A stretch of 64,000 nucleotides of DNA, taken from contig CAJNDT010003446.1 in the NCBI GenBank assembly GCA_905221615.1, positions 732,180 through 796,179 on the forward strand. The letters run 5' to 3'. Shown piece after piece: positions 1 through 64,000 of this stretch. Position 1 is the stretch's first letter; every line of letters starts with the position of its first letter. The notes beneath the pieces are model-generated. The model saw only the letters and a list, made by a program, of their open reading frames with translations, did not search any database and had not been told where the DNA came from. A program made the translations under genes and the position numbers. Source of the stretch: Symbiodinium sp. CCMP2592. Taxonomy: Eukaryota > Sar > Dinophyceae > Suessiales > Symbiodiniaceae.

Positions 1-62
1 CATTTACGAGCGCGATGCCGCAGGTTTTGTGTCGCAGTTGTTCGAATCCCAGTTTTTTTGTG
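1..62 (+). other. Possible 3' end of a tRNA-like or SINE element (cut by window edge)
   Basis: A GTTCGAATCCC string at about 32-46 matches the RNA polymerase III B-box (T-loop) consensus and is followed within a few bases by a run of seven T, which would serve as a Pol III terminator. The 5' part lies outside the window, so neither an A-box nor a cloverleaf can be tested. It could be a tRNA-derived SINE tail, a tRNA relic or chance. Confidence 0.25.
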
Positions 63-299
63 TCCGAAGTAACGGCTTCTGCCAACCCCAGCCGCAAGCC
101 GACCCAGATAAGCTCAAACCCTAAACCAAGAAAGCCAAAACAAAAACGACTAAGAAGGCCTGCAACCCCAAAACCCCAAACCCCTCAAGCCATAAAGCCC
201 AGAACCCCAAAAGCCGGAGAACCCGAAACCAAAAAAAGAAGAATTCATCCTAACACACCCAAAAGCCCCGCCCCAGAGCTCCCGGACTCCTCAGTGCCA

Positions 300-482
300 T
301 GCCTTCATTAAGGAATCTAGCTTAAATTATAATATGAACCCCCTGATAATTTGAGGTATATTCCTTATTTGAGGGGCATTAGAATCCCCTAAACCCTCAA
401 CCCTATAGATCTCTTAAAGGATCCCTTTACAGGAACCCTAGGTATATTCCTTATTTAAGGGGTTCTGGGCTCTCTGGGCAGT
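300..482. repeat. Palindromic element, family C (degenerate)
   Basis: AT-rich segment holding family C landmarks: a TTAAATTATAATATGAA core, AGGTATATTCCTTA on both sides, and a closing GGGCTCTCTGG. Better copies are at 1421, 8252, 48114 and 57708. Non-coding. Confidence 0.5.
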
Positions 483-563
483 GCCATGCCTTCATGGAGA
501 CTCCAGAGGTGGAGCTCCAGTCACTGGGGGAAGGCTATGCGCCCCTGGCGCCCCGGGCCGGAC

Positions 564-658
564 GTAGGGCCTGCATAATTACCTTTTCCATTTGGCTTCT
601 TGTTATGATTGTGGTATAATGGGCCGCAAAGCCCTGTTCGAATTATTAAGGCCCCTAC
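564..658. repeat. Foldback element, family A, copy 1
   Basis: About 95 bp opening GTAGGGCC..ATAATTACC and closing AATTATTAAGGCCCCTAC, so the ends are inverted repeats. The same ends and internal order recur at 749, 19505, 31245, 31913, 50318 and 52841. No coding capacity. Confidence 0.6.
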
Positions 659-748
659 ATAAGAGTCTTTACGTCGAGCTGTCTCTTTTCTAGCTCTCAG
701 GCTGTCTGGTAGTCGCGGATAGGCTGCTGGGGTTTGGACACTGCTACT

Positions 749-859
749 GTGGAAGCTTAAATACCTACCAGTAAAAGTACCATTTATTCCTTGTGGTTCC
801 TTCTTGTATTTATACTGTAATCATCCCCAAACCTTATTCGAAGTATTGAGGCACCTACA
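749..859. repeat. Foldback element, family A, copy 2 (diverged)
   Basis: Same order of landmarks as copy 1 but with more mismatches, ending in AAGTATTGAGGCACCTACAG. It lies only 90 bp from copy 1 in the same orientation. Confidence 0.45.
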
Positions 860-1420
860 GTACGCCAGCGGCAGGAATTTCTCGTTCCTTGCACAGAGAG
901 CCTCCCAGAGGCGTAAACCATCTGGAGAAGCCCGCGAAGGAGAGTTTCCTAATGCTAGCCCTTCTGTGATCTTTCTCTGTCTTGAGGCCAGAAGTACAGG
1001 GTTTTAGGCTTTGGGGTGTTGGGTTCAGGGATCAGAGGCGCTTTTGCACCTTAAGAGTCCAATTCAAAATGCTTGAGTATGCCTCCTCAAATCCGGCCAC
1101 GAAGCCGGAAGTTCTGAAGCTCCGAAGCATGAAAAAAGCGTTGAAGCCCTATGGAGCCTTTAGTACTTGTCCAGGACCTCTAGACGAGTCTCAAGAGGAA
1201 CGACCCAGATAGAACCCTATAGTCCTTGATTGTTTTCGGAATTTTGAAAGGAACCCTTGAAGGAATCTCTCAACCACACCTACCTGCTCCCACTCTGAGG
1301 TGTCGAGTGGGGGCGCGCGCTCCCTCGCCCGCGAGGGCCGGCGGTGTTTTTTGAGCCCCAAAGGGGAACTTAGGGACTTAGGGTGAAAGGCTTCTGGTTT
1401 CCTGCGTGTTGCTGGGAAAC
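860..1420. other. Stretch with no recognisable gene
   Basis: Only short overlapping open frames without coding character. A GC-rich patch lies near 1310-1345. Confidence 0.5.
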
Positions 1421-1530
1421 CAGAGAGCCCAATACCCCTTGATTATGGAATATACCTTAAATTATAAGGGGATTCATATCATGATGGTTTAAGCCATATT
1501 CCTCAATTAAGGGGTATTGGGCTCTGGGAG
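1421..1530. repeat. Palindromic element, family C
   Basis: The ends are inverted repeats: GAGAGCCCAATACCCC on the left and GGGGTATTGGGCTCT on the right. The interior is TATACCTTAAATTATAAGG and its near complement. A typical ~110-bp foldback. Confidence 0.6.
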
Positions 1531-2195
1531 ACCTTGTACCTGGACTCTTTGCCGCCTTTTTGTTTGCGCTCTCAGCGCGAGACCTGTGGAGTTTGCCGGC
1601 TCGGGCTTCCAGAACCTGGTAGGGTGTTATGTATAGGGCCTTGATCAGAATAGGGCTGTGGGGTCATATTTTGGCATAGTTGCTTCAGGGACTGTATAGG
1701 GCACACACATGTCATTTTTCATTATTCGACCCCTAGGTCATTTGGAAGTCAGGGGCAGGGGCGGGGTTAAACAGCTAAACATGTCGGGTTTTCGCTCTTT
1801 CAGGGCATGCCCGCGCACACGCACACACATGGTAGGTTTCATCTGGCACCATGGACCCATCTAATTGTTCAAGCTTCGGCATTCAAGAGTTCTGTCTGCA
1901 GGCCGGTGGAGCCGTTAGAGTGAACCCAAACTAGAACCTTGCATGTTAGGCCACTTGTTCTATATTGGGCTTCAATATGAAAGGCTTTGAGCCGGATGAG
2001 TTCATAAAAGACGCAAACGGGGCACGGCTCGAAGGCCACGAGACTTCCGGCACGATCTGGACACGGCTCTGGATGGTGGGTGCCCGGTGCATCGTCTTCG
2101 ATCTCACCTACCAGCATGTGCCTGTGGCAGCACGTGGGTCCAAAGGCCGCCAGAGGGCTATATCCTACAAACCATATCCGTTCGTACTCACGTGT
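1531..2195. other. Stretch with no recognisable gene
   Basis: Open frames on both strands run into the following dinucleotide tract and have no coding signature. Nothing else is recognised. Confidence 0.45.
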
Positions 2196-2205
2196 ACAAA
2201 TACAA

Positions 2206-2256
<51 letters not shown>

Positions 2257-2291
2257 CACCACCACCAACCTGCCTACCTACTTACATGCAG

Positions 2292-2328
<37 letters not shown>

Positions 2329-2383
2329 CATGCGTACATGCACACATATACACATACGTAGATGCATCTATATACACGCATGT

Positions 2384-2417
<34 letters not shown>

Positions 2418-2446
2418 GTATATATGTACACACACACATATATATA

Positions 2447-2494
<48 letters not shown>

Positions 2495-2513
2495 CATATG
2501 CATATGCATATGC

Positions 2514-2555
<42 letters not shown>

Positions 2556-2575
2556 TTATATATCTATATGTATGT
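2196..2575. repeat. Compound CA/TA and TATGTA microsatellite
   Basis: Alternating (CA)n and (TA)n blocks followed by a TATGTA/TATGCA hexamer tract. Long apparent ORFs here (Thr-His, Ile-Tyr, Met-Tyr repeats) are products of the repeat. Confidence 0.95.
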
Positions 2576-3402
2576 TATACACACCTTAGACATAGCCACG
2601 GACACGCTGAGACCTGCATGAAGAGGTCTGGTCCAAGTTCTTGGCCTTCCTGTGTCCTGTCTGAAGTAAGCAGCTTTTTATGTTGGGGCACGTGCGTGCT
2701 GCGCATGTTTAGTACTCTACGACTCCACCGTGTAGTGCAAATGTCAAGAGTCGCTGGTGGCTGCTGAGATTACTTGCATTGCAGAAGCATCACCGTGGCT
2801 TCACGGATGAAAGGATCTTCACCTCCTTGCTATCGTGCTCAAGCCATGTCTAGGCGGGCACGCCTAGGTGTTTCCTCAATGCGACGTTGCTGTTGGGAGA
2901 GGAGAGCTTCTATTCGATACTGTCTCTTGGCCCGGCTTTCGCAGGAAGAGTGCATGTGGGACAACACTGACTAGCTACAACACGGGAACATGCCTCGACA
3001 GCCAGGCAACCTTTGCTCTTGTTCATGAAGAATCAAGGTCGCAGCTGCCATCCTCCTCCAGCTGCGTCCGGAATCACCATGTGGGCTTCTGCAACCAGAC
3101 TGGCGACCAAGTGTTCCGGGATGCGCGGATTCAGGCTGCACAATCCCCCGCCGCCCCCACCTGGCTTCGTAGCAGAACAGTGTAGGACAGGGACTGAAAC
3201 AGCATCGTATTCGGATATCCGGATGGCCTGGTACCCTGACAGCGTGCAGTAGAAAGCAGGCTCTAACGGCAGTGGAGCAGATCAATGCTGCGTTCTCGCA
3301 CAGCCAAACAACAGAAAGACACGTATGCTTGTGCAGTGTGCATTCGTAGAGGAAGGTCGCAACACAGCAACTACATCCTGGACTGCAACTGCATGCAAGT
3401 AA
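2576..3402. other. Stretch with no clear gene
   Basis: Open frames overlap on both strands without a favourite. The last ~100 bp precede the 446-aa gene and contain a consensus-like donor (CAAGTAAGT at about 3397), so part could be its 5' leader or an upstream exon. Confidence 0.35.
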
Positions 3403-3471
3403 GTGGTTGCAACTCAAGAATGTACGGTGCCTTTTCCAGTCACGGGGTTTGTTCTACGACAGCAAAGCTTC

Positions 3472-4812
3472 ATGACTGCCTCTAAATTTCCGGGCTCGAA
3501 GGTTTTCTGCAACGGAAATCCCCTAGCGTTGCAGAGCAGCAAAACAATCAGCCCTAGTAGTCCATGGTCAGTCGGGTGTGCCACGATGCTGCAGAAGCCC
3601 TTGCGTGATGACGATCCAGTCCTGCTGCACAACCCGTCGGATGAGTCGTTGTTCGATGATCTCAACCATGTGGCAAAAGCTACACCAGGCATGGTCTCCA
3701 AGTCCATTGCTTACCGGGGCAAAGACGACAGGAGCGAAATTGCGCGCATCTTGGGTCATCTACCTATGGTGAAGCAATCTCGGGCTCTTCGGTTCCGGCC
3801 GAAGTGCTACACACCCCAGGGTCAGCCCCAGAGTGCCCGAGGAGAGCGTCCGCGAGAGCGTCCACAGAGCCGAGCTGAAGGCAGGCTGACACCAAGAGCT
3901 GCCTCGTACATGAGGCCACCCTCGGCCGGCTGCGGCGCAAGGCCGACGGCGAAGACCCCGACGCCACCTGCCGCAAGCAGCGCACTTCAGACGCACCGTC
4001 TCCTGACACCACGAGCGCCGACGCCACGGGTGCCTGTGCGGAGCGCCTGGGACGGACCTGGGCAGGAGGAGCGCCAGGAGCGCCAGACGCAGAGGTCCCC
4101 CACTCCAGCTCCAGCTCCCACGTTGCCCGGGAATCCACCGCACAGCCCCGTGCACGGTTTGCAGGCAGCAGAGCCTGAGACCCCAAAAGCAGTTCGGGAA
4201 ACGGAGATCATGGCGAGAGCTTCGCCTGGCAATGCGAGTCCCCAAGCCCGAGCTCATCTGCCAGCTTCGGCGGCCTCGGCCGAGGCGTTGTACCAGCAAG
4301 CATCGCAGACCGCCGTCAGTGGCACGCGGCTTGGGTTCTCCGTGCTGCCCCAGGAGGATGAGGTGCCGTTCGTGAGCGAGAAGGAGGTGGAGCAGGTTCA
4401 GAAGAGATACCTTCACAAGCTCGCGGAGGTGGGCGTCGACCCCAAGGGCAAGACGGCGGGGCAAATCCTGCAGACGCTGTACGCCCGAGGAAGTCGCACC
4501 GAGTCCCAGCGGATGAATGCGGAGGCGCAGAAGAAGGTGCTCGTGCGCTTGCGCACGCCCCTGTGCATTAAGACAGTGCTCAAGGAGCGTGCGCTGCAGG
4601 AGGTGAAGGCAGCACGAGACAAGCCAGCGGACTTGGTGGACGAGTGCTTGGATCGATGGGAGATCGAGACACTCGCAGAGGTCTGCCGGAGCATGAAGCA
4701 CTTCGATGAAGCTGCGGCCGGCAATGTCTCTACCTACACCAGGAGCTATGGAGGCAGACAGTACCTAGGCAGGTATGACCGGAAGAAGTACATACGGCCA
4801 CCGACGCCGTGA
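3472..4812 (+). CDS. Hypothetical 446-aa protein with Pro/Arg-rich linker
   Basis: One long exon ending in TGA. The frame is open upstream to about 3403 but without an ATG, so I start at the first in-frame ATG, 3472. Residues 1-115 look folded (Asp-rich, then an ARILGHLP helix). Residues 115-290 are low complexity, rich in Pro, Arg, Ala and Ser, with repeated TPRAP/TPTPP-type motifs, and are probably disordered. Residues 305-420 are charged and helical, starting EDEVPFVSEKEVEQVQKRY. The tail is Tyr/Arg-rich and ends in RPPTP. There is no signal peptide, no membrane segment and no catalytic motif I recognise. High GC at third positions supports real coding; the overlapping antisense ORF (3760-4701) looks like its shadow. 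An out-of-frame ATG at 3419 could form a 22-codon upstream ORF, so the true start may lie on another exon. Cellular role unknown. Confidence 0.75.
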   Translation: MTASKFPGSKVFCNGNPLALQSSKTISPSSPWSVGCATMLQKPLRDDDPVLLHNPSDESLFDDLNHVAKATPGMVSKSIAYRGKDDRSEIARILGHLPMVKQSRALRFRPKCYTPQGQPQSARGERPRERPQSRAEGRLTPRAASYMRPPSAGCGARPTAKTPTPPAASSALQTHRLLTPRAPTPRVPVRSAWDGPGQEERQERQTQRSPTPAPAPTLPGNPPHSPVHGLQAAEPETPKAVRETEIMARASPGNASPQARAHLPASAASAEALYQQASQTAVSGTRLGFSVLPQEDEVPFVSEKEVEQVQKRYLHKLAEVGVDPKGKTAGQILQTLYARGSRTESQRMNAEAQKKVLVRLRTPLCIKTVLKERALQEVKAARDKPADLVDECLDRWEIETLAEVCRSMKHFDEAAAGNVSTYTRSYGGRQYLGRYDRKKYIRPPTP

Positions 4813-5185
4813 CAGTCCGCTCGGCACCAGTTGCGCGATGCTGAGGACAGGGGAGTTTTTTGTTGCTATGGCTCTTGATATGAGAGTTTCAGACAAGTGG
4901 GGGACCTTTAAATGGAAGCTGGAACCCTTTAAAGAGTAGGATCATCCTGAGACTGGCTAGGTACGGGACCCCGGAAATGCCCCATATGAGAGCTTCGTGT
5001 CACCGACCTGTCTCACCCCTTGTTTATCCGGCAGAGCTGGGCGTCTTGGAAACATTGCTCCCGAGCGACTTTTTGAGAGCTTCTACGTCTTGGGGCCCTG
5101 GAGCATGAGAGTAGGGACGTGTTAAAGGAGGTCATCAGATTTTACAAGGGTTGCAGCGGAGGGCCGGAACGAGTCGGAAAGGGTT
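4813..5185. other. 3' flank of the 446-aa gene
   Basis: No open frame with coding character. Presumably 3' UTR and intergenic DNA. Confidence 0.4.
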
Positions 5186-5437
5186 TTGGCATATTTTCTA
5201 GTTTGCTGTTCAAGATGGTCCACAAGGAGATATGTCTATCTTGATTACCCAGAGTCCTATCTACGCTTGGTGCAGCGTGTCTTCGTGCATGGGATGAATC
5301 GTCAAGATTCCTTCATCGACTTGTTGGCAGCATGGTCCACAGACTTATCGAGGTCTGATGATGGCAATAACGGTGGTGGTGGTACTTCGTTTGGCAGTAT
5401 CCTTCAGAGTAGGCCCTCGGCCTTTTTGCAAAGCTGA
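5186..5437 (+). CDS. Possible terminal exon, unknown protein
   Basis: Open frame whose middle reads like protein (YLDYPESYLRLVQRVF, then a Gln-Asp/Leu-Ala stretch) followed by a Gly-rich tail and a stop. The open frame begins without an ATG, so this would be a 3' exon rather than a full gene; AG dinucleotides near 5215-5226 could be acceptors. It lies 370 bp downstream of the 446-aa gene on the same strand and could belong to it or to a separate gene. Not recognised. Confidence 0.35.
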   Translation: MAYFLVCCSRWSTRRYVYLDYPESYLRLVQRVFVHGMNRQDSFIDLLAAWSTDLSRSDDGNNGGGGTSFGSILQSRPSAFLQS

Positions 5438-7330
5438 CAGTAGCTGAAGGCTCCTGTAGGTCAAAGGGGCCCCAGATTGCGTCACATGAACGCAAAATAC
5501 CCCTGCGCGGTAACCCCGTAAGTCAGCTGACAGTAGCCTCTACAGTAACCCCAACTGCCACAGCAATCCTAAGCCCGAAACTCGAAGCCCCTATGCCAAC
5601 ATACAACGCAGCTCGAAGGTGGTGTTGAGCCCAGTGGAGAGCGAGACGCTGCAGTTGGAGTTCCCCAGCGTGAGAACACTCTGGGTGGTCTTGGCTGCTC
5701 GGTTTGTGAACCCCGAAGTCCTAAGACGGGTCTTAGGACTTGGGGTTTCTGGGTATAAAGCAGTTTTCACCCTAAACAGTTTAGGCTGCGAGGCCGGAGA
5801 AAGCACTTGGTGCCTCTTTGAGTCTTTGAGCCCTCGGAGCACTGTCATGAACAGGCACAACCTGTCATGTGAGCAGCAGACGGAAGACTGGTCTTCAACT
5901 TCGAAGACGTGTATAAGGCAACATGAGGGATCGAATTGAGACTCCAAGAAGGTCATGTTGCAGAAGCAGGGTGTCTTTGCAGAAGCTCCAAGCGACAGCT
6001 CAAGCCACGCCCCGCGACACCCCGCAGAGCTTTTCTGTTCAGAAAGCCTATTCGGAAGACTTCACAGGGGCAGTGAGTATTAATTATTAGGGAGGTTATG
6101 GACCTAAACTTAAACCAACGCCAGCCCCGAACCAGCTTCAGGTTGTTGCCGTCGCAAACTCCAGATACATGAACAAGCTCCAGGCCTATCACTATCATTA
6201 TCATTACTAGTATTGAAATTATTACTATTATTTATATTATTGTTATTATTATTATTATTACCATTATCATCATGACTACTGCTGTTGCCATTATGATCAT
6301 CATCTCTATCAGCTTCTCTTGCCTGCACTTGGCTTCAAGGAAGATCGGAGAGAAGGGGGCCATCTTGTTTGGGAGTCTCAATTCTTGAAGTCCGGTTTCA
6401 AGAGCGGGATGCAGAGGGTATACAAACGTCTGCAGACGCTGACAAGTGGGAGCCAAAAATAAGGTCTTATGAATTAGGGGCGAGGCACGACAGGCCACGG
6501 CAGAAAATTCGAAAAAGTCTGCAGGGGTTTAGTGGTTTGGAACACATGGCAGTCATGCGCATGCTCCGGTAACACAGGAGAAGTGGCCGATATAGGAACA
6601 CCTAGGTCCAACAAACCTTTTGTAAGTTCTCGGAGCCCACCCTTGCCACGATATCAAAGATGGCGGTCGCGCAACGGTTTTCAGATGGGCGAGGGATTCA
6701 TAGCTAGTGTTGACTGCCGCCAATTTGAAGGTGCCATATCCTGAACGGCCCTACACTCAAAACTTTCTAAAGCCTGACCCCTGGTGTACCCTATACATTC
6801 TAAACCATAAGGGCTGGAAGCCCGAACGCGGTTTTGAGGCTTGGATCGTCTGGACGCTCGCTGCACTCGGCGCATTCCTCTGCTCCGCACATGCAGCCAT
6901 CACACTGGTGGACCTTGCGCACTGCGGCCCAGGCCGAATGGTTTCGTGATGTAAGGCGAACACGGCAACTCGCCAACTTAGTTCTTGCTTTACAATCGCA
7001 TCCCGAACATTCTCCATGCAATTCTGAGAATCGGACTCTGACGCCGAGTCGACAGTAATCCATTGCACGAGTCGCTCAGCAAAGCGCAGGGCGAAGAGCA
7101 GTATACGGAACAGCACACATCCATCGCCCTCTAACCCTTGAGCCCCTACAATCCGAAGACCTACGGCCCCAAACCCTCAAGGCCCCAAGGTGATCTTGTA
7201 GCAACCCCCTTTTGGGAACCCCCCAAAGAGCCCTTACTGCATCCCCTTACGTCCCCATGTGCTTCGGCAGAGGCTCCCCAGAGCATGCGATCGACTGGGA
7301 CACTGGGCCTCGTGGGCTCCCGTGGTTTTG
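5438..7330. other. Gene-poor stretch with an ATT-rich tract
   Basis: An ATT/ATC trinucleotide-rich segment covers about 6185-6305. The rest has short frames open on both strands, many of them relics of CCCTAAA-like sequence. No gene supported. Confidence 0.45.
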
Positions 7331-7440
7331 ATATGGGAGTTTCCGAAAATTAGGAATTAGGGGTACCTTATTTTATAGTAAGGATCCTACTATTTAGGGT
7401 ATTATATTAGGGTCCACTTTTTTCTCGGAAATTCTCATAT
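7331..7440. repeat. Foldback element, family B, copy 1
   Basis: Starts ATATGGGAGTTTCCGAAAAT and ends TCTCGGAAATTCTCATAT, its near reverse complement. The interior carries GGGGTACCTTA, AGGATCCTACTATTTAGGG and ATTAGGGTCC in fixed order. Six more copies or parts lie in the window. Confidence 0.65.
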
Positions 7441-7554
7441 GATTTCCTTTTGAACCTGACCTGACTTAAGCTACCCTGCATAGCATTTATTGCTTTATCT
7501 ATTGCTTTATCGCACGTTATATTCCCCCCAGCTGAAATCAAGTTCCTCTGAGCT

Positions 7555-7629
7555 GGACCCTAATATAGTACCCTATAATAGTAGGATCCTTACTATAAGG
7601 ACCCCCAAATAAGGTACCCCTAATTAAGA
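7555..7629. repeat. Family B element, partial, inverted
   Basis: Reverse complement of the interior of copy 1 (GGACCCTAATATAGTACCC through AAGGTACCCCTAATTA). Together with copy 1 it brackets about 115 bp. Confidence 0.55.
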
Positions 7630-8251
7630 GCCCAGGAAGCCTTGGATGGAAGCTGGGCAACAACGCAGGAGCTACTTGGAAAGAGGCGCGTTTTGAGAGC
7701 CTCTCTGAACTCTCAGGGGTTTAGGTCGGTTAATGTGCTTTGTGGTGCCGGGGTTTAGGGCTTCGTGTGCTTTTGTGCTGTTTTTGTGATGGGCGGGGTG
7801 GTGTGTGCTATTTCGAACTCGGCACAGACACAGAGGCTGTGTGGCTTTGTGTCGGTTTCGAGTGCTTACAGGATCGTTTGCCATCGGGATTGTGTCTTGT
7901 GGTTGTTCCAAGTGGTGTATTTTGCTCATAGCGAGACGATTCCCTGTGTGTGATTCTGGTTCAAGGGGGTACTATAGTGAACCTTGGCATGACTAGGTCG
8001 CATACCTCCCCGCCCCTACGCCTTAAGGATTGGGAGTTGTAGTTCTCACGGACATCCCGAAGTCCGGACCCCACACTGAAACCCATGTGCCTGCATCCTG
8101 CAATAAGGGCCGAGGCTGAGGCTAAGAATCACGGGCCCAAAGCAACTCCGCAAGCCGCGCATGAAGGCACGCGCCCCTGGCCAGCGCCAAGCGCGTCGCG
8201 GAGTACTGCTGGGTGCCGCCGCGCCCCCGCCAGGCGACCTGGCTGGGACCT
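7630..8251. other. Stretch with no recognisable gene
   Basis: G/T-rich open frames at 7740-8000 in all three forward frames; none shows coding bias. Confidence 0.4.
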
Positions 8252-8362
8252 TCAGAGAGCCCGATACCCCGCAATTCAGGAAGATAGCTGAAATCATAGT
8301 CTGAACCCCCTCATCGTAATTGGAGGTATGTTCCTCAATTAAGTTGTATTGGGCTCTCCGGG
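8252..8362. repeat. Palindromic element, family C
   Basis: CAGAGAGCCCGATACCCC on the left pairs with TTGTATTGGGCTCTCCGG on the right, with the usual AT-rich middle (GGAGGTATGTTCCTCAATTAA). It lies just upstream of the exon-like segment at 8404. Confidence 0.6.
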
Positions 8363-8403
8363 TTTGTCCTGACGGAGAATGGGAGTCCCAGGGTCCGCGC
8401 CAG

Positions 8404-8496
8404 CGGCGGCCGCCGCCACCCGATGACGAAGAGGCCGAGATGAAGCAGCGGACGATGGATGCGAATATGACTGTCTTCATGCGCGAGCTTCGGCCG
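8404..8496 (+). CDS. Isolated exon-like segment (acidic helical peptide)
   Basis: CAG acceptor before 8404, then 31 complete codons starting RRPPPPDDEEAEMKQRT and ending in RELRP, then a GTTAGT donor. The peptide is Pro-rich and then acidic/helical, with good third-position GC. Phase 0 at both ends. No neighbouring exon of the same gene was found, so function is unknown. Confidence 0.4.
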
Positions 8497-9284
8497 GTTA
8501 GTTGAATTTCATTCCCTTTATGTTCCTTGGGGGTTTTTGCATCCTCGTTTGAGAGATGTATGAGCTTGTGCATGGCTCTTGCCAGCTGAGGACATGTGGA
8601 GACTTGGCTGTGAGTGAGGCTTCGACTTATCCGATTGAGCCAGGTTTCAAGAACTCCCTTCGTAGAACTCATGTTCATGTCGTCATTCTTGCCCTTACCC
8701 CTATGCGGTGTTCAAGCTGTCGACGCCGTGCGGCCGTCATTATCGTCGTTTGCGGCGCTGGTGCTCCGGTCCTTATTATGGTATATTATACATTAAAGTA
8801 TATCACAGTCGGTTTATAGTAGATTACGGGGGCCAAGGCGGTCCCGGCCACATCCCGAGGATGCTTTTGGAGTGAGGCTTTTCCGAACGGTGCAACTGCG
8901 GCACGGTTTTCCTAAGGGAGTGATGCTACCTCTGCTCTCCCCCCCTGTCTTGTTTGCAGCTGCTTCCAGCATTTTCGTTTTTGTCCCTCGCTCGCTCGGC
9001 TGTGTCACTTGTCTTGTGGCTTGTCGCCGCGTGTCCCCGCTTGGTGGTCCTTGGTAAAGTATGCATACGGCCTTCCCAAGTGCAGTGAGTTTAACTTCTC
9101 ATGCAATGTCAACAACATGTACTCCGGGCACCTGTGCCCTTGTTCTGTTCTTTCCTGCTGCGCTCTGTTGCGATGCTGGAACGAGGCAACATGCGCGTTG
9201 CGTTTGCTGCCACGGTGGCGACCGCAAACACAGCGGTACGATTACTTCTCTACTGACTAGTGCTACCATTGCTTCTGCTGCGAC
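8497..9284. other. Stretch with no recognisable gene
   Basis: Short frames only; may be intron downstream of the 8404 exon. Confidence 0.35.
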
Positions 9285-9501
9285 TTCTGCTACTCCTCCT
9301 CCTCGTTTCGTTCTACAACAGCGACAGCAACAACAACTACTACCTACTACTTCTACTACTGCTCTACTAGTACTGCCGGCAGAACAGCAACTGCTGCTGG
9401 TACAACAACAACTACTAGTACTGCTACTGCTACTGCTACTGCTACAGCAAGTACAACGACAACTACCACTACTGCTACCACTACCACCACAACAACAACT
9501 A

Positions 9502-9552
<51 letters not shown>

Positions 9553-9609
9553 CTACTACTACTACTACTACCACTGCTGCTGCTACTACTACTACTACTA
9601 CTACTGCTG

Positions 9610-9659
<50 letters not shown>

Positions 9660-9775
9660 GCTACTGCAGTACCACTACCACTACCACCACCACTACCCCT
9701 GCAGCTACCGCTACCACTACCACTACCGCTGCCACTAGCACGACCACGACCACTACAACTTACAAGTACTAATCC
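9285..9775. repeat. CTA/CAA/CTG trinucleotide repeat tract
   Basis: Nearly 500 bp of imperfect trinucleotide repeats (CTA, CTG, CAA, CCA). A pure CAA block spans roughly 9500-9550 and CTA blocks flank it. Apparent Gln/Leu-rich ORFs on + and poly-Val on - are artefacts. Confidence 0.95.
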
Positions 9776-10438
9776 TAGTACTAGTGCGAGGCTTCTAATA
9801 CAGCTATTCCAGTTTAGGACGTGCTTTGCTGTCTTGTGATTCTTTGAGAAGAATCTTTACATCATTCACGCGTCCCCTGCACTCCCTTCACCAAGGACTG
9901 ATCAAACCAAAACACCTGAATACCGAACCCGTTTCTTGGCGGTTTCACCCGTTAGGGGCTTGGAAATCGGCAACGTGTGTGTGGGCCAGGATCGCTTTGA
10001 TGGACTCTGCAAGCTTCAGCCTGGACTTTGACAACCAAACCTTGGTGCATTTCCTCAGAAATTTTGTTTGTGCTTTGGGTTCGTGCTTATTCTGCAGTAG
10101 TTTGGTTCTTGTGATTCTTCTTCACACATCATAAACACCCGTTCTCTTCTTGCTGAGTGGATGGTCAGAGTTAAGATGGTCGAGATGTATCGAACACGTG
10201 GGCCCAAAGGCCCAGCGGCTCCAGGAGAACTGCTGTCACATCTTCTTCGTTGTCCGAGCGCAACTGATGTAAGCATGCACAACTTGTGCATTGGTCCATG
10301 GGTGCATGTGTGAATGCAAGCTGGCAGGGGGTACGATGTATGCATGCTTGCATGTGTCGCATGTGCTGTTGAATTCTGGTAGGTGTTGTATGCATGTGTT
10401 TAAAAGATACGCGCGGTTTCGCGCCTCTGTGTGCCTGC
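9776..10438. other. Stretch with no recognisable gene
   Basis: Only short competing frames on both strands. Confidence 0.4.
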
Positions 10439-10496
10439 CTCTCTCTCTCTCTCTCTCTCGCTTCTCTTTCTCTCTTTCTCTCGCTCTCTGTGCCTG
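10439..10496. repeat. CT dinucleotide tract
   Basis: CTCTCT tract with TTTCT interruptions. It could act as the polypyrimidine tract for the exon at 10552. Confidence 0.85.
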
Positions 10497-10551
10497 TATG
10501 CCTTCATGCCCGTATGCTGCATTTGTGTGTATTTTGCGGCGCAGTAAGCAG

Positions 10552-10693
10552 GGGCGGCGGGAACATAGACAGGGGCTTGAGAATTGCGCACATCAATGCA
10601 ACAACACCTACAACCTGGATGCGCAACAGAACGATTCCCGCAGACGTAGAACAGTACAAGGGCTTTGAGCCGAGCTGCTGCCCCGGCTTGCAG
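10552..10693 (+). CDS. Isolated exon-like segment, possibly extracellular protein
   Basis: Follows a CAG at 10549-10551 and ends at CAG|GTGAGG. The translation contains RGLRIAHINATTPTTWMRNR, then DVEQYKGFEPSCCPGLQ. Two N-glycosylation sequons (NAT, NRT) and a Cys pair suggest a secretory or extracellular domain. Third-position GC is high. The next exons may lie across the 100-N gap. Family not recognised. Confidence 0.4.
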
Positions 10694-10998
10694 GTGAGGA
10701 GCTATTGCATGGAAGTTCTCGAGATGATCTCTCTGGCCTCCTGCCTTCGCTGGCTGACCCGAGGTTGCATTCCTGGGCGTCGCGAGGTTTCGGTGCCTTT
10801 GGAAGATTTGAGGGCTTGTTTGAGTTTCGTTTTCGGATTGCAGAACTGCTTCGCCTGCCACCGCACTCATGAAGCCCCTCCCTGCTTGGCGGGGTGGCAC
10901 CGGGTGGGACTTTTGAACGTCTTCCTCTTGAACGACATTCAATGCCGATTTGCTTGGTTGCTAGATCTACAATGGCTTTTCGCTCCTGATGTCATTGT

Positions 10999-11098
10999 NN
11001 NNNNNNNNNNNNNNNNNNNNNNNNNNNNNNNNNNNNNNNNNNNNNNNNNNNNNNNNNNNNNNNNNNNNNNNNNNNNNNNNNNNNNNNNNNNNNNNNNN
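10999..11098. other. Assembly gap (100 N)
   Basis: Exactly 100 N, a conventional scaffold-gap placeholder, directly followed by a GA microsatellite. The assembly probably broke in the repeat. Confidence 0.98.
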
Positions 11099-11284
<186 letters not shown>

Positions 11285-12271
11285 GAGGGGAGGCAATCCG
11301 AGCCCGATGTGCTGAGGTGGAGGCAACTTTGCCCTCCGACCGCCGACCTTGGGTGCCTCCGAGGCTTTTGAGGATTCAGGACTTTTGGGTTAAAGATTTG
11401 GGCATTAGGGTTTTAGGAGGATTCAAGATCTCGGGTCAGGTTGATGCTGAGCATCACAGCACCTCCCTCCACCTCGGAGTGTCGGCACGCAAGGTCCTCA
11501 GGCCGGGGGGAACACCGTCGCGCTTTCGCGTCACCTGCTGGTGCTTGCGCAGGGTCGGGGCTGCGAGGCGCCTTGGCTTCAATCAGAGCCCCCCCCCCCC
11601 GCTGCTACCACTGAAGTTGTGTGCTCCTGCTGTGACTCCTGGATCACGAGAAGAAAACGAGACGAGGATGACAATGAGAACCGCAGTTTCAATTGCGAGG
11701 TGGAGATGGAGATGTGCGACGATGATGGTGAAGATGGTGCCAAAATTAAGAAGAAGACTAGCCAGAATCATTATAAGAAGGACAAAGCTATTCTGTTGCC
11801 ACTGGTGGTGCTGGTCGTGCTGATATCGGTATGGTCTTGAAGGCCAACCACAAAGTATAGTCATTTGATGCCGATCCTTGCTTGTACGAGGACGAGGATG
11901 GTGATGACGACCATGGTGAGGATGCGACCGATGATACCAAGCTAGTGGTCGATCATGTTGATGACGACGATGATGACGATGCGAATGCTGGTGGGTGACG
12001 GGTTTCAGTACTGGAGATGATGGCGGTGAGGATGATGGCCATCGTCAATGTGCATCATGGTGTCACGCGCGAAGTGCCGAGATACCAAGCGGCTTGTGGC
12101 GAGGGCTGCATACGACCAAACTGCAGGTGCCGCCGGGCCCCTCCTCACCGAGCCTGAACTGCCTGGATCTTGGTCCTCCTAGCCCCTTGGATCCACATCC
12201 ATCCTTGCTTTGCATCTGCAGCCGGTCTTTGTAGCTATCCGTGGGGGCAATACTAAGAGCCTGGTAGTGGA
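11285..12271. other. GAT/GAC-rich segment, no convincing gene
   Basis: From about 11640 to 12040 the sequence is dominated by GAT/GAC/GAG triplets. They give a 99-aa acidic ORF with a hydrophobic end (11541-11840), which I treat as composition-driven. A C10 run lies near 11590. Confidence 0.45.
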
Positions 12272-12373
12272 GTAGGTAACTTTAAACCTTTTTTTGGGAG
12301 TATAGTCCCTATATAATCCCTATATAGCCAAAACGGTTAACCTTTAATTCCCCATGGTACCCGACAAGTAGGC
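12272..12373. repeat. Dispersed repeat, family G, copy 1
   Basis: About 100 bp shared with 19111-19219, including AGTCCCTATATAATCCCTA, GGTTAACCTTTA and TACCCGACAAGTAGG in the same order and orientation. Non-coding. Confidence 0.7.
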
Positions 12374-13330
12374 CAAGAGAGTGGGTGATGCTGTCAGGTC
12401 ATTTCCACTCGGTGAACAGCAGCTATCTCAACCCGACCTTTGTGGGTTCCCTGTCTGCTTGGCTGATGGTTCCAGCTTTGCTAGGTTCACTCCTCTGTGA
12501 CATCCGTCTGCAGAGGGTCCATGTATACATAGTTCCAAGTATATATTGCGTTCCAGCTTCGAATTTGCAGCCCCAAAACACCCCTTTTGAACCCGGGCTT
12601 GCTGGTTGCCAGGACTGACCCTCCGACCTGTTGCCAAGGATCCAGTAACTAAGAAACCAGTATCGAAAAAAGTCGGCTCGTGTGATCGCCACCCCTAAAC
12701 CCTAAAGTCAGGGCCCTCTTCCTGCGTCGTGGAGTCAGTTAGGGTCAGCGTATCACCCTCAGCCCCAAGGCATAGGAAGCCCAAGGATTTCAGATCATGG
12801 GGGAGTTCCCGCGAAGAGTGCATAGCTACTTTGGGGGTTCCTTATTACACAATATGAGTATAGTTTAATGGGAGTTCCTGTACAAAAGGCCCCTATACTA
12901 TTCTGATGCCTGAATTCTGCACCCTGATGCGGGAATGGAAGTCATAGGTCCAGGCGGGAAGGACCACATCGTAGTTGATGGGCCCGGGCATTCAGGACAC
13001 TCGGACCGCGCGCCGAGTTCGCATGATTTTTGCACAACTAACCTACTTTCCTGCCTACCACCTGGCGCCTGCCAGCCTACCCCCTACATCTATCTATCGT
13101 CTTCGTCTATCTATCTTCTATCATGTCATTGTCGTGTGCTTTTCGTATCTATCTATCTATCTATCGAGCTGTCTGGCTGGCTGGCTAGCCAGCTGATTGT
13201 TTGTTATTTGATGGTCCATTGTTGTATATCAGTGTCTTCTGTTGTAGATGATGCTTGCTGGAGGTCCCTCTTCGCTTCTAGACTGGCACCAGCCCGAAGA
13301 CGTAGACCCGTAAGTGCCGCGAAACTTTCA
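12374..13330. other. Stretch with no recognisable gene; CTAT tract
   Basis: A CTAT tetranucleotide tract lies at about 13084-13165. Weak competing frames elsewhere. The right end is upstream DNA of the membrane-protein gene. Confidence 0.4.
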
Positions 13331-13346
13331 AGTATCTTGGCTCAAG
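13331..13346 (+). promoter_or_regulatory. Trans-splice acceptor AG followed by a spliced-leader relic
   Basis: An AG (13331-13332) is immediately followed by TATCTTGGCTCAAG, which matches the last 13 bases of the conserved dinoflagellate spliced leader (ending ATTTTGGCTCAAG) with one mismatch. Relics of this kind, 5'-truncated and directly behind the functional acceptor, are known from dinoflagellate genes that re-entered the genome from trans-spliced mRNA. The next ATG starts the membrane-protein gene 51 bases downstream. Confidence 0.7.
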
Positions 13347-13396
13347 CGATTGGCCAAGGAGGCCTGGCAGGGTACTTGTAGCTCGGTAGCTCAGCC

Positions 13397-13993
13397 ATGC
13401 ACACGGAGGAGGAGGCCCTTCTGGGACGACATGATGTGGTTTTCGTCGACAAGAGCAAGGGAAACTGTTGTGGTTGCTGTTGCAAACTCTTCTGTTGCTG
13501 CTTCTGCTCGCTTCTCGGCCTCATTCTTTGGGTCCTGTTCTTTTTGATGACGACGGAGTGTGGCATTCGCGTCACGCCGGTTGAGCACATTCTCCCCGAA
13601 AATGCCCTTGCAGCCGGTCTCACGCCACCCTTCCAGAGTGGGACTTTGGGGAACATGTTCCTGGATCCTGCGCTAGATCTGAACTTTACAGGAATATGGT
13701 GGATGGATGGCAACCCGTTGTTGTCGGAGCAGCTTGTTTCCTTTGCAGGGGCACAGGGCATGGCGCCGTATCCCACGACGGTGTCCAACCCTTCCAACAT
13801 GGCAGGCCGCTGGAGTTGGGCTGATAGCCTCCCTGGCCGCTTCATCATGATGCACTATGCCTTCACGTCCTTTGCAGAAGAAGCCCAACCATTCTTCTTC
13901 GAGAACAAAACCTATGCCAACATCGGTGTTATAGCAGAGGAGGCCTGGGGCGAAGGCTCCACCTTCCCAATGTCGAGACTCTGCCGTTCTTGA
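13397..13993 (+). CDS. Cys-rich single-pass membrane protein, first exon(s)
   Basis: The ATG is in good context (GCCATG) 50 bp after the spliced-leader relic. Residues 1-16 are acidic. Residues 23-36 hold a dense Cys cluster (CCGCCCKLFCCCFC), a likely palmitoylation site, merging into a membrane helix (SLLGLILWVLFFLM). From about residue 53 comes a lumenal or extracellular region with sequons NFT and NKT and many aromatic residues. Without a signal peptide, the N-terminus is probably cytosolic. The frame reaches a stop at 13993, but the last ~15 codons lose coding character and a different frame is open past 13970, so an intron or frameshift near 13960 is likely. Coding-like sequence continues at about 14068-14160, and a clean exon lies at 14519. 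Family not recognised. Confidence 0.6.
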   Translation: MHTEEEALLGRHDVVFVDKSKGNCCGCCCKLFCCCFCSLLGLILWVLFFLMTTECGIRVTPVEHILPENALAAGLTPPFQSGTLGNMFLDPALDLNFTGIWWMDGNPLLSEQLVSFAGAQGMAPYPTTVSNPSNMAGRWSWADSLPGRFIMMHYAFTSFAEEAQPFFFENKTYANIGVIAEEAWGEGSTFPMSRLCRS

Positions 13994-14067
13994 ACAAGAG
14001 TTGTTTACAACTTCAGTTTTAGTCTTGCTGTATTCTTAAGAATGCACCCCAAAGTAGATTGGTCTGT

Positions 14068-14165
14068 GGACCTTCAAGAGCGAGCCAAGGAAAATCAACG
14101 AGGATGAGTGGGACAGGGTGGGTAGCTACGTCCTTCGCCGCATTGTCTACGGGGATGGATCTCCG
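14068..14165 (+). CDS. Possible internal exon of the 13.4-kb gene
   Basis: One frame reads WTFKSEPRKINEDEW and then SYVLRRIVYGDG, with Lys/Glu-rich, high third-position-GC codons. A second frame is also open, so the reading frame is not settled, and the splice sites are unclear. It lies between the 13397 exon and the well-formed 14519 exon on the same strand. Confidence 0.35.
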
Positions 14166-14431
14166 CATCCTGCGACTGGGCCGTCTTTTTTCGAAAGGAC
14201 TTTAGGCTTATCGTTGAAGTCAACAAAAGAAGGAGCCCTTGTTGTTTTTTTTAAAACATGCTTCGTCTGATATGCCAGAATAAGGAACCCCTATAGTTTG
14301 GAACGTTCCGTTGTCAGGAGGGGCTTTAGGGGAGCTCGTAGCATGTGTGCAGGGTTGTAGTATAGTTAAAGCTGCAGAAACCCAGGGAGCCATATGACAT
14401 GCTGTCGATGTAGATCAGTTGTATGGTAGCC

Positions 14432-14508
14432 TCAAACCCTAAACCCGAAACCCCTGAACTCTAAGGCGTGGCAATACCCAAAAAACCCTAAACCCCTAAA
14501 CTCCAAAA
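14432..14508. repeat. Degenerate CCCTAAA (telomere-like) stretch
   Basis: Repeated CCTAAACCC words with interruptions, inside the presumed intron before the 14519 exon. Confidence 0.6.
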
Positions 14509-14518
14509 CAGAGTCCAG

Positions 14519-14625
14519 GTCTTCTGGCCGAAGTTCCTCGATTGGTACAAGAACACGTTTCCGGGCTACAGCATTGCTGTGTGGAGCAGCAACAATGATT
14601 GCATCCGGCGATGCTTAGTAGCAGA
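14519..14625 (+). CDS. Internal exon, probably of the 13.4-kb membrane-protein gene
   Basis: CCAG acceptor before 14519, then 35 codons (VFWPKFLDWYKNTFPGYS..., containing AVWSSNNDCIRRC), then a consensus GTAAGT donor at 14626. Rich in Trp, Tyr and Cys, as in the upstream extracellular region, and on the same strand. Assignment to that gene is inferred from proximity. Later exons were not found. Confidence 0.5.
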
Positions 14626-14829
14626 GTAAGTAGCCCTCTTTTGGCCTTTTCTTTCGGATATGACTTTTTCCGATACTAGGTTGCTAGGTGGCCATTGAGT
14701 TCAAGCAAGCTGGCATCTACTAGCCCTTGCAAACCCTCAACCCTGAAGCCCAAACGCGAAAGCGCAAGCCCAGGATGCCAGTACTTCGCACCTTGCTTCA
14801 TCTGCCAACCTGTCTGCGGAGTGGCCTAA

Positions 14830-14933
14830 ACTAGGTAGGGCTTTGGGACATTTTATATTTTCCCTTATTGGGTTTAAGAGGATCTTACCTACAAATGTTT
14901 TTCAAAGGCTTTAAAAGCCCTACCTAGTAAAGG
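14830..14933. repeat. Inverted-repeat element
   Basis: ACTAGGTAGGGCTTT on the left pairs with AAAGCCCTACCTAGT on the right around a ~70-bp AT-rich middle. The design matches the other foldback families, but the sequence is distinct. Confidence 0.6.
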
Positions 14934-15003
14934 AGTGAACAGGGAGAAATGTGCCCTGAGAACAGAGCAGACCCTGAAAAGCGGACCCTAGCTCTTGTAG
15001 CTC

Positions 15004-15117
15004 GTATATGGGAGTTTCCGAAAATTAGGGGTACCTTATGTTGGGGTCCTTATAATAGGGATCCTACTATTTTAGGGTACTATATTAGGGTCCCTATTTT
15101 CGGAAACTCCCGTATAT
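15004..15117. repeat. Foldback element, family B, copy 2
   Basis: Begins TATGGGAGTTTCCGAAAATT and ends TTTTCGGAAACTCCCGTATA. Interior GGGGTACCTTA, AGGGATCCTACTATT and TATTAGGGTCCC as in copy 1. One of the cleanest copies. Confidence 0.75.
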
Positions 15118-16046
15118 CTCTTGATTCCTAGCAGTATTGTCATTGTCACATTGTGCTTCTCCCGCGCTGGCACTTGTGACCCCGCAGGTGTTTGTCGAGT
15201 CTGTGAGTTTTGGGTGGTGTGTTTCAGAAGTATGTGCACCGCGGCAAAAGCGGGCTAACATCGGAACGGCAGGGAGATGTGCCCTGACATCCCTGTGTTT
15301 CACGCCGACTGCGGAAGGAACCTCAGCTCGGCCCGCGTGCGTCAGCATCAACTCTGCGTGGACCCTCCCGTTGTCTTCTTTGGGCAGCTTCCTGGTTCCT
15401 AATAACAACTAAACGCCTTAGCCCTCAACCCCGAAGACAGCAAAAAGAGGCCCTTAAGAGAAAGGCCCGGAATCCCAAACCCCGGACCCTGACCCCCTAC
15501 TAAACCTTGGCATGGTTCCTGAGGGGAATAATTGAAAGAAAGGCACTGTCTCGACTCTCGACCCTGAACCCTACACCCTCTGCCGGTACCCTGAATCCCT
15601 GAACACGGTACCGCCAAAGCCTCTACCCTCATCCCTGTACCCAACTGGCCCTTAACACTATACCCGTCACCCAACATACAAAACAGTAGTGAAAGCTAAC
15701 CCCTAAACTCCAAACCCCAAGCAAGCGGGGGAAGCGAAGAGGCTGCGTGGCGCGGATCTTCCACGGCTGCGCCGGGCGCAGCGCCTCGGCGACGCTGACG
15801 GCCTTTCGAAGCGCCTGCCAGGCGCGGAAATTTGGGGTTCAGGCCCTTTTCTTTAATTGAAAGGGTTGAGGGTTCAGTTTTGTAAACAAGAATTTCAGTT
15901 TAGGGTTCGGTTTGTTTTGAAGGGTTGAGGGTTCTTGGAGGTCAGGGCATTTCTTGCTAGCAGGACGTGCAGAGTTGCAAGAACCTTCGGGATGCTGATG
16001 CTCAAGGGTTGACCTGAACCCTACACAACGCGCCTCCTACGGAAGG
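15118..16046. other. Stretch with no recognisable gene
   Basis: Frames are open on both strands at 15094-15410 without a favourite. From 15410 on, the DNA is rich in AACCCT/AACCC words, as in decayed telomere-like arrays. Confidence 0.4.
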
Positions 16047-16109
16047 ATATAAGGACATCATAATGAGGAGCCCTAACGTTTAGGGCTCCTCATTCTGATG
16101 TCCTTATAT
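16047..16109. repeat. Near-perfect hairpin, 30-bp arms
   Basis: Left arm 16047-16076 and right arm 16080-16109 are reverse complements with one mismatch, separated by 3 bases. The arms begin ATATAAGGACATCA and contain GAGGAGCCCTAA. This would form a very stable cruciform or RNA hairpin. Confidence 0.8.
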
Positions 16110-16461
16110 GTTTAGGGCATATACATGTAGATGCACCAGGGTCACGTAGGGGTGTACTGGATGGATAAATGTGAAAGACAGCTGCCAGCGCTGGATCTTC
16201 GCTCGCTCTTTGGAAGATAGGGGGGATTTCCGGGGCCCCTTGCAGTATCCTTATAGCAACCCTTGTAAAACTTCTCTTGAAGGAACCCGTTTCTACTGAG
16301 GAAGGCTCTTGCATGTGCCTCTGAGAGTTGTCCGGCAGGCCACCTGTGCCGTCCTGATGCTCTTCGGGCACCCAATCAGCACTGTACGCATAGAGAAGCG
16401 TGCAATATAGTACACTGTACCTCGTTCTGACTTTTGGAACAAAACCCTGTGTGGTGTGCAG

Positions 16462-16599
16462 CACGCTATCAACAACTTAATGACCAGACGACTGGTAGTC
16501 AACGTAACTACCGGAGAGGACGTGCCTATCCCTCGCAGCGACTCCACTGAGCAGAGTGAAGCGAGTCTGTATGTCTTTGAGTGTTGCAAGCTTACTGAG
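16462..16599 (+). CDS. Isolated exon-like segment
   Basis: TGTGCAG acceptor, 46 full codons, then GAG|GTACGT donor; phase 0 at both ends. The peptide starts HAINNLMTRRLVVNVTTGED and ends VFECCKLTE. It reads as ordinary folded protein, but I do not recognise it. The antisense strand is also open, which lowers confidence. Confidence 0.4.
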
Positions 16600-16787
16600 G
16601 TACGTCCGAATGCTGTGCATGCGGGTGGGGTGCCAGCGCCGGCAAGACACGGATCAGAGTTGCCGCTGCCTGAGTTCTTCCAGAGAATATATAATGTGTA
16701 ACATGCAAAATAAAATACGCATATTGCATCATATGAATCATATGTCATCCACCAGATCTATCATGTATCATATGACCCATTCAACAT

Positions 16788-16880
16788 CCCTAAGCCCTAA
16801 GCCCTAAACCCTAAACCCTAATTCCTAAACCCTAAACCCTAGCCCTAAACCCTAAACCCTAAACCCTAAACCCTAAACCC
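16788..16880. repeat. Interstitial telomere-like (CCCTAAA)n array
   Basis: About 13 CCCTAAA/CCCTAAG units with occasional variants. This is the plant/dinoflagellate-type telomere repeat in the CCCTAAA orientation. Unrelated sequence follows, so it is not a chromosome end. Confidence 0.9.
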
Positions 16881-17033
16881 AGCCTCCCATCTACCCGATC
16901 GGCTCAGGGCTCCGAGCGGCCATCCAGCAAGCGCTGACGCTCTGCAGCTCCCGCGTGGGCGTTGGGCTCCCGGGCTCCCCCAAGGATGGAGGCGGAGTCG
17001 AAAACGCCAATATTTAACTTTAATTAAGGGGTT

Positions 17034-17090
17034 CCTTTAAAGGGGTCTATAAGGGATCTATAATAGATCCCTTATAGACCCCTTTAAAGG
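17034..17090. repeat. Perfect 28-bp inverted repeat, 1-base loop
   Basis: Arms 17034-17061 and 17063-17090 are exact reverse complements around one A. The arms begin CCTTTAAAGGGGTCTATAAG. The wider context (TTAATTAAGGGGTT on the left, AAGCCCTTCATTAAA on the right) extends an imperfect palindrome. Related words occur near 424, 17881 and 48078. Confidence 0.85.
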
Positions 17091-17108
17091 AAGCCCTTCA
17101 TTAAATTG

Positions 17109-17217
17109 ATATGGGGGTTTCCGATAACTTGGGGACCCTGATAGAGTACCCTGAGTAGTAGGACCCTTATTATAAGGATCCCAAAACTATGTGGCCTTAT
17201 TGTCGGAGACTCCAATA
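17109..17217. repeat. Foldback element, family B, copy 3
   Basis: GATATGGGGGTTTCCGATAA on the left, TTGTCGGAGACTCCAATATT on the right. The interior is inverted relative to copy 2 (GTACCCTGAGTAGTAGGACC). It sits directly after the perfect palindrome. Confidence 0.6.
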
Positions 17218-19110
17218 TTTTAACTCAGATTTTGCAATAGACCTAAAGTTAGAGTAGGATTGCAAATATGATTTCAGGTATATTCCTTAAATTAGGGGAG
17301 TCTCTGGGGAGTCGGGTAAGGCAGGGCAAGGCAGGGTCTTTCAGGAAGAGCCCCAACCTTGGAGCCCCCGAAACTGAAGGCCTAAACTGCCTGTTTTGCG
17401 GCTTTCTGCAGAGTTTAGAGGGTCTTTCTTGCATTCTCCTTGCTTGACGGTCCAGCTGGCTGTGCACAAGAGTAAGCCCTTAGCAATGATCTCCTGGTTA
17501 AGGTCCCGTTGTGAGGTTCCTTTGCAATGATCCTGTAACTCCAGTCATGGAACTATGATTCCTCAACTATGCTCCCTTCATGCGGGTCCTGGCCCCAAAA
17601 CCCTCAATTTTATCCAGACCCCCAGGCCCGAAACTTTAAACCACAATCCCAAAGCCCTAGAAAGATCCACCTGACCCCAACCCTGAACCCTCGAGCTCAA
17701 AATGCGAAAATCCCTAAGATCCACCAGTCTAGTCCCCCGCGCCGATCGACACCCAGCTCCGGACCCTGCACCCCCGTTGCTACACCACAGATGATCTTGT
17801 GATACACGGGTAGTGAGATTCAGGGTCTCAGGGTCTAGGGTAGATTGGGTTCAGGTTTGGTGTTTAAGTTTAGAATTTAGGGACCCTATAACACGTATCC
17901 CCTACAGACCCCTTTTAGGGATCCCCTTAAAGGGGTTTAGGACGGTTTCGGGGTGGGGATTCAGATTCAGGCCCAACCCTAAACCCTAAACCGAAGCCCA
18001 TCCGAGGCTTCTCATGGCCTCTCTCCTGCAAGTGGGTGGCCGGGCTGAAACAGAAGGGCTTTCTCAGAACCTGAAGTGGGGCCCCTTCTGGGGCTTTCAT
18101 GTAGATTGAGGGGTCCTTGCACTGAGGATCCCGTTTTGGGCGCTGCCCATTTGGGGTCACGTACTGTGCGTCTGCGCCTGCGAAGGGAACGTTCTCCGAT
18201 GAATAAAGGAAACCCTTTCTCTGCCGACCACAAAGAACCGCAAACGTCCGGTAGCGGTTGAGGCTTCACCGTCCTTGTTTCGGAGGTGGCTTCCAGCTGG
18301 ACCTCAAGAGTACATGAATGTTCTGACGTAGTAGGCTTAGGGATCAGAGGTTGAGCGTGCGATTGAACTTCTGGTTTTCTGGTTGGAGCGCATCAGGAAT
18401 CCTAAGGGGTGGCGACAGGCAGTGTTTATCTGGGCGACAGGCAGTGTTGATCTGGGTGTCGTGACCAGGAGTCTAGGAAGTTTTTGAGCGTTGATCATCG
18501 TGCAGCATGTCGGACTTAATAACTGGCTCAGATATCACGGCTTGCATTGCGCTGATGTAGACATAGACGAACAACCTGCTTGCAGTGTGCAGAGGCCAAG
18601 ACTTGCAAAGAGATGTCAGGGACTTAAGCTGTAATTCCAAAACCCTTCCCAGCGTTGACGTGTCCACAGTACATGCTTCCAGACTGCCCAGTACCCCATC
18701 GTCAAGGAATCAATCATCGAACTTGCGGCAGGGAGCCCCCCTCCCCCTTTCCCTGCTTCGAGTGTGCTTTTTTTTTTTTTTTGGGGGGGGGCTGGGCCAG
18801 CGGCCAGCAAGCTCTTACGCAGGATCCTGGAGGGGCATGGCTTGCGCCTGGCCGAGAACTTCAAGTGTCCCGCCTGAGAAGCAGCTTGCGTTTTGCTCCC
18901 AGGCAGAGGTGGAAGATGCGAGTTCATCAAACATGGCATGCTGCGAGTTCGTCTCGTGAATCATGAAAACATGTGGGAGCCATGGTCACATGTCAGAGGA
19001 TCTTGCCGGTGCAGTTGGTGGATCTGCTGGTCATGCTCGCGATTTGGCATCCTGGATGTGTTTGGACCCGGGTGCCAGCTGCTAGAGGAAGAGATAACCC
19101 TAGTAGTAGA
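17218..19110. other. Gene-poor stretch
   Basis: A short family C remnant lies at about 17272-17310. 17590-18000 is rich in decayed CCCTAAA-like words. A T15-16/G9 homopolymer junction lies near 18766-18790. No frame with convincing coding character. Confidence 0.4.
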
Positions 19111-19219
19111 GCAGGCAACCTTGAACCCTTTTTGGGCGGTATAGTCCCTATATAATCCCTACATAACCAGAAAGGTTAACCTTTAGTATTTAGTTCTCCA
19201 TGATACCCGACAAGTAGGT
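19111..19219. repeat. Dispersed repeat, family G, copy 2
   Basis: Aligns with 12272-12373 in the same orientation, with a small insertion (AGTATTTAG) after GGTTAACCTTT. Confidence 0.7.
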
Positions 19220-19504
19220 AATAGCTAGCAGCTAGCAGAAGTCATGACTGGATTCCTAAGGATGCAGCTTGTGGTTTTCCTGGTCGCCGTGTGCCGCGTC
19301 AGCAAGCGATCAGGGTCTAGCGGAACCGCCTCAGTGGATTTCAGGAGTTTTCTATGATATGTGTTGTGGTTGCCTCATAGAACAAGAAAGTACATACATG
19401 CAGAAAGACATACTGTGTCTGTTTTCTCCAGGGGCCTTGCTGTGATGTTTCGCATTGGACCTCCTGGCGACAGACAAGCCCAAAGCCCCAAAGGGGTTGA
19501 GCTG

Positions 19505-19609
19505 TAATATAGAAGCCTAAATAATTACCGATATTATTCCTTAGGGTTACTTATTATCACTATACTATACAGGAACCCATAACCTTATTCTAATTGCTAA
19601 CGCGCCTAG
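19505..19609. repeat. Foldback element, family A, copy 3 (diverged)
   Basis: AAGCCTAAATAATTACC on the left and TCTAATTGCTAACGCGCCTAG on the right, with TATTATTCC, GGTTACTTATTAT and TATACTATAC inside in family order. Confidence 0.5.
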
Positions 19610-20367
19610 ATTACAAGCTGCACAGCGTTGCACGACGACTTCTTGTCTTCCGTCCCTTTGCTGCCTTTCGGATACGGCCTTGAGGCAACCCGTGACGACT
19701 TCGGACCCACAACCTAGAGAGGCCGATAGCAAGATCCCTGGCATCAAGGAGCCGAACTTTCTGGTAGGTATACTCGGGCAAAGTACTTCATTCTCAGTAT
19801 CGGCGCTCTGGGTACAAACTCCGTAAGCCCTGGACGGTAAACCCTAAAACCTAAGCCTCCTGAGCGGTGGGTTCGGTCGGCTCTCGTGCATCGGAGGTGC
19901 TATAATGTGGTGCTCCATGTGCAGCTGCGCAAGCAAATCATGGCATTGCCCAGGCCTAATTGTGCTGTGAGGTTGCAGGGTTGCCGCGTTTCTAGGAGGT
20001 TGCATGTGCTTGAACATGTGCTATCAAGCGAACCTGTGTTGTGAATGGCGAAGTTTTGTGCTGGCTGCAATGAGTTCTACATTCAACACTTAACCGTAAG
20101 TTCTAAAAACAAGACATGCAAAGCCCGAGCACCAGAATAAGTTAAGCGCAAAACCTTGGACTCTTAGACCCCATCTGACACATGGGGCGATTGCATACGC
20201 TTCCAGTTTCAAGCTTGAGGGCGACATGTAAGGAGACCCTTGGCAGTAATATGTGGTATTGCTTAATGTGACGGAGCGTTTGTGTAGTTCTACACCTGTG
20301 CTGACTATTTTCTGCTGTAGTTCGCTGATGTGCTCAGTTGTAAGTCGGCGCTCGTCTTCGGCGCGCC
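19610..20367. other. Stretch with no recognisable gene
   Basis: No frame with coding character. Confidence 0.4.
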
Positions 20368-20516
20368 AGTTTCAGTTTTCTAGTTCCGCACTCGGAATGC
20401 CTGACATCGGAATGCCGCTCATCAGTGGCAGTTCTGAGGAAACCGACGCATGGCCGGGCCGAGCTGTGATGAAGGGCTCGACCCTCCCTAAACTGTATGC
20501 CCTGCCGAAGCTGTAG
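20368..20516 (+). CDS. Possible exon, unknown
   Basis: A frame with Ser-rich then ordinary composition (ALGMPDIGMPLISGSSEETD, then LPKLYALPKL) and good third-position GC, ending in a stop. No ATG or acceptor is securely placed. Could be a terminal exon or chance. Confidence 0.25.
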
Positions 20517-21312
20517 GCAAAAATGAACCCAAAGGCCCACACCCTAAGCTCTGAACCTAAAACGAGTGCTTTTGCTTCGGGAAAGCAAGGCCTCAAAAGT
20601 GTACGCCGTGCGCGGCTTTCCCGAAGCCCCCTTAAAGCCCCCTAAACCCTCCTGGGAAGGTCGGTCCTCTATGGGCAGAACACGGAAGTGCCAGCAGCTC
20701 GGAGAAGAGTCGGAATGCCTCGGCTGAAGGGTTTTGGGCCGGAGTCGGGTTTTGTAGGATCTATGATCCTGTTAACGGTTGCTATGGGGCTTCCTCAGAA
20801 CGTTCTTCTCAGGGTTCCCTTAAGGGCTCCTCCGAGGGTTGATGATTTTGAGGCTTCAACAAGGGTGCTTGAAAAATCCCTGAATGGTTCCTGTCCTCCT
20901 GGTTACTACTGTGTTTAGGCGCCAGGATTCATTCGCAAGAAGATATCAGCCCCGCAGCTCGGAATGGGCCAAGATCCCCAAACCCCAACCCTGCACTAAA
21001 CATGTTACTCCAGACGCAGAACAAGCGCCCTAAGCTCCCCAACGCAGGCTTGTTCGAAGCCCTAATCACCAGTCATCTCAGGATAGCTACCACGGTCCGG
21101 ACCTCAAGGACCTTCGGTCGCTGGCCTCGTGGCCTTGGGGGTGTCAGTGCAACATGGGGCACAGCGCGTCCTGGTGACAGTGAAGTACTCTGGTTCGTTG
21201 AGGGGTGCTCCTTGTTTAGTAGGGGTGACTGAGCTCCAGATGTCTTGAATACTGCCAAATCCAAAGGGCCCCGAATTTCGACCCGCACTTCTTGGTTTTT
21301 AACCCTGCGCCT

Positions 21313-21540
21313 GGCGAGGCGTCCGTGGCAGAGGCATCGAGCCATCACGATGACATGTCAAGACTTGACCGTGTTTCGATTGAAGCGTCGACAGAGGATC
21401 CTGAGAAGGCATCGAAGTCCCCGCTACGGTGAGAGTTCCCGGAAATCCTGCACCACGATCCGTCTTGGAATCGGTCTCCAAAGCCAGCATCGGATCGCCC
21501 GAGCATGTGTCATCGCCGCCGAAGGACCTGAAGAAGATGG
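21313..21540 (+). CDS. Exon-like pair, Ser/Glu-rich, frames offset
   Basis: Segment one (21313-21428) reads as an acidic Ser-rich peptide containing RLDRVSIEASTEDPEKASK and ends at a GTGAGA donor. Segment two (21429-21540), in the next frame, reads RSVLESVSKASIGSPEHVSS and PPKDLKKMG before a GTAGTA donor. Composition is the same, so both probably belong to one protein, separated by a short intron or a frameshift. Likely a disordered region. Not recognised. Confidence 0.35.
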
Positions 21541-24500
21541 GTAGTACGAGCTTGGTCTATGCGATGTATTTCCCTGGTATTGCGGGGAGCTTAGTCAAGA
21601 CCCCTTTCCAGAGGATCTCTTTGGCTTTCAGATGGCCTGCGAAGGTCTTCTGGCACTTTTTCTACGCCTCCTGGATCTTGGTGCTGCACCTCGGCATCCT
21701 TTAATTTCAACTTTGCATTGCAGGGCCCTGGCATCGGAGTGATGACTTCGGAAGACCCGCGCATTCGGGGAACAGTACAGGGGCTTGAATAATTCCTGAC
21801 GCCATTAGGCCTCAGGGTTCCTTGATATATATGATGTATGTATGTATGTATGTATGTATGTATACACGTATATACACACATCGTGCAGGGGTTCTGGCTT
21901 TTCAACTTTGTCAAACGAAGCTTACGAAGCCTTGCGTGGGCGAGAGGCGTTGCGACCCGTCCTTAGAACAATGACCCTGGCATTTTATTCTGTATTTATT
22001 GAGGGTCCATAGTAAGGTCCCCTCATAGACACACCTTTTCCCTTCTAGACAGCGTACGACAACCCTCTTTGAAACCCCGATACGCTTATCATTGTTGCGA
22101 CACCTGCCAGGATGTTCTGCTTCACTCTGGGCTGCCTGGTCGTCGTCAGCCAGCCAGCCCTCGGACTTTAAGAAACGGGGGTAACCACGGCGAAAGGTTG
22201 GCGATTTGGGATGGTTTGGGGGTTTAGTCAACCGAGAAGGATCTCAGGGTGGGTACAAGTGCGGTTCTGGAGGGATCTCACAAGGGCTATGCACAGGGCC
22301 TGTGCCTTTCCTTTAGACGGTGAATCCTCACATCCGTGATTGCCTCGGCCTTCTGCTGTGGTGACGGTCCGCGAGCGAAATGGCATCTCTCAGAACCGAG
22401 TAAGTCTTGTTTGCTTTTGTAGTCTTGGTAAATTACTGTCCTTACTGTTTTGACGAGTACAGTATGACGTGACGACTATGTTTGCCACTTGCCCTCACCA
22501 ATTTACCATTCTTAGCATGACCATGGTGATGAAGATCTATACCTTATTATACTGTTTTCCATTGTATTACATATCATGATACAATTTTGTCCTCATTGGT
22601 GTAATCGGTCGAGACCCGTGAGGCCGAGACACGCAGCATCCACGCCAAGCGAATCTGGCCGGTGCTGACTCCTGGTCTAAACTTTCTAAGCATGGTGGGT
22701 CTGTTTTATTCCTAGAGTTCATCACAGTAGGCTCTTGGTACAGAGAACGAGAGCCGCAGTCACGTGCCGTTTGCACCGCCCATCCGAAGTGGAGAGGGTG
22801 GAACCTCGACGGGAGCGGTGCTGATAGTGATGGTGAGATCGTTGGTCCTTCGTTTGCGAAGCCCTGAGGACCTACGGCAGCTTCCTTTGCTCGGTTCTGC
22901 TGGCCCACTTTGTCACGAGCTTTTTGGCGGCAGTGCCGTGCGGATGTTTTTGTTCATGTCCAGCTAGGGTCTGTGGAAGCAGCAGCAGGCAGCTATCGGA
23001 AGTCTTGGCAAGGGCTGACACAAGACCACTCGAGGTGTGTCTGGGTTGTCTGCTCTCTTCCGCTGGAAATTTCAACATCTCCGGCTGCATGTTGCTCTTG
23101 ATTCTTCCCCTAGCCACGTCAGTGTCTCAATCTAACGAGAAAGGCATTCCGAGCAACCTTGAGGCCCTAAAAAATTAAGTGAGGATGTCCTGCACATCCG
23201 GAAACCCTGAGCTTTTCCAAGCTTTTCTAAGGGTTTAGAATCCGGCAGCTTCGTGGCAAAAAAAAACCCGGAGCTCCCGAATCCTCACTCCTGATCAGGA
23301 CTCTTCACGCAGCGATGTTCCCTGCTTGCATCAGGCCCTGGGCGTTTCGGAAAGCCATGGATCCCCAAAATGGAGCCCCGACACCCTAAGCCCCAAAGGC
23401 CAGGGGTAGCTCCTCGCCATGGCTGTGCCGAGTTGTGGTGCTGAAAGGAAAAGCCTAAACGGCCTAAACCCCTGAGCCCCTGAACTCCCAGGATCCTCCA
23501 CAGAAGGGTTCCCACCCGGGAGCCCCTCATCAGCAAACCCCAATACGACCCGTTTTTTCACCATCGAAACCCCCTCCTGCCCTGTTGTTTTGCAATGAAA
23601 CCTTCGTCCTTTTGCCATGCTGTCCGACTCTTTCCCGGATGGCGAGGCCTCAGAAGCTTTGCCCAGTGTTTCAGCTCGAGTATGTGGGGAAATGAGGGCT
23701 TGAATGACATAATGTCCCCAAAGACTCCTGTAGTAAACAGAGGTTATCACACCCCAAAACGAATCACTCTATAAGGTTAACCCTAGATTGTTGCATGTCG
23801 CAAGATCCTATTTTAGATGCCTCACCTCCTGCCGTGGTGAGAGGCGGTCTAGGGACGCCCTGCAAAACTTCCGAAAGTCCCAGCTCCAGCGTGTTTTCAG
23901 CGGAGAAGATCACTCGCAGCCTGCTGAGGTTTGCTGCGGCGCCATGGCCGAGGCATTCAGATTCGCTGCCCCCTGGTTGCAACTCCAAGCAGTCTGGGCG
24001 GCTTGGCCTTCAACCCTCCGCTCCCAGACCGTGCCCCAAAACCCCCTTAAACTAATATCCTAAATCAGAAAACCTGGACGCCGAAGTCGGGCAAAGATGG
24101 GACAAACGCAACCGGAGCCCATGCATAACCAAACCGTGGGTCTGGAAAGCCCAGGAAGCCACCCAGTTTGAGCATCGATGCAGACCTCGTGTCTTCACCT
24201 CTGTGATGCTTCTGCCATCTACAGGTGCATTTCATCTCACATCTGCTCTCTAAATAGAGCCGCTCAACCTTCCGAAATAGAAGAAGCGACCAAAGTAGAA
24301 GAAACAGAAATGCCCTCACTGAGGCGGTGATTGAGCACCAGCTGCTAGTTTCCAGTACCCGCAGTCTTTGCCCCCCAGCAGTTGCCAAAGCCCGTCGAAA
24401 CGAGGTTTGTGCCTGTTCTCGTGGTACGAGGCCGGGTGTTCTCCAAGTTTCCACCCCCTTAGTAAAATTTGCACAGTGCAGTGGTCCACAGCAGACAGCA

Positions 24501-25361
24501 TCGGCATCAGCATCAAGATCACCACTCCAGCACCATCAATCGTGATTATCATCTTGGTCAACACCGCCGTCGTCAACATCGTTTGCATTTTGGTTTCCGC
24601 TTGCCCCTCTGCAGCTACAGCCCCATCGTCGTCACGATCCATCATGAGCCTCGCTGCCCCGGGTGTGTTGATCATGTCATCGCCAACAGGTCACCATTTT
24701 TCTGCATCATCTTGATCAACATTCCGTTCTTCGCTACTGAACTCCTAAACTCCTGCCGCACCATCATCGTCGAAATCATTACTAACCTTATCGCCAACAC
24801 TTGTGTCGTCAGCACAGTCGTCACAATCTTAATCTTGCTCTTGTGGTTATCGCCAGCGTACCGTCATGTTCATGGTCACCGATGTTCTTCGCCCCTTCGT
24901 CAACTGGTCATATAAATCAGGAGACAAAGCCAATGACCGGTGTCCTCAGTCCACTGGCACTGTCGCCAGTTTAGTCTCAGGGCTGTTCGGTGGCGCCCTC
25001 ACCAGCAACGGCTCACCTTCGTCACCTTCACAACCATCATCATGCAGAATCAACATCAACAGCATCACTTGATGTTTGTACACTGTACAAGGCATCCTTC
25101 GTGTCGTCAGGTGTGCCTAGACCCGGTGTAGAACGTCAGGTCATGCTGTTTCTCCTCTCTTTCGCCGTTGGCCCGACCGCCGCCCTCTGGGACTACATCA
25201 AAGGCAGGGAGCCGTGCACCTCGGTGACGGACACGGAACTTCTCCTTCGCCCGCGGGCCCGAAACAAGCCCGAAGCCCTGAACTCCATGAGCTTTACAAG
25301 CAACGCCAAACCCGAAAAGTAGGGTTCGGATTCGTATTTGTACTAGCATGAGTATTGGTAT
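21541..25361. other. Gene-poor stretch
   Basis: ATGT tetranucleotide repeat at about 21833-21862. CAT/ATC-rich composition at 24480-25070. Competing open frames on both strands at 22567-22960 and 23788-24063 were weighed and not called. Confidence 0.4.
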
Positions 25362-25463
25362 CAGTACTGGTATTGGTATGATTAGAATTAGTAACCCTAA
25401 ACCCTAAACCCTAAACCCTAAACCCTAAACCCTAAACCCTAAACCCTACAGTATTGGTATTGG
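25362..25463. repeat. Interstitial (CCCTAAA)n array between short direct repeats
   Basis: About eight near-perfect CCCTAAA units (25395-25448) sit between CAGTACTGGTATTGG (25362-25376) and CAGTATTGGTATTGG (25449-25463). The almost identical flanks differ at one base. Confidence 0.85.
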
Positions 25464-25925
25464 CCCGCGAGACCGACCCGAGAGGCTTCCTTTGCACGGT
25501 CCTGGCTTCCTTGATCATCGAGAAGCCGAACTTCACCCAGCCACTAAGCCGGCTCAACTGGGGCCTTCCCGGCGGCTGGTTCTCTCTTTTCAGGGCTCTG
25601 CAAGATAGAATCTCATCGTTTTGATGCACCTTCTTACAAGGATCTTGGTACTTCAGGATCGGTTTTTGGTGCGCTTTGTTTTCCAAAAAACACCCTTTAT
25701 ACTGGGTTTTGCAGTACCCTACTTTCATGCTTTCTTTCTTAACGGAACCATTATGGCTACTTAAAAGCCCATTTGTTTAAAGGCTTGTCGGGAGGGCTTT
25801 GGGCTCCTTCAGAGGTTTGGCCACAACGTGCGAGCAGCGAAGCACAGAGGATGATGTCGATCGCGATGGTGATGGCTATCTTGATGTTGATGGTGAGTTG
25901 TATCATATACATTTACGTGTCGGTG
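25464..25925. other. Stretch with no recognisable gene
   Basis: One minus-strand open frame (25432-25728) runs out of the telomere-like array and is not supported. Confidence 0.4.
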
Positions 25926-26275
25926 TGAATGTATATCTATATATATATATGTATATATATATATGTATATATATATGTACAGTATGAAAGACCATTACAT
26001 GTGTATATATATATATATATATATATATGTTGTGTATAGAGGTATATGCACAGGTCGTCTGGCTGTCTGTCTGTCGATCGGTCGGTCTGTCGGTCCGTCG
26101 GTCTGTTCCGTCTGTATGTCTGTCCGTCTGTCCGTTCGTCCGTCCGGTCTGTCTGTCTGCCTATCTGTTTATCTATATGTACGTACGAATGCGTGCATGC
26201 ATGCATGCACGTATCATACGTGCATTCATCGGTCTGTACATACATACATACATACATACATACAGACACGGGCAC
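25926..26275. repeat. TA, GTCT/GTCC and CATA microsatellite cluster
   Basis: TA/TG tract to about 26035, CTGT/CGGT-type tetranucleotides to about 26175, then a CATA tract near 26240-26263. Confidence 0.9.
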
Positions 26276-26441
26276 ATGTGCATATCTTAGCAATGGTCCC
26301 GAGGTTTGGGGAGCTGGCTGACTATGTTTACTGCACGTACTGTGCAGCACTCCTGCTGGAGCGAATGGACCAAGACCGACTGCAGGCCGTCGCCGAGTTC
26401 GAGATGTCGGGGTTTTGTGACGTATTTAGAAGCCATAAGTT

Positions 26442-26502
26442 CAGCTATAATGGGCTATATAATAGGTATATAGTAGCTATATTAAGGGTATATACCTAGG
26501 GG
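26442..26502. repeat. Dispersed repeat, family F, copy 1
   Basis: TATAATGGGCTATATAATAG through AGGGTATATACCTAGG. The reverse complement lies at 60268-60328, and a shorter piece at 60568-60589. Confidence 0.65.
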
Positions 26503-26858
26503 CTCCGGGTTTTTGTGCAGGGGGTCGTCGGCTTCGGCTTCCGGATCAGGTTTGCGGCCGAAGTGGAGACTGAGGATTTTTGAATTACTGTGAAAAGGGA
26601 TGGTGGACGTGCGGAGGAATCTCAATCGACGATGACTTCGTTGAAGAATCGGTAACCTCAACCTACAACCTTTCCTCGAAGTGGCCTTGAAAGACTGGTG
26701 CTTCAGTTATCAGAAAACCTTGATTGAAAGATCCCATACAAAAAACAGGCTTTCCTGCAGTGAAGCACATTCGACTCTTCGCTGCTAGCCCTAAACCGAA
26801 CATGCTCACAGTACTTCTCGCTCCCGGGAGCCGAAACCCATGGGAAGCAGCGTTGAGA

Positions 26859-27019
26859 CCCTAAACCCTAAGCCCCAAACCCTAAACCTTCTTTAAAAAA
26901 CATCCCTAAACCCTCTTAAAAAACAAACCCTAAACCCCCTTAAAAAAAAGAAAAACCTAAACCACCCTTTTAAAAAAACCCAAACCCGCCTAGATAGTCC
27001 GAGTGTGAGCGCCGAAACC
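26859..27019. repeat. Degenerate telomere-like array ending in a shared 23-bp motif
   Basis: CCCTAAACC words alternate with CTTTAAAAAA spacers. At its right end (26997-27019) is GTCCGAGTGTGAGCGCCGAA, a motif also found at 47942 and 58541, each time beside telomere-like or tandem repeats. Confidence 0.65.
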
Positions 27020-27087
27020 CGAGACCCCGACCGCCTGACCCTTGCAAGCTCTAGCGAGGACGAGTCGAGCGAGCGCCTTGTTGCTGG

Positions 27088-27260
27088 ATATGGGAGTTTC
27101 TTACAATTAGGGGTACCTTATTTTGGGGTCCTTATTAATAAGGCTCCTATTATATAGAGTACTATACTTAGGGGTATCGTATTTTGGGGTCCTTATTCAT
27201 AAGGCTCCTTTTTTTTAAGAGTGCTATACTAGGGTCCCCTATTTTTGGAAACTCCCGCAT
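27088..27260. repeat. Foldback element, family B, copy 4 (internally duplicated)
   Basis: Normal family B ends (ATATGGGAGTTTCTTACAAT and TTTTTGGAAACTCCCGCAT), but the middle block TTTTGGGGTCCTTATT..AAGGCTCCT is present twice in tandem, making it ~60 bp longer than its relatives. Confidence 0.7.
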
Positions 27261-27892
27261 GTGTTGTGGCACAGGGCCTAGGAGTATCTTAACACCAGCG
27301 CGATCCTGCGGGGATTGAAGGCTCAGGGTCCAGGCCCTGGGCGACACCCATAGAGTTTTCAACTTGTAGGATCGTGGAAGGACTCCTGGGATGCTGCACA
27401 TTGACTCACTGTTCTAACTGAGACAGTTGTTGTAGACGGCCACGAAACGTGGTAATATTGTTATATAATTAGAAGTCATCGAAGAGCTTCTGAATCCGAG
27501 CTTCAGGGCCTGGGTTCAAAGCTGCTGCAACCCTCGGGTAGTCTTTGGCGGTGGGATATAGACTTGCGGGAGTTGTTGTCTACCACTTGCTGTAGTCGTT
27601 CAGTGCACCAAGTGAAAATCGTGTGTGGGCGGTTCCTTCTAGCATGTTCAGAGTGCTTTTGCGCAGTGCGTGCGTGTCTCGACCCTGCAAGGATTGGCAC
27701 TAGTTAAAAGCAACAGTGTGCCAGCAAGCTTTCTGCTTCTTTTGCAAGCGCAAATCGCAGCAACCGTCAGCTTGTAGCAAAGACAGTGGATGGCCTCAAC
27801 TATTCTGTGAGCACATCACAGACAGTCTGTCCTCGAACCACCACGGGGCTGAAAGCGATTGGCGCGTGCCGGCCCGAAGATGCCAATATACA
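27261..27892. other. Stretch with no recognisable gene
   Basis: Short competing frames only. Confidence 0.4.
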
Positions 27893-28000
27893 CCTACCTA
27901 GACCTACTAAACCCTACTTTTTTGTAGGTTCTTGTTACAAACCCTAATATGGGATTTATAGAGACCCTACAAAAAAGTAGGTTCTGGTAGGTTAAGGTAG
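27893..28000. repeat. Inverted-repeat element
   Basis: CCTACCTAGACCTACTAAAC with CCCTACTTTTTTGTAGG on the left; CCTACAAAAAAGTAGG and CTGGTAGGTTAAGGTAG on the right. About 35-bp arms with a ~40-bp middle. A different sequence from families A-C but the same layout. Confidence 0.7.
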
Positions 28001-28418
28001 ACATCTTATTCGTGTGCATAATTCTGCCATGCCTCGCTACGCTCGAGTGGTTCGCTGTGCTGTGCTGCAATAGATTCGCTGGACGAGTCGCCCCTCCCTT
28101 TCCCTGCCTTCTACGCTTCCTTCCCCAGGTTTCGTGGCCCTCCAGCTGTATTAAATAAAAACTCAGCCCACAAAGCCGGTTTCTACTCTACTTCTTCAGG
28201 CCCGCCATTTGTAAAAAGGGCCCGCCATTTTTAAAAAGACTTTGGCCGGGAGACAATGGTGACCACTGCAGCAGCCGGAGTTCCTTGTTGTCGCCGTACC
28301 ACAATATACCCCCAAACCGTATTCTGTTTGTAAAGACAACAGAACCCTGACAGTATCCCTTCGGAAGGAACCCTACTCTAATCATTGATCATGAATGAAA
28401 GCCCGTATGCTATCTCAG

Positions 28419-28523
28419 GTACGGGCAAGATCCGGAGCACGAGACTCTCGAAAGCTGCGAGGACTGGCGCCAAAGGCGGGACGCATCACAACTAAAGAGG
28501 TGTTTACAAGAATGTCAATAAGG
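28419..28523 (+). CDS. Isolated exon-like segment
   Basis: CTCAG acceptor, 35 codons of a basic peptide (containing KLRGLAPKAGRITTKEVFTR), then a consensus GTAAGT donor; phase 0. A second forward frame looks equally protein-like but ends in TAA before the donor. The donor favours the basic frame. Not recognised. Confidence 0.3.
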
Positions 28524-29622
28524 GTAAGTGCTCATCTTCCCACTATGCTGAGCAAGCGCGATCATCAGTCTGCTCTTTCTCGTGTTTGCTACGGTTTTCT
28601 TGCTATGATTTTTAGACTGACGGAGCGCACTTTTCCAACAGCGTTGATTCTGCGGTTGTCTCCACATCGACGGTAGTGGTGGGTCTGGTAGCCGTGGTAG
28701 TGGTAGTTAGTGACTAGTGGTGGTCGTGCCAGCATGCGTGGCAGCAGTAACGGGGGTCTGCGTGTAATTGCGGACACCCTAGCGGTAGCAGGCACCGCTA
28801 TTGGCAGCGAGGGTGGAGGTAGGTAGATAGGTAAGTCGGTAGTTACAGTGCTGATGATGTTCAGGATGCTTGTCGGCACGACTGGGAGCACTTGCCCAAT
28901 TTTCGCAATCCCGGTTCCCATCGGCGTCACTCTCGCGATTACTCTTGAATCCGTATCATCAGTATCAGCAGCAGGGTGCCGCTGGTCATGGTGATGGTAG
29001 CAATAGCAGTGATGAAGTCATTTTTGCCGCGACGGGGATGCTAATCATGATGCTGATGGTAGTGGCTTAGGCCATGTTCAGGTGTCTCATCATCGTCACA
29101 CCATCATCATTAGCATCATCAACCCCTTCCGCAGCAGCAGCATGGCAGAAGTGTGGCAAACAGAAACTGCATTCGCACCGTTTGCACCACTACTATCATC
29201 CTCAGCAGCATTAGCAACTTCACAGCGATCGCATATTGAGTATTACCATCACCCACCATCACCATGACTACCAGCACCATCGCCATCAAGGTCATCAGAT
29301 TTATCAGCAGCACAACCATGGTCGTGATCATAGCAGTCCGCACCCTCACAATCACCGCCACCAACACCACCACCACCATCGTCATCCTTAAAACTCTTCC
29401 CCCTCCTCGATCATCATGCCAGCATCGCCAGTATCAGTATCATCATCATCATCATCATTATCCTCATAATCCTCAGCATCATGCTAACCATGCTCATCAT
29501 CCCGCGTCATGCCGATCGCCGTCATCATCCTCGTCCTAGTAGCCCACATCCCCCTCGCCCACATCATCCTCATCACCCTCATCATTCTGTCTCTTCCTCG
29601 CTGTTGCCATCGTTGCCGTCGT
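28524..29622. repeat. CAT/ATC/GTG-rich low-complexity region
   Basis: Trinucleotide-biased DNA, strongest at about 29330-29500 (CATCATCATC). ORFs rich in His, Ser or Met-Val are compositional. Confidence 0.6.
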
Positions 29623-29721
29623 GACATGTCTTTGGCATCGGAGCGTCTCGAAAGGTGCGACAGCTGGAATTCCAAAGTCGAACCAGAACTCCTCGACAGC
29701 AGCCCCTGGACTGACAGTTGA
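29623..29721 (+). CDS. Possible terminal exon
   Basis: The frame reads MSLASERLERCDSW then KVEPELLDSSPWTDS before TGA, with ordinary composition and high third-position GC, unlike the repetitive DNA to its left. There is an ATG at 29623, but a complete 32-residue gene is unlikely. Probably the end of a multi-exon gene, or chance. Confidence 0.28.
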   Translation, partial: DMSLASERLERCDSWNSKVEPELLDSSPWTDS

Positions 29722-30331
29722 GACGGCCCCTGCATAGAAGCCTGGGTCTTTCAGGTTTTCCTCTTATGTACTCCTCGTGGCTTGCCGAGGGGTGGCCTCG
29801 CATGTGCTAGCCCTGAGACCAGTGGCAGTTTGCACACAGCATTCGGGGCCTCGTAAGTTCAAGTTGATTCATGTTTTTCCCGTCTGATGGCGGCGGACGA
29901 TTCAGTCAGTGTCCGCTGAAAGCCAGTTGTCGGGTTGAGCCACGTCCTTACACGCATGTTCAAGTTCTTTTCATTGTTTGTTGTAGACACTGTGTTCTTC
30001 GTTGCTGATCTGTAGAATGCTTCTCTTCTTACTCCTACTCCTGCGACTACGAGGACGAGGACGAAAATCCACCACGACGACGACTACTACTATGTTTGGT
30101 ATATATACTTAGCTTTACTTGTCGTCGTCGTATGAATGCCGCTGTTACTGTTAGCATGGCATTCTGAACATCATGGCATTTGATTCTAATCGCATGCTGT
30201 CGGCATCATTACTGTGAGACGTTGACTTGTGCGATATAGTTTTTACTGCAGTTCTAATTATTAAGGCCGCTTTTCGGACATTGGATTTGGCTGGAGAAGC
30301 TAAAGGGAGCAAATCCAAGAAATGACTTGCT
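29722..30331. other. Stretch with no recognisable gene
   Basis: No frame with coding character. Confidence 0.4.
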
Positions 30332-30604
30332 TTGCCTGCCCGGACCTTCTTCCCGTGGATCTTCTTGCTGGCTTCAGAATTTGGGCCCTGGTGTGGATCC
30401 CACACCCCAACAGCAGGACATCCCAAAAAGCCCAAAGATCCGGGGCCAGTAGACTCAGGCTACCACTCGAAGCTTGGATGTTTGCATCGGACATGCGCCT
30501 TTTGGCTGCTCTTTCTTGGCCTCCCGCTCTTGGCCGCTGTCCTGGTGGATAGCAGCAGCTACTCCTTGGGTGGCTTGCCTGCAATGGCGAAAGAGTGTTC
30601 GTGA
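30332..30604 (+). CDS. Possible exon with a membrane helix
   Basis: Open frame whose second half reads RTCAFWLLFLGLPLLAAVLV, a plausible membrane helix, then a Ser/Gly-rich end and TGA. There is no ATG at the left edge. The antisense strand is open too. Low confidence. Confidence 0.25.
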   Translation: MPARTFFPWIFLLASEFGPWCGSHTPTAGHPKKPKDPGPVDSGYHSKLGCLHRTCAFWLLFLGLPLLAAVLVDSSSYSLGGLPAMAKECS

Positions 30605-31244
30605 AAAGGATGACGGCCGAAGCTACGGCACAGAGTAAGGCTGAGGGTCAGATGGTGACGCTGACAGTCCTGTGAAGAAGATGGTGATGGCTGTGATGAC
30701 GATCTCATGCCCATGGCGCTGATCACAGCGATAGTGGTAACGATAATGATGATGATGATGATGATGATGTTGCCATTGCGCAGCATGTCGTAACGGCAGA
30801 TGATCACGTGATCGTCGATGATAATGTGGTGATGGTGACATTCGAGTCTCTGAGCCCCTCCTACGAAGCCCTAGACTCCGCGACCCTGAGGTTACGAGTG
30901 CCCACAGTTTCTGAAGACTATCCTGCCGCTGCGAAGATGCCATGCGCAAGAAAACAAAAGGAGCTCATCGTGCTGTGCTGCCCATGACGAGACAGAATCG
31001 CCTAAACACGCGACGCTCGAATGCTGCAGCTCACACTGCCAAAATCAGTATGCAATTGTTACATGTGTCAGAGGGTCAGTGCCTTTGTTGTAACAATGCG
31101 ATGGTGCAAAAGACGACTTTCACCGCTTCGATAGGGACCTGGTCGTGTCAAAGTGTATTGCCAAAGGAAGAAGGCCGAGGAACACGAGATGGCAGCTTCG
31201 CCACAATGCTTGCGACGCAGGGTTCCCCAACTGATGCCATCAAT
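30605..31244. other. Stretch with no recognisable gene
   Basis: GATGAT-rich patch near 30745-30770. No supported frame. Confidence 0.4.
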
Positions 31245-31347
31245 GTAGGGGCCAAAATAATTACCTATACTATTTTGGGGGCTCCTTATTATAATTATAG
31301 TATAGTGGGCCCTTCAACCCTATTCCAATTATTAAGGCCTCTACAGT
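31245..31347. repeat. Foldback element, family A, copy 4
   Basis: GTAGGGGCCAAAATAATTACC on the left and CCAATTATTAAGGCCTCTAC on the right, with TACTATTTTGGGGGCTCCTT and TATAGTATAGTGGGCCC inside. The clearest family A copy. Confidence 0.75.
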
Positions 31348-31397
31348 ATGCCAAACCACCAAGACAAAGCAAGCCGGCAGCATGTCAACCGGGCAGC

Positions 31398-31512
31398 TAC
31401 TTGGAGCTTCATGGTTAGTTCTAAGTAGGGTTATAGGTAGGGTAACTATAGTTATAACCCATGTTAAGGGACTTAGAACCCCACTTATAACTACCCATGA
31501 ACCTCCAAGTAG
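31398..31512. repeat. Inverted-repeat element, family E, copy 1
   Basis: CTACTTGGAGCTTCATGGTT on the left pairs with ACCCATGAACCTCCAAGTAG on the right. The interior AACTATAGTTATAACCC is itself palindromic. The reverse complement of the right half recurs at 57238-57312. Confidence 0.7.
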
Positions 31513-31912
31513 AGTCCGAAAGACATCCACATGGCCCGCCCAGCGCGATGTGGCCATATCAGGGCTTGGCTCGTTACATGGTTCCTCTGAGGGGTTTCTG
31601 AGATTGATCCCCAGTTGCGCAAAGCACAGGCAATAGCGAGGTCAGCCAGGGAAGCGATGATGAGCGGGGGCTACGTGGTTGACTTGATAGCATGTTGAGG
31701 TCGAGGCGAGGCAGTAGAGCGGGGCTACTGAAGTCATCCTCTTTGATGTCGGAGCACCCGGGAATAACATCTGAGGCAGACTGTGACACAACAAGACACG
31801 AAGACTAGCTTCTGCCGACGTGGCTGAAACACATGCCAGATGTGGCCGCTCACCGCAGCTGTTAGCCTTAGCTGCATCGTGCAGCCGTCGAGGTGCGGCA
31901 GATTGCCGGTAA

Positions 31913-32010
31913 TACAGGGGCCGAGTAATTACCAGTACTACTTTGGGGGGTTCCTGACAATACAGTATAACGGGGCCCAACACCGTATTCTCATTATTAA
32001 GGCCCCTATA
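31913..32010. repeat. Foldback element, family A, copy 5
   Basis: CAGGGGCCGAGTAATTACC on the left, CTCATTATTAAGGCCCCTAT on the right. Lies 365 bp upstream of the gene array. Confidence 0.7.
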
Positions 32011-32374
32011 TTACATCTATTCAAGAGACCCAAGCCCCTCAGCTGCACATGCTCCAGCAAATGGAGGTGGCAAGCGGCCGGCTTTGGAGGAGAAGGTCAG
32101 AGGGCTCCTGAGTTGAGCGGCGCTAGCTGTTCTGACATCGTTTTGTTCGATCACCATGTGGAATGGGACAGGACATAGCATCGCCAAAAAGTTTCTCAGT
32201 AAGGACTTGCGGGGCATTGCACGTGTCAGGCATGGACCTGGCTGACGCGATCCCCTCGTGGTGAACCGTCCAGTGCCCGGAGATGCTGCATTTGCCAAAG
32301 CTAAATCGAAAGAGAAGACAGGTGCTTTTTTTTTTCTTTTGTTTTTTCGCAGGTCGCCTCATTGCTTGACTCAG
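32011..32374. other. Upstream flank of the array
   Basis: No gene. It contains a pyrimidine-rich stretch (TTTTTTTTTCTTTTGTTTTTT, about 32328-32347) shortly before the AG at 32373-32374, where similarity to the other array copies begins. Confidence 0.5.
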
Positions 32375-32424
32375 CGTTTGCTGCTCAAGCGCTGCTCTCC
32401 GAGTCCTACCCTCCCGTGACAGCC

Positions 32425-34945
32425 ATGAAGCTGCTGACCTGGACGCTCGCTGCTCTGGGAGTCGTCCAGCTGAGGGCTGCAGGACGGGGCGCTGGGAAGG
32501 GCCGAGCCTTCTTAACTGCCGCTGTTTGCTAGGCCAGTGCTTGTCGTCTCCCTCTTTTCTGCTCTCGTGCAAAGCCCTCCTGCAGGACATCAGAAACTGG
32601 CAGTCGTCCGCGTGTTCTCAACTGACGAGGAGGTCCAGTTGCTCGAGGAAAGTGGCCCAGCTTGGGGACGGACGAGTCCATGCGCTGTCAAGTCGAACAT
32701 GAGCGACATCGATCTGATTTTGGTTTACAGCAAGGACTTGGCTTCGAACCCCACGGCCCTCCAGGTCGTTACGGATCTGGAGAACGGCTTTCAGAAGTAT
32801 ATGGACATGCAGAACTACAACTCCTCCAACGTGACCACGGGTACGTCATACGACTGGATGAAGTGCTTCTCGGGTATCCACCACATGTCAGCCATGTTGA
32901 ACCCAGAGCAAGACGTCTATGACAACCGAGGCTACACTACCAACAAGCATTGGGTCTCCGGTCCCAACGCCGTGTTTTCCAAGATCATGACCGAGATGTT
33001 CAGTGCAGAGCCTGCCGACATGTACGACACCTTCTTCCTGATGGAGATGGATGCCGTTCCCATCAAGAGCCATTGGCTTGACCAGTTCGAGACCGAGGCC
33101 CATGAGATGGCGGACAACAACATGGCCGTCCGCGGGAGCCAGTACCTGGGTGACAAGTGGGATCTCTTCAAATCGATGATGCCAAAGTACTTGGTGGAGC
33201 ACATCAATGGCAATGCCATGTACAACCTGAAGCATCCTTGGACCAAGGCCGTGTACGACGCGTTCCGCAGCATGGACGACGGCAGCATGATGGAAGAGAT
33301 GGCTTTCGACGTAGCCTTTGCAATGATTACCATGGATGCCATGTCTGGGAACAGCAGTGAGTTTGCTGCCGCCTGGGCCGCGGCAGGGGGCAACAGCCAA
33401 ACCTACAACTGGGACTCGATGCTGGTGGGCAACTATGCCAACACGCTTCTGAACAGCAGCTTTGAGTTCCCAACGTACATCCGCCATGGCTCGAGCAAGA
33501 ACCTGTTCGAGAATCTGGCAGATGAGCACGTGACCCTGGGCGTGGCAATGTTCGATCATCAGGGGCACTTCAAGGACACCGTTCCCACGCACCATCCCTT
33601 CAAGAAGATCCTGACTCTCACCTATTTCCCGCAGCCGAACATGACGGAGACGGTTCAGACACCGGTGGGCAATGTGACCATGATGACGCAGGCGGCCACG
33701 GCGGAGCCTTTCTATCATCTCTGCGAGACCGCCAAGCTTGTAGACACGAAATGGTTCGCCCTCACGGACAACTACCACATCATCAAGGCTCCGGTGAGTG
33801 TTCTGATGGACGCTGACGAAAAGCCAGTGCTGCCCTACGTGCTCAGGAACTCCAAGTACTGCGGCGAACGCCCGAATTGCGAGGCTTCTATGCTGCAGGC
33901 AGAGGGTCTCTTCAGCATCACACTGAACTACCATCATGACAAGTACGAGGTTCTGTACAAGACCGAGGATGCTAAGAAGTTCTGCGATGCATGGGACCTC
34001 GCAACATCAGGCACGGCAGCTGCGTCGTGGAGCAATTGCAGCTTGTCCTTCGGCCCAACTGGCGATGACTACATCGCCTGGAAGATCAGCGTGGACCAGA
34101 ACATCACCGAAGAGTTCACCCCAAAGGACAAGACGCGCTATGGCTGGAGAGCCTGGACCAGCCTCTGGAATCCGGCCCCAGTGGATGCCCGCGAGTGCAC
34201 GCCGATGCTGTACGGCCCCAAGGAGTACCTGGAAACGCTCGGCAACATCTCCAAGTGCGCGGTCGACTATGTGGAGAATGCCGGCGCATGTGAAGCAGAT
34301 GCCGCGTGTGAGTGGAAGGCCATGTTCGAGTCTGGCGTGTGCCTTCAGGATCCCAAGAGCGTCACCACGACGACAACGCTGGAGGGAACAGTCTACAGCA
34401 CCATCGAAGTCACGTTGCCACTCACCGTGGACGATGCAGCGGCGATCCTCAACAACGACACCGTGCAGAATGCCATGAAGCAAGGCTTTGCGGATGCGAT
34501 GGATGTGGACGTGGAGGATGTGATGCTGGAGATCCAAGCAGCACGACGTCTGAGCTCTCCGACACGGAAGCTTCAGACGGAGCTGTTGGCTGTGTTTTCC
34601 GTGATCATGGAAAGCCTCGACGAGGCCATCGTGAAACAGGTCGAAATCGAGACCGTGTCCCTGGATGCAACCAACCGCGCCATCGCCAGTGCCGTCGCAG
34701 CTGCGGGCTTCTCGGGCTCCGTGGAGGTGACTGGCAAGACCACCATGCGAGTGCCTGCGCCGACAACCACGACGACCACCACGAGCACCGAAGCCAGCAA
34801 CACCACCACCAGTACCACGGACGGAGGTGACGACGGCGATGCCGGCGACGATGGCGACGACGGTGACGAGGAACCGCCCAGCTCGGCAATCACCAAGACT
34901 GCCTCTTCTGTGCTGGGACTCCTCGTACTGTTGGGCTGGGCCTAA
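32425..34945 (+). CDS. Secreted, possibly GPI-anchored protein with glycosyltransferase-like region, copy 1
   Basis: Two exons, 32425-32482 and 32586-34945, encode 805 aa. Exon 1 is a classic signal peptide (MKLLTWTLAALGVVQLRAA); Gly20 spans the junction. Residues 25-270 resemble a GT-A glycosyltransferase: a DLILVY strand, then FFLMEMDAVPIKSHWLDQF (165-187, Glu173-x-Asp175 as a candidate metal or sugar-nucleotide motif), then INGNAMY (226-232). A Cys-rich segment follows (Cys557, 577, 588, 594, 605). Residues 619-740 resemble the small domain common in dinoflagellate surface proteins, with its usual RRLSS end. A Thr-rich stretch (744-765), an acidic Gly-Asp stretch and the tail SVLGLLVLLGWA follow, consistent with a GPI-attachment signal. 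More than eight N-glycosylation sequons fit secretion. Ala671 distinguishes this copy. The glycosyltransferase assignment is motif-level only; enzymatic activity is unproven. Confidence 0.85.
32483..32585 (+). other. GA-AG intron in array copy 1
   Basis: 103 bp. The exon/intron and intron/exon boundaries both read CTGCAG|GAC, so the intron is bracketed by a direct repeat and starts with GA. Removing it joins the signal peptide in frame to the main exon. In-frame stops and unlike sequence inside argue against readthrough. Confidence 0.75.
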
Positions 34946-36031
34946 GGCCTAAGCATCCGCTAGGACCAGGAGGGGAGCAGGGGCAGGGGCGCCCGAGTTT
35001 TTCCGACGGGCTGGAAGTCCCAATAGCGCGAGCAGCCCGCCGCTTTACTGTAGTGTCTTCTGATGGGGTGAATGGCCCCGCACCAATTTTGTCACAGAGC
35101 TTGATCCGGGTCCTGACCATCAAGGCCAGTAGCGAGCTCTAACTCTCTAACTCAAGCCGATACAGCAATACCGATGCTGGCAGGCACACCTGGCACGACG
35201 GAGGGCGCACTAGATGCGCACTCACACGACGAAGCATGCCATTTTGCAGGAGGCCCGTAAAGGCAAAGCCTACGGCCTACAGCGACCGAGACTTCCCGGC
35301 GGGGGCAGGTGAAGGAAACAGTGCCGAGCAGTTCGCCGAAGCGCTGAGGCTGTTTATCGCTGTCTGTCGCTATACACAGACCTCATCATGCCTGCATGGG
35401 TTGTTTCTCTAAGAGCTCACGGTTGGTCGGCATGTGTCGGAAGTGCCCAGGCTGAGCCATCGGAGTTGCAGGATCAGCTGCGGCGCACCCCGAGAACAAC
35501 TGCAGAGGACTTGCCCGAAGCGTGCAGCCGTGTCTCTGTTTGTTCCATCTTTGTGCCCAAACCTTCTGTACACCATGTGGGGTTCTTACATTTGCAGGAA
35601 GGAGAGCTGGTAAGCTTGCATGTACGGGCGCGCGCAGGCTAGCGTTCCCCGGCAAAGCATTCTGCCAGTGCTCCCGAGTCCGACTGAACCCCGCTAGTGT
35701 AGTACTTGGGGGAAGGAGTTTTGTCCTGCTGTCTCCTTGTGGTCGTCAGTGGTCGTCGTGGCGTGGCGGTCCTCGTGGTCTTATTGGGGATCTATCACTG
35801 TTTGGGGAGCCACGCTGGCATAGTGCTTTTTTTGCAGGCCTCGTGAGGAGATGCCACGCCATCTAGCGGTTCAGCAAGTTTCTCGTCGCCCGAGACTTGG
35901 CCGTGCACATGCTGTACTAGGCGTCTCATGGATGCATGAGTGTTCGACCTGCCACGCCTTTCACAAGCACCGCAAGCTCGACGACATGATGCAACAATCG
36001 AGTCGTATCTTCGAACCTTCTCTTGCTGCAG
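34946..36031. other. Array spacer 1-2
   Basis: 3' UTR and intergenic DNA, very similar to the second spacer. An ORF at 35388-35642 is cut by a stop in the next copy (GCAGGAAGGAG versus GCAGTAGTGAG), so it is not conserved coding sequence. The right end is pyrimidine-rich before the AG at 36030-36031. Confidence 0.65.
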
Positions 36032-36081
36032 CGTTTGCTGCTCAAGCGCTGCTCTCCGAGTCCTACCCTCCCGTGACAGCC

Positions 36082-38596
36082 ATGAAGCTGCTGACCTGGA
36101 CACTCGCTGCTCTGGGAGTCGTCCAGCTGAGGGCTGCAGGACGGGGCGCTGGGAAGGGCCGAGCCTTCTTCATTGCCGCTGTTTGCTAGGCCAGTGCTTG
36201 TCGTCTCCCTCTTTCTCGTGCAGAGCCCTTCTGCAGGACATCAGAAACTGGCAGTCGTCCGCGTGTTCTCAACTGACGAGGAGGTCCAGCTGCTCGAGGA
36301 AAGTGGCCCAGCTTGGGGACGGACGAGTCCATGCGCTGTCAAGTCGAACATGAGCGACATCGATCTCATTTTGGTTTACAGCAAGGACTTGGCTTCGAAC
36401 CCTACGGCCCTCCAGGTCGTTACGGATCTGGAGAACGGCTTTCAGAAGTATATGGACATGCAGAATTACAACTCCTCGAACGTGACCACGGGTACGTCAT
36501 ACGACTGGATGAAGTGCTTCTCGGGTATCCACCACATGTCAGCCATGTTGAACCCAGAGCAAGACGTCTATGACAACCGAGGCTACACTACCAACAAGCA
36601 TTGGGTCTCCGGTCCCAATGCGGTCTTTTCCAAGATCATGACCGAGATGTTCAGTGCCGAGCCTGCCGACATGTACGACACCTTCTTCCTGATGGAGATG
36701 GATGCCGTTCCCATCAAGAGCCATTGGCTTGACCAGTTCGAGACCGAGGCCCATGAGATGGCGGACAACAACATGGCCGTCCGTGGGAGCCAGTACCTGG
36801 GTGACAAGTGGGATCTCTTCAAATCGATGATGCCAAAGTACTTGGTGGAGCACATCAATGGCAATGCCATGTACAACCTGAAGCATCCTTGGACCAAGGC
36901 CGTGTACGACGCGTTCCGCAGCATGGACGACGGCAGCATGATGGAAGAGATGGCTTTCGACGTGGCCTTTGCAATGATTACCATGGATGCCATGTCTGGG
37001 AACAGCAGTGAGTTTGCTGCCGCCTGGGCCGCGGCAGGGGGCAACAGCCAAACCTACAACTGGGACTCGATGCTGGTGGGCAACTATGCCAACACGCTTC
37101 TGAACAGCAGCTTTGAGTTCCCAACGTACATCCGCCATGGCTCGAGCAAGAACCTGTTCGAGAATCTGGCAGATGAGCACGTGACCCTGGGCGTGGCAAT
37201 GTTCGATCATCAGGGGCACTTCAAGGACACCGTTCCCACGCACCATCCCTTCAAGAAGATCCTGACACTCACCTATTTCCCGCAGCCGAACATGACTGAG
37301 ACGGTTCAGACACCGGTGGGCAATGTGACCATGATGACGCAGGCGGCCACGGCGGAGCCTTTCTATCATCTCTGCGAGACCGCCAAGCTTGTAGACACGA
37401 AATGGTTCGCCCTCACGGACAACTACCACATCATCAAGGCTCCGGTGAGTGTTTTGATGGACGCTGACGAAAAGCCAGTGCTGCCCTACGTGCTCAGGAA
37501 CTCCAAGTACTGCGGCGAACGCCCGAATTGCGAGGCTTCTATGCTGCAGGCAGAGGGTCTCTTCAGCATCACACTGAACTACCATCATGACAAGTACGAG
37601 GTTCTGTACAAGACCGAGGATGCTAAGAAGTTCTGCGATGCATGGGACCTCGCAACATCAGGCACGGCAGCTGCGTCGTGGAGCAATTGCAGCTTGTCCT
37701 TCGGCCCAACTGGCGATGACTACATCGCCTGGAAGATCAGCGTGGACCAGAACATCACCGAAGAGTTCACCCCAAAGGACAAGACGCGCTATGGCTGGAG
37801 AGCCTGGACCAGCCTCTGGAATCCGGCCCCAGTGGATGCCCGCGAGTGCACGCCGATGCTGTACGGCCCCAAGGAGTACCTGGAAACGCTCGGCAACATC
37901 TCCAAGTGCGCGGTCGACTATGTGGAGAATGCCGGCGCATGTGAAGCAGATGCCGCGTGTGAGTGGAAGGCCATGTTCGAGTCTGGCGTGTGCCTTCAGG
38001 ATCCCAAGAGCGTCACCACGACGACAACGCTGGAGGGAACAGTCTACAGCACCATCGAAGTCACGTTGCCACTCACCGTGGACGATGCAGCGGCGATCCT
38101 CAACAACGACACCGTGCAGAATGCCATGAAGCAAGGCTTTGCGGATGCGATGGATGTGGACGTGGAGGATGTGATGCTGGAGATCCAAACAGCACGACGT
38201 CTGAGCTCTCCGACGCGGAAGCTTCAGACGGAGCTGTTGGCTGTGTTTTCCGTGATCATGGAAAGCCTCGACGAGGCCATCGTGAAACAGGTCGAAATCG
38301 AGACCGTGTCCCTGGATGCAACCAACCGCGCCATCGCCAGTGCCGTTGCAGCTGCGGGCTTCTCGGGCTCCGTGGAGGTGACTGGCAAGACCACCATGCG
38401 AGTGCCTGCGCCGACAACCACGACGACCACCACGAGCACCGAAGCCAGCAATACCACCACCAGTACCACGGACGGCGGTGACGACGGCGATGCCGGCGAC
38501 GATGGCGACGACGGTGACGAGGAACCGCCCAGCTCGGCAATCACCAAGACTGCCTCTTCTGTGCTGGGACTCCTCGTACTGTTGGGCTGGGCCTAA
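36082..38596 (+). CDS. Secreted, possibly GPI-anchored protein with glycosyltransferase-like region, copy 2
   Basis: Exons 36082-36139 and 36237-38596, 805 aa, with the same signal peptide, domains and tail as copy 1. The only amino-acid difference from copy 1 that I found is Thr instead of Ala at residue 671. Silent changes are more numerous (for example AATGCGGTC for AACGCCGTG in the Asn-Ala-Val codons near residue 147), which points to purifying selection or conversion rather than neglect. Start chosen as in copy 1: ATG in GCCATGAAG context, 50 bp behind the presumed acceptor. The open frame running back into the intron (to 36173) is not a real N-terminus, because it would lack the signal peptide. 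Confidence 0.85.
36140..36236 (+). other. GA-AG intron in array copy 2
   Basis: 97 bp with the same CTGCAG|GAC at both boundaries. A deletion in the pyrimidine-rich part makes it shorter than copy 1. Confidence 0.75.
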
Positions 38597-39674
38597 GGCC
38601 TAAGCATCCGCTAGGACCAGGAGGGGAGCAGGGGCAGGGGCGCCCGATTTTTTCCGACGGGCTGGAAGTCCCAATAGCGCGAGCAGCCCGCCGCTTTACT
38701 GTAGTGTCTTCTGATGGGGTGAATGGCCCCGCACCAATTTTGTCACAGAGCTTGATCCGGGTCCTGACCATCAAGGCCAGTAGCGAGCTCTAACTCTCTA
38801 ACTCAAGCCGAAACAGCAATACCGATGCTGGCAGGCACACCTGGCACGACGGAGGGCGCACTAGATGCGCACTCGCACGACGAAGCATGCCATTTTGCAG
38901 GAGGCCCGTAAAGGCAAAGCCTACGGCCTACAGCGACCGAGACTTCCCGGCGGGGGCAGGTGAAGGAAACAGTGCCGAGCAGTCCGCTGAAGTGCTGAGG
39001 CTGTTTATCGCTGTCTGTCGCTATTCACAGGCCTCATCATGCCTGCATGGGTTGTTTCTCTAAGAGCTCACGGTTGGTCGGCATGTGTCGGAAGTGCCCA
39101 GGCTGAGCCATCGGAGTTGCAGGATCAGCTGCGACGCACCCCAGGAACACCTGCAGAGGACTTGCCCGAAGCGTGCAGCCGTGTCTCTGTTTGTTCCATC
39201 TTTGTCCCCAAACATTCTGTACACCATGCGGGGTTCCTACATTTGCAGTAGTGAGAGCTGGTTAGCTTGCATGTACGGGCGCGTGCAGGCCAGCGTTCCC
39301 CGGCAAAGCATTCTGGCAGTGCTCCCGAATCCGACCGAACCCCCCTACTGTAGCACTTGGGGGAACGAGTTTTGTCCTGCTGTCTCCTTGTGGTCGTTAG
39401 TGGTCGTCGTGGCGGTCCTGGTGGTCTTATTGGAGATCTATCACTGTTTGGGGAGCCACGCTGGCATAGTGCTTTTTTTGCACGCCGCGTGAGGAGATGC
39501 CACGCCATCTACTGTAGCGGTTCATCAAGTTTCTCGTCGCCCGAGACTTGGCCGTGCACATGCTGTACTAGGCGTCTCATGAATGCATTAGTGTTCGACC
39601 TGCCACGCCTTTCACAAGCACCGCAAGCTCGACGACATGATGCAACAGTCGGGTCGAACCTTCTCTTGCTGCAG
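38597..39674. other. Array spacer 2-3
   Basis: Aligns with the first spacer, with scattered substitutions and small indels, including loss of TTCGTATC-like sequence before the acceptor. No conserved coding. Confidence 0.65.
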
Positions 39675-39723
39675 CGTTTGCTGCTCAAGCGCTGCTCTCC
39701 GAGTCCTACCCTCCGTGACAGCC

Positions 39724-42231
39724 ATGAAGCTGCTGACCTGGACACTCGCTGCTCTGGGAGTCGTCCAGCTGAGGGCTGCAGGACGGGGCGCTGGGAAGGG
39801 CCGAGCCTTCTTAATTGCCGCTGTTTGCTAGGCCAGTGCTTGTCGTCTCCCTCTTTTCTGCACTCCTGCAGGACATCAGAAACTGGCAGTCGTCCGCGTG
39901 TTCTCAACTGACGAGGAGGTCCAGTTGCTCGAGGAAAGTGGCCCAGCTTGGGGACGGACGAGTCCATGCGCTGTCAAGTCGAACATGAGCGACATCGATC
40001 TGATTTTGGTTTACAGCAAGGACTTGGCTTCGAACCCTACGGCCCTCCAGGTCGTTACGGATCTGGAGAACGGCTTTCAGAAGTATATGGACATGCAGAA
40101 CTACAACTCCTCGAACGTGACCACGGGTACGTCATACGACTGGATGAAGTGCTTCTCGGGTATCCACCACATGTCAGCCATGTTGAACCCAGAGCAAGAC
40201 GTCTATGACAACCGAGGCTACACCACCAACAAGCATTGGGTCTCCGGTCCCAATGCGGTCTTTTCCAAGATCATGACCGAGATGTTCAGTGCCGAGCCTG
40301 CCGACATGTACGACACCTTCTTCCTGATGGAGATGGATGCCGTTCCCATCAAGAGCCATTGGCTTGACCAGTTCGAGACCGAGGCCCATGAGATGGCGGA
40401 CAACAACATGGCCGTCCGCGGGAGCCAGTACCTGGGTGACAAGTGGGATCTCTTCAAATCGATGATGCCAAAGTACTTGGTGGAGCACATCAATGGCAAT
40501 GCCATGTACAACCTGAAGCATCCTTGGACCAAGGCCGTGTACGACGCGTTCCGCAGCATGGACGACGGCAGCATGATGGAAGAGATGGCTTTCGACGTGG
40601 CCTTTGCAATGATTACCATGGATGCCATGTCTGGGAACAGCAGTGAGTTTGCTGCCGCCTGGGCCGCGGCAGGGGGCAACAGCCAAACCTACAACTGGGA
40701 CTCGATGCTGGTGGGCAACTATGCCAACACGCTTCTGAACAGCAGCTTTGAGTTCCCAACGTACATCCGCCATGGCTCGAGCAAGAACCTCTTCGAGAAT
40801 CTGGCAGATGAGCACGTGACCCTGGGCGTGGCAATGTTCGATCATCAGGGGCACTTCAAGGACACCGTTCCCACGCACCATCCCTTCAGGAAGATCCTGA
40901 CACTCACCTATTTCCCGCAGCCGAACATGACTGAGACGGTTCAGACACCGGGGGGCAATGTGACCATGATGACGCAGGCGGCCACGGCGGAGCCTTTCTA
41001 TCATCTTTGCGAGACCGCCAAGCTTGTAGACACGAAATGGTTCGCCCTCACGGACAACTACCACATCATCAAGGCTCCGGTGAGTGTTTTGATGGACGCT
41101 GACGAAAAGCCAGTGCTGCCCTACGTGCTCAGGAACTCCAAGTACTGCGGCGAACGCCCGAATTGCGAGGCTTCTATGCTGCAGGCAGAGGGTCTCTTCA
41201 GCATCACGCTGAACTACCATCATGACAAGTACGAGGTTCTGTACAAGACCGAGGATGCTAAGAAGTTCTGCGATGCATGGGACCTCGCAACATCAGGCAC
41301 GGCAGCTGCGTCGTGGAGCAATTGCAGCTTGTCCTTCGGCCCAACTGGCGATGACTACATCGCCTGGAAGATCAGCGTGGACCAGAACATCACCGAAGAG
41401 TTCACCCCAAAGGACAAGACGCGCTATGGCTGGAGAGCCTGGACCAGCCTCTGGAATCCGGCCCCAGTGGATGCCCGCGAGTGCACGCCGATGCTGTACG
41501 GCCCCAAGGAGTACCTGGAAACGCTCGGCAACATCTCCAAGTGCGCGGTCGACTATGTGGAGAATGCCGGCGCATGTGAAGCAGATGCCGCGTGTGAGTG
41601 GAAGGCCATGTTCGAGTCTGGCGTGTGCCTTCAGGATCCCAAGAGCGTCACCACGACGACAACGCTGGAGGGAACAGTCTACAGCACCATCGAAGTCACG
41701 TTGCCACTCACCGTGGACGATGCAGCGGCGATCCTCAACAACGACACCGTGCAGAATGCCATGAAGCAAGGCTTTGCGGATGCGATGGATGTGGACGTGG
41801 AGGATGTGATGCTGGAGATCCAAACAGCACGACGTCTGAGCTCTCCGACGCGGAAGCTTCAGACGGAGCTGTTGGCTGTGTTTTCCGTGATCATGGAAAG
41901 CCTCGACGAGGCCATCGTGAAACAGGTCGAAATCGAGACCGTGTCCCTGGATGCAACCAACCGCGCCATCGCCAGTGCCGTTGCAGCTGCGGGCTTCTCG
42001 GGCTCCGTGGAGGTGACTGGCAAGACCACCATGCGAGTGCCTGCGCCGACAACCACGACGACCACCACGAGCACCGAAGCCAGCAATACCACCACCAGTA
42101 CCACGGACGGCGGTGACGACGGCGATGCCGGCGACGATGGCGACGACGGTGACGAGGAACCGCCCAGCTCGGCAATCACCAAGACTGCCTCTTCTGTGCT
42201 GGGACTCCTCGTACTGTTGGGCTGGGCCTAA
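39724..42231 (+). CDS. Secreted, possibly GPI-anchored protein with glycosyltransferase-like region, copy 3
   Basis: Exons 39724-39781 and 39872-42231, again 805 aa with identical architecture. Differs from copy 2 by Arg for Lys359 and Gly for Val380, and shares Thr671 with copy 2, so copies 2 and 3 are the closer pair. One base is missing from the 5' leader (CCCTCCGTG versus CCCTCCCGTG), which does not affect the protein. No broken copy exists in the array, so all three may be expressed. The EMDAVP motif and the C-terminal hydrophobic tail are intact. Confidence 0.85.
39782..39871 (+). other. GA-AG intron in array copy 3
   Basis: 90 bp, the shortest of the three, with CTGCAG|GAC retained at both boundaries. 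Confidence 0.75.
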
Positions 42232-42832
42232 GGCCTAAGCATCCGCTAGGACCAGGAGGGGAGCAGGGGCAGGGGCGCCCGATTTTTTCCGACGGGCTGG
42301 AAGTCCCAATAGCGCGAGCAGCCCGCCGCTTTACTGTAGTGTCTTCTGATGGGGTGAATGGCCCCGCACCAATTTTGTCACAGAGCTTGATCCGGGTCCT
42401 GACCATCAAGGCCAGTAGCGAGCTCTAACTCTCTAACTCAAGCCGATACAGCAATACCGATGCTGGCAGGCACACCTGGCACGACGGAGGGCGCACTAGA
42501 TGCGCACTCGCACGACGAAGCATGCCATTTTGCAGGAGGCCCGTAAAGGCAAAGCCTACGGCCTACAGCGACCGAGACTTCCCGGCGGGGGCAGGTGAAG
42601 GAAACAGTGCCGAGCAGTCCGCTGAAGTGCTGAGGCTGTTTGCTCGTCGTTATTCGCAGGCCTCATTGTGCAACATTTTTTTTTGACGTGTTTGAGGCCT
42701 CGTTCTGCACTGTGCTGTGCCTTGGAGTCTTTTGTCGTCCTTTTCAACCGCCCGTTGTTGGCCCAGGCTACGCTGCTGAACATCGGAACAGCTGAGCTGG
42801 ACCTGCATCACAGGACCTGGCCGCGTCAGGGG
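42232..42832. other. Array 3' flank and edge
   Basis: Matches the spacers to about 42666, then becomes unrelated (CATTTTTTTTTGACG). No gene. Confidence 0.6.
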
Positions 42833-42976
42833 ATGTGTGCTTTGTTTGCGCTGCTTTGTTTCCGGGCTGCGGCCGTAGCTGTACATCCTCAAGAGGTCGT
42901 CTTTGCAACAAACTCTCATCTCTCTTTTGACAGCTGTAGGCAGCAAGGCACATTGCGGTCCACTGGCTTGGCGTGA
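42833..42976 (+). CDS. Possible signal-peptide exon downstream of the array
   Basis: ATG followed by MCALFALLCFRAAAVAVHPQ, a plausible signal peptide, and an open frame to a stop 47 codons later. The array genes also put their signal peptide on a separate small exon, so this could be the first exon of another secreted protein, but no downstream exon was found. Could be chance. Confidence 0.25.
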   Translation: MCALFALLCFRAAAVAVHPQEVVFATNSHLSFDSCRQQGTLRSTGLA

Positions 42977-44115
42977 GAGCGGCGTCGGGGTTTGCTGCAA
43001 AGTTTGTATCCCAGCTTGACTGCAGCACTGCCGCCAGTCTGCGAGCACATTTCACAAGGACCTGGCGCGTGTCGTGGGAGCCTGCTCGGTGGTCGCAGGT
43101 CGGCCCGCCCGAGGCCATCCTCTTGTCGTGTGGGTGTAGTCAAGCGTATGTTTGTAGGTACGGGTGTGCGTAAGTACATATCGTACATATGTAGGTATGT
43201 AAGTATGTAGGTATGAATTTTATGTCTGTATGTATGCATTTGGCATATATGGATTGCCCAACTCTTCCTGGGCGTCCGCAGGCCGGATTGCCGCATCCTC
43301 CAAAATCCAGTCATTGAGCAGGAGTTCGCCAAAGTGCCAATGTGTTGCCTTGCTGCGTACCTGCTCGTCGGAAAAAAAGGAGCGATCGTGTCCGTGCCTG
43401 TGCGAAGGGCCTGCAGTGGTACTTATAGAGTTTTCATGATTTTGATGCACACTGGACGACGCCTGGAGTTTCTGCGTAGCCCTTGACGCAGGAGAGAGTA
43501 GGCAGTCTTCTGGGTACAGCTAGCACCTAGTATCTATGTAAAGTAGCATGAAGAGACTAAAGAAGTCGTAGGAGTCGTATCCTGGAGTTCCGGACGAGCA
43601 GAGATTATTCGAAAAGCGACCTCCCAACCGGCCTAAGACTCTTGGCCCAAGCACCCCTTCCTTTCCTGGAACGCAGGCTTGCCAAGAAGCCCATGACCTG
43701 TATGACCCGGCCCAGGTCAGCATTGAGGGGAACCTCGAGACACGTCCTCCCCAGAAAGGGTGCCTTCCTCCTCTCTGCCTTAGGGTTCAGGTTAGGGCCG
43801 GTTCGGGGGGTACCTTCCTCCTCCGTTGCTCTTTTGAGCGTTCGTGGCCGGAGGGCTGGAACGTTGAACAAGTCGTCTTATTTGGGATGCTTGCAAGTGA
43901 TGCTCATGGTTGGGAGTCTCTGCACCAGCCATAGCCGCAGGAGCGATATGTCAACATGCCGCATTGTGCTCTTTGCAATGTGAGCGCTTCAGGGGTTTGC
44001 AATTCTTCAACCCCAAACCCCAAACCCCCGTCGCGTGGGCATAGATCCTGGCCATGCGAGAGGGAAAAATCACCGTCGTCCGAGGCCCACCGGCTGTGAC
44101 TAGCGATGCCGCTCA
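42977..44115. other. Gene-poor stretch
   Basis: TATG-type repeats at about 43160-43245. A minus-strand frame (43605-43871) and a plus-strand frame (43642-43983) overlap, and neither is convincing. Confidence 0.35.
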
Positions 44116-44116
44116 T

Positions 44117-44183
<67 letters not shown>

Positions 44184-44255
44184 CAGTAGCATGAGTAAAA
44201 GAAGCAGTAGCAGAAGCAGTAGCAGTAGTCGTCGTCGTGGTAGTAGTAGTGGTAG

Positions 44256-44312
<57 letters not shown>

Positions 44313-44330
44313 TGGTAGTAGTAACGGTAG
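44116..44330. repeat. TAG and CAG trinucleotide tracts
   Basis: (TAG)n at about 44116-44182 and an uninterrupted (CAG)n of about 18 units at 44258-44310, joined by mixed triplets. Poly-Ser, poly-Ala and poly-Leu frames are artefacts. Confidence 0.95.
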
Positions 44331-45770
44331 TAGTAGGCACATCAATCAGGAGTCTTATGGTGGCAATGTCTGGCTATCTCCATCAACTTGCAGACATGGC
44401 ACAAGCAACGGCCCTGGTCGTCTTCGTGATCCTTGCTGTTCGCCAGAACATGGAAGAATCATCACATTTCCTTTTCCTGGTACTAGTCTGGGGTTCTTGT
44501 GTCACTGCGTTTCACTTCAAAAGAGAACGTGCCTGCGCCCATTACTACACACACCGGAAAATGTATGTCCAGTCTTTGGAGAATATCGTTAGCAAGTCCA
44601 TGGGCTTACCAGCCTACCTATTGTCTCAAGTTCAGTTGAGAAAGCCGCCTGCTCCTTGCAGCCATCTGGCTGAGTGTTCTTTGCGCTCGACAGCGCCAGA
44701 CGCCATGTGGGTGCAGAGCTCGTTGGGGATGCTTTGGCTGTCGACCCCGCGCCCATGAACTGACAGTGCTAGTTGCCACCGCAACCCTCGAGGCTGGTGC
44801 TGCCAGTCTCACAGCTGTCGGCATCATGACACGGACACCCGGTCGTCATGCATGATCGCCAAGATTGTTCGAATGCAGCAGAGACCGTATGAGAGACAGT
44901 TGCAGCTTAAGGTTCTACTGAATGCACAGCCGCTGCTGCTTCTCATTCAACTGCTGCTGCTTAACGTGGTACTGTAGTAGTTGTGGTCCTGGTGGCGGCA
45001 GTGGTGGTGGAAGAGATGGAGGTGGTGATCGTAAGTAGCTTGCTCGATAACAAAGCTCCAAGCAGCAGGAGTCGGGGGAGCAGGAGGACGTGAAGCTCGC
45101 AGTAGAAGGTAGCGGCAGCACTAGCAGCCCGGGTAGCGGTAGCAGCCGTTGCAGTCGCAGTGGCAGTGGCAGTGGTGGTGGTCTTATGGTAGTTGTAGCA
45201 GTGGTCTGTCGTTGTGGCGGTGATGCTGGTTTTTGGCAGGCGTCGCAGCCTTGAAGCCGGGCACCACAACTCAAGCAAGTTAGAAGGCGACCCGCACTCT
45301 GAGGCGCCTCGCCCTCTGCTGGCCCATGTCGCCGTACTCGCACTTTGCATTCTAGAGGCCTCCCGAACTTCAGAGGGTTTGGTTTTTGTTTGCTTCGGCA
45401 GAGACGGCGGGACAGAATGAGGGCCAGCGTATGAAGCAGAAAATTTGCGTTTGGGATGGTTTGGGTTGGATAGTTTGCATCGGATGAAGTAGGCAACGCA
45501 ATCATGAGATCCTAGCGTGAGTTGTCCTAAAGCACGGGTCCATTCTGAACGGCCAAGATCTGAATCTCAAAAGCCCCAGTTCCGGCTCAAGCCTTTAGTC
45601 GAAAGCCCGAAACCTTCACCCCATCTTCCCGAAGGCAGAGTCGATACTCGGCGGCTGTCCGACCTTGCCGAAGAGCCCATACATTGAGCAGGCATTCCGG
45701 CACGGGGCAGGTCCAGACACATAAATGAGCAAAGAGATAACTCAGCAAACGAACAAGCAAACTTCAAGGT
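44331..45770. other. Gene-poor stretch with AGT/GGT-rich part
   Basis: 45000-45220 is rich in GTGGTGG/GCAGTGG triplets. Frames at 44237-44758 run out of the CAG tract. No gene supported. Confidence 0.4.
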
Positions 45771-45799
45771 ATAGTGTGTATATATATATATATACATAT

Positions 45800-45841
<42 letters not shown>

Positions 45842-45978
45842 GCCCGGAAGCTTCTTTTAACCACTGGCCCACATACATGCCTCACACATGCATGCGTATG
45901 CATATACATACAGGCAGAGGTGGGGTATAAATAAAATACGACATCATCAAGTAGATAAAACCAATAAACAGGTAGTGG

Positions 45979-46010
<32 letters not shown>
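45771..46010. repeat. TA/CA microsatellites
   Basis: (TA)n and (CA)n tracts at 45776-45841, and (TA)n at about 45977-46002. Confidence 0.9.
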
Positions 46011-46011
<1 letters not shown>

Positions 46012-47288
46012 AAACAAATGCACATTTGGGCATATAGCTATGCATATGCACACATGTCGTAGTTGCAGTCGCAGTCGTGATTGTTGCCGAAGTTGTAGTC
46101 AGCGTTGCCGTCGCAGGCGTCGATGTAGACGCAGTCTTCGAAGGCTAGACGTGCCCAACGCTCATCCCTCACCTGATTCGCCAAGCCGAATTTCGCCGAA
46201 CAGTCGCCAAACCGTGAGCCCTAAACCGGAAAGCATAAACCCAGATGTCACAGAAAGGGGGCTCAGCCAAAATGAGTAATTAAGCGGAGACCTGAAGCTC
46301 CCCCAAAAGGCATCACCCTTCGGCTGGCCATTGTCACCCAACAACTGGACCTTTGCCGAGCAGAGGGATTGGCACGACAGGCCGACTGAACACCTGCGTT
46401 CTCAGAGAGTCTCAGATCCGACCAAAAAGAGGAACATGTTTGAAATCATAGCTGAAAAAATGTATAAAGATAGATACACATCAGAATATGAGCCGCCCCC
46501 TAATACTTCAGGCAGACTCCCTGACTTAAAGGACAATGAGGGCTCGCGGAGTGGGTTGTGAGCGTAGGGTCGTGGGGCCGAGGGATTAAAAAGAAGCCCA
46601 CGTTTTTCCTGTTTTCTGGAAGGACTTTCTGCAGCCTTCTGGGTGCATTGCAGACCTCCACCGGTACCGAGTGCCAGAGCCGAAACACACAGCTTGTTTC
46701 GACCCCATTCCGACACAAAGAATTCCGAGGCCTAGAACCGGAAAGCCCCAAACCCCGAACCCACCACCCCACATTTTTGTTTGCCCAATGCCAGAGCCGC
46801 ATCCCTAGACAAGAATCTAGAATCCCACGGCTCAGAACACCAAGCCGAGATTCTCGCTCTGTCAGGTTTCTCGCCTGTGCCGGCGAGCGCCAGTCTCCGG
46901 TAAACGTGCTAACCACCGGACCGTGTGTCCACAGTGGCGGGCAGGAATGGCCTGCTGCTGTCATGATGATGATCAGCTTGCTTTTCTTGTCCTGCTGCCA
47001 CCGTTGTGACGCTTGCATCAGAACCTGTTGCAAGAGGGGGAAGTATCATATCCCATGTACGCTTGTCTTGTAATGGAATACCCCAAACCCTTTCTTAGTT
47101 CCTAACAAGATACTCAGGCCCCAGATGTCTTGCGGGGGCGAACTCCTCTTCGTTCACCTCCTTGACCTCCACCAGCTCGAACCCTCCACAAGTCGGAAAT
47201 CGTTGTCGTACTTGGTACGAGTACCACGGCTGTCATCTCGACCTGCTTGCTTTGGAAAGTGCACTACTTAGGTGTGGGTGGCGGTTCA
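46011..47288. other. Gene-poor stretch
   Basis: Long frames overlap on both strands at 46500-47073 (171 aa +, 177 aa -). Neither has a convincing domain or codon bias. Confidence 0.35.
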
Positions 47289-47364
47289 ACCCTAAACCCT
47301 AAACCCTAAGCCTAAACCCTAAACCCTAAACCCTAGACAAACTGACCTTAAACCCTAAACCCTA
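47289..47364. repeat. Interstitial (CCCTAAA)n array
   Basis: About nine CCCTAAA units interrupted by ACAAACTGACCTT, in the same orientation as the other arrays. Confidence 0.85.
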
Positions 47365-47471
47365 CAATGCTACTACTCTCAAATTCTGTCCGCACGCGCT
47401 GAAGCACTGCGCATTCTGCGACACCCGCAGCTTTCAGCCACCGAGTCGAGTCCTCGGGACCCATCGTTGGT

Positions 47472-47582
47472 TCTGGGTGTTTCCGAAAATAAGGGGTACC
47501 TCATTTTGGGGTCCCTTCTGATAATGATCTTACTATTCAGGGTACTATATTAGGGTCCCCTATTTTCTGAAACTCCCATATG
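47472..47582. repeat. Foldback element, family B, copy 5
   Basis: TCTGGGTGTTTCCGAAAATA on the left and TATTTTCTGAAACTCCCATA on the right, with the full family interior. Confidence 0.75.
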
Positions 47583-47588
47583 ACATGA

Positions 47589-47879
47589 TTGTTCAATCGA
47601 CACGATGACACAATGGCAAGTGAGGGTCGATTTGGGCAGAGGGATGAGTGTAGGGAGGGTCAAGGTGGTTTTGGCCGGCGGACAGAGGATCACGGGTATC
47701 TGGACACTGGGGCGGGTGAAGCCTCACGGATTCCGCCACCATCTTCAGGAACATCATCGATGTCGTCAAGAACATATGCAATTATTACTGATACCTGGCG
47801 CTATCCTGAGCATCGCTCTCCTGGCAGACAAGCATGGAGGTTGCTTGATGCCGCCATGACTAGCCGTATCTATGCCTAA
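47589..47879 (+). CDS. Possible small ORF, unknown
   Basis: The frame contains MASEGRFGQRDECREGQGG and later YAIITDTWRYPEHRSPGRQA, ending in a stop just before CCCTAAACCC words. Two other frames are also open, so this is a weak candidate. It directly follows a family B element. Confidence 0.22.
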   Translation: MFNRHDDTMASEGRFGQRDECREGQGGFGRRTEDHGYLDTGAGEASRIPPPSSGTSSMSSRTYAIITDTWRYPEHRSPGRQAWRLLDAAMTSRIYA

Positions 47880-47941
47880 ACCCTAACCCCTAAACCCTTG
47901 TTTCGCTCAACAGACCTCGAACCACATGCCTCGCCTGGGCT

Positions 47942-47964
47942 GTCCGAGTGTGAGCGCCGAAACC
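47942..47964 (+). repeat. Shared 23-bp motif, copy 2
   Basis: GTCCGAGTGTGAGCGCCGAA followed by ACC, identical to 26997-27019 and one base different from 58541-58563. Flanked by CCCTAAACCC words. Confidence 0.7.
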
Positions 47965-48113
47965 TTAAACCCTGAACGCCGCAGGATGGACAGCTGGAGG
48001 GAAGGGCGATGTACACCGTGGCTGGTGGGACCCCGCAGGCGCCTTTCCCGGATCTTCTTACGGGGGGGCCCCTTGCAGGAACCTATAAGGGTTCTATAGG
48101 GTTTAGTTGTTTA

Positions 48114-48238
48114 GGGGGTCCCAGAGAGCCCAGTACCCCGAAAGTAAGGAATATACCTTAAATCATAATATGAATCCCCTTATTTTTGGTTTAAGATATC
48201 TTCCTTAATTAAGGGGTATTGGGCTCTCTGGGATCCCT
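48114..48238. repeat. Palindromic element, family C
   Basis: GGGTCCCAGAGAGCCCAGTA on the left pairs with TATTGGGCTCTCTGGGATCC on the right. The interior is GGAATATACCTTAAATCAT with its near complement. The longest arms in the family. Confidence 0.75.
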
Positions 48239-48414
48239 TCAAGGATCGCGTAACGGGGGCCTTGATGAGTGAGAAGCCTTCCAGCTTCCATCAAGGCAGG
48301 TGCCTTCTCTTGCGAAAAGTAACAGCCATCACAAGAAGAGTGGTAGCGACAGCCGGCACGCTGGAGCTGATTTCGTGGGTGTGCGACAGGACGAAGTACA
48401 TTTTTGCAACATAT

Positions 48415-48690
48415 GTAACAGATGTCCGTCTGTCTGTATGTATGTATGTGTGTATATATGTGTGTGTGTGCATGTATGCATGCATGCATGCCATTATGTA
48501 TCTGTATCTGTGTCTGCGTATGTGTATGCGCATGCGCGTGCGTATGTGTACATGTATGTATATGCGCATGTGTATGTGTACGTGTATGTGTACGTGTATG
48601 TGTACGTGTGTGCCTATGTGCATGTGTATGTGTGTGTATGTGTATGCGTATGCGTATGCATATGCGCATGCGCATGTGTATGTGTATCTG

Positions 48691-48727
<37 letters not shown>

Positions 48728-48850
48728 CTGTATCTGTATGTGTATCTGTATCTGTATCTGTATATGTATATGTAGATGTATATGTGTATGTGTATGTGTA
48801 TGTGTATGTTATGTGTATGTACGTATATATGTGTACATATACACATACAC
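48415..48850. repeat. TGTA/TGTG compound microsatellite
   Basis: Over 400 bp of TATG, TGTATG, CATG and CTGTAT words. Val-Tyr/Cys-Met ORFs on both strands are artefacts. Confidence 0.95.
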
Positions 48851-49085
48851 ATGGACAAACATATAAATCCGTGTGGTGTGCATGAACTTACGTCTGCATG
48901 TACATGTGTAAGTATGTACAGCACGTATTTATGCAGTTAGGTATGTAGGTGTAAGTCTAGGTGTATGCGTGTTCGTTTGCGCATGTGCATGTTCATGTGC
49001 ATGCTGCATGTGTGCGTATGTCCTGTATGTACTTGTGTGCAGGTATGTGTATGTATGTGTGTGTAGATATATATATATATGTATA

Positions 49086-49122
<37 letters not shown>

Positions 49123-49310
49123 GTATCTTTTCACATGTAATTACATACGTGCATATGTATGTCCCGCAATGTTTTGTAGTGTAAGGTAAGGTAATGTAAT
49201 GTAGTGCCACGCAGTGTAGCACCATTAACAAAATGTAATGTAACGCACCGCAGTGGAATGCAACGGCATGTATGTATGTATGTATGCATGCATGCATGTA
49301 TGCGGGTGTA
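48851..49310. repeat. TA/TG-rich tract
   Basis: (TA)n at about 49066-49118, GTAAGGTAATGTAATG-like words at 49180-49250, and TATG/CATG repeats near 49270-49300. Confidence 0.8.
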
Positions 49311-49746
49311 TATAACTGTGTATGTACGGTACCGATGTATGCGCGTATTCCCACTGTGCCTGCACAAGCACCTTGCAGAGGCCTAGCGACAACAAGTATA
49401 CTTGCAAAGCCACCTAAAAGCTGCACGTCACGACGCATTATACAGTAGCAAATGCCGAATAGAGTAACACTTGCATCTCCGAAAATATCACACCAGGACC
49501 GTGCACTGGGGTATTGCAGCGAAAGGTCGCATATGCATCAGCTGAAACTTTATAGGACGATGTCTGAGTTGTACTAACCTTGCTGTTGTACAGCTCGTGA
49601 TGCCATCCGGCTAAAGTTGCCTGCTGGCGAACCTAAGTATGCAGTCCTTTGTTAAATTCAGTATTTCGAATAATCATGCAGGGCGACAGAGGCTGAACTG
49701 TAGCATCATGAAGATTGTAGCGTCATGGAGAGTACCATGGTGATTC
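49311..49746. other. Stretch with no recognisable gene
   Basis: No supported frame. Confidence 0.4.
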
Positions 49747-50157
49747 ATGGCAGCAGTGCAGAGCAGCATGGCCTCAAGGAAGAACAGGCAACTGCATCTA
49801 ACACGAATCATAACAGAATGCAGGCTTCTCAGATCTGTCTGGATGGGGCAATCGAAGCAGAGAGAGTTCTGGCAGAAGATGTTATTGGTAAAGCCGCAGG
49901 TCACCGTGAGCCCGTACATGCGGTCCGTGATGTTGGAGGCCGACTTTGGCTCCATCATGCTGCAGGACAGAATTTGTGCAGAGCTTGCTCTTTCGGTGCA
50001 CTACATGCCACTGCCGTTGCCTGTGACTCGGCTTGCATCCTTGCAAAGGACGACACCGGGCGGGACGTTGAGTATACGGCACACCAGGCCACGGAGTGAA
50101 CCAAAGAGAGTCGAAATTGAAATTGAGCCTGCGCACATTCTGCGCCTGCTGTGCTGA
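49747..50157 (+). CDS. Possible coding segment, unknown protein
   Basis: Open frame from an ATG. The second half (from about 49897, after a CGCAG that could be an acceptor) is the stronger part: it reads TVSPYMRSVMLEADFGSIML and later ELALSVHYMPLPLPVTRL, with marked third-position GC. The first ~50 codons are weaker, and the minus strand is open across 49674-49958. Probably an exon of about 260 bp. Not recognised. Confidence 0.38.
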   Translation: MAAVQSSMASRKNRQLHLTRIITECRLLRSVWMGQSKQREFWQKMLLVKPQVTVSPYMRSVMLEADFGSIMLQDRICAELALSVHYMPLPLPVTRLASLQRTTPGGTLSIRHTRPRSEPKRVEIEIEPAHILRLLC

Positions 50158-50317
50158 TCATGACGAGCGGGAGACGTGGGCGATGCTGACAGTTACAAGC
50201 AAGCATGACTCTGATTCGGAGTTTTGGTTTGGCAGCTTGAACTTTGAGCGTACATGCAGCCATGAAGCATGTTGCTATTGCGGCCGTTTCGTGTTTTGTC
50301 GGGCTTGGTGTAATTTG
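50158..50317. other. Short stretch with no gene
   Basis: Nothing recognised. Confidence 0.4.
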
Positions 50318-50495
50318 CTTAAATGATTACTAATACTATTTTGGTGGTTCCTTATTATATATATATATAGTATACTGGGCACCAAAACCCTATCCTTATC
50401 ATTAAGGCCCCTATTTTCTAGTACCCTTACAGATCACATACAGTAGGCCCTGTGGGCCCCCTTTAAAACCCTATTCTAATTATTAAGACCCCTAT
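50318..50495. repeat. Foldback element, family A, copy 6 plus a second 3' end
   Basis: A full element (50318-50415: TTAAATGATTACTAATACTA to ATCATTAAGGCCCCTATTTT), followed by a second right-hand end only (50441-50495: AACCCTATTCTAATTATTAA then GACCCCTATA). This could be a tandem duplication or a nested insertion. Confidence 0.65.
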
Positions 50496-51159
50496 ATTTG
50501 TCAGCTGACAGATCCACCTCTCCGCGGACAGCTGGCATACGCTGAATGGTGCGCCCGCAGCGGTGGCAGCCTCAGAACAGATGGCCTTACCCACGGCGAC
50601 GAACAAAGCCACTGCTCTGGAGTTGTTGTCTATTCAGTCTCTTGCGTAGTCGTCACGGCATGCCGAAGTCACAATCTTCCCGGTTTTCGACGGGTGATGG
50701 AGAGAAAGGTGGCAAGAACGGTCAGACGCATCCCATACTACTCTGCCACAGATAGTTAGAACTCTTGTAAGCCCTGTAGTCCTGTAGCAGCGAGCCTTTA
50801 TGCATGGAAAGAGGAGCGTGGAGATTTTATTGAATTGAATCAAAGCAGACAGAGCCTCAATGCTCCTGCAGTAGGATTGCTGTCGTTCCGTTGTCCCCTG
50901 GTAATTTGTGTAATCTGAGTGCAACCCGAGCCACAACAGCGATTCGAGATAAAACGGCTGGTGTTCAAGAAACAAGCTTTCTGAGACCCATTCAGTTTTC
51001 ATTCGGGCATCGATCGGGATTTAGCTGCAGTGAAAGAGCAGGCGGCTGCGGTCTTAGGTCCAAGGTTAAGGGTTTAAGCTCCAGGACTCAGCGGTAAGGG
51101 TGAAGGTGTGCACGATCTGAAGAAAGGCAGGGAGGCCATTCAATAGCACTTCAGTTATA
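50496..51159. other. Stretch with no recognisable gene
   Basis: Short frames only, up to the left edge of the AT-rich island. Confidence 0.4.
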
Positions 51160-51170
51160 ATCTAATTTAG

Positions 51171-51404
51171 ACTATAGGTAAACGGTGTGTTTATGTAGAG
51201 AAAATTGAAGTGCCATTCTGTCTTGCAAATGATAGTGGATGTGATTGTAGCGGTTTTGAAATACGGTTTTGTCCTAACTGTAAGTTGTGTAAGGATGTAG
51301 AATTATTCAAGAGCTATAAGAAGAATAAAGCATACAATAAATTATGTAGGAGATGCTTAGATAGTATGAACAGCTATAAACAAAAGTCAAGTCTTTATAT
51401 ATAG
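51171..51404 (+). CDS. Zinc-ribbon-like small protein (AT-rich island)
   Basis: The frame is open from about 51171 without an ATG, so it is 5'-incomplete or uses another start. Cys pairs occur as CDC, then CPNCKLC, then LCRRC about 25 residues later, followed by Lys/Tyr/Ser residues. Two spaced Cys pairs with a Lys-rich C-terminus resemble the small zinc ribbons common in large DNA viruses, virophages and HNH-type endonucleases. I cannot place it in a family. Codons are AT-rich, unlike the surrounding genes. Confidence 0.4.
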   Translation, partial: TIGKRCVYVEKIEVPFCLANDSGCDCSGFEIRFCPNCKLCKDVELFKSYKKNKAYNKLCRRCLDSMNSYKQKSSLYI

Positions 51405-51462
51405 GTTTTAAACTCAAAGCTTTTAAAACCCTATAAAAAGTTTGAATCTCAAACTTTTTATA

Positions 51463-51741
51463 TATGCCTGGCGAAGATGATGATGTTGTTGTTGTTAAAC
51501 CAAGCAAACGAATTAGTAGTCAAGAGGTTTTAGAGAAGTTAGAACTACCTGAGAAAAACTTGATGAACTACTTAATAAGCCTAAACCAGTCATAAAACCA
51601 ATGAATCAAATAGTGATGCTTATAAGAATAGAATAAGAGAAGCGTATATGTTAATAAACTGAATCACGAAGATATTGAGTTCTCAAGCAAAGAGACATTA
51701 GTATATTATGAGATTCACTTTGACGACCAAGAGAGAGCATA
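51463..51741 (+). pseudogene. Broken Lys/Glu/Asn-rich ORF (AT-rich island)
   Basis: ATG at 51463, preceded by a 58-bp A/T-rich gap ending TTTTTATAT. The first frame (PGEDDDVVVVKPSKRISSQE...) stops at about 51594. The same style of coding resumes in other frames: a Lys-Pro rich piece at about 51560-51605, then a segment ending in LNHEDIEFSSKETLVYYEIH before a stop at 51741. At least two frameshifts are needed, so this is a decayed gene. Confidence 0.4.
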
Positions 51742-51814
51742 ATAATAGATCTCGTGTATGACAAAAGGACATATTTAACAAACTGCATTTAAAGAGTTGA
51801 GAACTCATATATGA

Positions 51815-52012
51815 ATGGCAGAAGCATCGGAACATGAACGCAAGCAGGAAATAACTAACATTAATAATGACCTGAACTTGACAAAGTATGAAGTTATCAA
51901 TACACTGGCCGACAATATACCGTATATTGAAAACGGCACGATGATGACCTATGTAAACAATGGAACACTAATTGTTGAAATTTTAGACGGAAGAGCAGTA
52001 GACATTGTGTAA
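51815..52012 (+). CDS. Hypothetical 65-aa protein (AT-rich island)
   Basis: ATG at 51815 behind an A/T-rich leader (AACTCATATATGA). The protein begins MAEASEHERKQEITNINNDL and ends in a hydrophobic/acidic stretch (LIVEILDGRAVDIV). Acidic, Asn-rich, no known motif. AT-ending codons match the other two ORFs of the island. This is the only one of the three that looks intact. Confidence 0.4.
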   Translation: MAEASEHERKQEITNINNDLNLTKYEVINTLADNIPYIENGTMMTYVNNGTLIVEILDGRAVDIV

Positions 52013-52027
52013 CGAGACGAGGAGAGA

Positions 52028-52110
52028 ACCAAAAGGAAGGAAAATTCTTTATAACATGATGAGAAAACAAATAACCAAAAGGAAGGGAAACACTTTATAA
52101 AATGATGAAC
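52028..52110 (+). repeat. Two-unit direct repeat, 47-bp period
   Basis: ACCAAAAGGAAGGAAAATTC...TTTATAACATGATGA at 52028 recurs at 52075 with a few changes (ACCAAAAGGAAGGG...TTTATAAAATGATGA). It lies just downstream of the last island ORF and could be a terminal or control element. Confidence 0.65.
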
Positions 52111-52140
52111 GGAGAAGCGTAAATAACATCTTACTAATTA

Positions 52141-52469
52141 GTTTTAGTAAACTCCTATGTTGTAGCAGTTCCCAGTTCAGGGTTTGGGTTTTTCTATTAG
52201 GGCCTTACCCCACACCTCATATTAGGATGATGGTTATTTTACGGGTAAGGTTATGGACGCTACCACAGTAGTCTCGCGAGGCTTCGCGACTGTTTAGGCG
52301 CTTTGAGTTTCGGGTTGTGGATTATTGTATTGGTTTTGGGAGGTGCTTTGTGTATTGTCGGATTGAAGGGTTGAATTGTTAGGCGGGTTGAGAAATGGTG
52401 TGAAAGTGTAGGGGGGAGTATAGGATGCGAGGTGTGGGGTTAGCTTCTTGCTTGCTATAGACCCCTTTA
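52141..52469. other. Stretch with no recognisable gene
   Basis: G/T-rich, no supported frame. Confidence 0.4.
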
Positions 52470-52635
52470 AAGGAACCTTATTCGAGTTATAATTATAGTA
52501 TCGTATACACCCAAACTCTACTCTTATTTTTTACGCCCCTATACCACATCTTTACAACAGACCTTAGTGACCCCTTTATACGAACATATTCTAGTTATAG
52601 CGGTAGTATACTATACCCCCAAACCCTACACCGTA
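52470..52635. repeat. Two degenerate family A-like pieces
   Basis: GTTATAATTATAGTATCGTA...ACGCCCCTATA (to about 52550) and GTTATAGCGGTAGTATACTA (52595-52615). The family landmarks are present but the ends are poor. Confidence 0.4.
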
Positions 52636-52840
52636 GCTTCAGGCGGAGCTCCTGATCCTTCACAAGCCGAAGGAGGCCAGCGACATGATCAAGGGCGGCG
52701 TGGCCAGGAGCTGAGACAAATCTCCGGGGCGCCTAATACTAGGGGCCTTCAATAATTGGGTTCCTTTAAGGATTCCTTTTAAAGCGTGACTTTCAGTTCA
52801 CTGCCGAATTGGATGGGATTCTGATTCTATGCTAATAATA

Positions 52841-52905
52841 TAGGGGCCTAAGTAATTACCAATACTATTTTGGGGGTTCCTTATATAAACTATAGTAAAA
52901 TGGCT
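52841..52905. repeat. Family A element, left half only
   Basis: TAGGGGCCTAAGTAATTACC through TTTTGGGGGTTCCTTATAT and CTATAGTA, then it stops just where the coding-like segment at 52911 begins. Confidence 0.55.
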
Positions 52906-52910
52906 TCAAG

Positions 52911-53212
52911 CTCCAGAGGGAGAGAAGGAAACATGCTCTGGCTGAGATTGTGAGCGTGATGTTTGAGCATGACGACGCTGCGGACAGCCCGCTCTTCGAG
53001 CACCTGGGCATGCCAAAGGACCATGGGAGGGCAGGAAATGGTCACAGATGTACGAAAACCCGAGGCCGCTGCTCCGCCACCTCAGCAACAGATCGTTTCG
53101 AGCATGCGTCTTCTCGGAAGTCCCTGGACAGGAGGGCCCGGAAATGGAAGCGCTGGGCTCCTGGCAGCTGCCTCACTACGTGAACCTCCTGGACAACCTC
53201 CAGGAGCCCTGA
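52911..53212 (+). CDS. Coding-like region with a frame switch
   Basis: Frame one (from 52911) reads LQRERRKHALAEIVSVMFEH, then DSPLFEHLGMPKD. From about 53020 a different frame takes over (MYENPRPLLRHLSNRS..., then EMEALGSWQLPHYVNLLDNL) and ends at TGA, 53212. Both pieces have high third-position GC and protein-like composition. A short intron or a 1-base frameshift at about 53015-53045 would join them. This looks like the 3' end of a gene whose upstream exons I cannot find, or a recent pseudogene. Family not recognised. Confidence 0.4.
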
Positions 53213-53508
53213 GTTCTAAGTTTGTGTTGCATAGCACCCTGCTTTCAGGCCTATGGGATCACGATGGACCCACAACCCTAAACCCTAAACCGTACCCACA
53301 GCCACAGCCCCTTAGTATATCACAGGGCGAAGCAGAGTCTCGGTCGGGAGATGTCAGAAGTTCAGCAGTCAGCCTGAGGCCTCGCAACGAGCCTTTGGGA
53401 CAAGCACTAGGAATGAAGACGAATGCAACCACTCCATTTGCAAGAGGTTGTTCGCACATTTATCCCAAGTGTTTCTAGACTAGACTCACTAGACGTCATC
53501 GAGATCCG

Positions 53509-53664
53509 ATGCTGGACGAAAGCCTGTCTTGTGCCATGCCGCTGCCTGTGATCGCTTCCCTGGAGGACGTGCTGAAAGGTGCAACCTACCAGTACGAGGG
53601 TTCTGTACCAGTGCCGGCCTCGGTAATTGGCCTTTCGGGGCTTAATTCCATAATGGTAGTATAA
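53509..53664 (+). CDS. Possible exon, unknown
   Basis: An ATG-started frame reads MLDESLSCAMPLPVIASLED, then VLKGATYQYEGSVPVPAS, and runs to TAA. The first 40 codons are coding-like, and AAAG|GTGCAA could be a donor at 53579. It lies 300 bp downstream of the frame-switched region and could belong to the same locus. Confidence 0.3.
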   Translation: MLDESLSCAMPLPVIASLEDVLKGATYQYEGSVPVPASVIGLSGLNSIMVV

Positions 53665-53838
53665 ATGATCCCAAAAACCCTAAGCTCGAAAGCACCGAAA
53701 CCCTTAAGGGGCTTCACGAGCTTGGGGTCGACCCTTCGGGGGCTTTGGGCGCCTGCTCTGCTTCCCATGAGACCTCAACGCAGGACCCCTGCGGAGGTTA
53801 GGGTCTATCAGGCTTTACCGCTGTTTAGTCCAGAAAAA

Positions 53839-54852
53839 CTAAGACGGCCGTGACACCAGTATTTGTACTGTGGGTCCATGCAATGGCCAATGAGCTTCGA
53901 TGCAAGGACAGGTCGAGGCCCACCGTTCTTGCGATCCCAGGTGAAGACTCAGTTCAGCACCGGTGGCCTTTACTCGTACAGTGAAGTGCTTTAACATAGC
54001 TGATGTGGTTGACTTGAAGATCCATATAGAGGTCATTCTGTAAGATATGATGGGCTGTTGGGCCTGGGACGTGTGAGGTGGAGGCCCGAAGACAGAAGCC
54101 CTGCCCTGCAGAGTCCGAAAGTGAGAGTGTCCTTAGGCATAAGATCTCCTCGTTGGCCCGGATTCCCTTGGGTGCAGGTCTGATAGGAACTTGCAACTGA
54201 ATTATCATAACAGGGGTCCATCTATAGTAAACAGTAGGGATGGATCGATTTGGGCACCCGTATCAGGAAGTCCCTGCTGCATCAGGGCTCTCTGCCATGC
54301 CAACAGAGCGGGGTTCGCTTGCACTCCTGCCCCTGAAATCTGGTGACCGTCCCGGCCTAAGCTAACTTCCAAACACGTAGACGACTCGAGATTTCCAAAC
54401 CCAAGCTTTTTCGAGCCTTGTCCATGCTCGATCTTGGCACACTTCCCGAAGCCATGCTTGTATCCACCTACAGCTTCGACCCTAAAGCCAGAAGCCGCAT
54501 GCACTCTTGTCCTAGGTTCGTCCTATATAGTCAGGCGGGCGGCAACAGAGCCCTTGAACCTCAGCCTACTCCCTCTACGGATGTAAAGGAGCTCTCAGAG
54601 AACAACCTCCCAGGTGCCACCCTGCACTGAGAACATCAAGTACCTAGTCATGGGCCAGGTGAAGAGATTCGATTGCGAGGGTTCTAGCGGGGTTCGATTG
54701 CATCTGGTTCTATGCGGGCTGTTTTGTGGAGATAGTTGCAGATCTGCTGCCCTAGGCTCTATGACGAAACCTGCATGTGCCAGTGGTAAGACGGCGCCAT
54801 CTTGGTGGAAGTAGCGGAAACTACCGGATCTCATGGACGTGTTCAGGGTCAT
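53839..54852 (-). CDS. Possible minus-strand exons (several frames)
   Basis: Three minus-strand open stretches follow one another (54852-54595, 54504-54205, 54208-53839 in two frames). Pieces read like protein, for example ISGAGVQANPALLAWQRALM and HFTVRVKATGAELSLHLGSQ. No ATG, splice sites or family could be fixed, and the plus strand is open over parts of it. This is the only place where the minus strand competes seriously. Confidence 0.25.
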
Positions 54853-55099
54853 GATTACTAATCAATTCCATGAGCAATCTAGCTCTTGTTTCCTTTGCCG
54901 TTGTCACTATTATGTGTCTTGCACTCGCAGAAATCAACTCTGCTCGTGGAAGCCCTTAGGCTGTTGCAGGATTGAGGCAGCAGTAGATCCTTAACTTATT
55001 CGTTGAGAGCAGAGCCTTTGAGTGACGAAGGACAATGCTGCAATCTTTCAGCTCATCAAGCTTCTAGCTGCGCTCGTGCTGGGAGTTTTGTCCATCGCC
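54853..55099. other. Upstream flank of the triplicated 106-aa gene
   Basis: The frame of copy 1 is open back to about 55022 (LIKLLAALVLGVLSIA, hydrophobic) but without an ATG, so an N-terminal extension on a spliced exon is possible. Confidence 0.4.
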
Positions 55100-55420
55100 A
55101 TGGCCAGCAGCATCGGCGAGCTCGTGATCGTGGCTCACAAGTTCCTCACTGCTCCGCAGGCGAGCCCACAGAGCTTCTGCAATGTGATCAAGCTGGGCAC
55201 CTTCTGCCGAACAGTGGTTTGGCCATGTCTGCCGCCCCTTCTCATGTACCAGTACATCCGTGGTAAGGACGACGACATGTACGCCATCGATGTCCTCTAC
55301 GCCAAGTCTGGCTCCAAGGAACCCAAAGCCTTCTTCGACGCGTCCCGCTTGAAGGGATCCAGCCACTGGCGCATGCAGCAGGACCTGGAGTCGATCCGGG
55401 CGGCCGCCAATGCTGAGTAG
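55100..55420 (+). CDS. Hypothetical 106-aa protein, copy 1 of 3
   Basis: ATG in a strong context (CGCCATGG), 106 codons, TAG. Begins MASSIGELVIVAHKFLTAPQ. A hydrophobic stretch at residues 39-53 (TVVWPCLPPLLMYQY) could be a short membrane helix or buried core. Then an acidic DDDMYAIDVL segment and a basic/helical C-terminus ending ESIRAAANAE. Cys27, 36 and 43. No known family. In this copy only, the frame upstream of the ATG stays open and hydrophobic for 26 codons, so the native protein may be longer. Confidence 0.65.
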   Translation: MASSIGELVIVAHKFLTAPQASPQSFCNVIKLGTFCRTVVWPCLPPLLMYQYIRGKDDDMYAIDVLYAKSGSKEPKAFFDASRLKGSSHWRMQQDLESIRAAANAE

Positions 55421-55742
55421 ACAGATACTGTGCACAGCAGTCTTTGATTTCTGATAGTAAACGAAAAGGGAGTCTTGCCACATCTTGCCACCACGCGTTC
55501 TGAGCGGCAAAATGTTCTCGTGCATGTGTTTGCCGGGCTTTATCGAGAGCTTCATTCTGGGGCGGTTAGGAAACTCAGGCATGCGGGGTGCGGGTAACGA
55601 TTGCGATTTTCATTTGTGCTTGAGGTGAAAAACTCTACTGAGCATTGTGCTCTTGCAGTGAAACAGCTATCCCTGCTTTTATACGTCTGCCAGTCGGGCT
55701 CCTATGGTTGTGCGAACACCAAGTCTGCGCTGAGACGTCGCC
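55421..55742. other. Spacer between copies 1 and 2
   Basis: No visible similarity to the copy 2-3 spacer or to the DNA before copy 1, apart from short words next to the stop codon (TAGACAG versus TAGGCAG). Confidence 0.55.
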
Positions 55743-56063
55743 ATGGCCAGCAGCATCGGCGAGCTCGTGATCGTGGCTCACAAGTTCCTCACTGCTCCGC
55801 AGGCGAGCCCACAGAGCTTCTGCAATGTGATCAAGCTGGGCACCTTCTGCCGAACAGTGGTTTGGCCATGTCTGCCGCCCCTTCTCATGTACCAGTACAT
55901 CCGTGGTAAGGACGACGACATGTACGCCATCGATGTCCTCTACGCCAAGTCTGGCTCCAAGGAACCCAAAGCCTTCTTCGACGCGTCCCGCTTGAAGGGA
56001 TCCAGCCACTGGCGCATGCAGCAGGACCTGGAGTCGATCCGGGCGGCCGCCAACGCTGAGTAG
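55743..56063 (+). CDS. Hypothetical 106-aa protein, copy 2 of 3
   Basis: The protein is identical to copy 1. The only nucleotide difference I see in 321 bp is a silent AAC for AAT three codons before the stop. Upstream DNA (TGAGACGTCGCCATGG) has an in-frame stop just before the ATG, so this copy cannot have the N-terminal extension that is open in copy 1 unless it is spliced on. Confidence 0.6.
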   Translation: MASSIGELVIVAHKFLTAPQASPQSFCNVIKLGTFCRTVVWPCLPPLLMYQYIRGKDDDMYAIDVLYAKSGSKEPKAFFDASRLKGSSHWRMQQDLESIRAAANAE

Positions 56064-56357
56064 GCAGTAGACATCTCAGGCTGCATGAAGCAGGCCGAAC
56101 TCGACTCGGTTTTGGTATCCCGTGCGAAATGATCGGGACAACCTGGTGCAGCAAGAAAGGAGACATGCAGAGAGATTGCCATAGATGATGCCATGTAATC
56201 GCCAACCGTAGCTCTTCATACATGCTTGACATTCTTGTCGGTTCGCCCGTCTGCCTGCATCTTGTATGTTCTGCCGTGTGCATATGTCAGGGCTCGAAAG
56301 CAGAGCACATCCAGAGTGGACCCCCGGCCAGTGCGGGCCACCAAGACTTAGATAGCC
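56064..56357. other. Spacer between copies 2 and 3
   Basis: Unrelated to the first spacer. No gene. Confidence 0.5.
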
Positions 56358-56678
56358 ATGGCCAGCAGCATCGGCGAGCTCGTGATCGTGGCTCACAAGT
56401 TCCTCACTGCTCCGCAGGCGAGCCCACAGAGCTTCTGCAATGTGATCAAGCTGGGCACCTTCTGCCGAACAGTGGTTTGGCCATGTCTGCCGCCCCTTCT
56501 CATGTACCAGTACATCCGTGGTAAGGACGACGACATGTACGCCATCGATGTCCTCTACGCCAAGTCTGGCTCCAAGGAACCCAAAGCCTTCTTCGACGCG
56601 TCCCGCTTGAAGGGATCCAGCCACTGGCGCATGCAGCAGGACCTGGAGTCGATCCGGGCGGCCGCCAATGCAGAGTGA
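56358..56678 (+). CDS. Hypothetical 106-aa protein, copy 3 of 3
   Basis: The protein is identical to copies 1 and 2. Nucleotides differ only at the penultimate Ala codon (GCA for GCT) and the stop (TGA instead of TAG). Both flanks differ from those of the other copies. An AGATAGCCATGG context retains the GCCATGG start. Whether all three are genes, alternative exons or converted copies is open. Confidence 0.6.
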   Translation: MASSIGELVIVAHKFLTAPQASPQSFCNVIKLGTFCRTVVWPCLPPLLMYQYIRGKDDDMYAIDVLYAKSGSKEPKAFFDASRLKGSSHWRMQQDLESIRAAANAE

Positions 56679-57046
56679 CCTGCCAGGGCTGGCAGCACGC
56701 CCTTAGGCCCCAGACCGTGGCAAGCTTCATGACCAGAACTTTTTTAAAGTCGCACCTGGAGCAAGTCCAGTGTTTCGAAAGTCTGGATTGAGGCGCCGTG
56801 GGCTCGAGATGCAACTCTTGCGAGCCCGTCCATGGCGAAGCTACGAACTAGGTTCAAAAGCACGCATGCCGCATACGGGATTCGAGTGGGCGTATTCGCA
56901 GTAGACACTAGGCATTGCAAGTGTTTCGTCTTCTGATGATTGTCAAGGTCAGAGTTGTTTACGTGTAATTAGCGGTTCTGAAGTATTGCCATCCGTCGTG
57001 TTATCATCAAAAGCCTGGTGTTGTCGACACCCACTGTCATAAGTAA
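56679..57046. other. 3' flank of the 106-aa gene cluster
   Basis: No gene recognised. Confidence 0.45.
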
Positions 57047-57154
57047 CATGGGAGTTTCCGAAAATAGGGGACCCAAATACAGTACCCTAAGTAGTAGGAT
57101 CCTTTTTATCAGGACCCCAAAATAAGAACCCCTTGTGTTTCGGAAAATCCCACA
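57047..57154. repeat. Foldback element, family B, copy 6
   Basis: CATGGGAGTTTCCGAAAATA on the left and TGTTTCGGAAAATCCCACA on the right. The interior is in the opposite orientation to copy 2 (GTACCCTAAGTAGTAGGATC). Confidence 0.7.
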
Positions 57155-57237
57155 TTTTTCTGTCATGATCATGCTGAGTACACTCCCCTCCACCTTCAAG
57201 TGGCATCGTTGAGCCCGAAGCGATTCCCGTAGAGCAG

Positions 57238-57312
57238 GTACTTGGAGGTTCAGGGGTAGCTACAGGTGGGGTTATATGTCCTGTAACATGGGTTATATCT
57301 ATGAGAACCTGT
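57238..57312. repeat. Family E element, half copy, inverted
   Basis: GTACTTGGAGGTTCAGGGGT through AACATGGGTTATATCTAT matches the reverse complement of the right half of 31398-31512. Confidence 0.6.
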
Positions 57313-57707
57313 GAAGTTTCGATTCTATATACACCAGCTTCCGAATGCCCATAGTGTAGCTGCTGACGGGGGCAATCCAGGGTCCGTCAACCCTAAGCCC
57401 GCAGCTCGAAACCCAAAGCCCCTACACACCGCCGCCAGAATCTCAACCCTACACCTTATGCTAGAATCGAGTCGACTAGATGGCAAAATAGAGGAGAATA
57501 GGATAGATAGACCAGTTAGATCATGCATAGTACACCGGATCAGTACAACACACCAGGCCATGAAGCCATAAAGGCTTAGATCTCCCTCTGTTTTTGGCGC
57601 CAGGCTTTGAAAGTCAGCCCACTTCAGACGGCGAAGCTGAAAGACGTCCTCCAGTGCCTGGCTGGGGGCTACAAGAAGCGTAGCCCGGCCGTGGGTTTTG
57701 GGGTTAA
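57313..57707. other. Stretch with no recognisable gene
   Basis: Short overlapping frames on both strands, no coding character. Confidence 0.4.
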
Positions 57708-57812
57708 AAAGCCAAGATCCCTTAGTTAAGGGATATTCATTAAATCATATTAGGATCCTACTATAATTTACGGACTATTCCTGAATTAAAGGGATATTGC
57801 AGTCTCTGGGAT
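57708..57812. repeat. Palindromic element, family C (diverged)
   Basis: GATCCCTTAGTTAAGGGATA on the left, TTAAAGGGATATTGCAGTCT on the right, with AAATCATATTAGGATCC in the middle. Confidence 0.5.
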
Positions 57813-58540
57813 ATGGGGTTTTGAACAGTTACCAGAACACTTCTTCGGGTGCCTCATTGTACGTTTGGTAAAATGTACCCCGCAACCATGTTCTACTGGT
57901 GATGGCCCGTGTGCTAGGCTGTGGAGTTTCTAGAGGGCGGCTGTTCGGGATGAAGTGACCATAGCGACTCTGATGACGACTTGTCGCAGCCGCACGTAAG
58001 TGCCGATCACTGAACCCGATGTCGACAGCCCTTCCGAGCGAACAGTTCTACATGCGGTGAACATTGGTTACCCTAGGTCCAGGTGGAGGCCTATGCCAGG
58101 GCTTTTGTGGCAAGCCTTAAACCCAAGAAGCCCCGAAGAAGCTCATGTTCTTTCCTGTGTGAGCCTGTGGGAGGACCCTGGGTTGAATGCGGGAAACCCG
58201 GGGTTAGATCCCCTTCAAGAGCAAGGCAGCCCTATGCCAAATGGGCCCGGCATGTGCCGCGACATCACCAAGAACAGCCTCAAGGTGCACCCGAGTGTTT
58301 CTTCTCATGCTGTTGGGTGGCCGATGAGGATCTCAGCTGTAGGCAGCGGGCTTTTCAGGAGCAGTGCATTGTCTACAGGGCGTGGCTTCGGCGATCATCC
58401 TGGCCTAGCCTATTTTCTTGGCACGCTCAGTGTATTTGTCCTCAGCGCGTAGCCACTAGCGTGACCTGCGCCAGAACTCCAAAGAAACTGGCAGTTTGAG
58501 ATATGCCCGGCCCTACACCCTAAACCCTACTCCTGGTTTG
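57813..58540. other. Region with two overlapping weak ORFs
   Basis: Plus-strand frames 58000-58452 (150 aa) and 58083-58499 (138 aa) overlap in different frames. The second has a Cys-rich patch (ECFFSCCWVADEDLSCRQRA) that could be real coding, but neither is convincing. Confidence 0.3.
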
Positions 58541-58895
58541 GCCGAGTGCGAGCGCCGAAACCCTCAAAGCCCAGACATTAGAAAGGAGCTCGAAAAAAAC
58601 CTTCAAAGCCCAGACATTAGAAAAGAGCTCGAAAAAACTCTCAAAGCACAGACCTTAGAAAGGAGCTCAAGAAGAAACCCTCAAAGCCCAGACTTTAGAA
58701 AGGAGCTCAAAAAGAAAGGCCTCAAAGCCCAGACGTTAGAAAGGAGCTCAGAAAGAAACCCTCAAAGCCCAGACCTTAGAAAGGAGCTCAAAAAGAAAGG
58801 CTTCGAAGCCCAGACATTAGGAATCATCTCAAAAAGAAACCCTCAAAGCCCAGACTTTAGAAAGGAGTTCAAAAAAGAAACCCTCAAAGCCCAAC
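58541..58895 (+). repeat. Eight-unit tandem repeat (38-41 bp) behind the shared 23-bp motif
   Basis: Starts with the 23-bp motif (GCCGAGTGCGAGCGCCGAAA). Then come eight units built on CCCAGACATTAGAAAGGAGC followed by an A-rich part and CTCAAAG. Unit lengths by count are 39, 38, 40, 41, 40, 41, 40 and 41 bp. A 190-aa frame (58496-59068) runs through it, but because unit lengths are not multiples of three the peptide alternates between frames. I do not call it a gene. Confidence 0.8.
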
Positions 58896-59630
58896 CCGCC
58901 CTGCTGGAACCGGCCCTTGCCGAGGTGAAGCCAGGACACCACAGCGCAGCGACCTGCCAGGCGCCGGCATCCGGATTTTTTTTGCTGCACTGGGGGCTAG
59001 GAAAGCTCTTGGGGTGTTGTTGTGCTTGCCTTTGTAAAATAGATAAATGCATATTTGTGTCTTTTTAAATAGGTAGGTGCGTATTCTACAAAATAATGTC
59101 GAGTATGCCTTCTTGTGCTTGTCTAGTTGGCCTGCTATCAGAGTTATTTCTTGTTCACAGTCAGGACGGGGGTGGTGTAATCACACCAGTGTGATCGCCA
59201 TTTGTCGGGTCATTGCTATGTTTTCTTGTCGCCACTAGATGCGTATTGTGACTATTGCTTTGCCAGCTGCTGTTGTCAGTCTTGCCAGTCATGATGTTGC
59301 AGCGTAGCGCCATCCCATCCGGCTAGTTTCGACTATGCTCGAATATTCCCACAAGAACCGTTTGGATTTGGAACTTGCGGTCATGTGGGGTTGCACAGCT
59401 AGCATGCCGGCGCCTTCGCTTCATTGGCTGACGGTTGTGGTCTAAGTGCTAAACCCCGGCAAACTAAGCCTTCGAGCCTAAACTTCGGAGTGCAAAGGCC
59501 GAGGATGGGCTTGTGTGAGGGTGAAAGACGTGGAAAGCGGATATCGCATCACAGTGGTTGTGGATTACGATGGTGTTTATGCCTATTCCTACTACAAACC
59601 ATCATCACAAATATGAGCCTTCTTTCTATC
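58896..59630. other. Stretch with no recognisable gene
   Basis: No supported frame. Confidence 0.4.
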
Positions 59631-59674
59631 TACTACTATTGCTACTGCTCCTACTCAGGCTGCTGCTGCTGCTC

Positions 59675-59734
<60 letters not shown>

Positions 59735-59735
59735 G
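59631..59735. repeat. CTA trinucleotide tract
   Basis: (CTA)n of about 20 units at 59674-59733, after mixed CTG/CTC triplets. Confidence 0.95.
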
Positions 59736-59930
59736 CACGAATAGTAAAATGATAGCAATCTTATCGTAATAGTAGATATAATAACACTAATCATGGGAAA
59801 AAACAATAGAAATGCGAATATAATTCGCGGAAGTAATCACCAGAATAGTACTAAGAATAGCAACGTCCCTTGTACTGGGTTCCTGACTAGTACCCTTTTG
59901 CCCTTGTTCTTTTAGGGTACCGTCCTTTTT

Positions 59931-60246
59931 AGGGTCCCGTTATAAAAGCCGAATAGTAGGAAAAGGGTACCCTTATTAAAAAAGGGGCTACTCAGGAACC
60001 TACGGTTGATATAAATCCTGCATTACCCAGAATTACGAATATACCCGAATTCCCATAGTTTAGGGTCCTTAAGGTAATGCAGGATTTATATCATCAACCG
60101 TAGTGCATATTGGTGCCATATTATAACAGGGACCCAACAAGGGACCCTAATTTTGCCAACCACCCATATGCACTAGGTTCCTGAGTAGCCCCTTTTTAAT
60201 AAGGGTACTTTTTTTCCTACTATTCGGCTTTTGATAACGGGACCCT
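59931..60246. repeat. Nested foldback element
   Basis: Outer arms 59931-60001 and 60175-60246 are near-perfect inverted repeats (about 71 bp: AGGGTCCCGTTATAAAAGCC at one end, GGCTTTTGATAACGGGACCC at the other). Inside them is a second pair, 60002-60027 and 60073-60101 (ACGGTTGATATAAATCCTGC and complement). A 73-bp segment between inner and outer right arms is unpaired. Confidence 0.8.
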
Positions 60247-60267
60247 AGTTTTGACAACCACCCGTAT

Positions 60268-60328
60268 GATTCCTAGGTATATACCCTTCATATAGCTATT
60301 AAATTCTCATTATATAGCCCATTATAGG
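60268..60328. repeat. Dispersed repeat, family F, copy 2 (inverted)
   Basis: Reverse complement of 26442-26502 (CCTAGGTATATACCCTTCAT to TATATAGCCCATTATAGGG). A shorter piece follows at 60568-60589. Confidence 0.65.
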
Positions 60329-60377
60329 GTAGGGGTCCCAAATAAGGGTGCCTCCTTTCCCCTTTGATAGTGCGTAT

Positions 60378-60711
60378 GATTCCTTCTTTCAAGGCCGCCT
60401 CTTAATATGCACTAGATTCCTGAGTAGTCCCTATTTAAAATGGTTCCCATATGGGTTTCGGGGGTTAGGATCAAATACGAACAAGTGTACCCTGATTATA
60501 ATAAAGAGGCTATTCAGGAGCCTGGTGCATATGATTCCTTCTTCAAGGCCGCCTGGATACACATTATATTATATAGCCCATTATAGGGTGGGGGTTTCAT
60601 TCCTTCTTTCAAGGCCGCCTGGAGGAACGAGACCTGGTACCGCTTGGCCGACTGCTGGGACTCTCAGATGACAGATCCTCGGCCTGGAGACCGGCCGAAT
60701 TCCAAAAAGTA
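60378..60711 (+). pseudogene. Three partial copies of one exon, interspersed with palindromic DNA
   Basis: GATTCCTTCTTTCAAGGCCG (then CCT) occurs at 60378, 60533 (minus one T) and 60599. In the second copy it reads DSFFKAAW. The third copy, in an adjacent frame, continues as AAWRNETWYRLADCWDSQM and DPRPGDRPNSKK for about 35 codons before a microsatellite. Between the copies are pieces of the 59931 element (ATGCACTAGATTCCTGAGTAG and its complement). These look like truncated duplicates of one exon. Confidence 0.4.
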
Positions 60712-60776
60712 CATATACTATGTAGTAGAGACTATGTATAGCATATGGTATAGAGTATAACCATACGTCTACATAT

Positions 60777-60812
<36 letters not shown>

Positions 60813-61700
60813 TATGATGATTTGTGAATATATAGTGTATAGTCTATGTTGTGTGGTGTAGAGTATCCGTAAGGTGTTAGGTCTTTTTGCGCTTCAGGGC
60901 CAGGGCGTTTGCTTCTTTCAGAACAGAGAAAGGTTTCTATGAGGGGCTTGTACATGATTTTCGCTAAGGCCTTTTGTAAGGTTTGCTATGCATGCATCGT
61001 TTGCATTGGTAAACAAGGTTTTATAGAGGAGATCTATAGGGTGTTCTAGATGTACGGCGCACGGGCGATACAGACTTTTCTTTGAGAGTTTCGATAAGGT
61101 TTGCGATACGGGTGCTTGCAAGGGGTAGCTAACATTTTTTGTGATGCAAATTGAGGCTTTCTGTAAGGCTTTTTGAAGTCATGGCAAAAAGTGGGGGGCC
61201 CTTAAAGGAACCTTAAAGCCTCAACCCTAACATAGCAGTACTCAGCCATGAGGGAGGCAAAGAAAACATAGCAGCCCCTTTTGGGAGCCCGAGTCCTGAG
61301 GGTGAGGAGAAGGCGATCTGCTCCAAGTCTCCCATCAACCTGGTTCCAGAGATGGCTGGCTCTACGGAAGGAGGCGGAGGGGTCCCGGGGTCCTGAGGCC
61401 TGCATTGATTACTCAGTCTTTTTGTAAGTTTTGTTTCGTTTAGTTCCCTGAGAGGCTCGCTGACCTTCAACATGGCCCCAGCAACTTGGCATCCGCCATC
61501 CAGCACCCTTTGCCTGCCAGCACGTTCAGGGATTTCATGCCGTCTTGACTAGTGGTGATTTTGAAGGGCTACGGGTTTATAGTTCCAGGGATCTCGGTAC
61601 TCTATTCCGGGCACTTTCTTTGGTACAAGCCGTCCGGCTGAGGGAAGCGACTGGGAGCTTGGCGTAAACAAGCGCTCAAACAAAAAGACCCGACGCGAAG
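60712..61700. other. Gene-poor stretch with a CA/TA tract
   Basis: (CA)n(TA)n at about 60778-60812. No supported frame elsewhere. Confidence 0.4.
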
Positions 61701-62080
61701 GTCAAGTCCGTGACTGTGACGCCAAGCAACTACACCCTGGATGCTCTGCCAAATGTGTGCCTTGGCTTCACCGAAAGCCTGGAAGGGCTATACTGCATTG
61801 ATTACTATATACTATAATATATGTGTACAACATATGCTGTATTCCCTACACATACTATATATCCTGCAGGGTCCGGTTGCAGTGGAAGCAGATTCAGTAG
61901 AACAAGTCCCTGTAGGAGGTTGCACACAAAGTCGAAGCCGTTGACAGACATACCCGCACCAAGGTTTGCAGTGCCGGGCGCCATCACGAACTTTGGGAGC
62001 ATGGTGGCCGCTGACCTGCGATATAAGGTTGCCACCAACCCGTTCTCAACGGAGCCTCAGAGGCCTTGCATACATAAATA

Positions 62081-62081
<1 letters not shown>
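61701..62081 (+). CDS. Possible two-exon gene end, unknown protein
   Basis: Following a GCGAAG that could be an acceptor, 61701 onward reads VKSVTVTPSNYTLDALPNVC, then LGFTESLEGLYC, before entering AT-rich DNA with stops. A second coding-like stretch in another frame starts near 61925 and reads KPLTDIPAPRFAVPGAITNF, then SMVAADLRYKVATNPFSTEP, and stops at 62081. An intron of roughly 100 bp in between (a TATCCTGCAG acceptor is available near 61870) would connect them. High third-position GC supports both. Not recognised. Confidence 0.4.
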
Positions 62082-62130
<49 letters not shown>

Positions 62131-62200
62131 GGTATATGTACATATATATTTACAAATTTATAAGTAGATATTATATCTGTATCTATGTGTAGATATAGAT
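62082..62200. repeat. TA microsatellite
   Basis: (TA)n at about 62087-62150 with TATG interruptions. Confidence 0.9.
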
Positions 62201-62794
62201 ATGTCGTATTCGTGTATAGGAGTACTACTATCTGTCTATCTATCTGCACCCGAAGCCTTAAAGCTTTCCAAAATCAGAGCCACCAAAAGCAGGCGGTACA
62301 CTGACTTGCGCGGCAAGTCTCGGGTTGCTCTCCCAAGAGCCCTGACTCTGAGGGTAGTTCCCGCAGAACCCGAAAACCTGAAGCCCAAAAGGGTCCAAAA
62401 AAACAAGAAACCCAAAAGCCGTAAAAGAAGCGTATTAAAAAAAAGAAACCCTAAAGCCTTAAATCCTTAACCCTAAGCTTCAAGCCATGTTGGCTCCAGC
62501 GCGAGCTATGACTTGCTGTTTGCCGATCCCATGCAAGCCTTGTCACTTCGTAAAGATGGCTCCTGTTTGACCCTTCGTCCTAGACCTCCAGTATGCTAGA
62601 TTGGGCTTTGGAGTACAATACTTTAATTAACACTTGTTTCTTAAAGGAACTATTATCAAATGGAGGTTTATACGTTTTTCTCCTTGGTTATTTAAACGCG
62701 CAGTAGACGCTGGCTACTGACATCGGAACCTTCACCCCAAGCCCTAAACCCCAAGCTGGCAAACAGAAGCCTCACGCCGAGCTTCACTTGGGTG
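62201..62794. other. Stretch with no recognisable gene
   Basis: A Lys/Pro-rich frame (to 62470) comes from CCCAAAAG/CCCTAAA-like words and is not called. Confidence 0.4.
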
Positions 62795-62895
62795 GTTGTC
62801 AAAAATCATGGTCCCTTTTGGGGTCCCTATCATAATGCGGCTCCTATTCTCTGGGTACCCAAAAAGAGGGATCTTAATTTTGACAATCACCCACT
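62795..62895. repeat. Inverted-repeat element
   Basis: GGGTGGTTGTCAAAAATCAT on the left, TTAATTTTGACAATCACCCA on the right. The interior (GGTCCC, GCTCCTATTCT, GGGTACCC) resembles family B. Right-end words (TTTTGACAACCACCC) also occur at 60249. Confidence 0.65.
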
Positions 62896-62979
62896 TAGAA
62901 GTGTAACTCAGGTCAACGGCCGAAGCTCCTTGTCGACCTCGTGGTTGAGGAAAGCACTATAGCGTAGTAGAAGAGTAGT

Positions 62980-63065
62980 ATACACACATATACATACATA
63001 TATAATTACATACATACAGACATACGTACAGACATACATACAAATATAAATACATACATACACAA

Positions 63066-63121
<56 letters not shown>

Positions 63122-63145
63122 GTATATACATATATATACATATAG

Positions 63146-63189
<44 letters not shown>

Positions 63190-63195
63190 TTAAAT
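62980..63195. repeat. TA/CA/CATA microsatellite cluster
   Basis: CATA/CAGA tetranucleotides, (CA)n, then long (TA)n to about 63187. Confidence 0.95.
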
Positions 63196-64000
63196 TTTAC
63201 CTATGTGCTAATTCATACAGAACGTCAGAATGTCATATAATCCTGTCTATCTATCTCTGTATCTGTCTATCTGTCTAGATTACGTATCTACATTTTTTCT
63301 GTGCCTATGTGTCTACACATGTATATTCATATGTAGATACATATTGCAGGCAGTGTTGACGTTTCCCGCCGTTTGAACTGCTCCTGGGTTCAAGACGAGT
63401 CGCCTCACGAAAAGGAAAATGCTCGGTTTATTGACGTCTGAGAGTTGAGGTTTCCTCATGCACAAGATCTCCGCAACTTGGTTCCAGTTGAGGATTGTCG
63501 GGCAACTCTGTGGTCCAGCGCACGGGCGTGCATGTAGGCGCTTCAGCGCGATTTCTGGCATTCTGACTGTTGACACGGTCGTGGCTGCAACTGCCTCCCC
63601 GCGTTTCATGCAGAAGATTACTAGGCACCACCGCAAGCACAGCAACGGTTGTGCATCTTATGAATTGTGGGATCACAAACGCCTTCTTGGACACCTTGTT
63701 ATCAACATATGCATCTATCGGTCAAACACATATACATGCATGCAAACTCAAGCATAGTAGCTGCCAAAGCAAGGCATAGTGGCATACACAGGTGTTGCAA
63801 GGCCGACGGCTGTGATTCTGACAACTTTGTGGCCATCTCATGTCAACGTAGGCCGTGCGTAGAAACGACACATGTATACGACACCATACCACACCCTTGC
63901 ATGTGTTCCTCTCGACGCGTGGATGTCCTTGCAGCTTCTGGTTGGGTTTGTGTGTGAATGTGTGTATGGCTTGTTTCCGCAGACTTTGGAACGTGGCCCC
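63196..64000. other. Right end, no gene called
   Basis: 63313-63760 is open on both strands (110 aa minus, 99 aa plus). Neither shows a motif or decisive codon bias. A TCTATCTG-type tract lies near 63245-63280. Confidence 0.35.

Follow-up and report, generated by a model that had tools for sequence, protein, structure and literature searches.

Three tandem SDHG-like genes in a dinoflagellate genome with near-identical coding sequences between unrelated flanks, probably homogenised by gene conversion

The window, that is the whole 64,000-nt stretch of Symbiodinium sp. CCMP2592 DNA analysed here (C3446:732180-796179), contains an array of three head-to-tail genes on the forward strand, each 321 bp long with 106 codons and following one another at pitches of 643 and 615 nt (Table 1). 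The genes appear to be intron-free, judging from the single open frame found in each, and their third positions are GC-biased (GC3 0.80-0.82). The array itself is free of N, and the window has a single gap, a run of 100 N at 10999-11098. Genome searches covered the 1.098-Gb assembly consisting of 5383 contigs, and neither the DNA search nor the protein search of the whole genome detected copies beyond these three. A 21-mer which we take to be the dinoflagellate spliced-leader sequence gave 217 forward and 212 reverse exact matches in the genome and its reversed control none, so the genome is that of a dinoflagellate.

Table 1 Features of the SDHG-like gene array, with positions counted from the first letter of the window
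Feature	Position	Strand	Description
copy 1	55100..55420	+	106-aa SDHG-like gene, stop TAG
AAAAG candidate polyadenylation motif	55464..55468	+	44 nt past copy 1 stop
spacer 1	55421..55742	.	322 nt; unlike other spacer and flanks; 317 nt searched, single genome match
TTGCAG candidate trans-splice acceptor of copy 2	55653..55658	+	read by eye
copy 2	55743..56063	+	protein as copy 1, C at position 312, stop TAG
spacer 2	56064..56357	.	294 nt; unlike other spacer and flanks; 285 nt searched, single genome match
copy 3	56358..56678	+	protein as copy 1, A at position 315, stop TGA

The 106-aa protein is identical across all three copies. Pairwise, the genes differ at one (position 312), three (315, 320 and 321) or four (312, 315, 320 and 321) of 321 positions, all of them accounted for by synonymous changes that affect codons 104 and 105 and by the TAG/TGA difference at the stop. 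An earlier note on this DNA had correctly placed all the differences in the last codons and the stop, although the number it gave, two or three bases, has to be replaced by these counts. Its description of identity running from GCCATGG to the stop codon is borne out as well: the 5′ edge common to the three copies lies at -3 (GCC ATGG), that of copies 1 vs 2 at -5 (TCGCC), and identity is unbroken up to position 311. Codons 1-103 contain no changes at 69 synonymous sites, 49 of them fourfold, and synonymous divergence there is far below the divergence of the flanks.

The spacers are dissimilar, as had been claimed, and no extended flank similarity was found. Searches with word-7 blastn between the spacers and the outer flanks gave chance matches only (E ≥ 0.81 between different stretches), and none of nine flank pairs of 280 nt, six comparing like with like and three comparing upstream with downstream, was more similar than shuffled sequence, the local score being reached by at least 46 of 200 shuffles and the global one by at least 89. 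An origin of the spacers from repeats was ruled out within the sensitivity of the search, each spacer matching itself alone in the 1.1-Gb assembly, and an upstream exon common to the copies was rejected since neither spacers nor flanks share a block. Copy 1 alone has an open extension of its frame upstream, at 55022-55099, which counts 26 codons starting with a GTG and would encode a hydrophobic segment; this is probably due to chance. Downstream of the array there is a tandem repeat at 58557-58893 with a unit of ~40 bp and copies 85-87% alike (blastn).

Candidate processing sites can be pointed out in the surroundings of each gene. The polyadenylation motif sought here comes from Amphidinium, for which AAAAG/C sites have been described (PMC2488372); besides the occurrence listed in Table 1, AAAAG is found at 56856, 178 nt past the copy 3 stop, and behind copy 2 there is just AAAGG, at 56156. 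The AG ends of candidate acceptors read by eye lie at 54930, 55658 and 56290, which is 169, 84 and 67 nt ahead of the ATGs of copies 1, 2 and 3, respectively; a simple acceptor/polyadenylation scan did not select these candidates. Leader, 3′ region and processing sites would be private to each copy, each presumably giving rise to its own mRNA, and the separate copies may provide gene dosage together with freedom for regulatory divergence.

The 106-aa protein matches a PDB chain named SDHG (9fq7, also 9fzl) with a phmmer E value of 1.7e-23, query residues 17-104 being aligned to residues 72-159 of 160 with an identity of ~42 of 88 aligned residues as counted from the printed alignment midline. 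The C termini of the two proteins almost coincide, whereas the 160-aa SDHG chain has 71 residues ahead of the matched part compared to 16 here. No family match was obtained for the protein in Pfam and nothing was found in the window by Rfam at gathering scores. A single-sequence structure model of the protein had a mean pLDDT of 46.5, which is too poor for use. Going by the name of the chain, the array product is probably a subunit of mitochondrial succinate dehydrogenase (complex II).

The window harbors a second array at 32365-42666, where a gene with a single 2244-bp frame (748 aa) occurs in triplicate. This array is of the whole-unit kind, that is, similarity extends over both genes and spacers. 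There are 9-21 coding differences per 2244 positions (99% alike), and the spacer is alike at 1336 of 1383 aligned positions (96.6%) with 26 gap columns. The 748-aa protein has no PDB match, and the only match given by Pfam is a sub-threshold one to DUF6178. A census of 264 kb of the contig revealed two clear coding arrays, one coding-limited and one whole-unit.

Gene arrays elsewhere in the genome were found by a search for the light-harvesting family (PF00504), which yielded at least 165 matches when 150 out of 743 first-look candidates had been scored; a search for the PCP family gave 143 matches, with many unevenly spaced groups among them. Eleven closely spaced light-harvesting groups were hand-picked, not drawn at random, among the matches listed, and no frequency can be derived from the counts that follow. 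In nine of the 11, similarity continues through the coding part and the spacer, with 97.0-99.6% identity over long matches; one of these, L032, has diverged members at one end (m8-m10) and is otherwise a whole-unit array. The internal spacers of L036 and L038-L041, to which the figures are restricted and only where longer spacers were comparable, differ by 0.1-4.6%. The spacers of L032, L033 and L034 are 60 nt long or empty under the crude definition used, the class of these arrays resting mainly on whole-unit similarity, and L035 was left out of the internal-spacer count because its match contains stops.

In the remaining two light-harvesting arrays, L037 and L042, identity is restricted to a block with its 3′ end at the stop codon. 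L037 (C5163:1387900-1395000) consists of four copies with pitches of 1910, 2316 and 1242 sharing an 821-bp block with 98.9-99.6% identity. In all four this block begins at CTGCAG, with two possible in-frame ATGs following 62 and 83 nt further on, and extends as far as the stop codon; the flanks of the copies are unrelated. Its leader, taken up to the later of the two possible ATGs, has 6 variable sites of 81 compared to 8 of 740 in the rest (p = 0.0012); reading this excess as an edge effect was rejected, the leader sites being less constrained. L042 (C1336:937000-941500) consists of two copies with a 1215-bp block of 99.5% identity ending at the stop codon plus one matching base, and a 51-bp upstream piece of 88% identity situated at a differing distance in the two copies. 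The upstream piece would represent exon 1, separated from the main block by a short GC-AG intron, the splice sites being our own reading, and the putative intron sequence is unrelated between the two copies. Five of ~9 synonymous sites are changed in exon 1 (45 bp) and four of ~284 in the 1.2-kb exon 2 (Fisher p = 8.7e-7), and the differences in the long block are not clustered at its edges.

Non-coding duplications are also present on the contig outside the window. At C3446:597515-624108 (L013-L016) six same-strand segments of 131-299 bp make up three pairs that are 99-100% identical and follow one another in a mirrored arrangement (A B C ... C B A). Two of the downstream members open inserts of ~320-330 bp that are flanked by direct repeats (211 and 262 bp), and one upstream member is intron-like; these mirrored pairs possibly stem from a faulty assembly or from the repair of staggered breaks with templated filler. 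At C3446:554277-558646 (within L009) two copies of ~1 kb are 98.8% identical and a third contains the inner 504 bp only, with 98.6-99.6% identity; no convincing reading frame was detected in these copies.

We consider it likely that the SDHG-like genes are an old nuclear array in which the coding sequence alone has been homogenised by recurrent interlocus gene conversion. Once the genes had been duplicated, the spacers and untranslated regions, being unconstrained, would have diverged past recognition, leaving the coding sequence, its ends held in register through selection on the protein, as the sole remaining stretch long enough for homologous pairing. Recurrent conversion would then homogenise the coding stretch, its interior most and its edges least. 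Gene conversion limited to the coding sequence was among the possibilities raised in the earlier note, and support for it comes from the absence of changes at the 69 synonymous sites, from the edge-clustered differences and from L037 and L042. The three neutral changes of the SDHG-like array, two synonymous and one in the stop, all lie in the last codons at one block edge, for which the probability is ~5e-5 under uniform placement over neutral sites and 6e-4 for the two synonymous changes alone, in a test made after the sites had been seen.

The block edges of the SDHG-like array and the stop-codon ends in L037 and L042 look old, because only translation recognises stop codons. Blocks that end there are expected to have been trimmed by protein-level selection, which takes time, so the low synonymous divergence would be recent. 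Both exons of L042 should share the age of the gene pair, from which it follows that the long exon would have been homogenised and the short one not, as is expected if conversion requires a minimum homology length. L042 would in this way indicate more directly than the SDHG-like array that copies predate their coding divergence, to which the unrelated unique spacers and edge-clustered changes of the latter point only indirectly. Speaking against conversion, no mosaic or incompatible splits were found among the three SDHG-like copies or among those of L037, where in both cases the variable sites fit one tree, and the long block of L042 lacks the edge clustering.

A toy simulation of homology-dependent conversion, with four runs per rate and parameters chosen by hand and not fitted, produced whole-unit identity at the highest rate, and at intermediate rates identity limited to the coding part, with its edges diverged. 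At rates 1 and 3 flank identity was 0.25-0.34, core synonymous divergence 0.018-0.044 and edge divergence 0.125-0.271; flank identity reached 0.92 at rate 10, and core divergence was 0.70 at rate 0 and 0.50 at rate 0.3. The simulated states resemble the two array classes seen in the genome. A point against the proposal is that spacers of intermediate divergence are few, namely those of L038 (K 0.046) and of the 2244-bp array in the window.

Sharp edges alone do not prove conversion, as sharp-edged non-coding duplicates occur on the same contig. The copies could instead be young, resulting from recent local copying and pasting of a segment of ~311-330 bp with filler DNA between the copies, as after staggered breaks. 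In line with this, a 264-kb part of the contig contains eight sharp-edged local duplication pairs of 131-1011 bp, which are 96-100% identical and, in those that were checked, show no convincing reading frame; two of them are the 211- and 262-bp direct repeats around inserts mentioned above, whose geometry is like that of the array. This explanation seems unlikely to us, however, as it requires the edges to have landed twice no more than a few bases from start and stop, and at the stop in two other loci, and it leaves both the edge-clustered differences and the contrast between the exons of L042 unexplained. Just as unlikely as such pasting is RNA- or cDNA-templated conversion, in which reverse transcripts of mRNAs would overwrite the copies and homogenise transcribed exons only. 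It agrees with L042, where identity spans the exons and excludes the intron, and with the exclusion of intergenic DNA, and for dinoflagellates a recycling of cDNAs has been proposed (Slamovits and Keeling 2008, as cited in PMC5029490). A cDNA template is nevertheless unnecessary, since DNA-level conversion with diverged introns and untranslated regions yields an equal pattern; besides, by our own reading the intron persists in both L042 copies, and the blocks of L037 and L042 extend beyond the acceptor by 6-7 nt of intron-side sequence, which would be absent from cDNA, although a conserved acceptor could account for this short identity. An assembly artefact, in which the consensus of a collapsed repeat was pasted between unique flanks, is rated lower still: gaps of 100 N and 2500 N do occur in the 264-kb stretch, but the array is free of N, copies 2 and 3 carry private changes beside their own unique flanks, the block is merely 311 bp long and the pattern recurs at other loci with other block lengths.

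Two further readings of the SDHG-like array appear very improbable. Purifying selection at the nucleotide level, acting through codon or RNA constraint with no conversion, finds some backing in the GC bias of third positions, and codon bias is among the explanations offered for similar yeast pairs (PMC2728529); such a constraint would have to be very strong to leave 49 fourfold sites unchanged beside dissimilar flanks, and the synonymous sites of L042 exon 1 diverge freely. The free divergence of this isolated exon speaks against very strong constraint, put forward in the earlier note, as the sole cause. The copies could also be mutually exclusive or alternative terminal exons of a single gene, and an upstream exon is conceivable given that the solved SDHG relative (160 aa) is longer at the N terminus. 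Yet every copy has a start of its own, always in the same surroundings, as well as its own stop; in copies 2 and 3 stops close the frame three and two codons upstream, there is no AG acceptor at the shared block edge in copies 1 and 2, and the spacers contain no common exon-like block, so the mutually exclusive exons suggested earlier find little room here.

Should recurrent conversion of the coding sequence indeed have shaped the array, near-identical tandem copies in dinoflagellates need not be young, the coding part having been kept fresh and the surroundings fully turned over, and age estimates for duplicated genes of such genomes would be affected. The arrays would also provide a natural gauge of the minimum homogenised block, 311 bp being sufficient and ~50 bp set apart from a 1.2-kb exon not, and one respiratory protein is predicted to be made from several mRNAs with differing untranslated regions. 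A much wider proposal is that dinoflagellates maintain tandem genes in many arrays by continuing start-to-stop (exon-only) copying of ~300-bp blocks, possibly templated by mRNA or cDNA, which would uncouple the protein from freely evolving regulatory surroundings; we regard this generalisation as unlikely.

With published dinoflagellate arrays the SDHG-like genes share same-strand copies and short spacers but not spacer conservation. The arrays of Amphidinium (PMC2488372) and Polarella (PMC7245778) are likewise described as tandem and mostly intron-poor with short spacers, whereas spacers are reported as conserved within actin clusters in Amphidinium (PMC2488372) and, for Polarella, as ~95% identical in the blocks of PCP and 89% in those of bacteriorhodopsin (PMC7245778), those of the present array being unrelated. 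For Symbiodinium light-harvesting genes, unit shuffling via gene conversion and/or rearrangement has been proposed (PMC4351107). No report of a dinoflagellate array with coding-limited identity was found at the level of titles and opening parts of abstracts among the literature matches listed.

Outside dinoflagellates, Trypanosoma brucei has arrays under concerted evolution as here, including Tb61 with three distinct unrelated types of untranslated region (PMC1855330). Non-coding DNA is, however, reported to be more variable than coding DNA in the histone arrays only, and disrupted spacers are said there to have tended to accompany copies escaping concerted evolution (PMC1855330), which is opposite to what is proposed here. 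In Leishmania, the coding regions of beta-tubulin loci evolve in concert and the untranslated regions of separate loci are largely unalignable (PMC1533823), similarly to the SDHG-like genes, but the contrast is between loci on different chromosomes, and spacers within the L. major array are given as 98-100% identical (PMC1533823). Yeast duplicates with low KS resemble the present array in combining low synonymous divergence with homology confined to the ORF: flanking homology of 0-10 bp is reported for 80% (5′) and 86% (3′) of these pairs, and for the older pairs the authors name flank divergence plus conversion and/or codon bias (PMC2728529). The yeast pairs differ in being two-member families, many of them derived from genome duplication (PMC2728529), whereas here three head-to-tail copies lie ~300 nt apart. 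Coding-limited homogenisation has thus already been described for yeast and Leishmania paralogs, and the SDHG-like array is a further example, with an instructive internal control.
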